From Streptomyces sp. NBC_00162 (GTDB taxonomy: Bacteria; Actinomycetota; Actinomycetes; Streptomycetales; Streptomycetaceae): a stretch of DNA of 64,000 bases. Location of the stretch: positions 3,782,001-3,846,000 of the forward strand of contig NZ_CP102509.1 in the NCBI RefSeq assembly GCF_024611995.1, read 5' to 3'. A model generated the notes under the pieces. That model made no database searches and was not told where the DNA came from. It worked only from the letters and a program-made list of their open reading frames with translations. Below, piece by piece: positions 1 through 64,000 of the stretch. A program made the position numbers and the translations under genes. Each line of letters starts with the position of its first letter. The stretch's first letter is position 1.

Positions 1-616
1 TCGGGGACAGCCCCGCTCCCCGGTAGAGGAAGTGCTCCAGGACCTGCTGGCCGTGCGTGGAGTGCATCACCTCGGGGTGGTACTGCACGCCGTACAGCTT
101 CTTCTCGTCGTTCTCGAAGGCCGCGACCGGGACGACGTCGGTCGACGCGGTCACGGTGAAGCCCTCGGGGGCGGCGGAGCAGGCGTCACCGTGGGACATC
201 CACACCGACTGGTTCTCGGGGGTGCCCTCGAAGAGGGTGGAGCCGGCCTTGGAGACGGCCAGCGGGGTGCGGCCGTACTCGCGGGCGCCGGTGTTGTCGA
301 CCTGGCCGCCGAGGGTGACCGCCATCAGCTGGAAGCCGTAGCACATGCCGAAGACGGGGACGCCTGCCTCGAACAGGGAGCGGTCGAGCTGCGGGGCACC
401 CTCCTCGTACACGGAGGACGGGCCGCCGGAGAGGATGATCGCCTTGGGGTTCTTCGCCAGCATCTCGGCGACGGGCATCGAGCTCGGCACGATCTCGCTG
501 TAAACCCGTGCCTCGCGGACGCGGCGGGCGATGAGCTGGGCGTACTGGGCGCCGAAGTCGACGACGAGAACCGTGTCCGGGGCGCTGTCGTGGGCGGCGG
601 AGGGTGCTTCTGGCAC
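1..616 (-). CDS. guaA: GMP synthase (glutamine-hydrolysing), N-terminal part, cut by window edge
   Basis: GuaA converts XMP to GMP using ATP and glutamine. Only the first ~205 codons are in the window; they cover the class I glutamine amidotransferase domain. Visible are the start of that domain ([18 protein letters not shown]), the nucleophile motif FGMCYGFQ (family form GxCYG) and the His/Glu motif GVQYHPEV. The GTG start at 616 follows GGAAGG by 7 nt and gives the usual short N-terminal extension ([11 protein letters not shown]). A possible -10 TAGAAT lies on the minus strand at 655-660. The ATP-pyrophosphatase and dimerisation domains lie beyond position 1. It is divergent from the chorismate mutase unit. 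The window also holds guaB and guaB3, so most of the GMP branch is here. Confidence 0.95.
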
Positions 617-703
617 GGGGCGGCCTTCCGGCGGAAGAGGTGGCTGTTTTGTCGATTCTAACGGGGGACCCGCACCCCTCTTCGTCTCACCATCCGAACC
701 GGG

Positions 704-733
704 TTGGCCCGGAGGGGGACGGAAGGTAATAAT
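704..733 (+). promoter_or_regulatory. Promoter of the chorismate mutase leader transcript
   Basis: TTGGCC at 704-709 and TAATAAT at 727-733 are 17 nt apart, a good match to the housekeeping sigma-70 consensus. The expected transcription start is at about 739-741, which is the ATG of the leader peptide, so the mRNA would be leaderless. This is read from the sequence only; no start site has been mapped. Confidence 0.6.
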
Positions 734-740
734 CCGTTCC

Positions 741-809
741 ATGCGCAAGCAGCTGAGCTTCCTCTTTACCTATGGCACCGGCCGGTCCGGTCGCCATGGG
801 TCCTCGTGA
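741..809 (+). CDS. Candidate leader peptide of an aromatic amino acid attenuator (22 aa)
   Basis: A 22-codon open frame lies between the promoter at 704-733 and the hairpin at 834-871. Its residues 7-11 are Phe-Leu-Phe-Thr-Tyr (codons TTC CTC TTT ACC TAT). TTT and TAT are rare in this genome, where C is strongly preferred in the third position, so their use together is striking. The peptide carries exactly the two end products of the pathway that chorismate mutase commits to. There is no Shine-Dalgarno at normal spacing, but the promoter places the 5' end at the ATG. The inference is that ribosome stalling at Phe or Tyr codons controls the downstream hairpin. The frame is also open upstream (antisense to guaA), so coding is argued from context, not length. 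Confidence 0.6.
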
Positions 810-833
810 TGCTCGCTTGAGCCACTGAACTTC

Positions 834-871
834 CCAGAGCGCCCCGGTCCGACAGGACCGGGGCGCTCTGG
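834..871 (+). terminator. 17-bp hairpin, candidate attenuator terminator before chorismate mutase
   Basis: Positions 834-850 and 855-871 are a perfect 17-bp inverted repeat with the 4-nt loop GACA. It is followed by GCGTTTCC, so the U-tract is poor, as is common in Streptomyces terminators. It lies 24 nt after the leader peptide stop and 43 nt before the chorismate mutase start, which is where an attenuator terminator belongs. A competing pairing is possible between CCGGTCC at 782-788 and GGACCGG at 855-861 (7 bp), which would break the hairpin, but I could not find a long, clear antiterminator. Confidence 0.6.
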
Positions 872-913
872 CGTTTCCGCTCCTGTCGCAACGAACCACA
901 GGAGACGAAGACC

Positions 914-1177
914 ATGACCACGATCGCCACCACCCCCGAGCAGCTCATCGCCGGTTCCCGCGAGCGCATCGACGCCCTCGACGACCGGATCATCGGGCTG
1001 ATCCAGGAGCGGATGGCCGTCTCGACGGTCATCCAGGAGGCCCGGATCTCCTCCGGCGGCCGCCGGGTGCACCTGTCCCGCGAGATGGAGGTGCTCTCGC
1101 ACTGGAGCGACGCCCTCGGAAAGCCCGGCACCACCCTCGCCATGACCCTGCTGGAGCTGTGCCGGGGCCGCGTCTGA
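914..1177 (+). CDS. Chorismate mutase, monofunctional AroQ type
   Basis: It rearranges chorismate to prephenate, the first step towards phenylalanine and tyrosine, in the cytoplasm. The 87-residue protein is the normal size of a stand-alone AroQ helical domain. It shows the N-terminal helix RERIDALDDRIIGLIQERM, then VIQEARISSGGRRVHLSRE, which matches the conserved Arg-containing segments of the AroQ family. The ATG start has GGAG 9 nt upstream (901-904). It has its own unit: promoter at 704-733, leader peptide at 741-809 and hairpin at 834-871 precede it, suggesting control by aromatic amino acid supply. No prephenate dehydratase or dehydrogenase domain is fused, and none is nearby. Confidence 0.92.
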   Translation: MTTIATTPEQLIAGSRERIDALDDRIIGLIQERMAVSTVIQEARISSGGRRVHLSREMEVLSHWSDALGKPGTTLAMTLLELCRGRV

Positions 1178-1238
1178 CGGGCGTTCGTCACCCGTCCGGA
1201 CCGTGACCGGCCCCGGGGCCCTTCGTTGGTGAGGTTGT

Positions 1239-1374
1239 CCGCGCCAGCCAGGCGCGGAACCGCACCACCACGCGTGGCTCCGCAGGAGCGATGAGGCGCA
1301 CACCCCGTGGGGAGTGTGTCGTGGGACCTCGCTCCCTCGCGTGACCGGACGGCAGGGGACAGCAGCCCGGTCAC
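1239..1374 (+). other. Run of stem-loops downstream of chorismate mutase; candidate structured RNA or 3' UTR
   Basis: The 266-nt gap between chorismate mutase and the LAXTG gene holds no convincing ORF. It contains CCGCGCC/GGCGCGG (1239-1245 with 1251-1257), the palindrome CCACGCGTGG near 1270, CACACCCC/GGGG-A-GTGTG (1299-1318, one bulge) and GTGACCGG/CCGGTCAC (1341-1348 with 1367-1374), and it ends at the terminator at 1384-1418. It does not match tRNA, tmRNA, RNase P, SRP or a riboswitch that I know. Strand is taken as plus because it follows the chorismate mutase gene. Confidence 0.3.
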
Positions 1375-1383
1375 CCCATGAGG

Positions 1384-1418
1384 ACGGCCGGCCAGGGGGG
1401 ACGCCCCGGGCCGGCCGT
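1384..1418. terminator. Bidirectional terminator between chorismate mutase and LAXTG protein genes
   Basis: ACGGCCGGCC at 1384-1393 pairs perfectly with GGCCGGCCGT at 1409-1418, and the GGGG/CCCC inside the loop can extend the stem. It is followed on the plus strand by TCTTCTGTGTT. It lies between two converging genes and can serve both. Confidence 0.7.
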
Positions 1419-1443
1419 TCTTCTGTGTTCCGTGCTTACGCCG

Positions 1444-3096
1444 CTACGCGCGCCCGGTGGCCCGGCGGCGGAACGCCAGGAACACCGCGCCGCCGGCGGC
1501 GACCAGTGCCGCGCCGGCGATCAGGAGCGGACCGGCGGTGACGCCGGTGTTCGCCAGGCCGCCCTGCGCCGTGGCGGCGGTGCTCGCGCTGGTGCTCGCG
1601 CCGGCGCTCGGCGTGGCCGACGGGGTCGCGGAGCCCGTCGGCGCCGGGGTGCCGGTCGTGGTCGGGCCCGGGGTCGGCGTGGTCCCGCCGTCCTTGGCGT
1701 TGATCACGAAGGCGGCCTTGTTGTTGGCGTGGCTCGGGTCCCAGTCCTGCGGCTTGGTGCCATCCGCAGTCCACTGGCCGACCGAGATGGAGCCCGTGGA
1801 GTCCGCCACGACCTTCTCGATCTTCAGCTCGAACGGGTAGGAGACCTTCTCCGTCTCCCCCACGATGTGGGTGGTTCCGCAGAAGTAGCGCGGGGCGCCC
1901 AGCTTCTGCTCGCGGTAGCTGCCGTCGGCGTTGACCCCGGAGCACTGCTCCGGAGCCTTCGTCACCTTCGCGCCCTGCGGGATCACGATGTCCGTCCGGG
2001 CGACGTCCTCACCCGAGCGCAGGTAGGCGACCCACGCCGGGCCCTTGTTCTCGAAGCCGAAGTCGGCCTTCACCGTCTCGCCGGCCTTGCCCTTGAGGGA
2101 CACGGCACGCGCCACGAAGTCGGCGGTGTTCTTCGTCTGGAAGTCGAACTCGTGCTGGTTGTCCGACGGGTCGATGTCCGCGGACAGCGGGCCGGCCTTG
2201 GCCTCCCGCTCGACGACGGTCAGCTTCTTGCCCGTGCTCGGCCGCTCCTGCTTCTGCGAGGTCTTCGGCTGGGCGCCGGCCGCGTGCACCGCGTAGGTCA
2301 TCCCGTCGATGAAGGCGTGCGGCTCCGCCTTGAGGGTCAGCGCGCTCTTCACCTCGTAGACCGTGCCCGGCTTGTACTCGCCGTCGAGGACGCACACCGT
2401 GGTGCCCCAGCCCGCGTTCCAGGGCCGGCCCGGGGTGTCGTTCTTGCTGTAGGAGCAGTTGTCGTACTTCTCGACCAGCCCGATGCCATGGGTGGTGTTC
2501 ACCTCCAGCGCCACGCCGTTGACGGACTCCGTGCCCGCGTTGGTGAAGACGATCGGCAGCGGCTGCGTCTCGCCCGGGGTCAGCTTCGCCTTGAGGGCGG
2601 CCGGCCCCAGCACCAGGTCGGGGCCGCCGACCTTGACCTTGGTGGTGGCCGGCTTGAAGGTGGCGCCGTCCGCCGTGCCGGTCATCGTCAGGTCGGCGAC
2701 CGTGCCGACCACGCTGTCCTTGCCGGCGGTGAGGTCCAGGGACACCACGTTGCTGCCGTGCGTCCAGATCGCCCAGTCCTTGCAGGTCACCTTCGCGGCG
2801 ACGAGGGTGCAGTCGCCGCCCCGGTCCTTGGGGAGCGCGACGTCGGCGACGCCCTTGAGCGGGCTCAGGTCGATCGTGAAGGTGCTCAGCCGGTCGAAGA
2901 CGCTGCCGGTCTCGTTCTCGACGCGGAACTCGACCGAGGTCTTCTTCGGCTGACCGCTCTGCCCGGGGTGCGGGCGCAGGCCGACCTCCGCCGGGCTGGT
3001 GAGCGTGAAGACGGGATCCGCGGCGTTCGCGGGGGCGGCGGCCAGACCGACGGCCGCCAGGCCGGCTGCCGCCAGCAGGGAGATGCGCTTTCTCAT
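1444..3096 (-). CDS. Secreted surface protein with LAXTG sortase anchor
   Basis: This is a 550-residue exported protein of unknown function. The start chosen (3096) gives a classical signal peptide: MRKRISLLAAAGLAAVG, then APANAA as the cleavage region. The body is rich in beta-type sequence and has conserved-looking Cys pairs (near DCTL, TCKDW, NCSYS, VCVLD, QCSG and FCGTT), suggesting disulphide-bonded extracellular domains. A Pro/Thr/Ser-rich stalk follows. Residues 514-518 are LANTG, then a ~20-residue hydrophobic segment and the tail RRRATGRA, which is the sorting signal used by class E sortases in Streptomyces (established for LAXTG substrates). No sortase gene is adjacent. A start 13 codons upstream is possible but would spoil the signal peptide. 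Confidence 0.85.
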   Translation of the reverse strand: MRKRISLLAAAGLAAVGLAAAPANAADPVFTLTSPAEVGLRPHPGQSGQPKKTSVEFRVENETGSVFDRLSTFTIDLSPLKGVADVALPKDRGGDCTLVAAKVTCKDWAIWTHGSNVVSLDLTAGKDSVVGTVADLTMTGTADGATFKPATTKVKVGGPDLVLGPAALKAKLTPGETQPLPIVFTNAGTESVNGVALEVNTTHGIGLVEKYDNCSYSKNDTPGRPWNAGWGTTVCVLDGEYKPGTVYEVKSALTLKAEPHAFIDGMTYAVHAAGAQPKTSQKQERPSTGKKLTVVEREAKAGPLSADIDPSDNQHEFDFQTKNTADFVARAVSLKGKAGETVKADFGFENKGPAWVAYLRSGEDVARTDIVIPQGAKVTKAPEQCSGVNADGSYREQKLGAPRYFCGTTHIVGETEKVSYPFELKIEKVVADSTGSISVGQWTADGTKPQDWDPSHANNKAAFVINAKDGGTTPTPGPTTTGTPAPTGSATPSATPSAGASTSASTAATAQGGLANTGVTAGPLLIAGAALVAAGGAVFLAFRRRATGRA

Positions 3097-3264
3097 GCAC
3101 CCGTTGACCAGTGGCCCCGCGTCGCGGTTGCACACTTCGCTGTGTGATCGAAACCACAGCCCGGGCCGCCGGATTCCGGTACAACCATCCGTGGCGACCG
3201 CCTGTCACTCATGTACCGCGGCGGGTACCGCGCTCGGAGGGGGAGCGCGGTACCCGCCCGGTCA

Positions 3265-5061
3265 TCAGGCCTGGTCCACGACCTTCGGCGGGACCTCCGG
3301 GACCGCCAGGAACGGCAGCCGCAGCGCGCCGAAGGCCTCCTTCGGAACCGCCGGACGGACCGGTTCCACCGCCGCGAGGCGTACGTAGTCCGCGCCCTGC
3401 TCCGGCCGCGGGTCCTGCTCGCCCTTGTTCGGCCAGTACGACATCGCCCGCTCGGCCTGCGCCGTGATAGTCAGCGACGGGTTGACGCCGAGGTTCGCGG
3501 AGACGGCCGAGCCGTCCACCACCGAGATCCCCGGGTGCCCGTAGAGCCGGTGGTACGGGTCCACCACGCCCTCCTCCGGCGAGGCGCCGATCGGGCAGCC
3601 GCCGAGGAAGTGCGCGGTCAGCGGGGTGCCCATCAGTTCGCCGACGTTGCTGCCGGGAAAGCCGTTGATCTCCTCGGCCAGCAGGGTCGCGGCCTGGGTG
3701 GCCTCCGCGATCTGGACCGGGTTGGGGGCGCCGTGGCCCTGGCGGGCGGTCAGCAGTCCCTTCCCGATGCCGCCGGGCTTGCGGTAGGTGGTCAGCGAGT
3801 TGTCCAGCGACTGCATGACCAGGCCGATGATGGTCCGCTCCGACCAGCGCCGGTTGGAGAGCGAGCGGGCCAGCTGCACGGGGTGCCGGGCGGTACGGGC
3901 GAACCAGGCGCGGACCCGGTGCTTGGCGTAGGGCACCTGCAGGACGGTCATGAACCCCATGGCGTTGGAGCCCTTGCCGTAGCGGACGGGCTCGATGTGG
4001 GTGTCGGCGTTGGGGTGCACCGAGGAGGTGATCGCCACGCCCCGGGTGAAGTCGGCCCGCTGCGCCTTGCCGGGTCCATCGCCGTGCGCCTTGCGGTAGC
4101 GGCGGTCGTCGGTCTGCGCGCCGACCAGGCCCTCGGAGTTGGTCCGGGTCAGGTCGCCGAGCCGCTCCGAGATCTTCGGCAGCTCGCCCCGGTCCTTCAT
4201 GGTGTGCAGCAGGGTCTGCGTGCCGTACGTACCCGCCGCGACGACCACGTACCGGGCGCGCAGCACCTTCGCCTTGCCCTTGCGGCGCTGGTCGGTGGGG
4301 ACCGTACGGACCCGGTAGCCGCCCTCGGGGTGTTCGGAGAGCGCGGTGACCGTGGTCATGGGGTGGATGACGGCCCCGGCGCGCTCGGCGAGGTGCAGGT
4401 AGTTCTCGCCCAGGGTGTTCTTCGCGCCGTGCCGGCAGCCGGTCATGCACTCGCCGCATTCGGTGCAGGCCTTGCGGGCGGGTCCGGCGCCGCCGAAGTA
4501 CGGGTCGGCGACCTCGTCCCCGGGCCGGACCTTCGCGTGGCCCTCGGCATCGGCGCCGTCGCCGAAGAAGACGCCGACCGGGGCCATGTGGAAGGAGTCC
4601 GCCACGCCCATCTTCGCGGCGGCCGCCTTGAGGTGGACGTCGGAAGGGGTCATGGTCGGGTTGAGGCGCACGCCGAGCATCCGCTTGGCCTGGTCGTAGT
4701 ACGGGGCCAGTTCGCCCCGCCAGTCGGTGATGGACGCCCACTGCCGGTCCTCGAAGAAGGCGGTGGGCGGCACGTACAGGGTGTTGGCGTAGTTGAGCGA
4801 GCCGCCGCCCACGCCTGCGCCCGCGAGCACCATCACGTTGCCGAGCAGGTGGATCCGCTGGATCCCGTACAGCCCGAGGGCCGGGGCCCACAGGTAGTTC
4901 CGCAGGTCCCAGCTGTTCTTGGGCAGGCTCTCGCGGGTGAAGCGGCGTCCTGCCTCCAGGACGCCGACCCGGTAGCCCTTCTCGGTGAGGCGCAGTGCCG
5001 AGACCGACCCCCCGAAGCCCGATCCGATGACGATGACGTCGTAGTCGTACGACTCAGACAC
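3265..5061 (-). CDS. GMC-family FAD oxidoreductase, cholesterol-oxidase-like, with a four-Cys cluster
   Basis: A 598-residue flavoprotein that likely oxidises an alcohol (steroid or other secondary alcohol; substrate not known). The FAD Rossmann motif is VIGSGFGGSVSALRL (residues 11-25), the GMC signature region is GAGVGGGSLNYANTL, and the C-terminal part HFLGGCPIGASPEEGVVD followed by VVDGSAVSANLGVNPSLTI is typical of the family. Residues 199-209 read CTECGECMTGC (CxxCxxCxxxC). The GTG start at 5061 has AGGGG 7 nt upstream and lies 26 nt after the dehydrogenase gene, so the two are cotranscribed, and an aldehyde product could pass to the dehydrogenase (inference). The frame stays open far upstream (towards 8133), but that part is antisense-type noise over other genes. 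Confidence 0.9.
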   Translation of the reverse strand: MSESYDYDVIVIGSGFGGSVSALRLTEKGYRVGVLEAGRRFTRESLPKNSWDLRNYLWAPALGLYGIQRIHLLGNVMVLAGAGVGGGSLNYANTLYVPPTAFFEDRQWASITDWRGELAPYYDQAKRMLGVRLNPTMTPSDVHLKAAAAKMGVADSFHMAPVGVFFGDGADAEGHAKVRPGDEVADPYFGGAGPARKACTECGECMTGCRHGAKNTLGENYLHLAERAGAVIHPMTTVTALSEHPEGGYRVRTVPTDQRRKGKAKVLRARYVVVAAGTYGTQTLLHTMKDRGELPKISERLGDLTRTNSEGLVGAQTDDRRYRKAHGDGPGKAQRADFTRGVAITSSVHPNADTHIEPVRYGKGSNAMGFMTVLQVPYAKHRVRAWFARTARHPVQLARSLSNRRWSERTIIGLVMQSLDNSLTTYRKPGGIGKGLLTARQGHGAPNPVQIAEATQAATLLAEEINGFPGSNVGELMGTPLTAHFLGGCPIGASPEEGVVDPYHRLYGHPGISVVDGSAVSANLGVNPSLTITAQAERAMSYWPNKGEQDPRPEQGADYVRLAAVEPVRPAVPKEAFGALRLPFLAVPEVPPKVVDQA

Positions 5062-5087
5062 GGTGCTGCCCCTTAGCGGAGTCTCAT

Positions 5088-6716
5088 TTAGCGGAATCGG
5101 AGTGCCTTCATGGCCTTGAGGCTGCGGGTCATGAACGCCGCGTACTTCTCGTCGTCCATGCCCAGCGAGGGCGCCATCGGGAGCAGCCGCTGGTGGGCGA
5201 CGGTCTGGGCCTCGGTGTACTTGAGGATGCCCTCGGAGCCGTGGCGGCGGCCGAGGCCGGAGTCCTTCATGCCGCCCATGGGCGCCTGGGCGCTGCCGTA
5301 GGCGGGGGCGTAGCCCTCGTTGATGTTGACGGTGCCGGTGCGCAGGCGGGCGGCGACGGCGTGGCCGCGGCGCGCGTCCTTGGTCCAGACGCTGGAGTTG
5401 AGGCCGTAGGCGGTGCCGTTGGCCTCGGCGATCGCCTCGTCCTCGTCGGTGAAGCGGTAGATGGAGACGACCGGGCCGAAGGTCTCCTCGCCGCACACCG
5501 CCATGGGCGACTCGACGCCGTCGAGGATGGTGGGCTCGTAGAAGAGCGGGCCGATGTCGGGGCGGGCGGTGCCGCCCGCGACGAGGGTGGCGCCCTTGGC
5601 GACGGCCTCGTCGACGTGCCGCTGTACGGTCTCCAGCTGGCGCGTCCCCACCAGGGAGCCCATGTCGGCGCCGTATGCCAGCGAGCTGCCCAGGCGCATG
5701 GCCTTGGTGCGGGCGGCGAACCGCTCCACGAACGCGTCGGCGATCGAGGCGTGGACGTAGAGCCGCTCGATGGAGATGCACAGCTGTCCGGCGGAGGAGA
5801 AGCAGGCGCGGACGGCGCCCGCGGCGGCCTTCTCGATGTCGGCGTCGTGCAGGACGAGCATGGCGTTCTTGCCGCCGAGTTCGAGGGAGACGCCGACGAG
5901 GCGGTCGGCCGCGCCCCGGGCGACCTCGCGGCCGGTGCGGGTGGAGCCGGTGAAGGAGACGTAGTCGGCGTGCCGGACCACCTCGGGGCCGACGACGGGG
6001 CCCTCGCCGAGGACGATCTGGAAGACCTCGGCGGGCAGCCCGGCCTCGATGAGCAGGTCGCGGGCCCACAGTGCGGTCAGCGCGGTCTCGGTGTCGGGCT
6101 TCATGACGAGCGCGTTGCCGGAGACGAAGGCGGGCAGGGCGTCGCCGACGGAGAGCTCGAGCGGGTAGTTCCAGGGGGCGATCTGGCCGACGACCCCGCG
6201 CGGCTGGCGCAGTTCGGTGACCTTGGTGAGGGTGGGCATGGCGCCCGTGTGGCCCTTGGGGCGCAGGTACGAGGGGGCCTTGCGGCCGTAGTGGCGGGCG
6301 GCGACGGCGACCGCCTGGACCTCCTCGTGGGCGTGCAGGCGGGCCTTGCCGGTCTCGAGCTGGATGAGGTCGAGGACCTCGGCCTGCCGGGCGAGCACCA
6401 GGTCGTGGAAGCGCAGCAGGACCGCCGCGCGCTTGCGCACGGGGACGGCCGCCCAGGCGCTCTGGGCGGCGCGGGCCCGGGCGAACGCCTCGGCCACGTC
6501 CTCGGGGGTGGCCTCGGGGAGCTCCGCCAGCCGGTCCCCGGTGAAGGGGGTGTGGTTGGCGGTGCGGCCGGAGCCGATCACCCCGCGGGTGAGGCGGACG
6601 ACCAGATCGGGGGTCACCACGTCGGCGGCGGTGCGGGCGCCGGCCGGGGCCGGGGCGACCGGGTTGGTGGGTGCCGGTGCGGTGCGGAGGGGGGCCGGGG
6701 CCTGCGAGTCCGTCAT
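5088..6716 (-). CDS. gabD2: Succinate-semialdehyde dehydrogenase (NAD(P)+)
   Basis: An aldehyde dehydrogenase of 542 residues, closest in motif pattern to GabD2-type succinate-semialdehyde dehydrogenases. The cofactor region has PWNYPLELSVGDALPAF and FTGSTRTGREVA; the catalytic general base is Glu279 in SLELGGKN and the nucleophile is Cys313 in SSAGQLCISIER. The C-terminal segment INEGYAPAYGSAQAPMGGMK is as expected. The ATG start at 6716 has no Shine-Dalgarno, but TACGCT lies on the minus strand at 6724-6729, 7 nt before it, so the mRNA may be leaderless. The N-terminal ~30 residues (Pro/Ala-rich) are an extension not needed for the fold. It is the first gene of a two-gene unit with the GMC oxidoreductase. 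The symbol is by similarity; the true substrate is inferred. Confidence 0.87.
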   Translation of the reverse strand: MTDSQAPAPLRTAPAPTNPVAPAPAGARTAADVVTPDLVVRLTRGVIGSGRTANHTPFTGDRLAELPEATPEDVAEAFARARAAQSAWAAVPVRKRAAVLLRFHDLVLARQAEVLDLIQLETGKARLHAHEEVQAVAVAARHYGRKAPSYLRPKGHTGAMPTLTKVTELRQPRGVVGQIAPWNYPLELSVGDALPAFVSGNALVMKPDTETALTALWARDLLIEAGLPAEVFQIVLGEGPVVGPEVVRHADYVSFTGSTRTGREVARGAADRLVGVSLELGGKNAMLVLHDADIEKAAAGAVRACFSSAGQLCISIERLYVHASIADAFVERFAARTKAMRLGSSLAYGADMGSLVGTRQLETVQRHVDEAVAKGATLVAGGTARPDIGPLFYEPTILDGVESPMAVCGEETFGPVVSIYRFTDEDEAIAEANGTAYGLNSSVWTKDARRGHAVAARLRTGTVNINEGYAPAYGSAQAPMGGMKDSGLGRRHGSEGILKYTEAQTVAHQRLLPMAPSLGMDDEKYAAFMTRSLKAMKALRFR

Positions 6717-6809
6717 GCCGGTGAGCGTATTGCGCCGGACAGGCTTTGGGTACCCGCCGGTAACCGGATTTTGCCATTTCCGCCAGTGATCGCTGGCAGA
6801 ATGCCGGAA

Positions 6810-8408
6810 TCAGGGCTTCGCGGGGGGCGGCTCCCAGCCGCTGAGCACGATGTCGAACTGCTGTTGGGTCGTGGCCCAGTCGGCGACCGGGCTCGACATG
6901 TAGACGGCGTACTCCGTCTCGTCCGGGGCGATGTACATCTGCTCCCTGGCCCGGCGCGGACCGGGGTGGTTCACCTTCTCCGTCCAGCTGAAGTCCCAGA
7001 GCGCGGCCCGGGTGCTGTCCCGGAAGGTGTTCTGGTTCAGCAGCTGCTTCTTGTAGTCGGTCCGCTTCTGCACCTGCTTCTCCAGGTCGAGCAGGTGCGC
7101 GTACGGGTTCTCGTAGTCCGGAGTGGAGTCGGCGGCGATCCGGATGAGGTGCTTTCCGTTGTCCGGGGTGTAGTCGATCTGGTCGCCGTTCGTCTGGCGC
7201 GTCCAGCCGTCCGGGACGAACAGGGTGAAGCCTGCGATGGGGTCGGTGACCTTGGTGTATCCGGCCGGCACCGCGTCGTCGGGGGCGCTGACGTTCTTGT
7301 CCGAGTCGCCGTCCTTCTCGGTGTCGCTCGTGTATTTGAGCGCCCCGAAGACACCGCCGCCGCCGAGCAGCGCCGCCACCAGGGCGATCACCGCGGCACG
7401 TTTGATCCAGCCGTTCGCCGGCGCCTCGGGCGCGGCCGCGGGCCCGGGGGGCTCGGGCAGCTGCGCCGTCGGCGTGGCGTCCGGCCGCACGACGGGCTCT
7501 TCGGGCCGGTCCTGCGCCGGGGCCAGTTCCTCCGAGGTCACCGCGCGCGTCGGCACGTACGCCTGGGCGGCCTTCGGCTCCCGGCCCTCCATCGCCTCCA
7601 GCAGCATCCGCTCGGTCTCCACGACCGTGGGGCGGTCCGCAGGATCCTTGCGCAGCAGGGCCGTGATGACCGGCCCCAGCGCGCCGGACTGCTTCAGGGC
7701 CGGCGGCTCCTCGTTGACCACGGCCTGGAGGCTGGAGATGGGCGAGGTGCGGCGGAACGGCGAACGGGCCTCCACGGCCGTGTACAGGGTGGCGCCCAGC
7801 GACCACAGGTCGGAGGCCGTGCCCGGGGTCCCGCCGGTGACGCGCTCGGGGGCCAGGTAGTCGATGGAGCCGACGATCTCGCCGGTGCGCGTGATGGAGG
7901 AGTCCCCCTCGATCGCCGCGATCCCGAAGTCCGTGAGCAGCACCCGGCCGTCCTTGGCCAGCAGCACGTTGCCCGGCTTCACGTCGCGGTGCAGTACGCC
8001 GACCGCGTGCGCGGCGCGCAACGCGCCCAGCACGTGCAGCCCGATCCTGGCCGCCTCGCGTGGCTCGATGCGCCCGGCCGCCTTGGCCGCGTCCGCGAGG
8101 GAGGGGCCGTCGATGTACTCCATGACGATCCACGGCCGGTCGTCGTGCTCCAGCACGTCGTGGACGGTGACGACCGCCGGATGCTGGATCCGGGCCGCGG
8201 CCCGGGCCTCCTTCTGCGTCCGGGCGTGCATGACGTCCCGGTCCGCCTGGGCGACGTACAGACCCGCCGTCAGTTCCTTGACGGCGACGGTCCTGTGGAG
8301 CAGCTCGTCATGCGCGCGCCACACCTTGCCCATGCCGCCCCGGCCGATCGGCTCGATGAGCCGGTACCGGCCCGCCAGCACGGCGCCCCCACCTGTCTGC
8401 TGTTCCAC
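6810..8408 (-). CDS. Transmembrane Ser/Thr protein kinase
   Basis: A PknB-type receptor kinase of 532 residues. The kinase domain (about 15-275) is complete: Gly loop IGRGGMGKVW (21-30), Lys44 in VAVKEL, catalytic HRDVKPGN (140-147), DFG (160-162) and APE region LAPERV. A Pro-rich linker follows, then one membrane helix at about 337-357 and an extracellular domain of ~170 residues that begins near PAGYTKVTDPIAGFTLFVP. There are no PASTA repeats. The start is GTG. It is the most downstream of three paralogous receptor genes on this strand. In S. coelicolor a neighbouring group of receptor kinases in the same chromosomal context has been linked to spore-wall assembly (family knowledge, not shown here). 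A possible promoter has TAATCT at 8439-8444 on the minus strand. Confidence 0.93.
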   Translation of the reverse strand: MEQQTGGGAVLAGRYRLIEPIGRGGMGKVWRAHDELLHRTVAVKELTAGLYVAQADRDVMHARTQKEARAAARIQHPAVVTVHDVLEHDDRPWIVMEYIDGPSLADAAKAAGRIEPREAARIGLHVLGALRAAHAVGVLHRDVKPGNVLLAKDGRVLLTDFGIAAIEGDSSITRTGEIVGSIDYLAPERVTGGTPGTASDLWSLGATLYTAVEARSPFRRTSPISSLQAVVNEEPPALKQSGALGPVITALLRKDPADRPTVVETERMLLEAMEGREPKAAQAYVPTRAVTSEELAPAQDRPEEPVVRPDATPTAQLPEPPGPAAAPEAPANGWIKRAAVIALVAALLGGGGVFGALKYTSDTEKDGDSDKNVSAPDDAVPAGYTKVTDPIAGFTLFVPDGWTRQTNGDQIDYTPDNGKHLIRIAADSTPDYENPYAHLLDLEKQVQKRTDYKKQLLNQNTFRDSTRAALWDFSWTEKVNHPGPRRAREQMYIAPDETEYAVYMSSPVADWATTQQQFDIVLSGWEPPPAKP

Positions 8409-8533
8409 GAAACCCCGCCGCTCTCTGCACTTCAGGCCAGATTACGGAGCCCACGGGCGCTGTCGGAACCGCCCGGCCGTGGAAAGCCCGCACTGTGACG
8501 CAATCGCCGTGTTGACTGCTCGTCAGGCACCGC

Positions 8534-10921
8534 TCAGCCGCCCGACTTGTAACTCGCCGTGGCCTTCTCGAAGACTTCGGTGACCTTGCCCTGTTCGTCC
8601 TCCGGCCCGGTCACCATGACGACGTGGTAGCTGCCGCCGAGCGCGACGACGAAGTTGCGGGCGAAGACGTTGCGGCCGGTGCCGTCGATCCACGTGTAGC
8701 GGCCCGTGGCGCGCAGTTGCTGGCCGACCTTGGTGGTCTTGACGTCGCCGACGGTGGACCAGGTGGAGGTCCGGTACGGCGTCAGCTCCTGCTCCTTGTC
8801 CTTCTGGTACGCCGCCGGGTCCGGGTTGCCCTCGACCTTGTCCCGGCCGGGGACCACGGTCAGGGTGAACTGCCCGCCGGTGTAGCGCACCTGGCCGGCC
8901 TCGTTGATGCCGCGGCGGTCCCAGCCGTCGGGGACCACGATCTCGAAGTGCTCCGGGTCCTGCTGGGTGGTGTACCCGGCCGGGGCGGGCGGGGCCGACG
9001 CCGTCGGGGGCGGTGTCGTCGTCTGGGGTGCGGGCTTGGACTCGGGGGTACCGGTGGGGACCTGGGACGGGCTCTGCTTGGGCGGGGTCTGCGCGGTGTC
9101 GCCCTGGCCCGCCGGGGCGGCGGACCGCGGCATGAACAGCATCGCGTACGCCACGGCCCCGGCGAGCAGGACCAGGATGCCGACCAGCAGGGTCCGGCCC
9201 AGCGAGCGGGGCTTGCGGGGGGCCGAGGGATTGCGGTGCCGCCCGTGGAGGTCACCGCGGCGGCGTACGACGGGCAGCCGCGCGGGATCGGGATCGGGCA
9301 TCGGGAGCATGGCGAAGCCCGCGTCGGGCTCGGGGGCGGACCGTACGAGCGAGCGCAGCCAGCCCCGGAGCTCCTCGAAGTCCGGCCGCTCGGTCGGGTC
9401 CTGACGCAGCAGCGATTCCACGACCGGGCGGAGCGCGCCGCACTCCTCGGCGAAGGCCGGGGGCTCGGCGCAGACCATCTCGACGAGTTCGGCGACGCTC
9501 TCCTCGGGGTACGGGGCGTGCCCCTGGACGGACCGGTACAGCAGCGCGCCGAGCGCCCAGAGGTCGGTGGCGGGGCCGACGGGGGCCGCGATCTGCCAGG
9601 GCCCGGTCACGGGGCGGGCCTGCTCGGGGGCCCAGCGCTCGGTGACGGCTCCGACGACCGTCATCCGCGTCAGGCGCGCCCGCTCGGCGTCCAGGCCACT
9701 GCGCGGGCCGGCCCAGCCGGTGCCGGGGCCCGTGCCGGTTTGCGAGGCTGATCGGGTCGACGGGGCCAGCGCCTGTTCCGGGGCGTCGGCCTGGCGGTAG
9801 CCCTGGGGCAGCGCGAGCTGGGCGGGCAGTACGGGCGACTGCGGCGCCTGTGTCGCCTGAGGTGCCTGTGCTGTTTGCGGTGTCTGCGGATCGGGCTCCC
9901 GGTCGGGCTCCCCGTCGGGCTCCGGCTCGGGAGGCGCGAGGGCCGGGCGGCGGGGGGTCGCGCCGTGCCAGGGCGCGGTGGCGGCGGTCTCGGGGCCGCC
10001 GTACGGGTACGAGTACCCCTGCGGGAGGGCCGACCCCTGCGGCCTCGGCTCCGGCACGACGATGGGGTCGGCCTGGCGCTGCTCGCCGACCTTGGCGGCG
10101 GCCGCCCGCGTCCCGGCCCGGTACGCGGCGATGGCCCCGGCCCGCGCGGCGGCCTTGAGCTCCGGCTGGTCCTCTGGGCGCCCTGGGGTGATGTGGTCGG
10201 TGTACCGCGGCCCCGTGTCGTACCCGGGAGCCACCAGCGGCGCGTACCCGGGATCGGGCCGGGGCCCGGGGTCCGGCGACGCGGGCTCCGGGCGCGGGGC
10301 GGGAGCCGCGGCCCAGCCCTCGTCGCCGCCCGAGGCCTCGGGGCCGCCCGGGACGGGGTCGTACCCGCACAGGGCCTCCTCGGCCGCGCCGGCAGCCAGG
10401 CCGGTCAGCACGACCCGCCCGTCATCGCAGACCAGTACCGTCCGTACGGTGATGTTGCGGTGGGTCCAGCCGTGCGCGTGCAGCACCCGCAGCGCGGTCA
10501 GCACGTCCGAGGCCACCTCCGCCGCCCGGTAGGGGCTCAGCGGCTCGTCGGCGATCAGCGCCGCCAGGGGCCTGGCCGGGACCAGTTCGCTAACTATCCA
10601 CAGCGACCCGCCCTCGGCGAACACGTCGAAGACCTGGTCCAGCCGCGGGTGATCGGGAATGGCCGCGGCGGCCTGCGCCGCCTCGATCGCGCGCCGCACG
10701 GCCGGCAGATCGCCCGGGGCGCGGCCCCCGGCCACCGGGACGGCGCGGTGCCCGTCCAGCAGTTCGGCGTCCACGACCTCCGGCAACGGCACCTGCCGGA
10801 CCAGGACTTCCTGCCCGCTGCGGGTGTCGAAGGCCCGGGTCTCCACCAGCTCGTACTCGTCCGTCGGCGGCAGCGGCAGACGGTAGCGGTGGGCCAGGAT
10901 CCGGCCCGCGTAGTCCTCCAC
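8534..10921 (-). CDS. Transmembrane receptor pseudokinase with a ~250-residue insertion
   Basis: A 795-residue paralogue of the flanking kinases whose kinase-like domain is degenerate. There is no glycine loop; the VAVK lysine position reads VLVRQV (Arg42); HRD is HRN (154-156); DFG is replaced by TGL (173-175). Between this point and the APE motif (WAPEQARP, near 430) sits a Pro/Ala/Gln-rich insertion of about 250 residues. Later subdomains are recognisable (ATDLWALGALLYRSV, LLRQDPTERPDFEEL). A membrane helix lies at about 574-596, then a Thr/Pro stalk and an extracellular domain that begins like that of its neighbours (PAGYTTQQDPEHFEIVVPDG). The GTG at 10921 follows GGGGGAGG by 4 nt; a second GTG nine codons upstream is less likely. 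The frame is intact, so this is a maintained pseudokinase, not a decayed gene. The role is inferred to be a scaffold or allosteric partner of the adjacent kinases. Confidence 0.85.
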   Translation of the reverse strand: MEDYAGRILAHRYRLPLPPTDEYELVETRAFDTRSGQEVLVRQVPLPEVVDAELLDGHRAVPVAGGRAPGDLPAVRRAIEAAQAAAAIPDHPRLDQVFDVFAEGGSLWIVSELVPARPLAALIADEPLSPYRAAEVASDVLTALRVLHAHGWTHRNITVRTVLVCDDGRVVLTGLAAGAAEEALCGYDPVPGGPEASGGDEGWAAAPAPRPEPASPDPGPRPDPGYAPLVAPGYDTGPRYTDHITPGRPEDQPELKAAARAGAIAAYRAGTRAAAAKVGEQRQADPIVVPEPRPQGSALPQGYSYPYGGPETAATAPWHGATPRRPALAPPEPEPDGEPDREPDPQTPQTAQAPQATQAPQSPVLPAQLALPQGYRQADAPEQALAPSTRSASQTGTGPGTGWAGPRSGLDAERARLTRMTVVGAVTERWAPEQARPVTGPWQIAAPVGPATDLWALGALLYRSVQGHAPYPEESVAELVEMVCAEPPAFAEECGALRPVVESLLRQDPTERPDFEELRGWLRSLVRSAPEPDAGFAMLPMPDPDPARLPVVRRRGDLHGRHRNPSAPRKPRSLGRTLLVGILVLLAGAVAYAMLFMPRSAAPAGQGDTAQTPPKQSPSQVPTGTPESKPAPQTTTPPPTASAPPAPAGYTTQQDPEHFEIVVPDGWDRRGINEAGQVRYTGGQFTLTVVPGRDKVEGNPDPAAYQKDKEQELTPYRTSTWSTVGDVKTTKVGQQLRATGRYTWIDGTGRNVFARNFVVALGGSYHVVMVTGPEDEQGKVTEVFEKATASYKSGG

Positions 10922-11000
10922 ATCGCCTCCCCCGAGTGCTGGGGGCACCCCCGTGGCCCCGCTGACACGATACGTCTCCGGGGCCGCCCGCGTCCCGAGG

Positions 11001-13262
11001 TCAGCCGAGCGGCTGGAAGGTCTCGAAGGCGGTGGTGCGCATCTGCGTGCACTCGGGGCCGTCCCACTGGTCGGCCGGGCAGCTGATCATGATGGCGTAG
11101 CCGTGCGTCGCGTCCATCTTGAAGCCGCGGTTGAGGACGCGGACCCGGATGCCGTTCTGGTCGCGCTCGAACTCCCAGTCGGCGACGGTGGGGTAGTTCC
11201 GGTAGCTCGCCAGGTCGATCCTGAGCAGCTTGTAGTTCGTGCTGCTGGCCGCCGTACCGGGATTCGATTCGATCCAGGCCTTGCGCGCGTCGTCGCCCGG
11301 GGTGTCGTTGTAGTCGACCTGGATCCGGGGGAAGCCGCCGTCACGGCTGTATATCCCGCCCGATTTCCTGCCCGCTATGCCCGTCAGGTGGAAGCCCTCG
11401 GGCATCGCCATCGTGAAGTGGAATCCAGGGTCCGTCACCAGGGCGTATCCCGCCGGGAGTCCACTGCCGGCACCCCCGGGCTGTGCGCCCTGGCCTTGTC
11501 CCTGGCCCTGGCCCTGCCCCTGGTCGGCGCCCGGGCTCTGCTGCCCCTGGCCGCCGGGGGTGGCGTTGCCGCCCCCCGTCCCGGCGCCCGGCTCACCGGA
11601 CTTGGCCGAGGGCTGGGGGCTCTGCGCGGCGCCGCCCGACGACGGGCCCGCGGACGCGGACGGGTTGGTGTTGCCGCCCTTGCCCTCGTTCTTGCGGCCG
11701 TCGTTGTCGTCGCCGCTGATGGCGTAGGCGATGAGCGAGCCGACCGCCGCGAGCACGACCACCACGGCGGCTATCGCGAGCGCGATGGTGCGGCGCGGCA
11801 TGACGTCGGTGAGCGGGGCCATCACCGGGGCGGTCCTGGTGCTGGGCTTGGGCGTGGACTCGGGCTTGTCCGCCGGCGACTCCGCGGCCGTGGCGGCCGT
11901 CGTGGCCGACGCGACCGCCGCCGCCTTGCGGGCCGACTTCAGTGCGGCGCGGGCGCGTTCGCGCTGCTCGCGATCCCGGCGCTCGCGTTCCTTCTTCGCC
12001 GCCTTCTCGGCCGCCTTCTCCGCGGCGGCCTTCTCGGCGGCCGCCTTGGCGTCCGCGAGCGATATCTGCCGGGTCTCCTCGGCGGGCGGGGCAGCCACCG
12101 GGACCGGCTCGGGCTCGGGCGCGTTGATGACGGCGTTGAGCATCGCCCGCGCCCGGACGTCGTCCAGGCGGTGGGCCGGGTCCTTGGCGAGCAGACCGTA
12201 GATGACGTCGGTCAGCGGGCCGGCGTTCTTGGGCGGGTCCACCGGCTCGGTCATCACCGCGGTGAGGGTGGCGAGGGCGGAGCCCTTGTCGTACGGGGGC
12301 ACGCCCTCGACGGCGGCGTACAGCAGGCCGCCGAGCGACCACATGTCGGCGGGCGGGCCGGGCTTGTAGCCGCGGGCACGCTCGGGAGAGATGTAGGACG
12401 GGGCGCCGACGAGCATGCCGGTGGAGGTGACGGAGGGGTCGCCCTCGACCTGCGCGATGCCGAAGTCGGTGAGGACGACGCGGCCGCTGGCGGCGATGAG
12501 CACGTTGGACGGCTTGACGTCCCGGTGCAGGATGCCCTGCCCGTGCGCGGCGCGCAGCACGTCGAGCACGGCAAGGCCGACCTCGGCGGCGCGGCGCGGG
12601 GTGAGGGCGCCGTTCTCCCGTATGAACTCGGCGAGCGAGGGGCCCTCGATGAGCTCCATGACGATCCACGGCCGGGCGTCCTCGTCGACGACGTCGTAGA
12701 CGGTGACCGCTCCGCCGCTGCGGATCCGGGCGATGGCCTTGGCCTCGCGGAGGGTACGGGTGATGAGGCGCCGCTTCTCGTCCTCGTCCACACCGCTGCC
12801 GAACCGGAGTTCCTTGACGGCGACCGTCCGGCCCAGGGTCTCGTCCTCGGCCCGCCAGACGGTACCCATCCCGCCCTTGCCGAGCACGGCCCCCAGCCGG
12901 TACCGCCCGGCCAGCAGCCGCCCCTTGTCCTGGCCGGTCCCGGCCGACTTGGCGGCCTCGGCCCTGGCCTTGACCTCGGCGGCCACGGCATCGGCCTTCT
13001 CCACCACGGGATTGACGGGCTTTGCCAGGTCAGCCTTGGCCGCTGCGGGCTTCGCGTCCTCGGGCTCGGCCGTCACCGCAGGCGCAGGCTCCGCCTTCGC
13101 GGCAGGCTCCGGCTTCGCCGCGGGCTCCGGCTTCGCCGCAGGCACGGCCTCGGCGTTGGCCGGCTCGGGCTCCGATTCCGGCTCCACGACAGCGGGCTTC
13201 GCATCTTCCGGCTCAGCCGTAGGCGCCCCGGCAGGTGACTCGGTGTGCTCCGGCTTCGACAT
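11001..13262 (-). CDS. Transmembrane Ser/Thr protein kinase with charged juxtamembrane coiled coil
   Basis: A 753-residue receptor kinase. An N-terminal low-complexity region (about 1-115) carries Pro-Glu-Ala-Lys repeats (KPEPAA units). The kinase domain (about 120-385) is complete, with Lys150 (VAVKEL), HRD 246-248 and DFG 266-268. A Lys/Glu/Arg/Ala-rich helix (about 400-450) is probably coiled coil, then a membrane helix at about 493-515, a Gly/Gln/Ser stalk with QG repeats, and an extracellular domain starting PAGYALVTDPGFHFTMAMP. The start at 13262 (MSKPEH) has AGGGG a few bases upstream. It is first in the three-gene receptor array; the gap to the pseudokinase gene is 79 nt, so cotranscription is likely. 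Confidence 0.93.
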   Translation of the reverse strand: MSKPEHTESPAGAPTAEPEDAKPAVVEPESEPEPANAEAVPAAKPEPAAKPEPAAKAEPAPAVTAEPEDAKPAAAKADLAKPVNPVVEKADAVAAEVKARAEAAKSAGTGQDKGRLLAGRYRLGAVLGKGGMGTVWRAEDETLGRTVAVKELRFGSGVDEDEKRRLITRTLREAKAIARIRSGGAVTVYDVVDEDARPWIVMELIEGPSLAEFIRENGALTPRRAAEVGLAVLDVLRAAHGQGILHRDVKPSNVLIAASGRVVLTDFGIAQVEGDPSVTSTGMLVGAPSYISPERARGYKPGPPADMWSLGGLLYAAVEGVPPYDKGSALATLTAVMTEPVDPPKNAGPLTDVIYGLLAKDPAHRLDDVRARAMLNAVINAPEPEPVPVAAPPAEETRQISLADAKAAAEKAAAEKAAEKAAKKERERRDREQRERARAALKSARKAAAVASATTAATAAESPADKPESTPKPSTRTAPVMAPLTDVMPRRTIALAIAAVVVVLAAVGSLIAYAISGDDNDGRKNEGKGGNTNPSASAGPSSGGAAQSPQPSAKSGEPGAGTGGGNATPGGQGQQSPGADQGQGQGQGQGQGAQPGGAGSGLPAGYALVTDPGFHFTMAMPEGFHLTGIAGRKSGGIYSRDGGFPRIQVDYNDTPGDDARKAWIESNPGTAASSTNYKLLRIDLASYRNYPTVADWEFERDQNGIRVRVLNRGFKMDATHGYAIMISCPADQWDGPECTQMRTTAFETFQPLG

Positions 13263-13438
13263 GCGTCCCCTCTGCGATCGTGCCGCTGCTCCGCCTGCCC
13301 CGACGGCCGGCCAACTCGGCGGCCGAGCGACCCGGCGGCCGGGGTCCGCGTAACCCACCCCGGCAGAACCTTCATTGTTCCTCACTCCGCAACGGACGGG
13401 CGCCCCGGGTCCGCGGTTCCCCCTTCCGCATCCCGGAG

Positions 13439-15145
13439 TTACAACGGAACGATGTCGGGCGCCCCCAGCCGCGCCGCGTCCGCCGTCTGGTCGTCAGGCT
13501 GGCGCTGCGATTCCCGCTCCGCTTGTACCCGCTTCTCGTAGTGCTCCACTTCTTTCTCGATCTGCTGCTTGTCCCACCCCAGCACCGGCGCCATCAACTC
13601 CGCGCACTCCCGCGCCGACCGCGTCCCCCGGTCGAAGGTCTCGATCGAGATCCGCGTCCGCCGCGTCAGCACGTCGTCCAGGTGCCGCGCCCCCTCGTGC
13701 GAGGCGGCGTATACGATCTCGGCCCGCAGGTAGTCCTCCGCCCCGGTGACCGGCTCACCCAGCCCCGGATCGGCGGCGATCATGTCCAGCAGCTCCTCCG
13801 TCAGCGACCCGAACCGGTTCAACAGGTGCTCCACCCGCACCACGTGAAGACCCGTCCGGGCGGCCATCCTCGCCCGTGCGTTCCACAGCGCCCGGTACCC
13901 CTCCGCGCCCACCAGCGGCACGTCCTCCGTAACGCACTCCGCCACCCGCTGGTCCAGCCCGTGCACCGCCTCGTCGACCGCGTCCTTGGCCATGACCCGG
14001 TACGTCGTGTACTTGCCGCCCGCCACCACCACCAGCCCCGGCACCGGGTGCGCCACCGTGTGCTCGCGCGACAGCTTGCTCGTCGCGTCCGACTCCCCGG
14101 CCAGCAGGGGCCGCAGGCCCGCGTACACGCCCTGGACGTCGTCCCGCGTCAGCGGCACCGCCAGCACCGAGTTCACGTGCTCCAGCAGGTAGTCGATGTC
14201 CGCGCTCGACGCCGCCGGATGCGCCTTGTCCAGGTCCCAGTCGGTGTCCGTGGTCCCCACGATCCAGTGCCGCCCCCACGGGATGACGAACAGCACCGAC
14301 TTCTCGGTCCGCAGGATCAGCCCGGTGCTCGAATGGATTCGGTCCTTCGGTACGACCAGATGGATGCCCTTCGACGCCCGTACGTGGAACTGCCCGCGCT
14401 CCCCGATCAGCGCCTGGGTGTCGTCCGTCCACACCCCGGTCGCGTTCACGACCTGCTTCGCGCGGATCTCGTACTCCCCGCCGCCCTCCACGTCCCGCAC
14501 CCGCGCGCCGACCACCCGTTCGCCCTCACGGAGGAAGCCGATCACTCTCGCCCGGTTGGCGCATTGCGCCCCGTACGCCGCGGCCGTCCGGACCAGGGTC
14601 GCCACGTACCGCGCGTCGTCCATCTGGGCGTCGTAGTACTGCAGGGCGCCCACCAGCGCGTCCTTGCGCAGCGCCGGGGCCACCCGCAGCGCGCGCTTGC
14701 GCGAGAGGTGCCGGTGCACCGGCAGCCCCCGGCCGTGCCCGCTGGAGATCGACATCGCGTCGTAGAGCGCCACGCCCGAGCCCGCGTACCACCGCTCCCA
14801 GCCCTTGTGCTGCAAGGGGTACAGGAACGGCACCGGCTTCACCAGGTGCGGTGCGAGGCGCTCCAGCAGCAGGCCGCGCTCCTTCAGCGCCTCCCGCACG
14901 AGGGCGAAGTCGAGCATCTCCAGATACCGCAGGCCGCCGTGGATGAGCTTGCTCGACCTGCTGGAGGTGCCCGACGCCCAGTCCCGCGCCTCCACCAGGC
15001 CGGTCGACAGGCCTCTGGTCGCCGCGTCGAGCGCGGTGCCGGCGCCGACCACGCCCGCGCCCACGACCAGTACGTCCAGCTCCCGCTCGGCCATCCGGGC
15101 GAGGGCCTCGGCGCGCTGCGCCGGTCCCAGTGTCGCTGTCCTCAC
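13439..15145 (-). CDS. glpD: Glycerol-3-phosphate dehydrogenase (FAD-dependent)
   Basis: Oxidises sn-glycerol 3-phosphate to dihydroxyacetone phosphate and passes electrons to the quinone pool at the membrane. The 568-residue protein has the FAD motif VLVVGAGVVGAGTALDAATR near the N-terminus, the family signature SGTSSRSSKLIHGGLRYLEM, and GGKYTTYRVMAKDAVD in the second half, with the usual C-terminal helical domain. The GTG start at 15145 has GGGAGG 5 nt upstream. No glpK or glpF is adjacent. The gene is divergent from a nucleotide-sugar dehydrogenase; the shared 256-nt region contains an AT-rich inverted repeat at 15286-15297. Confidence 0.93.
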   Translation of the reverse strand: MRTATLGPAQRAEALARMAERELDVLVVGAGVVGAGTALDAATRGLSTGLVEARDWASGTSSRSSKLIHGGLRYLEMLDFALVREALKERGLLLERLAPHLVKPVPFLYPLQHKGWERWYAGSGVALYDAMSISSGHGRGLPVHRHLSRKRALRVAPALRKDALVGALQYYDAQMDDARYVATLVRTAAAYGAQCANRARVIGFLREGERVVGARVRDVEGGGEYEIRAKQVVNATGVWTDDTQALIGERGQFHVRASKGIHLVVPKDRIHSSTGLILRTEKSVLFVIPWGRHWIVGTTDTDWDLDKAHPAASSADIDYLLEHVNSVLAVPLTRDDVQGVYAGLRPLLAGESDATSKLSREHTVAHPVPGLVVVAGGKYTTYRVMAKDAVDEAVHGLDQRVAECVTEDVPLVGAEGYRALWNARARMAARTGLHVVRVEHLLNRFGSLTEELLDMIAADPGLGEPVTGAEDYLRAEIVYAASHEGARHLDDVLTRRTRISIETFDRGTRSARECAELMAPVLGWDKQQIEKEVEHYEKRVQAERESQRQPDDQTADAARLGAPDIVPL

Positions 15146-15285
15146 GGCTGCCTCCCGTTGGTGCGGGTGCTCCCCGCGTCGTGCGGGTGATCCCGCTCAC
15201 ATCCCCGTTTCATGATTCTGACCGCCCGCACCCACATCAGCCACCGCCTGTGGACAACACAACGGCGACCACCACCCCAGAATGC

Positions 15286-15297
15286 GACATATCTGTC
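15286..15297. promoter_or_regulatory. AT-rich inverted repeat in the glpD divergent region
   Basis: GACATATCTGTC has GACA/TGTC arms with a 4-nt centre and sits in the most AT-rich stretch of the intergenic region (15283-15320), with another GACA at 15315. It could be an operator or part of a promoter for either glpD or the dehydrogenase gene. No regulator is assigned. Confidence 0.25.
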
Positions 15298-15401
15298 ATA
15301 TATACGCCTAGTCTGACATTGCGCCAGCTCCCTCCGGGCTTTCCCTGTCCACAGGACTTGCGCGCGCATCCCCCTCATGTCAGGGAAGGGACGGCACCCC
15401 C

Positions 15402-16631
15402 ATGCCCGCAGACCTCGCCGTCATCGGACTCGGCCATCTCGGCCTCCCCCTCGCCCAGGCGGCCGTCGCCGCCCGGATCGAGACGGTCGGCTATGACAGC
15501 GGTCCGGTCACGGACTCCACCCTCACCGCCGCCGAGATCCGCCGCATGTCGGCGGCCGGCTTCCGGGTCACCACCAACCCCGCCGAGCTCGGCCGGGTCC
15601 GTACCGCCGTCATCTGCGCCCCCACCCAGCTCGGCGCCGACCGCGCACTGGACCTGTCCGCCGTCGGCGAGGCCGGCCAGGCGCTCGCCGCCCGGCTGCG
15701 CCCGCACACCACCGTGATCCTCGAATCCGCCGTCCACCCGGGCGTCACCGAGGAGTACCTGCGCCCGATCCTCGAAGCGGGCTCCGGGCTCCGGGCCGGC
15801 CGGGACTTCCACCTGGCCTACTCCCCCAGCCGCCACGACCCGGGCAACCGCACGCACGGCATCGCCAACACCCCCAAGGTGATCGGCGGCCTCACCCCCG
15901 CCTGCACGGAGAGCGCGCACGCCTTCTACGCCCGCCTCACCGAGAAGGTGGTCCGGGCCCGCGGCCTGCGCGAGGCCGAGACCGTACAGCTCCTGGAGAC
16001 CAACTACCGGCACGTCAACATCGCCCTGATGAACGAGATGGCGGTGCTCTGCCACGACCTCGGCGTCGACCTGTGGGACGTCATCCGCTGCGCCGAGACC
16101 AAGCCGTACGGTTTCCAGGCGTTCCGCCCCGGCCCGGGGGTCGGCGGCCACGGGGTCCCCCTGGACCCGAACTACCTCCCCCACACCACCCGCACCCCCG
16201 GCCACCCCCTGCGCATGATCGGCCTGGCCCAGGAAATCAACAACCGGATGCCGCAGTACGTCATCCAGCGGTCCGCCACCCTGCTGAACGAGCACGGCAA
16301 ATCCGCCCGCGGCGCCCGCGTCCTCCTCCTCGGCGTCACCTACAAGCCCGACCTCGCCGACCAGGAGGGCTCTCCGGCGCGCGAGATCGCCAGCCGCCTC
16401 CTCGACCTGGGGGCGCTCGTCAGCTACCACGACCCGTTCATCACGGGCTGGCGGGTCAGGGACCAGCCGGTCCCCCGGGCCGATTCCCTGTACGAGGCCG
16501 CCGCCAACGCGGACCTGACGATCCTGCTCCAGCACCACCGCACCTACGACCTGCAAGGCCTGGCGGTGAAGGCCCAGTTGCTCCTGGACACCCGCGGCGC
16601 CAGCCCGGCGGGCGCGGCCCACCGGCTCTGA
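15402..16631 (+). CDS. Nucleotide-sugar dehydrogenase homologue lacking the catalytic cysteine
   Basis: A 409-residue member of the UDP-glucose/UDP-ManNAc dehydrogenase family. It has the N-terminal NAD Rossmann motif GLGHLGLPLA (9-18), the central helix ETNYRHVNIALMNEM, and the C-terminal domain with LLLGVTYKPDLADQEGSP. The loop that normally reads GGHCxPxDP reads GGHGVPLDP: residue 251 is Gly where the thiol nucleophile should be (codon GGG, 16152-16154). Family chemistry needs that Cys for the second oxidation to the uronic acid, so the enzyme may stop at an aldehyde or have another role. The frame is intact and the rest is well conserved. It stands alone, divergent from glpD and followed by a small membrane protein gene. 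Confidence 0.85.
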   Translation: MPADLAVIGLGHLGLPLAQAAVAARIETVGYDSGPVTDSTLTAAEIRRMSAAGFRVTTNPAELGRVRTAVICAPTQLGADRALDLSAVGEAGQALAARLRPHTTVILESAVHPGVTEEYLRPILEAGSGLRAGRDFHLAYSPSRHDPGNRTHGIANTPKVIGGLTPACTESAHAFYARLTEKVVRARGLREAETVQLLETNYRHVNIALMNEMAVLCHDLGVDLWDVIRCAETKPYGFQAFRPGPGVGGHGVPLDPNYLPHTTRTPGHPLRMIGLAQEINNRMPQYVIQRSATLLNEHGKSARGARVLLLGVTYKPDLADQEGSPAREIASRLLDLGALVSYHDPFITGWRVRDQPVPRADSLYEAAANADLTILLQHHRTYDLQGLAVKAQLLLDTRGASPAGAAHRL

Positions 16632-16747
16632 GCCCGGAAATTCCCCCTCACGGATGTCGTTCCCGCCTGCTAGCCTGCGGCGTCACTTATCTCGCACTTA
16701 CGCCCTCCGGGCGTTCGCATGCCCGAATCCCTGGGGGGGATTTCCCA

Positions 16748-17224
16748 ATGAGCCAGAACTTCCAGCCGCCGGCGCCCGACTCCGTCACCGAGGCCCCGGC
16801 CGCCCCGGCCCCGGCCCGCACCGGCAACCTCGGTCTCGGCATCGTCGCCGCCGTCGTCGCGGCCCTGGTCGCGGCCGGCGCCTACGGCGGCATCATGAAC
16901 GCCATCGACCGCGAGGTCGGCTACGCCGCGGCCGGTGTCGGCCTCCTCGTCGGCCTCGCCGCCGGCAAGCTCGGCGGCCGCAACCCGGTCCTGCCCGTCG
17001 TCGCCGCCGTCCTCTCGCTCGGCGCCGTCTACCTCGGCCAGCTCTTCTTCATCGCGCTCGTGCTGGCCGACTACGGCAGCGTCGGCGTGGGCGAGGTCAT
17101 CAGCGAGGCGGGCATCGGCGGCCTGAACGACCTCTGGAAGGAGAGCATGGACGCGATGTCCTTCCTCTTCCTCGCGATCGGCGGCTTCGTCGCCTTCGGC
17201 TCGGCCAAGAAGGTCAGCGACTGA
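16748..17224 (+). CDS. Small polytopic membrane protein, unknown function
   Basis: A 158-residue protein with a Pro/Ala-rich cytoplasmic N-terminus (1-25) and about four hydrophobic segments: near 27-47, 56-72, 78-105 and 138-150. No motif is recognised. The start at 16748 has GGGGGGA about 7 nt upstream; frames open further upstream are shadows of the preceding gene. It is separated from the dehydrogenase by 116 nt, so it may have its own promoter. A strong terminator follows at 17242-17285. Confidence 0.7.
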   Translation: MSQNFQPPAPDSVTEAPAAPAPARTGNLGLGIVAAVVAALVAAGAYGGIMNAIDREVGYAAAGVGLLVGLAAGKLGGRNPVLPVVAAVLSLGAVYLGQLFFIALVLADYGSVGVGEVISEAGIGGLNDLWKESMDAMSFLFLAIGGFVAFGSAKKVSD

Positions 17225-17241
17225 CCCGGCGCCACCACGTA

Positions 17242-17285
17242 CGCCGGAGGGCCGACACCCCACTCGGGGTGCCGGCCCTCCGGCG
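17242..17285. terminator. Bidirectional terminator between converging genes
   Basis: CGCCGGAGGGCC (17242-17253) pairs perfectly with GGCCCTCCGGCG (17274-17285), and ACCCC/GGGGT extends it inside. It lies between the membrane protein stop (17224) and the guaB3 stop (17301). Confidence 0.8.
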
Positions 17286-17300
17286 TTGCCACGGGAACCG

Positions 17301-18425
17301 TCAGCGGCTGTGCTGCGAGTCCGCGACCGTGACCTCGACCCGCTGGAACTCCTTGAGCTCGCTGTAGCCGGTGGTGGCCATCGAGCGGCGCAGCGCGCCG
17401 AAGATGTTCATCGAGCCGTCCGGGGTGTGCGACGGACCGGTGAGGATCTCCTCAGTGGTGCCGACCGTGCCCAGGTCCACCTTCTTGCCGCGCGGCACGT
17501 CCTCGTGAACGGCCTCCATGCCCCAGTGGTTGCCCTTGCCGGGCGCGTCGGTGGCGCGGGCCAGCGGGGAGCCCATCATCACGGCGTCGGCGCCGCAGGC
17601 GACGGCCTTCGGGATGTCGCCCGACCAGCCCACGCCGCCGTCGGCGATGACGTGCACGTAGCGGCCGCCGGACTCGTCCATGTAGTCGCGGCGGGCCGCG
17701 GCCACGTCCGCGACGGCGGTCGCCATCGGGACCTGGATGCCGAGCACGTTGCGCGTGGTGTGCGCGGCGCCGCCGCCGAAGCCGACCAGGACGCCCGCGG
17801 CGCCGGTGCGCATCAGGTGCAGGGCCGCCGTGTAGGTGGCGCAGCCGCCCACGATGACCGGGACGTCGAGCTCGTAGATGAACTGCTTGAGGTTCAGCGG
17901 CTCGGCGGCGCCGGAGACGTGCTCCGCCGACACGGTGGTGCCGCGGATCACGAAGATGTCCACGCCCGCGTCCACGACGGCCTTGGAGAACTCGGCGGTG
18001 CGCTGCGGGGACAGTGCGGCGGCGGTGACGACGCCGGAGTCGCGCACCTCCTTGATGCGCTGCCGGATCAGGTCCGCCTGGATCGGGGCGGAGTAGATCT
18101 CCTGGAGACGGCGGGTGGCGGACTGCTCGTCCAGCTCCGTGATCTCGTCGAGCAGCGGCTGCGGGTCCTCGTACCGGGTCCACAGGCCTTCGAGGTTCAG
18201 CACGCCGAGGCCGCCGAGCTCGCCGATGCGGATCGCGGTCTGCGGGGAGACGACCGAGTCCATGGGGGCGGCCAGGAAGGGGAGCTCGAAGCGGTACGCG
18301 TCGATCTGCCAGGCGATCGAGACCTCCTTCGGGTCCCGGGTACGCCGGCTCGGGACGATGGCGATGTCGTCGAACGCGTACGCCCTGCGGCCGCGCTTGC
18401 CGCGCCCGATCTCGATCTCAGTCAC
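17301..18425 (-). CDS. guaB3: GuaB3-family IMP dehydrogenase-related protein
   Basis: A 374-residue (beta/alpha)8 protein of the IMPDH/GMP reductase superfamily without CBS domains. It begins VTEIEIGRGKRGRRAYAFDD, the usual actinobacterial GuaB3 start. The phosphate-binding region is present, but the loop that in IMP dehydrogenase reads GSICTTR reads GAAHTTR, so the catalytic Cys position is His222. Whether it acts as an IMP dehydrogenase, a GMP reductase-like enzyme or only as a regulator is not settled from sequence. The GTG start at 18425 has AAGG 9 nt upstream. It lies 160 nt downstream of guaB, behind the guaB terminator, so it probably has its own promoter. Confidence 0.9.
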   Translation of the reverse strand: MTEIEIGRGKRGRRAYAFDDIAIVPSRRTRDPKEVSIAWQIDAYRFELPFLAAPMDSVVSPQTAIRIGELGGLGVLNLEGLWTRYEDPQPLLDEITELDEQSATRRLQEIYSAPIQADLIRQRIKEVRDSGVVTAAALSPQRTAEFSKAVVDAGVDIFVIRGTTVSAEHVSGAAEPLNLKQFIYELDVPVIVGGCATYTAALHLMRTGAAGVLVGFGGGAAHTTRNVLGIQVPMATAVADVAAARRDYMDESGGRYVHVIADGGVGWSGDIPKAVACGADAVMMGSPLARATDAPGKGNHWGMEAVHEDVPRGKKVDLGTVGTTEEILTGPSHTPDGSMNIFGALRRSMATTGYSELKEFQRVEVTVADSQHSR

Positions 18426-18541
18426 GTGTGGTGGCCTTTCCTCTGGGTCTGCCCGTCCAGTATCCCCGAACCCCGGGGGCCCGCGTTCCGGTGACCGCTG
18501 TACGGACGACTGCGGCATTTCACGAGGGGCGGGCACGGCGA

Positions 18542-18569
18542 AGGGGCGGGCCCGGACGGGCCCGCCCCT
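18542..18569 (-). terminator. guaB terminator
   Basis: A 13-bp perfect stem, AGGGGCGGGCCCG with its complement (18542-18554 and 18557-18569), stands 16 nt after the guaB stop. It separates guaB from guaB3. Confidence 0.75.
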
Positions 18570-18585
18570 CACGCGGTCATTCTGT

Positions 18586-20187
<1,602 letters not shown>

Positions 20188-20211
20188 CTACGACGAGCCG
20201 TCCGGCCGTTC

Positions 20212-20931
20212 CTACTGCTCGGCCAGCGCGCGCAGCCGGCTGAGGGCACGGTGCTGGGCCACCCGCACCGCCCCGGGGGACATCCCGAGCATCTGCCCGG
20301 TCTCCTCCGCGGTCAGCCCGACGGCCACCCGCAGGACGAGGAGCTCGCGCTGGTTCTCCGGCAGATTGGCCAGGAGTTTCTTGGCCCAGGCCGCGTCGCT
20401 GCTCAGCAGCGCCCGCTCCTCAGGACCGAGCGAGTCGTCGGGCCGTTCCGGCATCTCGTCGGACGGGACGGCCGTGCTGCCCGGGTGCCTCATGGCGGCC
20501 CGCTGCAGGTCGGCGACCTTGTGCGCGGCGATGGCGAAGACGAAGGCCTCGAAGGGCCGCCCGGTGTCCCGGTAGCGCGGCAGGGCCATCAGAACGGCGA
20601 CGCAGACTTCCTGCGCCAGGTCCTCCACGAAGTGGCGAGCATCACCCGGGAGCCGCGAGAGCCGGGTGCGGCAGTAGCGGATCGCGAGCGGGTGAACGAA
20701 GGCGAGCAGGTCGTGCGTGGCCTGCTCGTCGCCCTCCACCGCCCTGCGTACGAGCGCGCTGACGCCCCCGGCACTGCCGCCTTTGGCGGCGCCGGTCGGG
20801 CCTGTGGCCGCGGGTGACCCCAGGGCCTCGTCGTCGCGCATCAATCCATGGTGCCTTGACGCCGGAGGTTCCGTGGCACCACGGCCGGTTTCGTGCATCG
20901 AAGCGTTATGAGCGGGTGCCCCGGAACTCAT
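20212..20931 (-). CDS. shbA: RNA polymerase sigma factor, ShbA type
   Basis: A sigma-70 family (ECF-like) factor of 239 residues. Region 2 covers [17 protein letters not shown] to [14 protein letters not shown] and region 4 is [21 protein letters not shown] to [16 protein letters not shown]. The start at 20931 (MSSGAPAHN) has GGAGGG 8 nt upstream; later ATGs (MHETGR, MRDDEA) are alternatives. The N-terminal ~55 residues are disordered, Gly/Ala-rich. In S. griseus the factor from this position (ShbA) drives transcription of hrdB, the principal sigma factor gene; orthology is inferred from the sequence and its place between guaB and bldM. Confidence 0.88.
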
Positions 20932-21129
20932 GGTCTGCACCCTCCCCTCCCGCTCGGCCGAATGGTCCCCAAGGACGGGGACCCCACATTTCCAAGAATG
21001 CGGCACACCCTCAAGGATGCGGCATCGCGCACGAAGCGACACGTCCCCCGGATTGTGCCCCGCCAATCCCCGGGTGCGCACCGGGTACGACGGGGCTCAC
21101 GGTCGTCGGACCGGGCCGTGACCCGTGGG

Positions 21130-21741
21130 TCAGCGGACCAGGCCCCAGCGGAAGCCGAGCGCCACGGCGTGCGCCCGGTCCGAGGCACCGAGCTTCTTGA
21201 ACAGCCTGCGGGCGTGCGTCTTGACCGTGTCCTCGGAGAGGAAGAGCTCGCGCCCGATCTCCGCGTTGGACCGGCCGTGGCTCATGCCCTCCAGCACCTG
21301 GATCTCGCGCGCGGTGAGCGTGGGCGCGGCGCCCATCTCGGCCGAGCGGAGCCGGCGCGGGGCCAGTCGCCAGGTCGGGTCGGCGAGGGCCTGGGTGACC
21401 GTGGCCCGCAGTTCGGCGCGCGAGGCGTCCTTGTGCAGGTAGCCCCGGGCGCCGGCGGCGACCGCGAGGGCCACGCCGTCCAGGTCCTCGGCGACCGTCA
21501 GCATGATGATGCGGGCGCCGGGGTCGGCCGAGAGCAGCCGGCGAACCGTCTCCACACCGCCGAGACCGGGCATCCGTACATCCATCAGAATCAGGTCGGA
21601 GCGGTCGGCACCCCAGCGGCGGAGGACTTCCTCGCCGTTGGCAGCCGTCGTCACACGCTCGACGCCGGGCACGGTGGCAACCGCGCGACGGAGCGCCTCT
21701 CGGGCAAGCGGGGAGTCGTCGCAGACGAGGACGGATGTCAT
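21130..21741 (-). CDS. bldM: Orphan response regulator BldM, aerial hyphae formation
   Basis: A 203-residue NarL/FixJ-type regulator with an N-terminal receiver domain (Asp54 in LILMDVRMPG, Asp8/Asp9) and a C-terminal LuxR-type helix-turn-helix (LTAREIQVLEGMSHGRSNAE to TVKTHARRLFKKLGA). It starts MTSVLVCDDSPLARE at 21741, the known BldM N-terminus; an upstream in-frame ATG at 21804 is not used. BldM acts alone or as a heterodimer with WhiI to activate aerial-growth and sporulation genes (established for Streptomyces). No kinase gene is adjacent, as expected for an orphan. Its promoter region holds a BldN-type site at 21868-21895. Confidence 0.97.
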   Translation of the reverse strand: MTSVLVCDDSPLAREALRRAVATVPGVERVTTAANGEEVLRRWGADRSDLILMDVRMPGLGGVETVRRLLSADPGARIIMLTVAEDLDGVALAVAAGARGYLHKDASRAELRATVTQALADPTWRLAPRRLRSAEMGAAPTLTAREIQVLEGMSHGRSNAEIGRELFLSEDTVKTHARRLFKKLGASDRAHAVALGFRWGLVR

Positions 21742-21867
21742 GACCGCCCTCCGCAGCTGCTGATGCGCGTCACCTTGAGCCTCCAGGCTGGTACGTATCG
21801 TCACCTGAGCGGTCGATGCTCCCGGACACCTGTCCGAGAACTTCTTGGTTCAACCGCCTTCGCACTC

Positions 21868-21895
21868 ACAACGATGGTCACTCGAAAGAGTTACG
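21868..21895 (-). promoter_or_regulatory. BldN-type sigma factor promoter of bldM
   Basis: On the minus strand CGTAAC (21895-21890), a 16-nt spacer and CGTTGT (21873-21868) match the CGTAAC-N16-CGTTGA pattern of sigma BldN targets with one difference. bldM is a known BldN target in S. coelicolor. The start site would be near 21860, about 120 nt before the bldM ATG. The rest of the 389-nt region 21742-22130 is AT-richer than its surroundings and should also hold the divergent whiD promoter; I could not pin that one down. Confidence 0.7.
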
Positions 21896-22130
21896 GGTCG
21901 GACGGACACCTTCGGCACTCTACGTGAGGAAGCGAACACGACACGGGCGCCACAAGCCAACTGTCCTCCATCTGGAGCTATGCCCTATTTGGCGGCTTTC
22001 CTTCCGTTTGGCACGTGTCTGAGGCTAGATTCCCAATGAGTCATATTTACATCTACTACGACAGTAGGTGTGGAGACCCTTGGAGACATGGACCGTATCC
22101 GCCTCAGTACCGGCACCAAGAGGACTACCA

Positions 22131-22457
22131 ATGGCAGATTTCTCCCGGCTCCCCGGACCGAACGCCGACCTCTGGGACTGGCAGCTGCTCGCTGCCTGCC
22201 GCGGGGTCGACAGCTCCCTCTTCTTCCACCCGGAAGGCGAGCGGGGCGCGGCCAGGAGTGCGCGCGAGGCCTCGGCTAAAGAGGTCTGCATGCGATGCCC
22301 GGTCCGCGCGGAATGTGCCGCGCACGCGCTCGCCGTCCGCGAGCCCTACGGAGTGTGGGGAGGTCTGACGGAGGACGAGCGCGAGGAACTGATGGGTCGC
22401 GCCCGCCACCGTCTGATCCCCGCGTCCAGTGCGATCGGACCGATCACGCCACACTGA
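22131..22457 (+). CDS. whiD: WhiD, WhiB-like iron-sulphur protein for spore maturation
   Basis: A 108-residue Wbl protein. The four [4Fe-4S] ligands are Cys23, Cys53, Cys56 and Cys62, and the GVWGG turn follows at about residue 75, then a short basic tail (RARHR). WhiD is required for late sporulation and binds the principal sigma factor region 4 (family knowledge). The ATG at 22131 has AGAGGA 6 nt upstream; a frame open further upstream is not used because MADFSRLPGP is the known WhiD start. Divergent from bldM across 389 nt. Confidence 0.95.
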   Translation: MADFSRLPGPNADLWDWQLLAACRGVDSSLFFHPEGERGAARSAREASAKEVCMRCPVRAECAAHALAVREPYGVWGGLTEDEREELMGRARHRLIPASSAIGPITPH

Positions 22458-22593
22458 TCCGGAGCACAAACGTCCGAAGGAACGTTCCTGCGATATCTGG
22501 GAGTTCTCCGACCCGCCGCCACCACCCGGGCGTGTCGCAGTCCGGAGCGAAACGTCACGCGTTCGGCCGTACGTCCCGCCAGGAAACGTACGG

Positions 22594-23493
22594 TCAGCGC
22601 GTGGCGGCCCGCTCCAGCTGGACCAGGGTCGCGGCCACGGCCGGCACCCGGGCCAGGTCGGGCAGGGTCAGCGCCACGACCTCGCGCTCGACGGCCGGCT
22701 CCACGGCCACCGTGCTGACGCCCTTGGCGCGTACGGACTCCACCGCGAGCTGCGGCAGCACCGCGACGCCCAGCCCCGCCCCCACCAGGCCGACGACCGC
22801 CGGGTAGTCGTCGGTCGCGAAGTCGATCCGCGGGGTGAAGCCCACGCCCTCGCACACCTCCACCAGATGGCGGCGGCAGCGCGGACAGCCCGCGATCCAC
22901 GGCTCGTCGGCCAGCTCCGCCATGCCCACGCGCTCGGCCCCGGCCAGCCGGTGGCCTTCGGGGACCAGCCCGACGAGCCGGTCGGTCAGCAGCGGGCGCA
23001 CCACCAAGTCCTCCCACTCCGCGGCGGATCCGGCCGCACCGCCGTAGCGGAAGGCCAGCGCCAGGTCGCACTCCCCCTCGCGCAGCATCTCCACCGAGCG
23101 CGGCGGTTCTGCCTCGACCAGGGAGATGCGGGTCCCCGGGTGCTCGGCGCGCATCGCCGCGAGCGCGGTCGGCACCAGGGTGGAGCTGCCGCTGGGGAAG
23201 GACACCAGCCGGACCCGGCCCGCACGCAGCCCGGCGATGGCCGCGACCTCCTCCTCGGCGGCGGTCAGCCCGGCCAGGATCCCCGCGGCATGCCGGACCA
23301 GGGCCTCGCCCGCCTGGGTCAGCCGCATCTCGCGGCCGGTGCGGATGAGCAGCGGGGTGCCGGCCGACTGCTCAAGCGCCTTCATCTGCTGGGAGACGGC
23401 GGGCTGGGTGCAGCCGAGCTCGCGGGCGGCGGCGGAAAAGGACCCGGTCCCGGCGACAGCGCGCAGAACCCGGAGATGACGTGCCTCGATCAC
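22594..23493 (-). CDS. LysR-family transcriptional regulator
   Basis: A 299-residue regulator with the N-terminal winged helix-turn-helix (MIEARHLRVLRAVAGTGSFS to LGCTQPAVSQQMKALEQS) and a C-terminal periplasmic-binding-protein-like effector domain (about 90-295). The effector is unknown. It is divergent from the MOSC gene with an 79-nt intergenic region, the classic arrangement for a LysR regulator and its target, so it may control the MOSC gene (inference). Confidence 0.9.
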   Translation of the reverse strand: MIEARHLRVLRAVAGTGSFSAAARELGCTQPAVSQQMKALEQSAGTPLLIRTGREMRLTQAGEALVRHAAGILAGLTAAEEEVAAIAGLRAGRVRLVSFPSGSSTLVPTALAAMRAEHPGTRISLVEAEPPRSVEMLREGECDLALAFRYGGAAGSAAEWEDLVVRPLLTDRLVGLVPEGHRLAGAERVGMAELADEPWIAGCPRCRRHLVEVCEGVGFTPRIDFATDDYPAVVGLVGAGLGVAVLPQLAVESVRAKGVSTVAVEPAVEREVVALTLPDLARVPAVAATLVQLERAATR

Positions 23494-23572
23494 TCCTCGA
23501 GCATAAGCCCCGCTTTGACTGTCGCGCGAATACCCCCGTGACGCTTTGGGGTCGCTCCGCTAGTTTGTTTCC

Positions 23573-24268
23573 ATGGGCCCCATGCATCTGATCTCCGTGA
23601 ACCTCGGCCGCGCCACGGCAGTCGACTACACCGACGCGGAAGGCGGGGTGACCGGCCACGGCAAGCGCCCGGTCCCCGGACCGGTCCGCGTCTTCGCCCC
23701 CGGCCTCAAGGCCACCGGCCTGGGCAGCGGCCTCGAGGGCGACGCGGTCTGCGACCGCCGCCACCACGGCGGTGACCACCAGGCCGTCTACGCGTACGCG
23801 CGCGAGGACCTGGACCGGTGGGAGACCGAGCTCGGCCGAGAGCTGCCCGGCGGGATGTTCGGCGAGAACTTCACCACCTCCGGCATCGACCTGAACACCG
23901 CGCGCCTGGGCGACCGCTGGCGGGTCGGCGCGGACCTGGTCCTCGAAGTGGCCTCGGCCCGCATTCCGTGCCGGACCTTCCAGGGGGCCGTCGGCGAGAG
24001 CGCCTGGGTCAAGCGGTTCACCCAGGAGGCACGGCCGGGCGCGTACCTGCGGGTGATCGAGGAGGGCTCGGTCTCCCCGGGCGACACCATCGAGATCATC
24101 CACCGTCCGGACCACGACGTGACGGTGCAGCTGTGGTTCCGCGCCTTCACCACCGAGCGCACCCTGCTGCCGCGCACCCTGGCGGCGGGCACGGCGATGG
24201 AGCCCGAGGCCCATGAGCGGGTGCGCCAGTACGTTGAGAAGTACGGGGCCGGGGCCGGGCCGAAGTAA
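23573..24268 (+). CDS. MOSC domain protein
   Basis: A 231-residue protein with a molybdenum-cofactor sulphurase C-terminal (MOSC) domain, as in YiiM-like proteins. Typical segments are EGDAVCDRRHHGGDHQAVYA, GMFGENFTTSGID and the conserved Cys in RIPCRTFQGAVGE. Such proteins bind Moco-type cofactors or act in N-hydroxylated base reduction; the substrate here is unknown. TAGTTT at 23561-23566 lies 6 nt before the ATG and there is no Shine-Dalgarno, so the transcript is probably leaderless. The second ATG (23582) is a less likely start. Confidence 0.88.
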   Translation: MGPMHLISVNLGRATAVDYTDAEGGVTGHGKRPVPGPVRVFAPGLKATGLGSGLEGDAVCDRRHHGGDHQAVYAYAREDLDRWETELGRELPGGMFGENFTTSGIDLNTARLGDRWRVGADLVLEVASARIPCRTFQGAVGESAWVKRFTQEARPGAYLRVIEEGSVSPGDTIEIIHRPDHDVTVQLWFRAFTTERTLLPRTLAAGTAMEPEAHERVRQYVEKYGAGAGPK

Positions 24269-24299
24269 CGCGGTCAGCCCGGGCGGCTAGGTTGCGCCT

Positions 24300-25073
24300 A
24301 TGACGATTGCGTTGATTACGGGATCCACGGCGGGCATCGGCGCCGCCTTCGCCCGGCGGCTCGCCGCCCAGGGCCACAACCTGGTGCTGGTGGCGCGTGA
24401 CACCAAGCGGCTCGGCGAGCAGGCCACCGAGCTGCACGACCGGCACGGCATCGAGGCCGAGGTGCTGGCCGCCGACCTCTCCACCGAGGAGGGCATCGCG
24501 GCGGTCGAGCGGCGCCTCGGCGACCGCACGCACCCGGTGGACCTGCTGGTCAACAACGCGGGCTTCGGCAACAAGGGCCGTTACCTCGAGGTCTCCATGG
24601 CCGACGAGCTCACCATGCTGAAGGTGCACATCGAGGCGGTGCTGCGGCTGACCTCGGCGGCCACCGGGTCGATGCGCTCGCGCGGGCGCGGCGGCGTGAT
24701 CAACGTGGCCTCGGTGGCCGCTTTCGTACCGCGCGGCACCTACGGGGCGAGCAAGGCCTGGGTCGTGCAGTTCACCCAGGGCGCGGCGCGGGACCTGGCG
24801 GGGTCCGGGGTACGGCTGATGGCGCTGTGCCCCGGCTTCGTACGGACGGAGTTCCACGAGCGGGCCGGCATGGGCACGGACAACATCCCCGGCTGGATGT
24901 GGCTCGACGCGGACAAGCTGGTGGCCGCGGCCCTGGCGGACCTGGCGCGGGGCAAGACGGTGTCGATCCCGGATCCGCGGTACAAGGCGCTGATGGGCGT
25001 CGTGAAGCTGACGCCGCGCGGGCTGCTGGGCGGGGTGTCGTCCCGTACGGGCCGCAAGTACGGGCCGCAGTAA
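24300..25073 (+). CDS. Short-chain dehydrogenase/reductase
   Basis: A 257-residue classical SDR: cofactor motif TGSTAGIGAAFA (TGxxxGIG) at the N-terminus, NNAGFG at about 86-91, catalytic Ser in INVASVAAFVP, and YGASK (Tyr/Lys) with PGFVRTEF. Substrate unknown. TAGGTT at 24288-24293, 6 nt before the ATG, and no Shine-Dalgarno point to a leaderless transcript. It is separate from the MOSC gene (31 nt). Confidence 0.9.
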   Translation: MTIALITGSTAGIGAAFARRLAAQGHNLVLVARDTKRLGEQATELHDRHGIEAEVLAADLSTEEGIAAVERRLGDRTHPVDLLVNNAGFGNKGRYLEVSMADELTMLKVHIEAVLRLTSAATGSMRSRGRGGVINVASVAAFVPRGTYGASKAWVVQFTQGAARDLAGSGVRLMALCPGFVRTEFHERAGMGTDNIPGWMWLDADKLVAAALADLARGKTVSIPDPRYKALMGVVKLTPRGLLGGVSSRTGRKYGPQ

Positions 25074-25147
25074 CTCGCCGGTAAACCAGCTGAATGGGCG
25101 AAATCTACCTAAACTGGACGTGTCCAACCTCCAGCCCGGGAGACGCC

Positions 25148-25840
25148 ATGACATTCGTACAGATAATCGATTACAAGACCAGTCGGCAGGACGACCTCAA
25201 TCAGCTGCTGGACCGGTACGTCTCGCAGAGCCAGGGCAAGCGCACGGTCACCCACAGCATCATGGGCAAGGACCGCGAGAACGAGAACCACTACGTGGAA
25301 CTGGTCGAATTCCCCTCGTACGAAGACGCCATGAAGAACTCTCATCTTCCGGAGACGGACAAGATGTTCCAGGAGATGGTGGCCCTCTGCGACGGGATGC
25401 CCAGCTTCACCAACCTGGACGTGGTCCGCGACGAGCACCTCAACAAGCTCATGGTGGACAAGATGTTCGACGAGATCGCCATGAAGGGGAATCTCGGCGT
25501 CATCGACGAGATCTTCGCGTCCGGCTACATCGACCACGACACGATGAAGGCCGAGGAGAGCGTCACCGGCCGCGACGTCATCCGGCAGGACGTCACGATG
25601 TGGCGCAACGCGTTCGACTTCACCTTCGACACGAAGGCGCAGCTGGCCGAGGGCGACTACGTCACCACGGTGTGGACCTGGACGGGCACGCACAAGGGCG
25701 AGTTCATGGGTATCGCGCCGACCGGCAAGCGCTGCACCATGACCGGCACCACGACCTTCCGATGTCAGGACGGAATGATCGCGGAGGGCTGGTGGCACAT
25801 GGACGCCATGGGCCTGATGCGCCAACTGGGCGCCCTGTAG
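25148..25840 (+). CDS. Two-domain protein: ABM-like N-terminus and SnoaL-like cyclase/ester cyclase C-terminus
   Basis: A 230-residue protein. Residues 1-95 look like an antibiotic-biosynthesis-monooxygenase (ferredoxin-like) domain (QIIDYKTSRQDDLNQLLDRY, then HYVELVEFPSYEDAM). Residues ~100-230 look like a SnoaL-type cone-shaped domain (IDEIFASGYIDHD, VWTWTGTHKGEFMGI, EGWWHMDAMGLMRQL). Catalysis by either half is not certain, and no polyketide genes are near. The start at 25148 has GGGAG about 6 nt upstream; an earlier ATG at 25094 is poorer. The gene converges on groEL1 with a strong terminator between. Confidence 0.78.
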   Translation: MTFVQIIDYKTSRQDDLNQLLDRYVSQSQGKRTVTHSIMGKDRENENHYVELVEFPSYEDAMKNSHLPETDKMFQEMVALCDGMPSFTNLDVVRDEHLNKLMVDKMFDEIAMKGNLGVIDEIFASGYIDHDTMKAEESVTGRDVIRQDVTMWRNAFDFTFDTKAQLAEGDYVTTVWTWTGTHKGEFMGIAPTGKRCTMTGTTTFRCQDGMIAEGWWHMDAMGLMRQLGAL

Positions 25841-25896
25841 CCCCCGCACACGAGCCCTCGCCCACGGGCCCTCACGGACAAGCCCTCACACACGGG

Positions 25897-25930
25897 AAGG
25901 CCCCGTTCCGCAGATGCGGAACGGGGCCTT
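25897..25930. terminator. Bidirectional terminator before groEL1
   Basis: A perfect 15-bp stem (AAGGCCCCGTTCCGC with its complement; 25897-25911 and 25916-25930) with loop AGAT stands between converging genes, 17 nt after the groEL1 stop. Confidence 0.85.
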
Positions 25931-25947
25931 CTCAGCGCGGTGCTCGA

Positions 25948-27585
<1,638 letters not shown>

Positions 27586-27708
27586 TCAGCCCTCTCGTTG
27601 CGATCCCCGGCCGCTCACCGCGACCGCCTAGAACGAACTACGCCCCTCGCCGCCCGGCATCAGCAGGGGTGACCAGGGGCGTAGCTCAAAGCAAAACTGG
27701 AGAAGTGA

Positions 27709-28017
27709 TTACTTCTCGACGATCGCGAGCACGTCGCGGGCCGAGAGGACGAGGTACTCCTCGCCGTTGTACTTCACTTCGGTGCCGCCGTACTTGGAGT
27801 ACAGGACGACGTCGCCGACGGTGACGTCCAGCGGGAGACGCTGACCGTCCTCGAAGCGGCCCGGGCCCACGGCAAGGACGACGCCCTCCTGGGGCTTCTC
27901 CTTCGCGGTGTCCGGGATGACCAGGCCAGAGGCCGTGGTCTGCTCGGCGTCGAGCGGCTGGACCACAATGCGGTCCTCAAGCGGCTTGATGGCAACCTTG
28001 GAGCTGGTGGTCGTCAC
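27709..28017 (-). CDS. groES: Co-chaperonin GroES
   Basis: The 102-residue cap of the GroEL chamber. The mobile loop lies in [17 protein letters not shown] and the beta-barrel in [17 protein letters not shown]. It is the first gene of the groES-groEL1 unit; promoter and two CIRCE elements are just upstream, so expression is expected to rise on heat shock through loss of HrcA repression. Confidence 0.97.
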
Positions 28018-28113
28018 GATCCGACCTCCCCCTTCGGAGATCCGGGGTTAACTGTCTGAGGTGGCGACCAGGTCGATCCGTCGTCGCGGGTGCCGGATCT
28101 GCCTGTCGCTGTG

Positions 28114-28140
28114 TTGGCACTCACCAGGGGCGAGTGCCAG
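28114..28140. promoter_or_regulatory. CIRCE operator 1 (HrcA site)
   Basis: TTGGCACTC, nine bases, GAGTGCCAG matches the CIRCE consensus TTAGCACTC-N9-GAGTGCTAA with two changes. It overlaps the expected start of groES transcription. Confidence 0.93.
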
Positions 28141-28145
28141 ATGCG

Positions 28146-28175
28146 ACACTATTCCGGCGATTAGCACTCGGTCAA
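28146..28175 (-). promoter_or_regulatory. groES-groEL1 promoter
   Basis: On the minus strand TTGACC (28175-28170) and TAGTGT (28151-28146) are separated by 18 nt. The -35 lies inside the spacer of CIRCE 2, and the -10 lies between the two operators, so HrcA bound to either site would block RNA polymerase. Confidence 0.75.
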
Positions 28176-28187
28176 GCGGAGTGCCAA
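28161..28187. promoter_or_regulatory. CIRCE operator 2 (HrcA site)
   Basis: TTAGCACTC, nine bases, GAGTGCCAA matches the CIRCE consensus with one change. Centre-to-centre distance to operator 1 is 47 nt. Confidence 0.95.
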
Positions 28188-28274
28188 TTCCCGCCCACGG
28201 GCGTTGCGCGGACCGGCCCCCGAAACCCTTAAATCCCGGGCGTACGGGCGTTCGATCTCACTACTCTTCGCGTC

Positions 28275-28751
28275 ATGACCAGGACGAACTCCGGTGTGCG
28301 GTGGCGGCACGGCATCCCGATCGCGGTCGGCCTCGCGGCCGGGATCTACATGCTGTCGGGCTCCGTGCCGCGGCTGGTGGCGCAGGTGGCCGGGGTGGAG
28401 GGCGCCTTCGTCGCCACGCGGTGCGCGGAGGAGCGGGACTCGGACGGGGACCGGCACTGGATGTGCGAGGGCTCCTTCGCCGCCGGCGACGGATCGTTCA
28501 CCATCCCCCGGGTCGAGGTCGACACCGCTTTCGACACCCGTCCGGACGGGCCGCAGACCGCATTCGTCCTCGGGCCGTCCGCCGGCACGGCCGTGCAGCC
28601 CGGCGTCTTCGTCTGGCTGGGGCCCGGGGCAGTGGGGGTGCTCTCCCTCGCCTTTCCCGCGTGGGCCGTCGCAGCGGCCTCCCGGGACGCCCTCGCCCGG
28701 CGCCGGAGCCGCGGCCCCTCCCTCGCCGGACAAGCCGGGCAGGCCGGGTAG
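28275..28751 (+). CDS. Putative membrane protein, unknown function
   Basis: A 158-residue protein with an N-terminal hydrophobic segment (about 13-30), an extracytoplasmic middle part with Cys50 and Cys64 that could form a disulphide, and a second hydrophobic segment (about 110-135) followed by an Arg-rich cytoplasmic tail. No family recognised. TACTCT at 28262-28267 lies 7 nt before the ATG, so the transcript may be leaderless. It is divergent from groES. Confidence 0.65.
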   Translation: MTRTNSGVRWRHGIPIAVGLAAGIYMLSGSVPRLVAQVAGVEGAFVATRCAEERDSDGDRHWMCEGSFAAGDGSFTIPRVEVDTAFDTRPDGPQTAFVLGPSAGTAVQPGVFVWLGPGAVGVLSLAFPAWAVAAASRDALARRRSRGPSLAGQAGQAG

Positions 28752-28799
28752 GTACGGGTACTCAGGCGGGGGCGCCGCCGCGTCGGCACACTGGCCGGC

Positions 28800-29192
28800 A
28801 TGGCGACGACACGCGACCGCGAGCCCGTGTACTGGGCCGCCGACCTCATCCTGGCCGTCCTCACGCTCGCGGTCCTCGCCGTGGCCCTGTTCGTCGGATG
28901 GGCCTACGTCACCTTCGGCGCGTGGGGCGGGACCGAGGCCTTCCCCGACTCCGCCCCGACCGGCGCGCTGGTCTTCGTCGGCGTCCTGAGTTCGGTCGCC
29001 GCCGCCGCGTCCTTCGGCTTCTTCCGGCTGCGCGCCGGCATCGCCGGCACCCTGCACGGCGGAGCCTGCATCCTGCTCATCGGACTCCTCGTGGTCCTGG
29101 CGGGCGGACCCGGGGAACCGGTACCTGCCCCCACCCGCCAGGCCCCGAACTGCCACAGCGGCGGCGGCCACACCGACTGCCTGGGCGGCTGA
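28800..29192 (+). CDS. Putative membrane protein, unknown function
   Basis: A 130-residue protein with three hydrophobic segments (about 15-40, 55-72, 84-102) and a short tail with two Cys residues (NCHSGGGHTDC) that probably faces outside. It resembles other small integral proteins of actinomycetes but I assign no function. It starts 48 nt after the previous gene; no good Shine-Dalgarno is visible. Confidence 0.6.
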   Translation: MATTRDREPVYWAADLILAVLTLAVLAVALFVGWAYVTFGAWGGTEAFPDSAPTGALVFVGVLSSVAAAASFGFFRLRAGIAGTLHGGACILLIGLLVVLAGGPGEPVPAPTRQAPNCHSGGGHTDCLGG

Positions 29193-29240
29193 ACCGAGGC
29201 CGACGGGAGGGCGCATTGCCTGATATGTGAGGCTTGGTCG

Positions 29241-29921
29241 GTGCACATCCTCGTGGTCGAAGACGAAGAAGGCCTCGCCGAGTCCCTGCGGCGCGGCCTG
29301 TCCGCCGACGGGCACCTGGTCGAGGTCGCGCACGACGGCCACCGCGGCCTGGACCTCGCCCTCGCCGGCGGCCCGTACGACGTGGTCCTCCTCGACCTGA
29401 TGCTCCCGGGCATGAGCGGCTACGAGATCTGCACCCGGATGCGCGCCCACGGTGACACCACCCCGGTGCTGATGCTCACCGCCCGGGACGGCGAGTACGA
29501 CGAGGCCGAGGGCCTGGACTCCGGGGCCGACGACTACCTCACCAAGCCGTTCTCCTTCGTGGTCCTCGCCGCCCGCATCCGGGCGCTGGCCCGCCGCGCC
29601 GGCGCCCCCGACCGCACCACCCTCCAGGCCGGCGACCTCCTCCTCGACCCACAGGGCCGCCGCTGCCGCCGCGGCGACCGCGACATCGAGCTCACCGCCC
29701 GCGAACTCGGCGTACTGGCCTGCCTGATGGAGCAGCCCGGACGGGCCGTCGCCAAGCAGGACATCCTCGACGAGGTCTGGGACACCCCGCACGGCATCGA
29801 CCCGAACATCGTCGAGGTGTACGTCTCCTCGCTGCGCAGGAAGATCGACGCACCGTTCGGCCGCCGCTCGATCCTCACCGTCCACGGGACCGGCTACCGG
29901 ATGGCCCCCGACGGTGGCTAG
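29241..29921 (+). CDS. Two-component response regulator, OmpR/PhoB family
   Basis: A 226-residue regulator: receiver domain (about 1-115) with acidic pair EDE, phosphorylatable Asp52 (VVLLDLMLPG) and Lys in LTKPF, then a winged-helix DNA-binding domain (about 130-222; LTARELGVLACLMEQPGR, NIVEVYVSSLRRKI). The start is GTG at 29241. Its last 8 nt overlap the histidine kinase gene, so the two are translationally coupled. Confidence 0.95.
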   Translation: MHILVVEDEEGLAESLRRGLSADGHLVEVAHDGHRGLDLALAGGPYDVVLLDLMLPGMSGYEICTRMRAHGDTTPVLMLTARDGEYDEAEGLDSGADDYLTKPFSFVVLAARIRALARRAGAPDRTTLQAGDLLLDPQGRRCRRGDRDIELTARELGVLACLMEQPGRAVAKQDILDEVWDTPHGIDPNIVEVYVSSLRRKIDAPFGRRSILTVHGTGYRMAPDGG

Positions 29922-31311
29922 TACGGTCCGCGCACGATCGGCGATGGCCGCCGCCCTCGCGATGGCCGCCGTCCTGGCCACCGGCGGGCTGTGGCTGTAC
30001 ACCCTGCTGCGGGCCAACCTGCTGGACAACACCACCGGCCGCACCGAGCTCGCCGCCCGCAAGGTCGCCGCCCAGGTCGACAGCCGGACCCTGCCGCGCG
30101 GCGGCCGGCTGCCCGCGCCCGAACGCGGGGTGGACCTGGTGCTCGTACGGGACGCCCAGGGGCGCACGGTGGCGACCAGCGGGGATCCGGCGGACACCCC
30201 GGACCTCGGCGAGCTGCGCCCGGGGCCGGATGGCGGCTCGCGCGCCGGCGCGGGGGACGGTTCGGGGGACGACTCCCGGTCGGCCGTACTGGCTCCCGAG
30301 CGCCCCGGCGCGGAGCGGCGCGTGGCGGTCGCGGTCGAGACGGCCGGTCCGCCGGGGGCGCACGCCCCCCACACCGTGTACGCCATGACCGTGCTCGGCG
30401 ACGTGGACGACGCGACCGGGGCGGTCGCGGCCGGACTGCTGGCGGGCGCGCCCCCGCTGATCGGCTTCGCCGCGGCCCTGGCCTGGTGGGTGACCGGGCA
30501 CGCGCTGCGCCCGGTGACCGCCATCCGCAGCGAACTGTCCGCGGTCACCGCGAGCGAGCTGGACCGGCGGGTTCCGGACCCGGGCGGGGCGGACGAGATC
30601 GCGCAGCTGGCCCGGACCGTCAACGACACCCTGGACCGGCTGGAACGCGCCGACGCCCGGCAGCGGCAGTTCACCGCGGACGCCTCGCACGAGCTGCGCA
30701 ATCCGCTGGCCGCCGTCCGGTCCCGGCTGGAGGTGGCGCTGGCCATGGACCGCCCCGACCGGGAGTCGGTGGCCGCCGCGCTGGCCGACACCGAACGGCT
30801 CCAGCGGATCGCGGCGGACCTGCTCTTGCTGGCCCGCCTCGACGGCGGACCAGGACCGCGGAGCGAGCCGGTGGACCTGGCACTGCTCGCCGCGGAGGAC
30901 GTGGCGCGCCGGGGCGGCCCCCGGGTGGCGCTGCGGCTGGACGCGCGGGCGCCCGTACCGGCCGCCGGAGACCCGGCGCGGCTGGAGCGCGCGCTGGCCA
31001 ATCTGGTGGACAACGCCCTGCGCTACGCCCGCGCGGAGGTCGTGGTGCGGGCGGCGGCGGACACGGCCGCAGGACGCGGCTGGGCGGTGCTGGAGGTCGC
31101 GGACGACGGTCCGGGGATCCCGGAGGCGGACCGGGACCGGGTGTTCGAGCGGTTCGTACGCCTGGACGCGGACCGGGGGCGGGCCAGCGGCGGGACGGGG
31201 CTGGGCCTCGCCATCGCCCGGGAGATCGCGCGGGCGCACGGGGGCGACGTACGGGCGCTGCCGGCGCCCGGCGGGGGCGCGCGGCTGGTACTGCGCATCC
31301 CGCGCCGATAG
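29914..31311 (+). CDS. Sensor histidine kinase
   Basis: A 465-residue membrane kinase, partner of the upstream regulator. Membrane helices at about 10-33 and 172-193 bracket an extracytoplasmic sensor of ~135 residues; a HAMP linker (about 194-247) follows, then the H box FTADASHELRNPLAA with His259, N box NLVDNALRYA, and G boxes DDGPGIPEADRDRVF and GGTGLGLAIAREI. The signal is unknown. The GTG start overlaps the regulator stop. The next two genes (LCP, RodA/FtsW) act on the cell wall, which suggests an envelope signal (inference). Confidence 0.93.
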   Translation: MASTVRARSAMAAALAMAAVLATGGLWLYTLLRANLLDNTTGRTELAARKVAAQVDSRTLPRGGRLPAPERGVDLVLVRDAQGRTVATSGDPADTPDLGELRPGPDGGSRAGAGDGSGDDSRSAVLAPERPGAERRVAVAVETAGPPGAHAPHTVYAMTVLGDVDDATGAVAAGLLAGAPPLIGFAAALAWWVTGHALRPVTAIRSELSAVTASELDRRVPDPGGADEIAQLARTVNDTLDRLERADARQRQFTADASHELRNPLAAVRSRLEVALAMDRPDRESVAAALADTERLQRIAADLLLLARLDGGPGPRSEPVDLALLAAEDVARRGGPRVALRLDARAPVPAAGDPARLERALANLVDNALRYARAEVVVRAAADTAAGRGWAVLEVADDGPGIPEADRDRVFERFVRLDADRGRASGGTGLGLAIAREIARAHGGDVRALPAPGGGARLVLRIPRR

Positions 31312-31375
31312 GCCATCTCCTCAGGACACTGACACTCAGGATTCCTTCAGCGCCCCTCCCCCACCATCGACAGGC

Positions 31376-32581
31376 ATGAGCGCGCACCGGAGGAAGACGA
31401 CTGCCCCAGGCCACCGGCTCTCCCGCCGGCGGCGGCTCGGCCGCACCCTGCTGATCACCGGCTGCGCGCTGGTGGTCACGGCGGGCGGCGGCGCCTGGTA
31501 CCTGTACCGGGACCTGGCCGCCGGCATCGGCAGCTCCAAGGCCCTGGAAGGCGCCGAGAAGTCGGCGTCCGGCGATGTGAACGTCCTGCTCATGGGCCTG
31601 GACAGCCGAAAGGACCAGAACGGCCAGGACCTGCCGGACGACGTCCTCGACAAGCTGCACGCCGGAAGTTCGGACATCGGCGGCTACAACGCGAACACCC
31701 TGATCCTGCTCCACGTGCCCGGCGACGGCAGCCAGGCGAAGGCCTTCTCGGTCCCGCGCGACGACTTCGTCGAGATAGCGGGCCACGGCAAGGACAAGAT
31801 CAAGAAGGCGTACGGGCTGGCGAAGGAGAAGAAGCAGGAGCAGCTCGCCGCGCGGGGGGTCAACGACAGCCGGCAGCTGGAGCGCGAGGGCCGTGAGGCG
31901 GGGCGCAAGGCGCAGATCGAGACGGTACGGAACTTCCTGGGGGTCCCGATCGATCACTTCGCCGAGCTGAACCTGGCCGGTTTCTACCACCTCGCCGATG
32001 CCCTGGGCGGTGTACCGGTGTGCCTGAACAAGGCGGTGAAGGACAAGTACTCCGGCGCGGACTTCCCGGCGGGCCCGCAGACCCTCGACGGACAGCAGTC
32101 GCTGGCCTTCGTGCGCCAGCGGCACGGCCTGGACATGGGGGACCTGGACCGGACGAAGAGGCAGCAGGCCTTCCTCGCTGGCGCGACGAAGAAGCTGAAC
32201 TCGGCCGGGACCTTCACCGACCCGGTGAAGCTGATGAGGCTGATCGACGCCGCGAAACAGGACGTGGTGACGGACGAGGGCTGGGATCTGCTGTCGTTCG
32301 TGAAGCAGGCGAAGAACCTGTCCGGTGGGAAGGTCCACTTCACGACACTTCCCGTCGAGCGCTTCGGAAGGAACCATGGGGAGGACATCAACGTCGTAGA
32401 TGATATGAAGATAAAGCGCCTCATTGCCGAGCAGATCGGGCCGAAGACCCCTGCGAGCCCGAGCGCACCGGGCGCCGCGTCCTCCTCACCGCCGTCGTCC
32501 TCACCGTCACCCTCGCCCGCCCCCGCGTCCGCATCCACATCCACGCCCACGGACGGCGGCGGCATCCCGTGCGTGGACTGA
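31376..32581 (+). CDS. LytR-CpsA-Psr (LCP) family cell-wall glycopolymer ligase
   Basis: A 401-residue type II membrane protein. A basic N-terminus and one membrane helix (about 20-42) precede the LCP domain: VNVLLMGLDSR, NANTLILLHV, KAFSVPRDDFVEI, and later FAELNLAGFYHLADALGGV, then GQQSLAFVRQRHG, which carry the conserved Asp/Arg residues that bind polyprenyl pyrophosphate. A Ser/Pro/Ala-rich tail ends GGGIPCVD. LCP enzymes attach teichoic or other polymers to peptidoglycan. It lies 64 nt after the kinase gene and overlaps the next gene by 13 nt. Confidence 0.92.
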   Translation: MSAHRRKTTAPGHRLSRRRRLGRTLLITGCALVVTAGGGAWYLYRDLAAGIGSSKALEGAEKSASGDVNVLLMGLDSRKDQNGQDLPDDVLDKLHAGSSDIGGYNANTLILLHVPGDGSQAKAFSVPRDDFVEIAGHGKDKIKKAYGLAKEKKQEQLAARGVNDSRQLEREGREAGRKAQIETVRNFLGVPIDHFAELNLAGFYHLADALGGVPVCLNKAVKDKYSGADFPAGPQTLDGQQSLAFVRQRHGLDMGDLDRTKRQQAFLAGATKKLNSAGTFTDPVKLMRLIDAAKQDVVTDEGWDLLSFVKQAKNLSGGKVHFTTLPVERFGRNHGEDINVVDDMKIKRLIAEQIGPKTPASPSAPGAASSSPPSSSPSPSPAPASASTSTPTDGGGIPCVD

Positions 32582-33966
32582 AACCCCTGACGACGGCGGG
32601 CTCCCGCCGCCGCACCGAGGCGATGCTCCTGGTCCTGGTCCTCATGATCGCCGTCTTCGGCCACGCCGCGGCGGGGCTCGCCATGAACGACGAGCTGCCG
32701 CCCAACCTCGCCGGCTTCACGATCAGCATGACGCTGCTCTCGCTGGTCGGACACCTGGGCATCCGCCGGTTCGCGGCGTACGCGGACCCGCTGGTCTTCC
32801 CGCTCGCCATGCTGCTGACCGGGCTGGGGCTGGTGCTGATCCACCGCCTCGACCAGGGCTACATCGAGCGGTACGGCTCGGACGCGAACGCCCCGGGCCA
32901 GCTGATGTGGACGGTGGTCGGCGTCGCCGCCTGCATCGCGGTGGTGGCGCTGCTGCGCGACCACCGGCTGCTGCAGCGGTTCATCTACATCACGATGGCC
33001 GTCGCGCTGGTGCTGCTGATCGCACCGGCGTTCTCACCCGCGGACACGTACGGCGCCAAGCGGTGGATCATCCTCTTCGGGTTCTCGCTACAGCCCGGCG
33101 AGTTCGTGAAGATCATGATCGCGATCTTCTTCGCCGGCTACCTGGTCATCCACCGCGACTCGCTGGCACTGACGGGCCGGAAGTTCCTCGGCATGCGGCT
33201 GCCCCCGATGCGCCAGCTCGGCCCCATCGTCACGGTGTGGATCGTCTCGATGCTGGTGCTGGTCTTCGAGCGAGACCTGGGTACGTCGCTGATCTTCTTC
33301 GGCGTCTTCGTGGTGATGCTCTACGTGGCCACCGAACGCACCAGCTGGATCGTGTGCGGCCTGTTCATGGCGGCGGCGGGCGCGTTCGTGGTGGGCTCGA
33401 CGGAACCGCACGTCAAGGCACGTGTGGCGGCCTGGCTCGACCCGCTCTCCGTCTACTGGCCGACCCCGCCCCCGGGCATCACCTCGGACCAGTCGGCGCA
33501 AGCCCTGTTCAGCTTCGGCACGGGCGGCATCTCGGGGACCGGCCTCGGCATGGGCAACCCGGAGCTGATCAAGTTCGCGGGCCGCAGCGACTTCATCCTG
33601 ACCACGGTGGGCGAGGAACTCGGCCTGGCCGGGGTCATGGCGGTCCTGATCCTGTACGCGCTCCTCGTACAGCGGGGGCTCCGGATGGCCCTCGCCGCCC
33701 GCGACCCCTTCGGCAAGCTCCTGGCGGTGGGCCTCGCCTCGGCGCTGGCCCTCCAGGTCTTCGTGGTCGCGGGCGGCGTCACGGGCCTGATCCCCCTGAC
33801 GGGCAAGGCCCTCCCCTTCCTGGCCAAGGGCGGCTCGTCCCTCCTGGCCAACTGGATCATGGTCGCCCTGCTGCTCCGCATCAGCGACAGCGCGGAACGC
33901 CAACGCGAGGCGGACGCCCGCGGCCCGGTGGAAACGACGATCACCCCAACGGTGTCGGCGGCGTAG
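32569..33966 (+). CDS. RodA/FtsW/SpoVE-family peptidoglycan polymerase
   Basis: A 465-residue SEDS protein with about ten membrane helices. Characteristic segments are GAKRWIILFGFSLQPGEFVKI, VFERDLGTSLIFFGVF, and in the last third GTGLGMGNPELIKFAGRSDFI followed by TVGEELGLAGVMAVL. SEDS proteins polymerise lipid II with a partner PBP; no PBP gene follows here. The GTG start at 32569 overlaps the end of the LCP gene, so the two are coupled. Which morphogenetic process it serves (elongation, division, sporulation) cannot be told. Confidence 0.93.
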   Translation: MRGLKPLTTAGSRRRTEAMLLVLVLMIAVFGHAAAGLAMNDELPPNLAGFTISMTLLSLVGHLGIRRFAAYADPLVFPLAMLLTGLGLVLIHRLDQGYIERYGSDANAPGQLMWTVVGVAACIAVVALLRDHRLLQRFIYITMAVALVLLIAPAFSPADTYGAKRWIILFGFSLQPGEFVKIMIAIFFAGYLVIHRDSLALTGRKFLGMRLPPMRQLGPIVTVWIVSMLVLVFERDLGTSLIFFGVFVVMLYVATERTSWIVCGLFMAAAGAFVVGSTEPHVKARVAAWLDPLSVYWPTPPPGITSDQSAQALFSFGTGGISGTGLGMGNPELIKFAGRSDFILTTVGEELGLAGVMAVLILYALLVQRGLRMALAARDPFGKLLAVGLASALALQVFVVAGGVTGLIPLTGKALPFLAKGGSSLLANWIMVALLLRISDSAERQREADARGPVETTITPTVSAA

Positions 33967-34230
33967 CGCGCGGGCTCCGGGGCGCTTCGCCGAGGCGGGG
34001 TCTCCGCCCCCCTCTCACCACACAGCGGGGCGGCGGTTGCCCACCCGCCCCCCTCGGCGGCGAGACCGAGGCCGGGCATGTTGCCGGGCGGGGTCGGGGC
34101 CGACCGCATCCCCCTCGGGCGGGTCGGCCTGCTGGTCGTTGGGGGGCCGTCAGCCTGATCGGACGGCCGGCTGGGGGCGATGCCTTCAGGAATCAGCGAC
34201 CAGGACAGCGTGCGGTACCCCCACCGCGGG
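33967..34230. other. Intergenic region of ~260 nt, no gene recognised
   Basis: It lies between converging genes, is very G/C-rich with runs of C and G and several short inverted repeats, and shows no ORF with a start signal, no tRNA and no clear attachment site. It marks the left boundary of the accessory-looking block of regulators at 34.2-36.6 kb. Confidence 0.4.
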
Positions 34231-34989
34231 TCAGGCGTCGAAGTCGTACTCCAGCACGTAGGACGCGGAGTCGAGAGTCATCTCGTTCACCTCGACGGCC
34301 CGCCCTCCTTGGGCGAATGCGGTGCGGACGATCTGGATGACAGGGGTGCCCATCGAGAGCGAGAGTCGCTCGGCCTCGGCTGTCGAAGGCATGCGGGAGC
34401 GGACCTCCTCGCGGAAGTGGACCGGCTCGTGGCCCAGTTCGGCCAGGCGTGCGTACGTCCCGCCAGGGCCGGTGCCGACGTGAGTGATCGCGGATTCACC
34501 GACGACTTCCGCCGGCAGGTGGGACGTCGCGAACAGCACCGGCTTGCCATCGAGTACGAAGCGGCGGCCACGCACCCAGACCGGAGTGCCGGGCAGAACG
34601 CCGAGGGCGTCGGCGACTCGGTCGCTCGCCCCTTCTTCACGCACCTCGATCTGGTCGACGACGAGTTCGCGGTCTTCGGTATCGGCGGACCAGATGGACC
34701 GGCCCGACCCCCACTGCTCCTGTGCCAACCGCTGGACGCCGCGCCGCCGCAAGGGCCTGAAGGCTCGCACGAAAACGCCGGCACCCTTCCGCGCCTCCGC
34801 AAGGCCTTCGTTCTGAAGTACGGCGAGGGCCTGGCGTGCGGTCATCCGGGCGACCTCGTAGGTGGCCATGAGGTCGTTCTCACCCGGCAGGCGGTCGCCC
34901 GGACCGTACTCGCCCGACTGGATAGCCGTCCTCAGCGCATCCGCGATCCGCTGGTACTTCGGCTGACGGGCACCGCCCTGGCTGGTCAT
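34231..34989 (-). CDS. GntR-family regulator with UTRA effector domain
   Basis: A 252-residue HutC/YvoA-type repressor. The N-terminal winged helix (about 10-75) has KYQRIADALRTAIQSGEYG, then ARMTARQALAVLQNEGL; the UTRA domain (about 95-245) shows VWVRGRRFVLDGKPVLFATS and a C-terminal region EVNEMTLDSASYVLEYDFDA. The ligand is unknown. It is divergent from a small gene, and the palindrome at 35039-35052 lies between. Base composition is a little lower in G+C than neighbours, so acquisition is possible. Confidence 0.9.
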   Translation of the reverse strand: MTSQGGARQPKYQRIADALRTAIQSGEYGPGDRLPGENDLMATYEVARMTARQALAVLQNEGLAEARKGAGVFVRAFRPLRRRGVQRLAQEQWGSGRSIWSADTEDRELVVDQIEVREEGASDRVADALGVLPGTPVWVRGRRFVLDGKPVLFATSHLPAEVVGESAITHVGTGPGGTYARLAELGHEPVHFREEVRSRMPSTAEAERLSLSMGTPVIQIVRTAFAQGGRAVEVNEMTLDSASYVLEYDFDA

Positions 34990-35038
34990 GAACCCATCAC
35001 TCCTTCGCCTCTCCAGACACCCTAGGACCAGAGGCAGG

Positions 35039-35052
35039 CCTCACGAGTGAGG
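35039..35052. promoter_or_regulatory. Palindrome between GntR gene and small divergent gene
   Basis: CCTCACGAGTGAGG is a perfect 14-bp palindrome. It overlaps the Shine-Dalgarno of the small gene (GAGGAG), so a bound repressor would affect that gene. Assignment to the GntR protein is a guess. Confidence 0.3.
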
Positions 35053-35063
35053 AGTCATCCCCC

Positions 35064-35372
35064 ATGCTTCAGATCTACTCGACCGGGCGCTGGTCGGCTG
35101 GGAGCGATTCCTCGGCACGTTTGAGGCAGTGCCCGATGAGTGAGCGCTACGGGTACGTCCCGCATCGGCTCCTGCGGCACCGCGTCCGCGACATCGCTTC
35201 CGGCACCGAGGGCGAGCTGATGGCCGTGATCAACGAGAACGTCTCGGACTCCGCCTTGCGCGAGCACTGGGTGGAGCTGGCCTACATCCGCGGCGCCTCC
35301 GGTCGCGAATTCACCACCGCGGTCGGCAACATCGAGCGTGCCGCCGTCCCGCCGGGTGCGCCTCCGGGCTAA
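35064..35372 (+). CDS. Small protein of unknown function next to GntR regulator
   Basis: A 102-residue soluble protein, no motif recognised. The ATG at 35064 has GAGGAG 9 nt upstream. A second start at 35136 (MSERYGYVPHRLLRHRVRD) would give 78 residues and begins where the sequence looks most protein-like (charged, helical). Its end overlaps the end of the convergent DUF2867 gene by 4 nt. Possible target of the adjacent GntR regulator. Confidence 0.55.
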   Translation: MLQIYSTGRWSAGSDSSARLRQCPMSERYGYVPHRLLRHRVRDIASGTEGELMAVINENVSDSALREHWVELAYIRGASGREFTTAVGNIERAAVPPGAPPG

Positions 35373-35980
35373 GTCGCGTCAGCGTGTGGTTGCCCCGACC
35401 CCGAGGTGCCCTCCCGCCATTCGCGTCCGATTCCCCGGATCAGCGCCGGGTACACGCCCAGGTACCGGAAGGGCTTGATGGCCAGCATGTACGCGGCGCC
35501 GAGGAGTCCGTTCGGTTTCACCAGGACGGCCATCTGGCCGTGGTAGCCGCCGGAACCGTCCGGGACCCAGCCGATGTGCATCACCCCGTGCACGGTCCTG
35601 TTGCCCATCTCCGCCACCCACTCGTCGTGCGTCTGGTAGACGGAGGTGAACGGAACCGCGTTGAGGTCCGGCCCGCGGGGACCCTCGCGCAGGTCCGCCG
35701 GCAGGCGGTCCCGCAGCGTCGCCACCCGGCCGCCGATGCCGGCGCCGGCCTTGTCCAGGCCGAGCAGCGCGCCGAGCTTCCAGCGGAGCGCGAAGAGCAT
35801 GCGCCCCACGGGGGAGGGGACGGGATCCCCCTTGCCGGACGCGAACTGGCGCACGAGCCGCTCGAGGTCGTCGGGGCCTCCCGGCGTCGGGAGCGCCCAG
35901 ACGTCTTCGAGCCGGAAGTCGCCAGCGATCTCGTGGATCCGCCAGGGTCGGGAGGTGTGCGCGGTCTTGGGGAGTCTCAC
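35369..35980 (-). CDS. DUF2867-family protein
   Basis: A 203-residue protein that I place in DUF2867 from its pattern (SPVGRMLFALRWKLGALLGL, then TVHGVMHIGWV and GYHGQMAVLVKPNG). The function is unknown; these proteins have a lipid-binding-like (START-like) size and hydrophobic pattern but this is only a resemblance. The GTG start at 35980 has AGGGG 7 nt upstream; a TTG two codons earlier is less likely. The operator at 35994-36013 lies just before the Shine-Dalgarno, so the divergent TetR regulator should control it. Confidence 0.7.
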   Translation of the reverse strand: MRLPKTAHTSRPWRIHEIAGDFRLEDVWALPTPGGPDDLERLVRQFASGKGDPVPSPVGRMLFALRWKLGALLGLDKAGAGIGGRVATLRDRLPADLREGPRGPDLNAVPFTSVYQTHDEWVAEMGNRTVHGVMHIGWVPDGSGGYHGQMAVLVKPNGLLGAAYMLAIKPFRYLGVYPALIRGIGREWREGTSGSGQPHADAT

Positions 35981-35993
35981 GATCAAGCCCCTA

Positions 35994-36013
35994 TCTATAC
36001 GATGCCGTATAGA
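35994..36013. promoter_or_regulatory. TetR-type operator, copy 1
   Basis: TCTATAC-GATGCC-GTATAGA, a palindrome with 7-nt arms, directly upstream of the DUF2867 Shine-Dalgarno. A near-identical copy lies 36 nt to the right. Confidence 0.8.
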
Positions 36014-36029
36014 AGAAGGCTAGCACCCG

Positions 36030-36049
36030 TCTATACGGCACCGTATAGA
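36030..36049. promoter_or_regulatory. TetR-type operator, copy 2
   Basis: TCTATACGGCACCGTATAGA, a palindrome (extendable by one G/C pair each side, 36029-36050). It has the same arms as copy 1, between the two divergent genes, 28 nt before the TetR gene. Confidence 0.85.
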
Positions 36050-36077
36050 CGGGGGAAGACGTGAGCGGAGACACACC

Positions 36078-36638
36078 ATGGGCACGACCCGCACGCCTCG
36101 CGGCAAGTGGATCGAGGAGGGGTTGCGGGCGCTCGCCTCGGGCGGCCCGGAGTCCGTCCGCATCGAGTCGCTGGCGCAGGCGCTCGGCGTCAGCAAAGGG
36201 GGCTTCTACGGGTACTTCGGCAACCGGGGCGCGCTCCTCACCGAGATGCTCGACACCTGGGAGCGGGAGGTCACCGAGGCGGTGATCGAGCAGGTCGAGA
36301 GCGGTGGCGGAGAGGCCAGGGCCAGGCTGGAGCGACTGTTCGCGATCGCCTCGTCCGGCTCCGGCGGGCCGATGACGGGCGTCGCGGCCGAGCTCGCGAT
36401 CCGCGACTGGGCCCGGCGCGACGAGGACGTCGCCCAGCGCCTCCGGCGCGTCGACAACCGGCGCATGGACTACCTGCGCTCGCTGTTCGGCGAGATCTGC
36501 ACCGACGCGGACGAGGTCGAAGTCCGCTGCACGGTCACCTTCTCCGTGCGGATCGGCGAGTACTTCATCGCCGCCGACCACGGCAGCCACAGCCGGGCGG
36601 ACATGATGGAACTGACCAAGAACTGGCTGCTGCGGTAG
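36078..36638 (+). CDS. TetR-family transcriptional regulator
   Basis: A 186-residue regulator with the N-terminal helix-turn-helix (WIEEGLRALASGGPESVRIE, then ALGVSKGGFYGYFGNRGALL) and a helical ligand domain. The ATG start has GGAG 8 nt upstream. Two strong palindromes lie between it and the divergent DUF2867 gene, which suggests autoregulation and control of that gene by one inducer. The ligand is unknown. Confidence 0.93.
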   Translation: MGTTRTPRGKWIEEGLRALASGGPESVRIESLAQALGVSKGGFYGYFGNRGALLTEMLDTWEREVTEAVIEQVESGGGEARARLERLFAIASSGSGGPMTGVAAELAIRDWARRDEDVAQRLRRVDNRRMDYLRSLFGEICTDADEVEVRCTVTFSVRIGEYFIAADHGSHSRADMMELTKNWLLR

Positions 36639-36691
36639 CCGTAGGCCCGGTGTCCTGCAGCCAGTCCTACAGGTAGCCCTACCAGGTAGTC

Positions 36692-37591
36692 CTACAGGTA
36701 GTCCTCGAGGCGCCCTATCCGGTAGCCCTGTTCCTGGATGCGCTGCAGCATCCGCGTCGTCATCTGGATCTCCGTCGAGCCCTTGAGCTCCGCGGGGCCG
36801 CGGAAGTGGGCCAGGATGATGTCGCCCGGCTTGAGGGCGGAGCCCTCGGCGTACTGGAAGTTGTTGATCTGCATCGAGACCCGCCACAGCACCAGGGACG
36901 AGACTCCGCACTCCGAGGCGGCCCGGAGGGTGTCGTCGTTGTAGTTCCCGAAGGGCGGGCGGAAGAGCGGCGGTCGCTGACCGAAGCGCTTCTCCAGGCG
37001 TTCCTGCTGGCCGCATATCTCGTGCTTCTGCGCCTCGAAGGGCAGGGTCCGCAGGTTCGGGTGCGTCAGCGTGTGGTTGTTTATCGTGCTCGCCGAGCCG
37101 TTGTCGCGGAGCTTCTCGAAGTGCCCGTAGTCCGGCGAGGCCACACTGTCCGTCAGGAACATGCTGATCGGCAGCTTCAGATCAGCGGCCAGCTTCAGGA
37201 ACTCGGGGTCCTTCTCCGCGCCGTCGTCGAAGGTCAGGAAGACGACCTTGTCCCCGGCCGGTACGGGTATTCGGTCGATCACGGGCACCTTGCCCGGGGC
37301 GGCCTTCGGTATCTCCGGCTTCCGGTCGGGCTTCGGCGCGTACTCCAGGGGGCCCGTCAGGCCCCACTTGCGGTACGCCTCGTCCGCGGCCCCGCCCGCC
37401 GGCGGCGCAGCGGACGGCGACGCAGCGGCCGACGGCGGGGACGGCGAGGCGGAAGGGCCCGATGTCCCCTGCGTCGCCTTCGCCTTGGGCCCCAGCCGCT
37501 CGCCGGTGTCCGCGCCGTCCCCGCACCCCGTCAGGGACAGCGCGAGCGCGCCGGCCGCCAGCGTCCCGGCCACCAACCGGCGCGCATGCAT
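36692..37591 (-). CDS. Polysaccharide deacetylase lipoprotein (NodB domain), second of a tandem pair
   Basis: A 299-residue predicted lipoprotein: lipobox LSLTGC near residue 24, a Pro/Ser-rich linker, and a NodB carbohydrate esterase domain with VVFLTFDDGAEKDPE (catalytic Asp pair), NNHTLTHPNL (metal-binding His pair) and RPPFGNYND. Substrate is probably peptidoglycan or another N-acetylated wall glycan. The ATG (37591) overlaps the stop of the upstream paralogue in a TGATG junction, so translation is coupled; a GTG one codon earlier is possible. Both paralogues end in GRLEDYL/ARLEDYL. Confidence 0.88.
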   Translation of the reverse strand: MHARRLVAGTLAAGALALSLTGCGDGADTGERLGPKAKATQGTSGPSASPSPPSAAASPSAAPPAGGAADEAYRKWGLTGPLEYAPKPDRKPEIPKAAPGKVPVIDRIPVPAGDKVVFLTFDDGAEKDPEFLKLAADLKLPISMFLTDSVASPDYGHFEKLRDNGSASTINNHTLTHPNLRTLPFEAQKHEICGQQERLEKRFGQRPPLFRPPFGNYNDDTLRAASECGVSSLVLWRVSMQINNFQYAEGSALKPGDIILAHFRGPAELKGSTEIQMTTRMLQRIQEQGYRIGRLEDYL

Positions 37592-38550
37592 CACAGGTAA
37601 TCCTCCAGGCGAGCCACGGCGTACCCCTTGTCCGTGACGGTCTTCATGACATGACGGATCATGTCAGGCATCGTGCCCTTCCAGTCCTCCTTGCCCCGGA
37701 AATGCGTGAGGATGATGTCACCGGGGTGCAGATCGCGGTCCCACTCGCGGTACTCCGTCCGGTTCGGGAAGGCCTCCGCGTTCCACAGCGGAACCGCCTT
37801 GATCCCGCAGGACTTCGCCGCGCGCAGCGTGTCCTGGTTGTAGTTGCCGTACGGCGGCCGGAAGAGGGTCGGGCGCTTGCCGAACTGCTTCTGGATCGTG
37901 TCCTGCTGGCCGCAGATCTCCTCGCGCTGCTTCTCGTACGACAGGCCGGGCATGTAGCGGTGGTTGAGCGTGTGGTTGTTCAGGGTGACGCCGGCGGCCT
38001 GCATCTCCTTGAAGTACGGGTAGTTGTCCTTGACGATGTAGTCGCTGAGGAACGCCGTGTACGGGATCTTCAGCTCCTGCATCATCCGCAGGAACTCGGG
38101 GTCCTTCTCGGCGCCGTCGTCGACCGTCAGGAAGACGACCTTGTCCTCCGTGTCGATGGTGGTGAAGACCGGCGGGTACTCCTCCTGGTCCTCCACCTCG
38201 AAACCGTCGCGCGTGGTGAGCTCGGGCTTCACCTTCGGCGCCGCCGGAGCGGCGAGCGGGGTCTTGGCCAGCCGCCACTTCTTCGCCGCCGCGATGCGCG
38301 CCTGCTGGGCCGCCTTGGCCTTCTCGGCGGCGCTGAGCGCGCCCGCCGCGCCCGCCTCCGCGCCCTTGCCCGCCTTGCCCGCCTTGGCCTTCTCGGCCTT
38401 GTCCGGCGCTCCGGACCCCCCGGAGCCGCACGCCGTGCCGAGGGCGGCTACCAGCAGGGCGGCCACGGCCACCCCGAACCGGCCGCGCGGACCCGCCGCG
38501 TACCGGTGACCCTGTTGCGTCTTATCTTCCTTTTGTCGGACTAGCTGCAT
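37591..38550 (-). CDS. Polysaccharide deacetylase lipoprotein (NodB domain), first of a tandem pair
   Basis: A 319-residue paralogue of the downstream gene. The lipobox is LGTAC, followed by a Lys/Ala-rich helical linker, then VVFLTVDDGAEKDPEF, NNHTLNHRYMP and RPPYGNYNQDTL of the NodB domain. The first Asp motif reads TVDDG where the partner has TFDDG. The start at 38550 (MQLVRQ) has AGGA about 10 nt upstream, not strong. Divergent from the methyltransferase gene. Confidence 0.87.
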   Translation of the reverse strand: MQLVRQKEDKTQQGHRYAAGPRGRFGVAVAALLVAALGTACGSGGSGAPDKAEKAKAGKAGKGAEAGAAGALSAAEKAKAAQQARIAAAKKWRLAKTPLAAPAAPKVKPELTTRDGFEVEDQEEYPPVFTTIDTEDKVVFLTVDDGAEKDPEFLRMMQELKIPYTAFLSDYIVKDNYPYFKEMQAAGVTLNNHTLNHRYMPGLSYEKQREEICGQQDTIQKQFGKRPTLFRPPYGNYNQDTLRAAKSCGIKAVPLWNAEAFPNRTEYREWDRDLHPGDIILTHFRGKEDWKGTMPDMIRHVMKTVTDKGYAVARLEDYL

Positions 38551-38668
38551 AGCTGCGCATCCTGGCACCCGACACGCGGGCTCCCCGGAAGACACCGCGA
38601 GCGGAGTCCCACCTTCCACCGACTGGCCCACACCCCGCGCGCGCCCGTGCGTCGCCGACAATGGACCC

Positions 38669-39886
38669 GTGACCCCCGAAGACTTCGCCGCCCTCCTCAC
38701 CCCCGAGGGGCGCACCCTCCTCGACTCGCTCCGCGACTACGACCCCGGCCAGGAGCTGGCCGTCGCCACCCGGCTGCGCCGCGAGCACCCCGCCGCTCTG
38801 GTGTCCGCCGCGCTCGGACAGGCCCGGCTGCGGCAGCGCGCGGTGGCGAAGTTCGGCGCCGAGGACGCCTTCCGGATGTACTTCACGCCCGGCGGCGGCG
38901 AGATGGCCACCCGCGCGTCCGTGGCCTCGTACCGCGCCGAGCGCCTCGCCGCTCTCGGCGTACGCAGCCTCGCGGACCTGTGCTGCGGCATCGGCGGGGA
39001 CGCCCTCGCCCTGGCGCGGCTCGGCATCCGGGTGCTCGCGGTCGACCACGACCCGCTGACCGTCGCCGTCGCCCGGGCCAACGCCGAGGCGCTGGGGCTG
39101 GCGGACCTGATCGAGGTCCGTGAGGCGGATGTGACGGACGTGGACGTGTCCGCGTACGACGCCGTCTTCATCGACCCGGCCCGGCGCGGGGGCCGCGGCC
39201 GGATCTTCGACCCGGAGTCCTACTCGCCGCCGCTGTCCTGGGCCGTCGAGACGGCCCGTACGGCGAAGTGCGCCGCCATCAAGATCGCTCCCGGGATCCC
39301 GCACGAGGCGGTCCCGGCCGAGGCCGAGGCCGAGTGGATCTCCGACCAGGGGGACGTCAAGGAGGCCGTGCTCTGGTTCGGGACCTCGCCGGGGACCGTA
39401 CGCGCCACCCTGCTGCCCGGGCCGCGCGCCCTGCACACCGCCGATCCGCTGCCCGACCCGGAGGCCGGGCCCGTCGGCCGCTGGCTCTACGAGCCCGACG
39501 GCGCCGTGATCCGCGCGCACCTCGTGGCCGAGGTCGCCGAACAACTGGACGGCCGGCTGATCGACCCGACCATCGCGTACATCACCGCCGACGAGCTGCG
39601 CGCGACGCCGTACGCGACGGCGTACGAGATCACCGACGTGCTGCCCTTCGGGCTGAAGAAGCTGAAGGCCCTGCTGCGCGAGCGCGGGGTCGGCATCCTG
39701 ACGGTGAAGAAGCGCGGCTCGGCCATCGAGCCCGAGGAGCTCCGCAGGAAGGTGAAGCCGCAGGGGCCGAACTCGGCGACGGTCTTCCTGACCCGGGTCG
39801 CGGGCGCCCCGTCGATGCTGATCGGCGCACCGGCGGCGAAGCCCGTACGGGACCAGGCCGCCCAGGCGGATCCCGCGGATCAGTGA
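38669..39886 (+). CDS. Class I SAM-dependent methyltransferase with THUMP-like C-terminus
   Basis: A 405-residue protein. A SAM-binding fold has DLCCGIGGDALALARLGI (103-120), AVDHDPL, and VFIDPARRGGRGRIFDPE (motif IV-like DPAR). The C-terminal ~90 residues (EITDVLPFGLKKLKALLRER, then VKKRGSAIEPEELRR) are the THUMP-like domain of this actinobacterial family. An RNA substrate is plausible but unproved. The GTG start is 6 nt after GACAAT (38657-38662), so a leaderless transcript is likely. Confidence 0.88.
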   Translation: MTPEDFAALLTPEGRTLLDSLRDYDPGQELAVATRLRREHPAALVSAALGQARLRQRAVAKFGAEDAFRMYFTPGGGEMATRASVASYRAERLAALGVRSLADLCCGIGGDALALARLGIRVLAVDHDPLTVAVARANAEALGLADLIEVREADVTDVDVSAYDAVFIDPARRGGRGRIFDPESYSPPLSWAVETARTAKCAAIKIAPGIPHEAVPAEAEAEWISDQGDVKEAVLWFGTSPGTVRATLLPGPRALHTADPLPDPEAGPVGRWLYEPDGAVIRAHLVAEVAEQLDGRLIDPTIAYITADELRATPYATAYEITDVLPFGLKKLKALLRERGVGILTVKKRGSAIEPEELRRKVKPQGPNSATVFLTRVAGAPSMLIGAPAAKPVRDQAAQADPADQ

Positions 39887-39963
39887 GCCTCGGGGCCACT
39901 GTCGGACCCGTGTCCTAGCCTCGGTCTCGAAGGACTCCCCCGACCCCTCGGACGGCAGGCACC

Positions 39964-40377
39964 ATGACCCCGGCACCTCAGAAGATCACCACGTTCCTGA
40001 TGTTCGAAGGCAGGGCCGAGGAGGCGCTGACCTTCTACACCTCGCTGTTCGAGGACGCCGAGGTCATCGACATCGCCCGCTACGACGCCGCCGGACCCGG
40101 CCCGGAGGGCTCGGTGAAGCTCGCCACGTTCGCGCTCGCCGGGCAGCAGTTCAAGTGCATCGACAGCTACGTCAAGCACGGCTTCGGCTTCACCCCGTCG
40201 GTATCGCTCTTCGTGGAGTGCGAGAGCGCGGCCGAACTCGACCGCCTGTACGGGGCCCTCGCCAAGGGCGGCGGGGAGCTGATGCCGGTGGGCTCGTACG
40301 GCTTCAGCGAGAGGTTCGGCTGGGTGAACGACCGCTTCGGCGTCTCCTGGCAGCTGAACCTGGCGGCGCGTGACTAG
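39964..40377 (+). CDS. VOC/PhnB-like small metalloprotein family protein
   Basis: A 137-residue glyoxalase-fold protein of the PhnB / 3-demethylubiquinone-9 methyltransferase-like group: KITTFLMFEGRAEEALTFY at the N-terminus and FGWVNDRFGVSWQLN at the C-terminus are diagnostic. The substrate is unknown. The start is ATG with GGCAGG about 4 nt upstream. Confidence 0.87.
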   Translation: MTPAPQKITTFLMFEGRAEEALTFYTSLFEDAEVIDIARYDAAGPGPEGSVKLATFALAGQQFKCIDSYVKHGFGFTPSVSLFVECESAAELDRLYGALAKGGGELMPVGSYGFSERFGWVNDRFGVSWQLNLAARD

Positions 40378-40412
40378 CGGCGCGCAACTAGGCCTTGTCC
40401 GGGGGACAGGAC

Positions 40413-41024
40413 CTAGCCGCGGAAGACGCGCACCGCCCAGCGGTAGTGCGCGCCCGCCTTGCCCAGGCCGAGCAGTCCGGTGATCCAGAGGATCATGCCG
40501 AGGCCCATGTAGTACGCGAGCTCGCCGTACGCCTCGCGGCCCGGGCGGGCCGACAGGGCGACCCCGAAGGTCAGCCACAGCCCCGCCACGCCCAGCCCGA
40601 ACGAGGTGAGCAGCCAGGTCAGGCTCCGCCCCGGAGCGCGTACCCGGGCGTCGGCGGCCGGATCCCGGCCCGCCTCCGCCCACGCGCACAGCAGCCCGCG
40701 CACCTGGCGGTCCAGGCGGGCCCCCCGGGCGAACCAGAACCCGGCCGGGACCAGCACGCCGACGCCGAGCACCACGAAGACGAAGCCGAGGATGAAGGAG
40801 ATCGGGTCGCCCTCCTCGAAGGCCATCAGGGCCATGGCGACGAAGGTCCAGCCGAGGGCGAAGACGGCCGCGACGGCCCAGAGCAGCAGCAGCCGCCCGA
40901 TGCCCAGGCTGCGCCGGCCCAACTCGTGCAGGATGCGCGCACGGTCGGCCCGTACGGCGTTCTCGTCCAGCCAGGCCCGCAGGTGCGCGGGAGGCGGCGG
41001 AGGCGGCAGGTCACGGCGAGGCAT
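40413..41024 (-). CDS. Small integral membrane protein, unknown function
   Basis: A 203-residue protein with a Pro-rich N-terminus, a charged segment (about 15-40), and four hydrophobic segments (about 45-66, 76-98, 135-155, 165-190). No family assigned. Three ATGs lie close together (41024, 41030, 41036); I chose 41024 because TATGGT on the minus strand at 41032-41037 lies 7 nt before it and there is no Shine-Dalgarno. It follows the 88-residue gene by 44 nt. Confidence 0.65.
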   Translation of the reverse strand: MPRRDLPPPPPPAHLRAWLDENAVRADRARILHELGRRSLGIGRLLLLWAVAAVFALGWTFVAMALMAFEEGDPISFILGFVFVVLGVGVLVPAGFWFARGARLDRQVRGLLCAWAEAGRDPAADARVRAPGRSLTWLLTSFGLGVAGLWLTFGVALSARPGREAYGELAYYMGLGMILWITGLLGLGKAGAHYRWAVRVFRG

Positions 41025-41068
41025 GCACATGACCATAGCCGCCGGGGCCGGCCCGGAACCCGTCAGCC

Positions 41069-41335
41069 CTAGCCGACCTCCACCGACTCGAACCGCCAGC
41101 GGTGCACCGCCCGCGTGATCAAGTCGGCTGCGGGCTCCGGGAGTTCGGGAAGGTCCGCCGACACGCCCTCGGGCGCTTCCCACCAGGTGATGACGAGCAC
41201 CCGGTCCTGCGGGGCCCGGAACACCTCGCGGCGCACCGGCTCTTGGGCCAGCACCTGCGAACGGGCCCACTCCAGCAGCTCGTTGCCCCGACCGTCGGTG
41301 GCCCGGGCCTCCCACATCAGCGCGACGGTGCTCAT
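41069..41335 (-). CDS. Small protein translationally coupled to tsaD, unknown function
   Basis: An 88-residue protein whose ATG overlaps the tsaD stop by four bases (ATGA). Its size and pattern ([30 protein letters not shown]) suggest a dimeric ferredoxin-like fold of the ABM type, but this is only a resemblance. Coupling to tsaD suggests coexpression with the t6A genes. Confidence 0.65.
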
Positions 41336-42483
41336 GAGTACAGGTTGTCCTTGCTCAGCTCGTGCACGTGGTCATGGTCGTGCGAGTGCCCGTGGCCGTG
41401 CCCGTGGCCGTCCGACTGCCCGTGCGCGTGTTCGTGGGCCGTCCCCGGGACGTGCGGGTCCGTCACCGGCAGCGAGGAGTCCGCCGACAGGTCCCAGTCC
41501 GAGGGCGCACGGTTCCGCTTGACCATCTCCGCGCCCAGCGCCGCCACCATCGCGCCGTTGTCGGTGCACAGCTTGGGCCGCGGCACCCGCAGGATGATCC
41601 CCGCGTCGTCGCACCGCTCCTGCGCCAGCGAGCGCAGCCGCGAGTTGGCCGCCACACCGCCGCCGATCATGAGGTGGTCGACGCCCTCGTCCTTGCACGC
41701 CCGGATGGCCTTGCGCGTCAGCACGTCCACCACGGCCTCCTGGAAGGACGCCGCGACATCGCGCACCGGCACCTCCTCGCCCGCGTGCCGCTTCGCCTCG
41801 ATCCAGCGGGCGACGGCCGTCTTCAGCCCGGAGAAGGAGAAGTCGTACGCCGCGTCGCGCGGCCCCGTCAGCCCGCGCGGGAAGTGGATCGCCTTCGGGT
41901 CGCCCTCGCGCGCGAGCCGGTCGATGACCGGACCGCCGGGGAAGCCCAGCTGGAGCACGCGCGCGATCTTGTCGAAGGCCTCGCCGGCCGCGTCGTCGAT
42001 GGTCGCGCCGAGCGGCCGTACGTCGGAGGTGATGTCGGGGGCCAGCAGCAGCGAGGAGTGCCCGCCGGACACCAGCAGCGCCATGGTCGGCTCCGGCAGC
42101 GGACCGTGTTCCAGCTGGTCCACGCAGATGTGCGAGGCCAGGTGGTTCACGCCGTAGAGCGGCTTGCCCAGCGCGTAGGCGTACGCCTTGGCCGCCGAGG
42201 TGCCCACCAGCAGCGCCCCCGCCAGGCCGGGACCCGCCGTGACCGCGATGCCGTCGAGGTCGCGGGCGCTGACCCCGGCCTCCTTCAGGGCGCGCTCGAT
42301 GGTGGGGACCATCGCCTCCAGGTGGGCGCGCGAGGCCACCTCGGGCACGACCCCGCCGAAGCGGGCGTGCTCGTCGACGCTCGACGCGATCGCGTCCGCG
42401 AGCAGGGTGGTGCCGCGGACGATGCCGACGCCGGTCTCGTCGCAGGAGGTCTCGATGCCGAGGACGAGAGGTTCGTCAGCCAT
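41332..42483 (-). CDS. tsaD: tRNA t6A37 threonylcarbamoyltransferase TsaD, with His-rich tail
   Basis: Transfers the threonylcarbamoyl group from TC-AMP to A37 of ANN-decoding tRNAs, in complex with TsaB and TsaE. The 383-residue protein has the Kae1 fold: [14 protein letters not shown], the metal-binding VNHLASH (His114, His118), SGGHSSL, and [13 protein letters not shown]. It is longer than the usual ~340: the last ~34 residues hold 11 His in an alternating pattern ([14 protein letters not shown]). The ATG at 42483 overlaps the rimI stop by 8 nt, and its own stop overlaps the next start. It is third in tsaB-rimI-tsaD-small gene. Confidence 0.96.
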
Positions 42484-42988
42484 TGCTCTCACTGCTCTCA
42501 GTTCGTGCTTGTGCGGGGTCGGTCAGTCGCATGACGAGCGCGTCGACGTTGCCGGGCTGGTAGTAGCCCCGCCGGAAGCCGATGGGCTCGAAGCCGAAGC
42601 GCTCGTAGAGCTTCTGGGCGCGGGCGTTGTCCACCCGCACTTCCAGCAGCACCTCGGCGCACTCGAAGGCGGTGGCGGCGCGCAGCAGGTCGGTCAGGAG
42701 CCGGGCGCCGAGCCCGGTCCCCCACTGGTCGCGGGCGGCCGCGATGGTCTGTACGTCGGCCAGGTCGCCGGCGGCGGCCAGCCCGGCGTAGCCCACCAGC
42801 CGGCCCGATCCGTCCTCGGCGACGACGTATCTGCGCGTGGCCTGCGGGCCGCGGGCGTGGGCCAGCTCGGACCAGAACATCCCGGCGGACCAGGCGTCAT
42901 CGGGGAACAGCTCGTGCTCCAGCTTCAGCACCGGCTCGATGTCCCACCAGCGCATCTCGCGGAGTACGACGTCAGGGGCGGCCGTCAC
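42476..42988 (-). CDS. rimI: Ribosomal-protein-alanine N-acetyltransferase RimI
   Basis: A 170-residue GNAT acetyltransferase. Acetyl-CoA site: [20 protein letters not shown] (motif A, Q/RxxGxG/A) and [19 protein letters not shown] (motif B). RimI acetylates N-terminal alanine, classically of ribosomal protein S18. The GTG at 42988 overlaps the tsaB stop (GTGA), which decides this start; a longer open frame upstream is a shadow of tsaB. tsaB-rimI-tsaD is a common bacterial gene order. Confidence 0.92.
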
Positions 42989-43662
42989 TGCGGGGTGACC
43001 ACCTTGTAGTTCTTGGGCACCTGCGCGTCGGGCCGGCGCAGGTAGAGCGGGGCCGGAGCCACGCCGTCGGCGTTTTCGAACGGCTCCCCGGCGGCCAGGC
43101 GCTCCGCGGCCAGCGAGACCAGTGCGGCGGCCGACTGGTGCTCGGGCCCGCGCGCGTCGGGGAAGACCTCGGGGTACAGCAACGCGCCCTGGCCCACCGC
43201 GGGCAGGCCCGCGACCTGCTCGGCGATGTCGGCCGGGCGGTCCACGGCGGGTCCGCCGACCCGCGTGCGGGGGTCCTCGTAGCGCGCCCAGTAGACCTCC
43301 TTGCGCCGCGCGTCGGTGGCGACGACGAAGGGGCCCTCGATCCCGGCGGCCCCGGCGGCGTGGGCGAGCCCGTCGAGGGTGCACACGCCGTACACGGGCA
43401 CGCCCAGCACGGAGGCGAAGGTGGAGGCCGTGACGAGGCCGACGCGCAGCCCGGTGTAGGGGCCGGGGCCGACCCCGACGACGATGCCGGTGACGGCGTC
43501 GAGCTTCAGCCCGGCCTCGGCGAGCACCTTGTCCACGGAGGGCAGCAGCAGCTCCCCGTGGCGGCGGGCGTCGACCTGGTTCGACTCGGCGAGGACGGAC
43601 TCGCCGTCGTGCAGGGCGACGGTGACGGCGGGCGTGGCGGTATCTACAGCGAGCAAGAGCAC
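42985..43662 (-). CDS. tsaB: tRNA t6A modification protein TsaB
   Basis: A 225-residue ASKHA-fold partner of TsaD; it has no catalytic role alone but holds the complex. The N-terminus MLLLAVDTATPAVTVALHDG and GIVVGVGPGPYTGLRVGL are characteristic. It is first of four overlapping genes. The start has AT-rich sequence upstream (43670-43690) but no clear Shine-Dalgarno. Confidence 0.95.
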   Translation of the reverse strand: MLLLAVDTATPAVTVALHDGESVLAESNQVDARRHGELLLPSVDKVLAEAGLKLDAVTGIVVGVGPGPYTGLRVGLVTASTFASVLGVPVYGVCTLDGLAHAAGAAGIEGPFVVATDARRKEVYWARYEDPRTRVGGPAVDRPADIAEQVAGLPAVGQGALLYPEVFPDARGPEHQSAAALVSLAAERLAAGEPFENADGVAPAPLYLRRPDAQVPKNYKVVTPQ

Positions 43663-43781
43663 GCGAACAGCCTACGACTCCGGAACCCCCAGGCTTTGCG
43701 GCCGGTTGTGGAGCGGGCCTGCTGCTACCTTTCGATCAGGCGTCGGACGAGGCAACAGGCAGTGCGGAGAGGTGGAGCAAG

Positions 43782-44339
43782 GTGGCACGCAGCAGCTCGG
43801 GAATCGTGGCCGGGCTCACCGCCGCGGCACTCGCCGCGATCGGCTTCCTCGGCTACCAGGCATCCGCGACAGCTCCCGAGCGTCCCCCGCAGGCCGCCCC
43901 GCAGGCGCCGGCCCCGGCCCCCAGCCCGGCCGCGGGCAAGCAGGACCCGGCGAAGCCGGTGCCGCTGCCGGAAGGTTCGGGCACCGGGGTGCGCGTCGTG
44001 TACTCCGTGGGCAACAAGCGCGTGTGGCTGGTGGGCGAGGCCGGTCAGGAGCCCAAGTCGTTCACGGTGATGCCGAGCACGGTGCACCCCAAGGCGGGCA
44101 GCTACCTGGTGGGCTCGCGCTCGGGCGCGGTCACCGGCTCGGACGGGGTGCCGATCGAGCACGTCGTACGGTTCGCCACCACGGAGGGCGTGATCATCGG
44201 ATTCAGCGCCCGCGCGGACGGCGCGACGCCGGAGCCCGACCCGAACCGGAAGACCGGCGGCATCCGCATGACGAAGGCCGACGGCGACGCGATGTGGGCC
44301 TTCGCGACGATCAACTCGAAGGTCGTCGTCGTTCCCTGA
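43782..44339 (+). CDS. Exported or membrane-anchored protein with a YkuD-like remnant
   Basis: A 185-residue protein with an N-terminal hydrophobic segment (about 8-28), a Pro/Ala linker and a C-terminal domain of ~125 residues. The domain's strands (VVYSVGNKRVWLVGEAG, MPSTVHPKAGSYLVGSRSG) resemble L,D-transpeptidase (YkuD) sequence, but the catalytic SxGCxR motif is absent and the domain has no Cys, so it is not an active transpeptidase of that type. GTG start at 43782, with GGAG 4 nt and GAGAGG further upstream. Confidence 0.65.
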   Translation: MARSSSGIVAGLTAAALAAIGFLGYQASATAPERPPQAAPQAPAPAPSPAAGKQDPAKPVPLPEGSGTGVRVVYSVGNKRVWLVGEAGQEPKSFTVMPSTVHPKAGSYLVGSRSGAVTGSDGVPIEHVVRFATTEGVIIGFSARADGATPEPDPNRKTGGIRMTKADGDAMWAFATINSKVVVVP

Positions 44340-44375
44340 CGTCCCGGGGGCAGACCACCCGTACGTGCGACGAAC

Positions 44376-44561
44376 CTAGGCCGCTTCGGATTCCGGAGCG
44401 GCCTGTTCGCGTACGCAGCCCTGCGGTTCCCCCTCGCCCGTGACGGGCGCGAGGGCGGGCGGCGTCGAGACGGCGCTGGCAGCCACGCCCGCGGCGAGCA
44501 GCGCTCCCATGGACACGGCGGACGGCCGGGGATCGCGCTGCGCTCCTGCTGGTGCCGACAT
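44376..44561 (-). CDS. Small hydrophobic peptide gene behind an iron-box-like site
   Basis: A 61-codon frame starting MSAPAG with a near-perfect Shine-Dalgarno (AGGAGG, 5 nt spacing), which decides the start over one 13 codons upstream. It has a hydrophobic segment (GALLAAGVAASAVS, about 19-32) and then an acidic, Pro-rich tail with one Cys. It could be a short membrane or exported peptide. The iron-box-like palindrome at 44592-44607 is ~31 nt upstream. The 3' end and stop form part of a strong hairpin (44378-44404). Function unknown. Confidence 0.55.
   Translation of the reverse strand: MSAPAGAQRDPRPSAVSMGALLAAGVAASAVSTPPALAPVTGEGEPQGCVREQAAPESEAA
44378..44404. terminator. Hairpin at the end of the small peptide gene, bidirectional
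   Basis: AGGCCGCT (44378-44385) pairs with AGCGGCCT (44397-44404) and CGG/CCG extends it to a 3-nt loop. It lies between converging genes and overlaps the last codons of the minus-strand frame. Confidence 0.6.
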
Positions 44562-44591
44562 GGCTGCCTCCTGGGACACCGGGACGCTGAA

Positions 44592-44607
44592 CTTAGGCAT
44601 ACCTAAG
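44592..44607. promoter_or_regulatory. Iron-box-like palindrome (DmdR/IdeR type)
   Basis: CTTAGGCATACCTAAG is palindromic with TTAGG-N4-CCTAA, the core spacing of the DtxR/IdeR/DmdR box TTAGGTTAGSCTAACCTAA; the 19-nt window on the minus strand matches at about 14 positions. Location just upstream of the 61-codon gene suggests iron repression of it. Confidence 0.5.
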
Positions 44608-44737
44608 AAACTCTCGGTACCATGTCATCACGCGTGCCACCGCCTGCGCAATATCTTGCCGACGAGTTGTCGGCACGTTCGCCGCTTCGGTCGCCGCTCC
44701 AGTCGTCGCTCCGGCTGTCGCTCCAGTCGCGGGCGCG

Positions 44738-45304
44738 TTACTCCGAGAGGGCCCCGGCCAGGGCGTCCAGTCCGGCCCCGTCGGCCCAGCGCGCCCCGAT
44801 CCCGCGCACCGACACCTCCCGTACGTCGTCCAGGACCTCCTCGTGGCCGACGGCCCGGGCGATCACCACGTGCAGCCGGTCGTCGGAGAGCTCCTCCACC
44901 TTGCCGTCGCCCCACTCCACGACGACCACGGACTCGGGCAGCGAGACGTCGAGGTCCAGGTCCTCCATCTCGTCCAGCCCGCCCCCCAGCCGGTACGCGT
45001 CCACGTGCACCAGCGCGGGCCCGCCGCTCAGCGAGGGGTGTACGCGGGCGATCACGAAGGTCGGCGAGGTCACGGCCCCGCGCACGCCCAGTCCCTCGCC
45101 GAGCCCGCGGGTCAGCGTGGTCTTGCCCGCGCCGAGCTCGCCGGTCAGCAGGACGAGGTCGCCCGGGCGCAGCAGGCCGGCGAGCCTGCGGCCCAGATCC
45201 CGCATGGAGTCCGGGGAGTCGACGGTGATCCGGGTCTCGGCCGCGACACCGGCCTCAGGTGCCGGTGCCTGGCTGCGCTGTGCTTCCAGCGGTACTTCTT
45301 CCAT
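44738..45304 (-). CDS. tsaE: tRNA t6A modification ATPase TsaE
   Basis: A 188-residue P-loop ATPase that drives turnover of the TsaB-TsaD complex. Walker A is LTGELGAGKTTLTRGLG, switch-like motif SPTFVIARVH, and VVVVEWGDG is the Walker B-like strand. The N-terminal ~25 residues are an extension; the start at 45304 (MEEVPL) replaces a TTG three codons earlier. It overlaps the end of the alpha/beta hydrolase gene by 50 nt, so the pair is coupled. It lies 1.1 kb from tsaB, with unrelated genes between. Confidence 0.93.
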   Translation of the reverse strand: MEEVPLEAQRSQAPAPEAGVAAETRITVDSPDSMRDLGRRLAGLLRPGDLVLLTGELGAGKTTLTRGLGEGLGVRGAVTSPTFVIARVHPSLSGGPALVHVDAYRLGGGLDEMEDLDLDVSLPESVVVVEWGDGKVEELSDDRLHVVIARAVGHEEVLDDVREVSVRGIGARWADGAGLDALAGALSE

Positions 45305-46445
45305 GCCCGCCAACGTTAGTCGCTGCGAGGGCGGGGACCGCGCCGGTGCGCGCCAGCAGCTCGGTCAGCAGTCGCGTCACCGTCTCCGGGCGCTCCAGCA
45401 TCATCAGGTGCCCGGTGGACTCCAGGATCACCAGCTCGGCGCTCGGCAGCGCCTCCTTCATGGCCACGCTGTGCCCGGGCGGGGTGATCATGTCGTTGTC
45501 CCCGGCGACGACGGTGACGGGGATGTCCGCGAACCGCTGGAGGGCCTCGGTCTTGTCGTGGGTCTGGAAGGCCGGGTAGAACTCGGCGACCACGTCGATC
45601 GGGGTGGCCTCGATGAGCCGCTCCGCGAAGCGCGCGACGCCCGGGTCCACGTCGCGGGAGCCGAACGAGTACATCTTGATCATGCCCGCGAAGAGGTCGG
45701 CGGTGGCCCTGCGGCCCTTCTCGACCAGCTCCACCTGCGAGCCGAGCGCCTTGAGCACGCCCGGCAGGATGCGGCGTACGGCACCCAGCCCGACGGAGGG
45801 CAGCCCGTACGTCACCTCGTCGAGGCGGCCGCTGGAGGTGCCGACCAGGGTGACGCCGACGACGCGGTCGCGCACGAGGTCGGGGAACTGCTCCGCGAAT
45901 CCCATGATGGTCATTCCGCCCATCGAGTGACCCACCAGGATCAGCGGGCCCTCGGGGGCGGCGGCGTCGATGACGGCCTTCAGGTCGCGGCCGAGCTGAT
46001 CGATGGTGACCGGTTCGCCGTCCGCCTGGGCCAGTCCGCGGGCGCTGCGGCCGTGGCTGCGCTGGTCCCAGTAGACGGTGCGGACCACTCCGCGCAGCGC
46101 GGCGCGCTGGAAGTGCCAGGAGTCCTGGCCAAGGCAGTAGCCGTGGCAGAAGACGACGGTGGCGCCGGGCGCGGGCTTCCGGCGCAGCCGGGACCGCGGC
46201 CGCTTGGTGTCCTCGGGGAGCTCGTCGACCTCGTAGTAGAGCTCGGTGGCGTCCTCGGCCCGGCAGGTCCCCTGCGTCCCGCGCAGGGACCCGTAGTCAC
46301 CGGCGGCGTCGAGGGCCAGGCGCGCCTTCATGCGCATGCCGCGCCCGACGGTGATCCGTTCGACGGCTACACCGGCCGCCGCACCCGCCGCTATCACGCC
46401 GATGGCAGCGCCGGCCCAGCCGGCCTTGCGCCAGTTCTCGCTCAC
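45255..46445 (-). CDS. Alpha/beta hydrolase, membrane-anchored
   Basis: A 396-residue protein with an N-terminal hydrophobic segment (about 8-28) and a hydrolase domain (about 90-365): HG oxyanion motif VVFCHGYCLGQDSWHF, nucleophile GHSMGGM (Ser in GHSMG), acid in VVAGDNDMI, and His in STGHLMML. Substrate unknown. GTG start; it begins 20 nt after alr and overlaps tsaE, so it is in an operon with both. Confidence 0.9.
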   Translation of the reverse strand: MSENWRKAGWAGAAIGVIAAGAAAGVAVERITVGRGMRMKARLALDAAGDYGSLRGTQGTCRAEDATELYYEVDELPEDTKRPRSRLRRKPAPGATVVFCHGYCLGQDSWHFQRAALRGVVRTVYWDQRSHGRSARGLAQADGEPVTIDQLGRDLKAVIDAAAPEGPLILVGHSMGGMTIMGFAEQFPDLVRDRVVGVTLVGTSSGRLDEVTYGLPSVGLGAVRRILPGVLKALGSQVELVEKGRRATADLFAGMIKMYSFGSRDVDPGVARFAERLIEATPIDVVAEFYPAFQTHDKTEALQRFADIPVTVVAGDNDMITPPGHSVAMKEALPSAELVILESTGHLMMLERPETVTRLLTELLARTGAVPALAATNVGGHGRSTAGSTAQPGTGT

Positions 46446-46465
46446 GCCGCCGCCCTCACTCCGAC

Positions 46466-47602
46466 TCAGGCGCCCAGGTACACCCGGGGCACACGCCCTC
46501 CGATACGGGTGACGATCTCATACGCGATCGTGTCTGACGCTTGAGCCCAGTCCTCGGCGGTGGGTTCACCGCGCTCCGCGTCCCCGAAGATGACCGCTTC
46601 GTCGCCCGCCGTGGCCGTGTCGCCGTCCAGGTCGACCACGAACTGGTCCATGGCCACGCGCCCGGCGACGTGGCGGATCTTGCCGCCGACGAGGACCGGG
46701 CCGCGCCCTGAGGCGTGCCGCGGGATGCCGTCGGCGTAACCGGCCGGGATCAGCGCGAGGGTGGTCTCGGCGTCGGTGACGTGGTGGTGCCCGTAGCTCA
46801 CGCCGTGCCCGGCCGGGACGGTCTTGACCAGCGCGAGGGAGGCCTTGAGGGTCATGGCGGGCCGCAGGCCGAGCTGGGCCGGGGTGCCGAGTTCGGGTGC
46901 GGGCGAGACCCCGTAGACGGCCAGCCCGCAGCGCACCAGGTCGAAGTGGGACTCGGGCAGGGTGAGAGTGGCGGGCGAGTTGGCGATGTGCCTGACCTCG
47001 GGCTCCACGCCCTCCTTCTCGGCGTACGCGAGCATGTCGCGGAAGGCCGTGAGCTGGAGCTGGATGGACGGATGCCCGGGCTCGTCGGCGCAGGCGAAGT
47101 GCGACCAGAGGCCGGTGACCTGGACGGTGCCCTCGGCCTGGGCGGCGACGGCCGCCCCGACCAGTTCCGCCCAGTCGCCGGGCTGGCAGCCGTTGCGGCC
47201 GAGTCCGGTGTCGGCCTTGAGCTGGATCCTGGCCGGGCGGCCGGCGGCGCGGGCGGCCTCCCGTACCTCGTCCAGGGCCCACATTCCGCTGACGGAGACG
47301 TCGATGCCGGCCTCGACGGCCTCCCGCCAGGGCCCGCCGGGGGTCCACAGCCAGCACATGATCCGGCCTTCGACCCCGGCGGCGCGCAGCGCGAGCGCCT
47401 CGTCGGGCGTGGCGGTCCCGATCCAGGTGGCTCCGGCCTCCTGGGCGGCCTTGGCGCAGGCCAGAGCGCCGTGCCCGTAGGCGTTCGCCTTGACGACGGC
47501 CATCAGCTCGGCCCGGGGCGCCCGCCCGCGCAGCGCGCGCACGTTCGCCCGTACGGCATCGAGGTCGATCTCGGCGTACACGCGCGTCGGTGTCTCGTTC
47601 AT
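46466..47602 (-). CDS. alr: Alanine racemase
   Basis: PLP enzyme that makes D-alanine for peptidoglycan. The 378-residue protein has the PLP-lysine motif VVKANAYGHG (Lys38), the conserved Tyr region AVYGVSPAPELGTPAQLGL, and MDQFVVDLDGD with the Asp/Asn. The ATG at 47602 (MNETPTRVYAEIDLDAVRAN) is preceded by GTGGGGG directly adjacent, a poor Shine-Dalgarno. It lies 58 nt after the nnr gene. Confidence 0.95.
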   Translation of the reverse strand: MNETPTRVYAEIDLDAVRANVRALRGRAPRAELMAVVKANAYGHGALACAKAAQEAGATWIGTATPDEALALRAAGVEGRIMCWLWTPGGPWREAVEAGIDVSVSGMWALDEVREAARAAGRPARIQLKADTGLGRNGCQPGDWAELVGAAVAAQAEGTVQVTGLWSHFACADEPGHPSIQLQLTAFRDMLAYAEKEGVEPEVRHIANSPATLTLPESHFDLVRCGLAVYGVSPAPELGTPAQLGLRPAMTLKASLALVKTVPAGHGVSYGHHHVTDAETTLALIPAGYADGIPRHASGRGPVLVGGKIRHVAGRVAMDQFVVDLDGDTATAGDEAVIFGDAERGEPTAEDWAQASDTIAYEIVTRIGGRVPRVYLGA

Positions 47603-47660
47603 CCCCCACAGTCTCTCAGAACCCCCACCTGGACCTGGTCCCCTGGGGCTCCGCGCCCGG

Positions 47661-49049
47661 TCACGGCCGGCGGACGTCCCGCCACGCCGCCGGGAGGGCC
47701 TCGGCAACCTGGTGGGCCAGCAGCGGGCCGCCCGTAAGCCTGGCCGCCAGGCCGTGGAGGTACGCCGCCACCGACCCGGCGTCCGCCCCGGACAGCCCGC
47801 CCGCCAGGAGCGAGCCAGCCAGCCCGGACAGCACGTCACCGCTCCCGGCGGTGGCCAGCCACGGCGTCCCCGTCGGATTCACCCGCGCCACCCCGCCCGA
47901 GGCGACCAGCGTCGTCGAGCCCTTCAGCAGCACCGCCGAGCCGTACCGCTCGGCCAGTTCCCGTACGGACCCCAGCCGGCCCGCCTCCACCGACTCCCGC
48001 GGAACCCCCAGCAGCGCCGCCGCCTCCCCCGCGTGCGGGGTCAATAGGGTCGGGGCCGTCCGGGCCCGCAGCACACCGGCGTCCAGCCCCCGCAGCCCGT
48101 CCGCGTCGACCAGCACCGGAACGTCCTGCGCCAGCAGCTCCGCGACCTCGCCGCCGCGCCCCTCCCCCAGCCCCGGCCCGACCACCCAGGCCTGCACCCG
48201 GCCGCGCCCGATCAGCGTCTCGGGGTACCGGGCGAGCACGGCCTCCGCCGCCGGCCCCACGTACCGCACCGCGCCCGCACCGCCCCGCAGCGCCCCCGCA
48301 ACGGCCAGTACGGCCGCGCCCGGGTACTGCGGGGACCCGGCGGCGATCCCGACCACGCCCCGCCGGTACTTGTCGCTCGACGCCGTCGGCACCGGCAGCA
48401 GGCCCGCCACGTCGGCGTGCTGCATGGCCTCCACGGCGGGGCGGCCGGACAGCTCCAGGCCGATGTCCACCAGGTGCACCACGCCCGCCCGCGAGGCCCC
48501 CGGATCGATCAGCAGGCCCGGCTTGTACGCCCCGAAGGTCACCGTCACATCGGCCGTGACGGCCGGGCCCGCCACCTCCCCGGTGTCCGCGTCCACCCCG
48601 CTCGGCAGGTCCACGGCGACCACCGGGACCCCCGGCGGGATCCGCTCCACCAGCGCTGCCGCGGCCGGCCGCAGCCCGCCCCGGCCGCCGATCCCCAGCA
48701 GCCCGTCCACCACGAGGTCCGCGCGCTGCGGGACGGCTTCCTCGACGCGTCCTCCGGCGGCCCGCAGCGCGGCGAGCCCGCCCGCGTGCAGCCTCCCGGG
48801 GTCCATCGGCACCGCCGTCACCCCGGCCCCGCGCCGGGCGAGCCGCGCCCCGGCGTAGAGCGCGTCGCCCCCGTTGTCGCCGGGCCCGGCCAGCAGCACG
48901 ATCCGGGACCCGTACACCCGTCCCAGCAGCCCCGCGCATACGGCGGCCAGCCCGGCCGCCGCCCGCTGCATCAGGGCGCCCTCGGGCAGCCGGGCCATCA
49001 GCTCCCGCTCGGCGGCCCGTACGGTCTCCACGCTGTAAGCAGTACGCAT
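47661..49049 (-). CDS. nnr: Bifunctional NAD(P)H-hydrate epimerase / ADP-dependent hydrate dehydratase
   Basis: A 462-residue NAD(P)H repair enzyme. The N-terminal epimerase half (YjeF-N, about 1-205) has LLAGPGDNGGDALYAGARLA and VDLPSGVDADTGEV. The C-terminal dehydratase half (ribokinase-like, about 215-450) has RRGVVGIAAGSPQYPGAA, VVGPGLG, TPHAGEAAALLG and GSGDVLSGLAG. It restores damaged NAD(P)HX hydrates. It is 48 nt after acpS and in the same transcription direction as glmS, acpS and alr. Confidence 0.95.
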   Translation of the reverse strand: MRTAYSVETVRAAERELMARLPEGALMQRAAAGLAAVCAGLLGRVYGSRIVLLAGPGDNGGDALYAGARLARRGAGVTAVPMDPGRLHAGGLAALRAAGGRVEEAVPQRADLVVDGLLGIGGRGGLRPAAAALVERIPPGVPVVAVDLPSGVDADTGEVAGPAVTADVTVTFGAYKPGLLIDPGASRAGVVHLVDIGLELSGRPAVEAMQHADVAGLLPVPTASSDKYRRGVVGIAAGSPQYPGAAVLAVAGALRGGAGAVRYVGPAAEAVLARYPETLIGRGRVQAWVVGPGLGEGRGGEVAELLAQDVPVLVDADGLRGLDAGVLRARTAPTLLTPHAGEAAALLGVPRESVEAGRLGSVRELAERYGSAVLLKGSTTLVASGGVARVNPTGTPWLATAGSGDVLSGLAGSLLAGGLSGADAGSVAAYLHGLAARLTGGPLLAHQVAEALPAAWRDVRRP

Positions 49050-49097
49050 GGCACCACCCTGCCCGACGGAGGCCGCTGCCCCTCGGCTATCTCTCGC

Positions 49098-49466
49098 CTA
49101 TCCCTCGGCGATCACCACGGCGGAGGCGACGCCGGCGTCGTGGCTCAGTGAGATGTGCCAGGACTTCACGCCCAGCGCCCGTGCCCGGGCCTCGACCGTC
49201 CCGGACACCCGCAGCCGGGGCTGCCCGGTGTCCTCCACGTACACCTCTGCGTCGGTCCACAGCAGCCCGCCGGGCGCGCCGAGCGCCTTGGCCAGGGCCT
49301 CCTTGGCCGCGAACCGGGCGGCGAGCGAGGCGATCCCGCGCCGCTCACCGCTCGGCAGCGTCAACTCGGCGTCGAGGAACAGCCGCCCGGCCATGTTCGG
49401 CGTCCGCTCCAGCGCCGCGCCGAACCGCTCGATCTCCGCAACGTCAATTCCCACGCCGATAATCAC
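49098..49466 (-). CDS. acpS: Holo-[acyl-carrier-protein] synthase
   Basis: Transfers the phosphopantetheine arm from CoA to acyl carrier proteins. The 122-residue protein has the Mg-binding [15 protein letters not shown] (Asp8) and [13 protein letters not shown] (Glu57 region), and ends in [19 protein letters not shown]. Members of this group serve fatty acid synthase; carrier proteins of polyketide systems may be substrates too. It begins 80 nt after glmS. Confidence 0.95.
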
Positions 49467-49489
49467 AACGCCTGCCCCACTGCCCGCTA

Positions 49490-49506
49490 CTCACTCCACA
49501 GTCACC
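49490..49506. repeat. 17-bp direct repeat, downstream copy of the glmS 3' end
   Basis: CTCACTCCACAGTCACC is identical to 49546-49562, which encodes the last codons and stop of glmS (VTVE stop on the minus strand). The copy lies 40 nt beyond the real stop, in the gap before acpS. Confidence 0.7.
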
Positions 49507-49545
49507 ACTGTGCCCGATTGCCGGCGACCTGTTCCGTTCGCTTCG

Positions 49546-49562
49546 CTCACTCCACAGTCACC
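49546..49562. repeat. 17-bp direct repeat at the glmS 3' end
   Basis: Partner of the copy at 49490-49506; it includes the stop codon of glmS. Sequence on either side of the two copies differs apart from a few adjoining bases. Confidence 0.7.
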
Positions 49563-51394
49563 GACTTCGCGAGGTTACGCGGCTGGTCCACCTCGTTCCC
49601 GCGCGCCGTCGCCAGCTCGCACGCGAAGACCTGCAACGGCACCGTCGCCACCAGCGGCTGGAGCAGCGTCGGCGTGGCCGGGATCCGGATCAGGTGGTCG
49701 GCGTACGGCACGACCGCCTCGTCGCCCTCCTCCGCGATGACGATGGTCCGCGCCCCGCGTGCCCGGATCTCCTGGATGTTCGACACGATCTTGTCGTGGA
49801 GCACCGACCGCCCGCGCGGCGACGGGACGACGACGACCACCGGCAGGTCCTTCTCGATCAGCGCGATCGGCCCGTGCTTGAGCTCGCCCGCCGCGAAGCC
49901 CTCGGCGTGCATGTACGCCAGCTCCTTGAGTTTGAGCGCGCCCTCCAGCGCCACCGGGTACCCCACGTGCCGCCCCAGGAACAGCACGGTGTTCTTGTCG
50001 GCGAGGGACCGGGCGAGCTCCCGTACGGGCTCCATCGTCTCCAGTACGGTGTCCACCGCCGCGGCGATGTCCGACAGCTCCCGGATCACCGCCCGGATCT
50101 CGTCGCCCCACTTGGTGCCCCGTACCTGCCCCAGGTACAGCGCGACCAGGTAGCAGGCCACGAGCTGCGTCAGGAACGCCTTCGTGGAGGCGACCGCCAC
50201 CTCCGGGCCCGCATGCGTGTAGAGCACCGCATCCGACTCCCGCGGAATGGTCGACCCGTTCGTATTGCAGATGGCCAGCACCCGGGCGCCCTGCTCGCGC
50301 GCGTGCCGCAGCGCCATCAGGGTGTCCATGGTCTCGCCGGACTGCGAGATCGCGACCACCAGCGTCCGCTGGTCCAGGATCGGGTCGCGGTAGCGGAACT
50401 CGCTCGCCAGCTCCGTCTCGCACGGGATGCGGGTCCAGTGCTCGATGGCCAGCTTCGCGATCATGCCCGCGTGGTACGCCGTACCGCACGCCACGATCAC
50501 GACCTTGTCGACCTCCCTGAGCACCGAGGCGGGGATGCGCACCTCGTCCAGGGTCAGCGAGCCGCTCGCGTCGATCCTGCCCAGGAGGGTGTCGGCGACA
50601 GCCTTCGGCTGCTCCGCGATCTCCTTGAGCATGAAGTAGTCATAACCCCCCTTCTCGGCCGCCGAGGCGTCCCAGTCCACGTGGTACGCCCGCACGGTCG
50701 CGGCCGAACCGTCGAAGTTGGTCACCGACACCCCGTCGCGGCGGAGCTCGACGACCTGGTCCTGCCCCAGCTCGATCGCGGACCGGGTGTGGGCGATGAA
50801 CGCGGCCACGTCCGAGGCGAGGAAGTTCTCTCCCTCTCCAACGCCCACCACCAGGGGCGAGTTCCGGCGCGCGCCGACGACCACGTCCGGCGCGTCGGCG
50901 TGCACGGCGACCAGCGTGAAGGCGCCCTCGAGCCGCAGGCACACCCGCCGCATCGCCGCCGCCAGGTCCCCGCCGGCCGCGTACTCCTCGGCGAGCAGGT
51001 GCGCCACCACCTCGGTGTCCGTCTCGGACTCCAGCCGGTGTCCGCGCTCGGCGAGTTCGGCGCGCAGCGCGGCGAAGTTCTCGATGATGCCGTTGTGCAC
51101 GACCGCCACCCGCCCGGAGTTGTCCAGGTGGGGATGGGCGTTGGCGTCGGTCGGCCCGCCATGGGTGGCCCACCGGGTGTGCCCCAGCCCGGTGGACCCG
51201 GCCGGCAGCGGGTTGCCGACCAGTTCCTTCTCCAGGTTGACGAGTTTCCCGGCCTTCTTGACCGCGGCCAGTTCCCCCTCGGAGAGCACGGCGATCCCCG
51301 CCGAGTCGTAGCCGCGGTACTCCAGTCGCTTGAGTCCGGCGATGACCACATCGAGCGCCGACTGCGCTCCCACGTAACCCACAATTCCGCACAT
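49547..51394 (-). CDS. glmS: Glutamine-fructose-6-phosphate aminotransferase (isomerising)
   Basis: Makes glucosamine-6-phosphate, the entry to UDP-GlcNAc and peptidoglycan. The 615-residue protein starts MCGIVGYVGAQ, with Cys2 as glutaminase nucleophile after Met removal, followed by GLKRLEYRGYDSAGIA and HTRWATHGGPTDANAHPH. The SIS isomerase domains have CGTAYHAG, ISQSGETMDTL, and the C-terminal end LATARGNEVDQPRNLAKSV. The ATG at 51394 has only a weak Shine-Dalgarno. No glmS ribozyme is visible upstream. It heads the run acpS-nnr-alr-hydrolase-tsaE; glmM, the next enzyme, is at 54.6 kb. Confidence 0.97.
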   Translation of the reverse strand: MCGIVGYVGAQSALDVVIAGLKRLEYRGYDSAGIAVLSEGELAAVKKAGKLVNLEKELVGNPLPAGSTGLGHTRWATHGGPTDANAHPHLDNSGRVAVVHNGIIENFAALRAELAERGHRLESETDTEVVAHLLAEEYAAGGDLAAAMRRVCLRLEGAFTLVAVHADAPDVVVGARRNSPLVVGVGEGENFLASDVAAFIAHTRSAIELGQDQVVELRRDGVSVTNFDGSAATVRAYHVDWDASAAEKGGYDYFMLKEIAEQPKAVADTLLGRIDASGSLTLDEVRIPASVLREVDKVVIVACGTAYHAGMIAKLAIEHWTRIPCETELASEFRYRDPILDQRTLVVAISQSGETMDTLMALRHAREQGARVLAICNTNGSTIPRESDAVLYTHAGPEVAVASTKAFLTQLVACYLVALYLGQVRGTKWGDEIRAVIRELSDIAAAVDTVLETMEPVRELARSLADKNTVLFLGRHVGYPVALEGALKLKELAYMHAEGFAAGELKHGPIALIEKDLPVVVVVPSPRGRSVLHDKIVSNIQEIRARGARTIVIAEEGDEAVVPYADHLIRIPATPTLLQPLVATVPLQVFACELATARGNEVDQPRNLAKSVTVE

Positions 51395-51448
51395 AGGCCG
51401 CAGCGTACGCCGAAGTTGAGCTCCTGCCCCGTACCTGAACAAGACGAA

Positions 51449-51482
51449 AACCCCGCCCCGGCGAATGTGCCGGAGCGGGGTT
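51449..51482 (-). terminator. Terminator of the lipoprotein gene, upstream of glmS
   Basis: AACCCCGC/GCGGGGTT and CCGGC/GCCGG arms form a stem with one mismatch and loop GAATGT, followed on the minus strand by TTTTCG. It lies 20 nt after the lipoprotein stop. Confidence 0.75.
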
Positions 51483-51502
51483 GACGCATCGCCGGGCAGG
51501 CG

Positions 51503-52279
51503 TCAGCCGAGCTTCTTGACCTGGGTGTCGATGAGCGTCTTCGGGGACTCCGCCGCGCCGAGCAGGCTGATCGAGCTGAAGGAGGCGACCGTGGAGCCCT
51601 TGCGCGCCACCACGAGCAGGAGGGTGCCCTTGTCACCGTCCTCCAGGTCCGCCGTGAGGGCGAGGCTCACGGCCTCGTCGCCGCCGGTGACCGCCGGGCC
51701 CGGCTTGACGCTCTCGTACTTGGTGGTCTCGCCCTCGGAGGTGGCGCTGAAGCCGCCCGCGCAGGCCGTGCCCGCCGCCTTGAAGGAAGCGACCAGTTCC
51801 TCGGCGCCCTTGCCGTCGAAGGAGGACAGGCCGGTCATCGTCGCGGTGGCGCCGAGCGCCTTCTGGATGGCCTCCAGCTTCTCCTCCGGCGAGGCGTTCG
51901 CGGCCGCTTCCTTCGGCTTGGCGCTCAGCGCCGTACGGGCGACACCGGTCGGCGTACCGATCTTCTGCAGGGCCTGGGTCTGGACCAGGACCTTGCACTC
52001 GGGCTTGTCGGTGGTGACCTGGGTCGAGTCGACCTTGCCGAGCTTGGCGGCCGCTTCGGCGTTGACCACGTAGTCGGGGACCTCGGCCTGGGTGACCAGC
52101 AGGGCCGTCAGCTCCGCGTCGGTCTTGCCCTTGGCGGCCGGGGCCGCCGAGCTCGCCGGAGCGGACGGCTTGGCGTCCGTCTTGGTGTCGGCCTTGTCGG
52201 AGCCGCAGGCGGTGGCCAGCAGGGCCAGGGACACCGCGGACGCGGTCAGGACGGTACGACGGACAAGAGCGGTACGCAC
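51503..52279 (-). CDS. Lipoprotein of unknown function
   Basis: A 258-residue predicted lipoprotein: basic N-terminus, hydrophobic core and lipobox LLATAC (Cys25), then a Lys/Ala/Ser linker and a folded domain (about 55-255) with two Cys (near CKVLV and ACAGG) that may pair. The domain resembles secreted mycobacterial/streptomycete proteins of sensor type, but I assign no family. GTG start at 52279 with GGGAG 7 nt upstream. Divergent from coaA over 267 nt, in which I see no ORF or obvious palindrome. Confidence 0.8.
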   Translation of the reverse strand: MRTALVRRTVLTASAVSLALLATACGSDKADTKTDAKPSAPASSAAPAAKGKTDAELTALLVTQAEVPDYVVNAEAAAKLGKVDSTQVTTDKPECKVLVQTQALQKIGTPTGVARTALSAKPKEAAANASPEEKLEAIQKALGATATMTGLSSFDGKGAEELVASFKAAGTACAGGFSATSEGETTKYESVKPGPAVTGGDEAVSLALTADLEDGDKGTLLLVVARKGSTVASFSSISLLGAAESPKTLIDTQVKKLG

Positions 52280-52546
52280 GAAGGATCTCCCCCAAAGACA
52301 ACAACGAGAATCAGCTCAGCAGGAGCGCCACCCGGCATGACGGAGCACGCTCAGAACTGCTGCGTTCCCGCAATGTACTGGTAAGTACGATCACCCGGCC
52401 GGGCTTTTGGCGCACCTGCGGCCGATCGTGATCGGCACGAGACCACAAGGGCCTCGATTCGGTACCGGCCCCGGCCCCGACCGCGTGACCGACCACGTGA
52501 CCGACCACACCACCCATAACCGAGCCGGAGCGCCGACAATGGCGGT

Positions 52547-53596
52547 GTGATCACTTCGCCGCCACGAAGCAGCACGCCGGACAACGCAACGGAGCGCACC
52601 GGCCCGGACGGGCACCCCACCCGCCCCACCCACCGCCGGAGCCCCGACGCCTCTCCGTACGTCGACCTCACCCGCGCCGAGTGGAGCGCCCTGCGCGAGC
52701 GGACCCCGCTGCCGCTCACCGCCGACGAGGTCGAGCGGCTGCGCGGCCTGGGCGACGTCATCGACCTCGACGAGGTCCGCGACGTCTACCTGCCGCTCTC
52801 CCGCCTCCTGAACCTGTACGTGGGCGCCACCAGCAATCTCCGCGGCACCCTCAACACCTTCCTCGGCGACGCCGGCAACGGGCACGGCGCCCAGCAGGGC
52901 ACCCCCTTCGTCATAGGGGTCGCCGGCTCGGTCGCCGTCGGCAAGTCCACCGTGGCCCGTCTGCTCCAGGCCCTGCTCGCGCGCTGGCCCGAGCACCCCC
53001 GCGTGGAGCTGGTCACGACCGACGGCTTCCTCTACCCGATGAAGGAGCTCCAGCGGCGCGGGCTCACCTCCCGCAAGGGCTTCCCGGAGTCCTACGACCG
53101 CCGCGCGCTCACCCGCTTCGTCGCCGACATCAAGGCCGGCAAGGACGAGGTCCGGGCCCCGGTCTACTCGCACCTGATCTACGACATCGTGCCCGGCGAG
53201 GAGCTCGTCGTACGCCGCCCGGACATCCTCATCGTCGAAGGCCTCAACGTGCTCCAGCCGGCCCTCCCCGGGACGGACGGCCGCACCCGCGTCGCCCTGG
53301 CCGACTACTTCGACTTCAGCGTCTACGTGGACGCGCGCCCCGAGGACATCGAGCGCTGGTACCTGGGCCGCTTCCGGAAGCTGCGCGAGACCGCCTTCCA
53401 GAATCCTTTCTCCTACTTCCGCAAGTACACCCAGGTCTCCGAGGAGGAGGCCATGGAGTACGCGCAGACGATGTGGCGGACCATCAACAAGCCCAACCTG
53501 CTGGAGAACGTGGCCCCCACCCGCGGCCGCGCCACCCTGGTCGTCCGCAAGGGACCGGACCACAAGGTGCAGAAGCTGAGCCTGCGCAAGCTCTAG
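52547..53596 (+). CDS. coaA: Pantothenate kinase, type I (CoaA)
   Basis: Phosphorylates pantothenate, first step of CoA synthesis. The 349-residue protein has a P-loop [12 protein letters not shown] (124-135, Lys133), TTDGFLYP, the substrate region YDIVPGE and VEGLNVLQP, and FFDFS-type strand [12 protein letters not shown]. The first ~35 residues are a Pro/Arg-rich extension. GTG start 6 nt after GACAAT (52535-52540): probably leaderless. Products feed AcpS (49.1 kb). Confidence 0.95.
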
Positions 53597-53612
53597 TGGT
53601 TAGGGTGCGGGC

Positions 53613-54584
53613 ATGCTGCATCTGCGGATGATCACCCCGCACCACCTCACGGAGCAGGTGGTGGAACTGATCGACCGGACGGTCGGTACCACTCATCTGG
53701 TCGTGCTGGACGGCGCCGCCCGCGATCCCCAGGGCGACCTGGTGCTGTGCGACGTCGCGCGCGAGGCGGCCGACGAACTGCTGCAGGAGATGCGCACGCT
53801 CGGCATCGGCGAGAGCGGTTCGATCGCCGTCGAGAACATCGACCTGTCGATCTCCAAGCGCGCCGACGACGCGGAGGAGGAGGCGCCGGGCGAGGCCGCC
53901 GACGCGGTGGTCTGGGAACAGCTCGCCGAGTCGACGCACGAGGAATCCACCCTCACGATCACCTACAGCGTCTTCATGATCGTGGCGACGATGATCGCGG
54001 CCTGCGGTGTGGTCCTGGACAACGCGATCCTGATCGTGGGCGCCATGGCGGTCGGCCCGGAGTTCGGCCCGCTCGCCGGCATCTGCACGGGCCTGGTGCA
54101 GCGCAGGCCGAGGCTCGCCGGGCGTTCGCTCTTCGCGCTGGTGGTCGGCTTCACGGCGGCGATCGCGGCCACGACTGTCTTCAGTCTGGCGATGGACGGG
54201 CTCGGCCTGTTCCACGAGGGAATGCTCGACAACCCACGGCCGAACACCAGCTTCATCTGGCAGCCCGACCCGTTCTCCTTCGTCGTGGCGCTGCTCGCGG
54301 GCGTGGCCGGCATGCTGTCGCTGACCTCGGCGAAGGCGGGCGCACTGGTCGGCGTGGCGATCTCCGTCACCACCGTCCCGGCGGGCGCCAACGCCGCCGT
54401 GGCACTCAGCTACGGGGACTTCGCCCAGATGTGGGGCTCGGGCGTCCAGCTGGCGCTCAACCTGGGCGGCATCATCCTCTCGGGCACGCTCACCCTCATC
54501 GCCTGGAAACTGCTGTGGCGCACCCAGCAGAGCCGGATGATCCGGAAGCCGGGTGCGCCACGCAGGCCGAGCGGGGCCGTTTAA
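53613..54584 (+). CDS. DUF389-family membrane protein
   Basis: A 323-residue protein with a soluble N-terminal domain (about 1-110, starting MLHLRMITPHHLTEQVVELI) and five to six membrane helices from about 115 on, including GAMAVGPEFGPLAGICTGLV, the conserved DUF389 stretch. Function unknown (transport or sensing has been proposed for the family). TAGGGT at 53601-53606 lies 6 nt before the ATG, so the transcript may be leaderless even though coaA ends only 16 nt before. Confidence 0.88.
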   Translation: MLHLRMITPHHLTEQVVELIDRTVGTTHLVVLDGAARDPQGDLVLCDVAREAADELLQEMRTLGIGESGSIAVENIDLSISKRADDAEEEAPGEAADAVVWEQLAESTHEESTLTITYSVFMIVATMIAACGVVLDNAILIVGAMAVGPEFGPLAGICTGLVQRRPRLAGRSLFALVVGFTAAIAATTVFSLAMDGLGLFHEGMLDNPRPNTSFIWQPDPFSFVVALLAGVAGMLSLTSAKAGALVGVAISVTTVPAGANAAVALSYGDFAQMWGSGVQLALNLGGIILSGTLTLIAWKLLWRTQQSRMIRKPGAPRRPSGAV

Positions 54585-54591
54585 GACCTGT

Positions 54592-55950
54592 CTAGCCGAG
54601 CGCCGACTTCACGGCGTCCGCGAGCCGGCCGGCGACCGAGCGCGCCTGCTCGATGTCGGCGGCCTCCACCATCACCCGTACGAGCGGCTCCGTACCGGAC
54701 GGACGGAGCAGCACCCGCCCGGTGGCGCCCAGCTCGCGCTCGGCGTCGGTCACCGCCGCGGCCAGCTCGCCGGAGGTCGCGACACGGGACTTGTCCACGT
54801 CGGGAACGTTGATCAGCACCTGCGGCAGCCGCTGCATGACGCCGGCCAGCTCCGCCAGGGACTTGCCGGTGGCCGCGACCCGCGCCGCCAGCAGCAGCCC
54901 GGTCAGCGTGCCGTCGCCGGTCGTCGCGTGGTCGAGGATGATCACGTGGCCGGACTGCTCGCCGCCCAGCGCGTAGCCGTGCTCCTTCATCGACTCCAGC
55001 ACGTACCGGTCGCCGACGCCGGTCTGCACGACGTGGATGCCCTCGCCCTCCATGGCCAGCTTGAAGCCCAGGTTGGACATCACGGTGCCGACCACGGTGT
55101 TCTCGCGCAGCTGCCCGGCCTCGCGCATGGCCAGTGCCAGCACCGCGAGGATCTGGTCGCCGTCGACCTCCGCGCCGGTGCCGTCCACGGCCAGGCAGCG
55201 GTCCGCGTCACCGTCGTGCGCGATGCCGAAGTCGGCGCCGTGCTCGATCACGGCGGCCTTGAGCAGGCCGAGGTGGGTGGAGCCGCAGCCGTCGTTGATG
55301 TTCAGGCCGTCCGGCTCGGCGCCGATCGTGACGATCTCCGCGCCGGCCCGGGCGAAGGCCTCGGGCGACACGTACGCGGCCGCGCCGTGCGCCTCGTCCA
55401 GGACGATCTTCAGGCCGTCGAGGCGGTTGGGGAGGACCCCGATCAGGTGGCCGACGTACTTCTCGAAGCCCTCGGTGTAGTCGGAGACGCGGCCGACTCC
55501 GGAGCCGGTGGGCCGGTCCCAGGGGGCGCCGGTGCGGTGCTCCTCGTAGACGGACTCGATGCGGTCCTCCAGCTCGTCGGCGAGCTTGTGGCCGCCGCGG
55601 GCGAAGAACTTGATGCCGTTGTCCGGCATGGCGTTGTGGCTGGCAGAGAGCATCACGCCGAGGTCGGCACCCAGCGCACCGGTGAGATACGCCACCGCCG
55701 GGGTGGGCAGCACACCGACGCGCAGGACGTCCACGCCCGCGCTCGCGAGGCCGGCCACGACCGCCGCCTCGAGGAATTCGCCGGAGGCACGGGGATCCCG
55801 GCCGACCACGGCCGTCGCCCGGTGGCCCGCGAAGGTGCCCGCCTCGGCCAGTACGTGGGCAGCCGCCACGGAGAGGCCGAGCGCGAGCTCCGCCGTCAGA
55901 TCCGCGTTGGCAACGCCGCGTACACCGTCCGTCCCGAAGAGTCGTCCCAC
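54592..55950 (-). CDS. glmM: Phosphoglucosamine mutase
   Basis: Converts glucosamine-6-P to glucosamine-1-P for UDP-GlcNAc. The 452-residue protein has the N-terminal [15 protein letters not shown], the phosphoserine loop MLSASHNAM (Ser104), the Mg loop DGDADRC, and the sugar-binding GGEQSGH. The GTG at 55950 has GGGAGG 6 nt upstream; in-frame starts further upstream (55974, 56040) would run through the rpsI terminator. It converges on the DUF389 gene (7 nt apart). Next step after glmS (49.5 kb). Confidence 0.96.
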
Positions 55951-56024
55951 TGTTGTCCTCCCGAGTTTCTGCATCGCTTTGTGACCGCTTGTGACAGGTA
56001 TTTGCCGCTTGTGGCGGTAAACGA

Positions 56025-56061
56025 ACCGCCCCGGCAGCACGGAGAGTGCTGCCGGGGCGGT
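56025..56061 (-). terminator. Terminator of the rplM-rpsI operon
   Basis: A perfect 16-bp stem (ACCGCCCCGGCAGCAC with its complement, 56025-56040 and 56046-56061) with loop GGAGA, followed on the minus strand by TCGTTT. It stands 23 nt after the rpsI stop and before glmM. Confidence 0.9.
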
Positions 56062-56084
56062 CGTTGCAGAACAGCAGGCGCAGA

Positions 56085-56606
56085 TTAACGCTTGCTGTAC
56101 TGCGGAGCCTTACGGGCCTTCTTGAGACCGGCCTTCTTGCGCTCGACCGCACGGTCGTCGCGGGAGAGGAAGCCGGCCTTCTTCAGCGCCGGGCGGTTGT
56201 TGTCCACGTCCGCCTCGTTCAGCGCACGGGCCACACCAAGGCGCAGGGCGCCGGCCTGGCCGGAGACGCCGCCACCCGCGATGCGGGCGATGATGTCGTA
56301 GCGGTTGTCCAGCTCGAGGAGCTTGAACGGCTCGTTGACTTCCTGCTGGTGCACCTTGTTGGGGAAGTAGTCCTCAAGGGTGCGACCGTTGATCTTCCAC
56401 TTGCCGGTGCCCGGAACGATCCGGACGCGGGCGATGGCGTTCTTGCGACGGCCCAGGCCGGCGGCCGGCTGGGGGTCGCCGAAGCGACCGGCAAGGGACT
56501 CGGAGGTGTAGTCGCCCTCGACGACGACCTCAGACTCGCTGGTGTACTCCTCGACGTTGCCCTCGAACTCGTCGACGGGGGTCGTCTCGGCGGTGGTCTC
56601 GGCCAC
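56085..56606 (-). CDS. rpsI: 30S ribosomal protein S9
   Basis: A 173-residue S9 with an acidic N-terminal extension of ~45 residues typical of actinobacteria, then the conserved core [17 protein letters not shown] and the basic C-terminus ending [11 protein letters not shown], which reaches the P-site tRNA. It lies 42 nt after rplM in the conserved L13-S9 operon. Confidence 0.97.
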
Positions 56607-56648
56607 GATGCTCCTCAGAATTTTCTACGTCTTAGGGGGTGGCCGGAA

Positions 56649-57092
56649 CTACTGCGCGACCTGGGTGATCTCGAACGGCACCGGCTGCTGAGCAGCGTGG
56701 GGGTGCTGGTCGCCCGAGTAGACCTTCAGCTTCGAGAGCATCTGACGGCCCAGGGTGTTCTTGGGGAGCATGCCCTTGATGGCCTTCTCGACGGCCTTCT
56801 CCGGGTTGTTCGCCAGGAGGTCGTCGTAGCGCACCGAGCGGAGGCCGCCCGGGTAGCCGGAGTGGCGGTACGCCATCTTCTGGGTCGCCTTGTTGCCGGA
56901 CAGGTGAACCTTGTCGGCGTTGACGATGATGACGAAGTCGCCCATGTCCATGTGGGGGGCGTAAGTCGGCTTGTGCTTACCCCGCAGGAGGGCAGCGGCC
57001 TGGGTCGCCAGACGGCCGAGGACAACGTCCTGGGCGTCGATGACGAGCCACTGGCGCGAGATGTCGCCGGGCTTGGGGCTGAACGTACGCAC
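56649..57092 (-). CDS. rplM: 50S ribosomal protein L13
   Basis: A 147-residue L13: [39 protein letters not shown], and the C-terminal [22 protein letters not shown] start at 57092 with GAAGCGAAGG upstream. The 232-nt leader (57093-57324) contains an inverted repeat GGGCTTGCGCCC near 57130 and probably the operon promoter, which I could not place with confidence. Confidence 0.97.
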
Positions 57093-57324
57093 GCGTATGC
57101 CTTCGCTTCTTCAGTGGTGGTATCCCAAAGGGCGCAAGCCCCACGGGAAGGTCCTGACAGGGTCACCACGGACGATCACGACAGCCCTCAATCACAACGG
57201 GGACGCAACCCGTGTGAACTGCTGGTCATCGGTCCGGTGGACCGGCGCAAGGCCCTTTCACGTGAGAATGAGAAAGCCAATACGCATAACAAACCAGCAG
57301 GATACCCAAGCAGACCCGAACGGG

Positions 57325-58605
57325 TCAAAACGCGGTCCGCGATGCCGATTCTGCTGGCGTCGCGGCGCACTCCGGTTTGGTCCTGGGTGGGGACCCCGCA
57401 GTTGTTACGGGTCCCAGAGTAACCCGCCCGGAGCGCAGCGCACGACGCGCCAGCAGAATCGCGAGCCCGCACAGGGTGGCGCAGTCCTTGAAGGCGCGCC
57501 GTTTGTGGGCCAGCTCCGACGGCCACGGGAGCAGGGCCACCTGGGGCGTCAGTGCCAGCCAGAACCAGGGCGAGCGGGGCATCGAGCCCGGCCGCACCCC
57601 CGAGGCCAGCAGTACCGGCAGCACCACCAGCAGGTAGTGGTCGAAGGACGGCCGCGAGACCAGGAATGCGGCGAGCATCACCATGCAGGCCGTCTCCACG
57701 AGCCGCAGCTCTCCCCCGTCCGTCTCGTCGTGTTCCCCGCCGCCTTCGGCGGACTCCGGCCGCCGCCACCGCGTCCAGGCCGCCCACAGCCCGGCCCCCG
57801 CCCCCGCGAAGGCCACCAGCACCGCCAGCGGCTCCGGCACGCCCAGCCGCGGCAGCACCGCTATCGGCGAGGCGTCCCACGGCAGTGCGTACGCGTCCTG
57901 CCCCTGGAGCAGGAACGGCAGGGTCTTGGTGAAGAACAGCGACGGGCTCGGCATCATCAGCGCGCCAGCCAGCGAGAGCCCCAGCGGCACCAGCACGGCC
58001 GCGGCCAGCCCGCGCCACCGCCGGGCGATCAGGAAGACCAGCCCGACGGGCACGAGCATCGGCTTGCAGGCGATCGCCAGCCCGACGACCAGGCCGGCCG
58101 CCCCCCAGTGGCGCCGGTGCGCGAGCAGCAGCGCGACCGGCAGCGCGGCCGCCGAGATGGCCGTCCAGTTGCCGATGAGCACGAGGTTCACGTACGGCTT
58201 GTAGGCCAGGGCCAGCACCGGGAACCCGACGACCGCGAACCGCGAGCGCAGCGGCACCGAGAACAGCCGCAGCGCGGCCAGCCAGCCGATGCCCAGCAGC
58301 CCGGACATCCCGACCGGCAGGCACCACCGCAGCGCCGTCTGCGGCAGCAGCGCCTCCGGGACGGCCATGAGCACGGCGCTGGGCAGGTACAGGAATCGCT
58401 TGTCCTCGTACGGGGAGCCGCCCGCCAGGAGCGTCTCCGCCGCCTTGACCACGAAGGCGTTGTCCGAGCCCCAGTTCTCCCGCAGGCTCGTGGAGACGCA
58501 GACCCCCAGGACCACCGCGAGGGAGACGAGCTGCCAGGGCCGGGACGCGGGCCGCAGCAGCCAGTCGATCAGCCGGTTTCCGGAGCTGTGGTTCTCCCAC
58601 TTCAT
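57325..58605 (-). CDS. Glycosyltransferase family 87-like membrane protein (probable mannosyltransferase)
   Basis: A 426-residue polytopic protein with about nine membrane helices. Its pattern resembles GT87 (DUF2029) polyprenyl-phosphate mannosyltransferases: an acidic residue after the first helix (RENWGSDNAFV), FLYLPSAVLMAVPEA, and FFTKTLPFLL with later GLAIACKPMLVPVGL. The start at 58605 has TAGCAT on the minus strand at 58613-58618, 7 nt before it, and no Shine-Dalgarno, so it is probably leaderless; an in-frame start nine codons upstream exists. The sugar and acceptor are unknown. Confidence 0.82.
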   Translation of the reverse strand: MKWENHSSGNRLIDWLLRPASRPWQLVSLAVVLGVCVSTSLRENWGSDNAFVVKAAETLLAGGSPYEDKRFLYLPSAVLMAVPEALLPQTALRWCLPVGMSGLLGIGWLAALRLFSVPLRSRFAVVGFPVLALAYKPYVNLVLIGNWTAISAAALPVALLLAHRRHWGAAGLVVGLAIACKPMLVPVGLVFLIARRWRGLAAAVLVPLGLSLAGALMMPSPSLFFTKTLPFLLQGQDAYALPWDASPIAVLPRLGVPEPLAVLVAFAGAGAGLWAAWTRWRRPESAEGGGEHDETDGGELRLVETACMVMLAAFLVSRPSFDHYLLVVLPVLLASGVRPGSMPRSPWFWLALTPQVALLPWPSELAHKRRAFKDCATLCGLAILLARRALRSGRVTLGPVTTAGSPPRTKPECAATPAESASRTAF

Positions 58606-58672
58606 GAGCCAGATGCTAGGCCGCAGGCCCACTACGCCTCCCCCTCACTCCGACCGAGGGGGCGGTCTCCCC

Positions 58673-58720
58673 CTAGCGCTTCCGCTCGACTCTACGTTCG
58701 TCCCAGACGGGCTCCTGAGA
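58673..58720 (-). pseudogene. Remnant duplicate of the ABC-F gene 3' end
   Basis: On the minus strand 58720-58673 reads QEPVWDERRVERKR stop, which repeats the last 14 residues of the ABC-F gene (QEPVWDERRVERRR stop at 58825). The DNA differs at several third positions and the stop is TAG not TGA, so the copy has diverged with the protein kept, which implies that it was coding. It lies 104 nt beyond the present ABC-F stop. No further upstream homology to the gene is visible apart from GGGAG-like bases. Confidence 0.6.
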
Positions 58721-58824
58721 CCCCTCCCCACCGCCGCCCTCGCACCCCTCGGCCCCAGGGGGCCTCAGGGGCTTCGGACGGCTGCGCCGGACTCCGTCCG
58801 TCGAACGGGGGCCGACCGCACGTC

Positions 58825-60444
58825 TCAGCGGCGGCGCTCGACGCGTCGCTCGTCCCAGACGGGCTCCTGAGTCTCCCGCACAACACCGTCCGAACCGAAG
58901 ACCAGGTAACGGTCAAAAGTGCGCGCGAACCAGCGGTCGTGTGTGACACACAGCACAGTGCCGTCGTACGCCTCCAGGCCGTCCTGGAGGGCCTCCGCGG
59001 ACTCCAGGTCCAGGTTGTCCGTCGGCTCGTCCAGCAGCAGCGCCGTGGTCCCCGCCAGCTCCAGCAGCAGGATCTGGAAGCGCGCCTGCTGGCCGCCCGA
59101 GAGCTTCTCGAACGGCTGGTCGCCCTGACGCTCCAGCTCGTAGCGGCGCAGTGCGCCCATCGCCTGGCCGAGCGGCTTGGCGGCCTCCGTCCACAGGATG
59201 TCGACGAGGGTGCGCCCGAAGAGCTCCGGGTGCGCGTGCGTCTGCGCGAAGTGGCCGGGTACCACGCGGGCGCCCAGCTTCCAGGTGCCGGTGTGCTTGA
59301 CGTCCTCGCCCGCCATCAGGCGCAGGAAGTGCGATTTGCCGGAGCCGTTCGATCCGAGGACCGCGACCCGCTCCCCGTAGAAGACCTCCAGGGAGAACGG
59401 CTTCATCAGCCCGGTCAGTTCGAGGTTCTCGACGGTGAGCGCGCGCACGCCCGTACGCCCGCCCTTGAGCCGCATCTTGATGTCCTGCTCGCGCGGCGGC
59501 TCCGGGGGCGGGCCGGCCTCCTCGAACTTCTGGAAGCGGGTCTGCATCGCCCGGTAGCGCGAGGCCATGTCGGGGCTGGACGCGGCCTGGTTGCGCAGTC
59601 GCAGCACCAGCGCCCGCAGCCGGGCGTGCTCCTCGTCCCAGCGGCGCTTGAGCTCCTCGAAGCGCGCGAATCGCTCCTTGCGGGCGTCGTGGAAGGTGGC
59701 GAAGCCCTCGCCGTGCACCCACACGTCCGAACCGTTCGGGCTCGCCTCCAGGCTGATGATCTTCTCCGCAGCCTGGGTCAGCAGCTCCCGGTCGTGCGAG
59801 ACGAAGAGCACCGTCTTGCGGGTGGCCGCCAGCTGCTCCTCCAGCCACCGCTTGCCCGGGACGTCCAGGTAGTTGTCGGGCTCGTCGAGCAGCAGCACCT
59901 CGTCCGGCCCGCGCAGCAGCGCCTCCAGAACCAGGCGCTTCTGCTCACCGCCGGAGAGCGTGCGCACCTCGCGGAACTGCGCGGTGTCGTACGGGATCGC
60001 CAGCGCGGCCATGGTGCAGACGTCCCAGAGCGTCTCGGCCTCGTAGCCCTGTACGTCGGCCCAGTCGCTGAGCGCCTGCGCGTACGCCATCTGGGCGGCC
60101 TCGTCGTCCACCGTCAGGATCAGCTGCTCGGCGCGGTCCACGGCCTTCGCGGCTTCCCGGATCCGCGGCTGGGCCACCGAGACCAGCAGGTCCCGTACGG
60201 TCGTCTCGTCCCGGACCGAGCCCACGAACTGCGACATCACGCCGAGCCCGCCGCTGACGGTCACGCCGCCGCCGTGCGGCTGCAGCTCGCCGGAGATCAT
60301 CTTCAGCAGCGTGGTCTTGCCGGCACCGTTCGCCCCGACCAGGGCGACGACCGAACCCTCCCCCACCCGGAAGGAGACGTCGGGGAGCAGTACCCGCCCG
60401 TCGGGAAGGTAGTACTCCAGGTGGCTGGCTTCGAGATGTCCCAT
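58825..60444 (-). CDS. ABC-F family ATPase
   Basis: A soluble protein of 539 residues with two ABC cassettes and no membrane domain. First Walker A VGANGAGKTTLL (about 36-47), signature LSGGEQKRL; second Walker A LGSNGSGKSHFL and LSGGQQARF. A linker with an Arg/Glu-rich helix joins them. ABC-F proteins act on the ribosome (translation factor or antibiotic protection); which this is cannot be told, though its presence in the conserved core favours a housekeeping role. The start at 60444 (MGHLEA) is three codons after another ATG. C-terminal tail is basic (RRVERRR). Confidence 0.92.
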   Translation of the reverse strand: MGHLEASHLEYYLPDGRVLLPDVSFRVGEGSVVALVGANGAGKTTLLKMISGELQPHGGGVTVSGGLGVMSQFVGSVRDETTVRDLLVSVAQPRIREAAKAVDRAEQLILTVDDEAAQMAYAQALSDWADVQGYEAETLWDVCTMAALAIPYDTAQFREVRTLSGGEQKRLVLEALLRGPDEVLLLDEPDNYLDVPGKRWLEEQLAATRKTVLFVSHDRELLTQAAEKIISLEASPNGSDVWVHGEGFATFHDARKERFARFEELKRRWDEEHARLRALVLRLRNQAASSPDMASRYRAMQTRFQKFEEAGPPPEPPREQDIKMRLKGGRTGVRALTVENLELTGLMKPFSLEVFYGERVAVLGSNGSGKSHFLRLMAGEDVKHTGTWKLGARVVPGHFAQTHAHPELFGRTLVDILWTEAAKPLGQAMGALRRYELERQGDQPFEKLSGGQQARFQILLLELAGTTALLLDEPTDNLDLESAEALQDGLEAYDGTVLCVTHDRWFARTFDRYLVFGSDGVVRETQEPVWDERRVERRR

Positions 60445-60525
60445 GCCGCGCATTGTCCAGGTCCGGCCGCGATCCGCCCAAACGAGTTAGTCCCCCGGCT
60501 ACCGCCGGGAGGTGCCCCCAGCCCG

Positions 60526-61377
60526 TCAGCAGCAGCCGGCGCCCGGGAGGGTCCGCACGTTCCGCGCTTCCTTGCTGCGGGCGGCCAGCAGCTCGTCGGC
60601 CGGGTAGCCGACCTCCTCCAGGGTGAGCCCGTGCGGCTTGACCACGTGCACCGAGGAGTCCCGTACGGCCGCCTCCAGCACCTTGCCGGGCCAGTCGGTG
60701 GGCCGGTGCCCGTCGCCGACGTGCAGCAGGGCGCCGACCAGCGAGCGGACCATGTTGTGGCAGAAGGCGTCGGCGCGCACGGTCGCGGTGATGATCCCGT
60801 CCTCGGCGCGCTCCCAGCTGAGCTGCTGGAGCGTACGGATGGTCGTGGCACCCTCGCGCTTCTTGCAGTACGCGGCGAAGTCGTGCTCGCCGAGCAGCGG
60901 GGCGGCGGCCTCGTTCATGGCGTCGACGTCGAGGGGCCACTGGTGCCACAGGACGTGACCGCGGCGCAGCGGGTCCACCCCGCCCTGGTGGTCGCCCACG
61001 CGGTAGGCGTAGCGGCGCCAGATGGCCGAGAAGCGCGCGTTGAAGCCCTGGGGGGCCTCCGCGGCCTTCCACACCCGGATGTCGTGCGGCAGCCGGCCGG
61101 CGAGGCGGCGCAGCAGCTTGTCGTGGTGCTCGGCCCACACCTCTTCGGCCAGGTCGAACTGCGCGACCTGGCCGCGGGCGTGCACGCCCGCGTCCGTACG
61201 TCCGGCCACGGTCAGCTCGACCGGATCGGACAGCCGCATCACGGTCTGCAGGGCCGATTCCAGCTCGCCCTGGACGGTCCGCAGCACGCGCTGCTTCGCC
61301 CAGCCGGAGAAGTCCTTGCCGTCGTAGCTCAGGTCCAGCCGCACCCGGACGTGCCCGGGCTCCACCTCGTCACTCAC
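60526..61377 (-). CDS. truA: tRNA pseudouridine(38-40) synthase
   Basis: Makes pseudouridine in the tRNA anticodon arm. The 283-residue protein has the catalytic [13 protein letters not shown] (Asp62) and [18 protein letters not shown] start at 61377 with GAGGA 8 nt upstream. It follows rplQ by 102 nt, with the rplQ terminator between, a common order at the end of the alpha operon. Ends in GAGCC. Confidence 0.95.
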
Positions 61378-61410
61378 GTGACAGATCCTCTCAGAAGCTC
61401 AGAAATGCAG

Positions 61411-61443
61411 AACGGGCCCGCCCCCGGAAGGGGCGGGCCCGTT
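61411..61443 (-). terminator. Terminator of the rpsM-rplQ operon
   Basis: A perfect 14-bp stem AACGGGCCCGCCCC with its complement (61411-61424 and 61430-61443), loop CGGAA, 36 nt after the rplQ stop. A smaller hairpin GATCCCG/CGGGATC (61465-61481) overlaps the rplQ stop. Confidence 0.85.
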
Positions 61444-61479
61444 CAAAGCCGATCAAGCAAGCTCGATCCCGAAGCGGGA

Positions 61480-61953
61480 TCAGGCCTCCTTGGTCTCCTC
61501 GGCGGGGGTCTCGGTGGCCTCGGCCTTGGCCTCCGCCTCCTTCACCGCGCGCTTGGTGGCGGCCTCGGCCTCACCAGTGGCCTGCTGGGCGACCGTCAGG
61601 GCCTCGACCAGCTCGATGACGGCCATCGGGGCGTTGTCGCCACGACGGTTGCCGATCTTGGTGATGCGCGTGTAACCACCGGGGCGGTTCTCGTAGCGCG
61701 GGGCGATCTCGGTGAACAGCGTGTGCACGATGCTCTTGTCCGTGATCGTCTGCAGCACCAGGCGACGGTTGTGGATGTCGCCCTTCTTGGCCTTGGTGAC
61801 CAGACGCTCGGCGTAGGGACGCAGGCGACGGGCCTTGGCCTCGGTGGTGGTGATGCGGCCGTGCTCGAAGAGCGACTTCGCGAGGTTCGCGAGGAGGTGC
61901 TTCTCGTGCGCGGCGCTGCCGCCCAGACGGGCACCCTTTGCGGGACGCGGCAT
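61480..61953 (-). CDS. rplQ: 50S ribosomal protein L17
   Basis: A 157-residue L17: [16 protein letters not shown] N-terminus ([19 protein letters not shown]), [19 protein letters not shown] and the [20 protein letters not shown] core; an Ala/Glu/Lys tail is an actinobacterial extension of ~35 residues. It lies 89 nt after rpoA and ends the operon. Confidence 0.97.
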
Positions 61954-62042
61954 GGTGTTACTCCTTCATATCTGCACCGGCCGTGTCAGGTACCGGTGTC
62001 AGTTCCCCCGAGGCGGATGCCGCGGGAAAGTCTTCGTACTGC

Positions 62043-63065
62043 TTAGTACTGCTCGGTCTCGACGAAACCGGCGTCCGCGTCGTCGTCGGCGCCGAAGGCG
62101 TCGGCAGCGGCGGTCGGGTCGAATCCGGGCGGGCTGTCCTTGAGGGCCAGGCCCATGCCGGCCAGCTTCGCCTTGACCTCGTCGATCGACTTCGCACCGA
62201 AGTTGCGGATGTCGAGCAGGTCGGCCTCGGAGCGGGCGACGAGCTCACCCACGGAGTGGATGCCCTCGCGCTTGAGGCAGTTGTACGACCGAACGGTGAG
62301 CTCGAGCTCCTCGATCGGCAGCGCCAGATCGGCGGCCAGGGCGGCGTCCGTGGGGGACGGGCCCATGTCGATGCCCTCGGCGTCGATGTTGAGCTCGCGC
62401 GCCAGGCCGAACAGCTCGACCAGGGTCTTGCCGGCGGACGCCATGGCGTCGCGCGGGCGCATGGCCTGCTTGGTCTCGACGTCGACGATCAGCTTGTCGA
62501 AGTCGGTGCGCTGCTCGACTCGGGTCGCCTCGACCTTGTAGGTGACCTTGAGGACCGGGCTGTAGATGGAGTCGATCGGGATGCGACCGATCTCCTGGCC
62601 CAGCTGCTTGTTCTGGACGGCGGAGACGTAGCCGCGACCGCGCTCGACGGTCAGCTCCATCTCCAGCTTGCCCTTGCCGTTGAGCGTGGCGAGGACCAGG
62701 TCCGGGTTGTGCACCTCGACACCGGCCGGGGGCGCGATGTCGGCAGCGGTGACCAGGCCGGGCCCCTGCTTGCGCAGGTACATCACGACCGGCTCGTCGT
62801 GCTCCGAGGAGACGACCAGCTGCTTGATGTTGAGGATGATGTCGGTGACGTCTTCCTTGACACCCGGCACGGTGGTGAACTCGTGCAGGACGCCGTCCAC
62901 GCGGATGCTGGTGACAGCGGCACCCGGGATCGAGGACAGGAGCGTACGGCGCAGGGAGTTACCGAGGGTGTAGCCGAAGCCCGGCTCCAGCGGCTCGATC
63001 ACGAACCGCGAGCGGTACTCGTCGACGACCTCTTCGGTCAGCGAAGGACGCTGAGCGATAAGCAT
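62043..63065 (-). CDS. rpoA: DNA-directed RNA polymerase subunit alpha
   Basis: A 340-residue alpha subunit. N-terminal domain with [20 protein letters not shown] (assembly), and C-terminal domain with [20 protein letters not shown] (UP-element and activator contacts). It ends with an acidic tail ([16 protein letters not shown]). It lies 150 nt after rpsK; a strong hairpin at 63148-63181 stands in that gap. Confidence 0.98.
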
Positions 63066-63147
63066 GTCTGTGTTCCTTCATTCGTGGACGCCCACTATTT
63101 GACGCCCGACGGGACGCCGTACCGGAGTACGGCTACTGCAAGGGTAC

Positions 63148-63181
63148 GGGCGGCACGGCCCCCGAAGGGGTCGTACCGCCC
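63148..63181. promoter_or_regulatory. Hairpin between rpsK and rpoA
   Basis: A stem of 15 pairs with one mismatch and one wobble (63148-63162 with 63167-63181), loop CGAA. There is no U-tract, so it is more likely an mRNA-processing or stability element, or a partial terminator, than the end of the operon. Confidence 0.5.
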
Positions 63182-63215
63182 GGACACTCAAGAACGCACA
63201 GGTGCGTCCGCTGCG

Positions 63216-63620
63216 TCAGACGCGGCGGCGCTTCGGCGGGCGGCAGCCGTTGTGCGGGGTGGGGGTGACGTCCTGGATCGAGCCGACCTCGAGGCCAGTG
63301 GCCTGGAGGGAGCGGATCGCGGTCTCGCGGCCGGAGCCCGGACCCTTGACGAAGACGTCAACCTTGCGCATGCCGTGCTCCTGCGCGCGGCGGGCGGCCG
63401 ACTCGGCGGCCATCTGCGCGGCGAAGGGGGTGGACTTGCGCGAGCCCTTGAAGCCGACGTGGCCGGCGGAGGCCCAGGAGATCACGTTGCCCGAGGGGTC
63501 GGTGATCGAAACGATGGTGTTGTTGAACGTGCTCTTGATGTGGGCGTGCCCGTGAGCGACGTTCTTCTTTTCCTTGCGGCGCACCTTCTTGGCAGCGCCC
63601 TGACGACCCTTGGGGGGCAT
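63216..63620 (-). CDS. rpsK: 30S ribosomal protein S11
   Basis: A 134-residue S11: [20 protein letters not shown] and [20 protein letters not shown], ending in [15 protein letters not shown], all as expected. The start has GGAG (CGTAGGAGATTT) upstream. It follows rpsM by 54 nt. Confidence 0.98.
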
Positions 63621-63674
63621 CTAAATCTCCTACGGGAGGTGGTCGGTCCTACAGCGCAAGACCGCTGAACAGGA

Positions 63675-64000
63675 CTACTTCTTGCCCGGCTTCTTCTTAC
63701 CGGCGATCGCGCGACGCGGGCCCTTGCGGGTACGAGCGTTCGTGCTGGTGCGCTGACCGTGCACGGGCAGGCCACGACGGTGGCGAATACCCTGGTAGCA
63801 CTGGATCTCGATCTTGCGGCGAATGTCGCCCTGGATCTCGCGGCGGAGGTCACCCTCGGTACGGAGGTTGGCGTCCACGTACTCGCGGATCTTGACGAGG
63901 TCCTCTTCGGCCAGGTCACGAACGCGGGTGTTCGGGTTCACGCCGGTGGAGGCGAGGATCTCCTTGGACCGGGTGCGCCCGATACCGAAGACGTAGGTGA
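63675..64000 (-). CDS. rpsM: 30S ribosomal protein S13, 5' end beyond the window
   Basis: About 108 C-terminal codons of S13, from [18 protein letters not shown] at the window edge to the basic tail [36 protein letters not shown] is the tRNA-contact region. The start lies outside. The ATG-like codon at 63941 (MNPNTRV) is a GTG inside the gene and not its start. Confidence 0.96.

Follow-up and report, generated by a model that had tools for sequence, protein, structure and literature searches.

The stretch of DNA analysed here, referred to as the window, comprises 64,000 nucleotides of the chromosome of Streptomyces sp. NBC_00162. Close to one of its ends, a promoter-like element, a short reading frame with aromatic codons and a strong hairpin precede a gene for chorismate mutase. 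In window coordinates, the features of this locus are as follows:

2–616, minus strand: N-terminal part of a divergent neighbour gene, outside the element, with a possible GTG start at 616 and a frame that is open to 748
704–709, plus strand: −35-like hexamer TTGGCC, as read from the sequence
727–733, plus strand: −10 element TAATAAT, separated from TTGGCC by a 17-nt spacer
741–809, plus strand: leaderless-like leader peptide frame of 22 codons (741–806) with the stop codon TGA at 807–809
759–761, 765–767 and 771–773, plus strand: putative control codons Phe7 (TTC), Phe9 (TTT) and Tyr11 (TAT), as read from the sequence
768–801, plus strand: hairpin 1 (1:2), formed by strand 1 (768–781, which holds the Tyr codon) and strand 2 (787–801), −22.8 kcal/mol
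784–850, plus strand: predicted antiterminator (2:3), 784–800 with 833–850, including a small inner hairpin at 804–828; a purely thermodynamic prediction
834–876, plus strand: terminator (3:4), 834–850 with 855–871 in a perfect 17-bp stem, then CGTTT; −41.7 kcal/mol for 833–871
880–904, plus strand: possible small hairpin, tentatively placed, of CTCCTGT (880–886) with ACAGGAG (898–904) over the Shine-Dalgarno sequence
914–1177, plus strand: chorismate mutase of 87 amino acids, with a Pfam CM_2 match of 33.2 bits and 2qbv as best PDB match (E 4.9e-13)

An earlier sequence-only reading had already placed a chorismate mutase gene behind the hairpin, and the CM_2 protein at 914–1177 bears this out. 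Its closest solved structure is the intracellular chorismate mutase Rv0948c of Mycobacterium tuberculosis (2qbv), on account of which we take the product to be an enzyme of the AroQ-delta type. Within the genome, three proteins match CM_2, this one most weakly, and there are also two genes for type II DAHP synthase. The divergent neighbour resembles guaA by eye, and this name is tentative. No family of Rfam 15 matches the element at gathering score; the sole match in the window is an ordinary known element, the L17 actino/proteobacterial ribosomal protein leader RF03132 at 61972–62027 on the minus strand (66.3 bits). A further observation concerns the minus-strand frame at 1444–3135, which encodes a long, secreted-looking protein that ends in LANTG and a membrane-like segment and is sortase-anchor-like by eye; it has no Pfam match.

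The promoter-like pair TTGGCC-N17-TAATAAT and an ATG at the expected start of transcription, both proposed in the sequence-only reading, are indeed found at this site. The AATAAT of the −10 element ends 7 nt 5' of the leader ATG at 741, and judging from the sequence, transcription should begin at or next to this ATG, yielding a leaderless transcript. Across 80 leaders including that of the window, a −10-like hexamer, loosely defined by A at position 2 and T at position 6, ends 5, 6 or 7 nt ahead of the start codon in 1, 50 and 29 cases, respectively, so that the placement for a start at the start codon is found in all 80 sequences; the promoter-to-ATG distance, which the sequence-only reading had wanted compared among relatives, is thus conserved. 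This hexamer reads CATACT in 51 of the 80, and TTG occurs within the −35 region in 58 of them, as opposed to 7.6% of random window positions. The spacing of the −10 element together with TTG at −35 is as expected for leaderless transcripts. In two related loci (L004 and L005), the DNA 5' of the promoter appears unrelated by eye and the leader is still attached to the gene, which suggests that the conserved block begins at the promoter.

The 22-codon frame with Phe and Tyr codons, among them the rare TTT and TAT, likewise stands as it had been described: it occupies 741–809, and both codons are used at about 1% in the window, where, over 43 probable genes, TTT makes up 4 of 371 codons for Phe and TAT 4 of 333 for Tyr. 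The leader was recovered in 79 of 80 related records, the remaining one (L018, Streptomyces) being truncated where its contig stops. Among the 79, the name Streptomyces is attached to 77, and L009 and L072 are labelled only Actinobacteria bacterium. Conservation of the aromatic codons, which the sequence-only reading had put forward as a check, was observed in all 79 records that reach far enough, each of which carries a leader of the F-x-F-T-Y-G type, with Ser (L054) or Val (L060) replacing the first Phe in two cases. The block TTT-ACC-TAT-GGC is identical in 80 of 80 leaders (the 79 records and the window), a count slightly favoured by the anchor used for locating it, which tolerated two mismatches.

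In the wider family, protein searches found relatives of the chorismate mutase in 133 of 200 genomes, and 67 had none at threshold. Upstream regions were fetched for 60 of these relatives, 42 from 15 other genera, 10 from divergent members of the same genus, four from weak matches in genus g14 and four from second matches in the own genus, and were compared with a covariance model, R1, that was built from 38 leaders. R1 matched 52 of the 60 regions over its full length at E <1e-7, including all 42 from other genera; the eight regions without the element by this model (L171–L178) are the four weak g14 matches and the four second matches in the own genus. Except for L170, which keeps the element but reads VFTQG with Gln in place of Tyr, all matched leaders (51 of 52) have a Phe-x-Tyr-Gly core that additional aromatic codons precede. 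Within the genus, a pattern for the region of hairpin 1 matches at least 48 of 61 genomes, though it misses the window's own variant.

Leaving out L170, which lacks Tyr, a set of 131 leaders was thus available, namely 51 from the wider family and 80 from the window and its closer relatives. Every one of them contains both Phe and Tyr codons up to the motif, at least three aromatic codons being present in 130, and hence both end products of the enzyme encoded downstream are represented among the codons throughout. Two codons ahead of Tyr, Phe is written as TTT in all 131 leaders, and Tyr itself as TAT in 130 of them. Trp is rare inside the aromatic cluster (3 of 131) and occurs behind the motif in 28 of 131 leaders, most of which belong to genus g7 (15 of 17) or to neighbours of it; there, a GTGW with its Trp behind the motif was noted in L119–L125, L127–L130 and other loci. 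Further downstream, the block that provides strand 2 is read in frame 1, 2 or 0 in 120, 7 and 4 leaders, respectively, which argues that selection keeps the RNA rather than the peptide in this part.

In its own genome, R1 has a full-length significant match at this site only. No Phe/Tyr leader was detected before six other genes of the genome (two for type II DAHP synthase, two for CM_2 proteins and two for PDT) when frames of 8–36 codons were sought in a region reaching as far as 500 nt past the upstream stop codon; the second PDT gene has one short frame with a single Trp upstream.

At the level of the class, R1 found matches in 57 of 246 genomes; the home family accounts for 22 of these, and many of the other matches represent a bare terminator hairpin. 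An aromatic leader is lacking at L215 and L225, both full-length matches from beyond the family, and likewise at L226, a second match within the genus. A class-wide search for the chorismate mutase itself found 36 matching genomes outside the family, from which 16 loci were fetched; L255, with only 115 nt of upstream sequence, was set aside. The leader design, rewritten in sequence, precedes the orthologous gene in 14 of the 15 judgeable loci, which belong to eight other families; the nine families that carry it include a mycobacteria-like one. A strict scan found a leaderless-like aromatic frame and a strong hairpin within 450 nt in 13 of the 16 loci, the leader of L253 was seen only by a looser scan, and L262 of family f4 showed no leader by the scans of its upstream region. 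Applied to both strands of the window, the strict scan returned two aromatic leaderless-like frames, neither of them with a strong hairpin behind, and it misses the window's own leader since the −10 element of the latter reads AATAAT.

The aromatic clusters of these leaders differ from family to family: RRFFYGYR in f4, where the enzyme of L254 matches Rv0948c at E 5e-38, RFFYGYR in f35, SYFYYG in f37, FFFYG and YFYG in f31, RFYG in f21, RFYPD (VRFYPD) in f12, LFYG in f18, and TYFAG and EFFYAL in f14. In family f17, all 14 genomes with a match to R1 (loci L208–L212, L214, L216–L220 and L222–L224) have a leader that reads MQRNFWRFYGYRP or a variant thereof, or MRTA(FW/WS)FWYGDG; at least one genome of this family (G273) is devoid of a match. 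Downstream of the f17 leaders, which start 7–8 nt past a TATAGT-like box, lie a terminator and a gene for type I DAHP synthase, the product being assigned to Pfam DAHP_synth_1 in the two cases tested. The clusters of these leaders, FWRFYGY, FWFWYG and WSFWYG, contain Trp before Tyr in 14 of 14 leaders, as expected for an enzyme of the common pathway. Within the aromatic cluster, the putative control codons are mainly those for Phe and Tyr before chorismate mutase and those for Phe, Trp and Tyr before DAHP synthase.

At the RNA level, region 730–913 (184 nt) folds with −97.7 kcal/mol (z −7.5), a value not reached by any of 200 shuffles. The perfect 17-bp hairpin noticed in the sequence-only reading is confirmed at 834–850/855–871, and compensatory changes, which had been named there as a check, were seen in relatives. 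In alignment A3, whose 57 sequences were fitted to the covariance model and which therefore leans toward the model, 96.4% of the terminator cells pair, versus 35–55% with partners slid, and 27 cells have changed on both sides, versus 7.3 in shuffled and 2–10 in slid controls. In alignment A1, which was made without structure, 30 cells have changed on both sides compared with 12.8 in shuffles, although these fall in only 3 pairs, no more than in shuffles (2.9). Among pairs that form in more than 85% of weighted sequences, the top covarying column pair belongs to the terminator and displays four pair types; ranks 2–6 belong to none of the proposed helices and may reflect lineage. Although the T run behind it (CGTTT) is short, the hairpin, with its 17-bp stem and compensatory changes, has the character of an intrinsic terminator.

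A hairpin at the place of hairpin 1 was found in all 18 folded representatives from 10 families, 15 of them upstream of chorismate mutase and three upstream of DAHP synthase, in searches whose window was set by us at the last aromatic codon. Hairpin 1 varies little in the home family, and in other families the hairpin that coincides with the final aromatic codon of the cluster is built of different base pairs. As judged from sequence comparison, the frame, its codons, the covarying terminator, hairpin 1 and the linkage to the gene are thereby established. As a separate observation, many Streptomyces leaders (L022, L041, L066 and others) can form a long helix of leader codons 3–6 with codons 17–22 that encloses hairpin 1, and its two sides seem, by eye, to change together.

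Regarding the antiterminator, the sequence-only reading had found no obvious fold and had considered a switch by ribosome occlusion. A longer pairing of strand 2 with the 5' arm of the terminator (784–800/833–850) is predicted, so that occlusion need not be invoked. The 7-bp pairing 782–788/855–861 put forward at that time was rejected as antiterminator, as it uses the 3' arm of the terminator and is shorter than 784–800/833–850, which engages the 5' arm. When strand 4 was absent and the ribosome edge lay 13 nt downstream of the Tyr codon's first base, strand 2 was predicted to pair with the terminator 5' arm in 17 of 17 sequences. Moving a ribosome codon by codon along the window leader gave 7.6–10.1 expected 2:3 pairs with the A site at codons 5–12, which bracket the Phe and Tyr codons; the pairing was highest at codons 10–11 (Thr10 and Tyr11), dropped after codon 12 and was zero from codon 17, and 1:2 dominated with no ribosome on the leader. 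Two further family members gave similar maps, L121 retaining 4.8 expected 2:3 pairs with a ribosome stalled at Trp18. All 13 leaders tried from other families were predicted to form 2:3 at the aromatic cluster and to have lost it further along, eight with terminators found automatically and five with hairpins set by hand as the program had picked others; in the f17 leaders the pairing is already high from codons before the cluster, and in L263 it is already declining at the cluster.

The 2:3 pairing has a median length of 13 bp and falls short of 8 bp in none of 90 unique sequences; GC-rich shuffles average 10.8. The native pairing is longer than in shuffles in 82 of 90 sequences, but its energy is better than the mean of the controls in no more than 64. 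Against shuffled strand 3 the average z is only −1.0, and a test in which strands 2 and 3 were swapped was negative for specific covariation (native duplex −20.01, swapped −20.03 kcal/mol). Moreover, at equilibrium with strand 4 included, the terminator stem is kept despite a stalled ribosome in the 18 folded sequences (shortened in L022), and the switch, if it works, must hence be kinetic, as in other attenuators. The terminator is supported by covariation and the antiterminator by thermodynamics, and the ribosome-driven switch is accordingly put forward as a prediction of folding models.

Taken together, the element is very probably a leaderless ribosome-mediated attenuator that places an AroQ-delta chorismate mutase, the enzyme that commits chorismate to Phe and Tyr, under the control of charged tRNA-Phe and tRNA-Tyr. 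RNA polymerase would start at the leader ATG, presumably followed by a ribosome. With ample Phe and Tyr, the ribosome would reach the stop codon at 807–809 and cover strand 2, upon which the terminator at 834–871 would form and the gene would be off. If Phe- or Tyr-tRNA were short, the ribosome would stall at Phe7, Phe9 (TTT) or Tyr11 (TAT), thereby covering strand 1 and freeing strand 2 for the 5' arm of the terminator (784–800/833–850), so that the polymerase would read into the gene. Without translation, hairpin 1 would form and the terminator would win. Most likely, the enzyme would thus be made only when phenylalanine or tyrosine runs short.

Other explanations have to be weighed against the attenuator. 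The leader might act mainly on the ribosome-binding site of chorismate mutase via the stem 880–886/898–904 instead of on termination, and indeed 52 of 80 loci have 4 or more nt of the Shine-Dalgarno sequence within a predicted stem; this stem, however, is close to shuffled sequences in stability (mean z −0.86), and such translational control, which we consider unlikely, leaves a strong covarying terminator between leader and gene unexplained. The high conservation of FTYG in Streptomyces, which extends even to synonymous codons, would also suit an arrest peptide whose nascent chain stalls the ribosome on a metabolite rather than at hungry codons. Yet the residues ahead of the motif vary, other families keep only the aromatic cluster (RRFFYGYR, SYFYYG, RFYG and VRFYPD), and the C-terminal half of the leader is read in different frames, on which ground this highly improbable explanation was rejected.

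It is equally hard to credit that the site is an unregulated leaderless short frame with a terminator that serves to produce an independent small RNA or small protein. The great strength of the terminator is in keeping with this notion, as is the so far purely predicted nature of the regulation. On the contrary, the frame is tied to one orthologous gene across nine families, stays with this gene in L004 and L005 despite the DNA upstream of the promoter being unrelated by eye, and has control codons that fit the pathway. The attenuator therefore remains the preferred interpretation.

Whether the attenuator is an ancient, class-wide device, in which the leaderless design accompanies AroQ-delta chorismate mutase in nine families, the cluster codons are rewritten per enzyme and one RNA reads both end products of the branch, is a matter on which we lean only slightly towards the affirmative; this leaning was marginally stronger before the Trp codons behind the motif in 28 of 131 leaders were considered. 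According to excerpts of one report, chorismate mutase in Corynebacterium glutamicum relies for its activity on complex formation with DAHP synthase, and Phe disrupts this complex (PMC11802643). If our interpretation is true, the RNA switch would add a transcriptional layer to the control of chorismate mutase in a class that includes antibiotic producers. The element would constitute a clear test case of a dual Phe/Tyr sensor and a handle on aromatic precursor supply in Streptomyces, and the Phe/Tyr versus Phe/Trp/Tyr clusters would provide a ready-made natural experiment on specificity.

A published description of this site was not found in the open-licence PMC literature without supplements, which leaves its absence from print unproven; the mycobacterial short-frame lists (PMC4974804, PMC9094748) are supplements and lie outside this search. 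A 2005 comparative study of actinobacteria states, in its first part, that no conserved structures were found for other amino acid pathways (PMC1262725), and the excerpted list for Corynebacterium diphtheriae comprises three leaders, trp, ilvB and leu (PMC5784534). An RNA-seq survey of Streptomyces lividans describes eight leader peptides (trpL, leuL, ilvL and others), which, as far as the excerpts go, resemble the window element in being mostly leaderless and in combining regulatory codons and hairpins before amino acid genes, but none of the eight is listed there for Phe, Tyr or chorismate mutase (PMC8079986).

For mycobacteria, Cys-rich leaderless short frames have, according to partial sources, likewise been proposed to sense an amino acid, though a different one and with other genes. 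A report by Canestrari from 2020, known by its title, is said to deal with these frames. Sequence relatedness to the window leader is, to our knowledge, lacking in pheL of Escherichia coli, which is not leaderless. This leader mediates Phe-codon attenuation before pheA, whose product has chorismate mutase activity (PMC11802643, in part); the pheA enzyme is bifunctional and its leader responds to Phe only, whereas the window element has both Phe and Tyr codons.

The nearest relative in print is aroR of C. glutamicum, a leader with a Phe-Tyr-Phe sequence that, as described in the excerpts, precedes aroF encoding DAHP synthase (PMC4046766, PMC11802643). Likened by description, both are aromatic leader peptides before a gene of the aromatic pathway in an actinobacterium, but aroR precedes DAHP synthase in Corynebacterium and the window element precedes chorismate mutase in Streptomyces; a DAHP synthase gene directly downstream, absent behind the window element, is found in the f17 relatives. 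As is predicted for the window leader, aroR is reportedly leaderless (Neshat, 2014). Transcription of the aroF operon increases under Phe limitation and, in the excerpted account, Tyr availability is without effect (PMC11802643), in contrast to the family of the window element with its nearly invariant TAT. The mechanism is a classical one; what is new is the gene, the breadth of its distribution and an aromatic cluster that fits the product.
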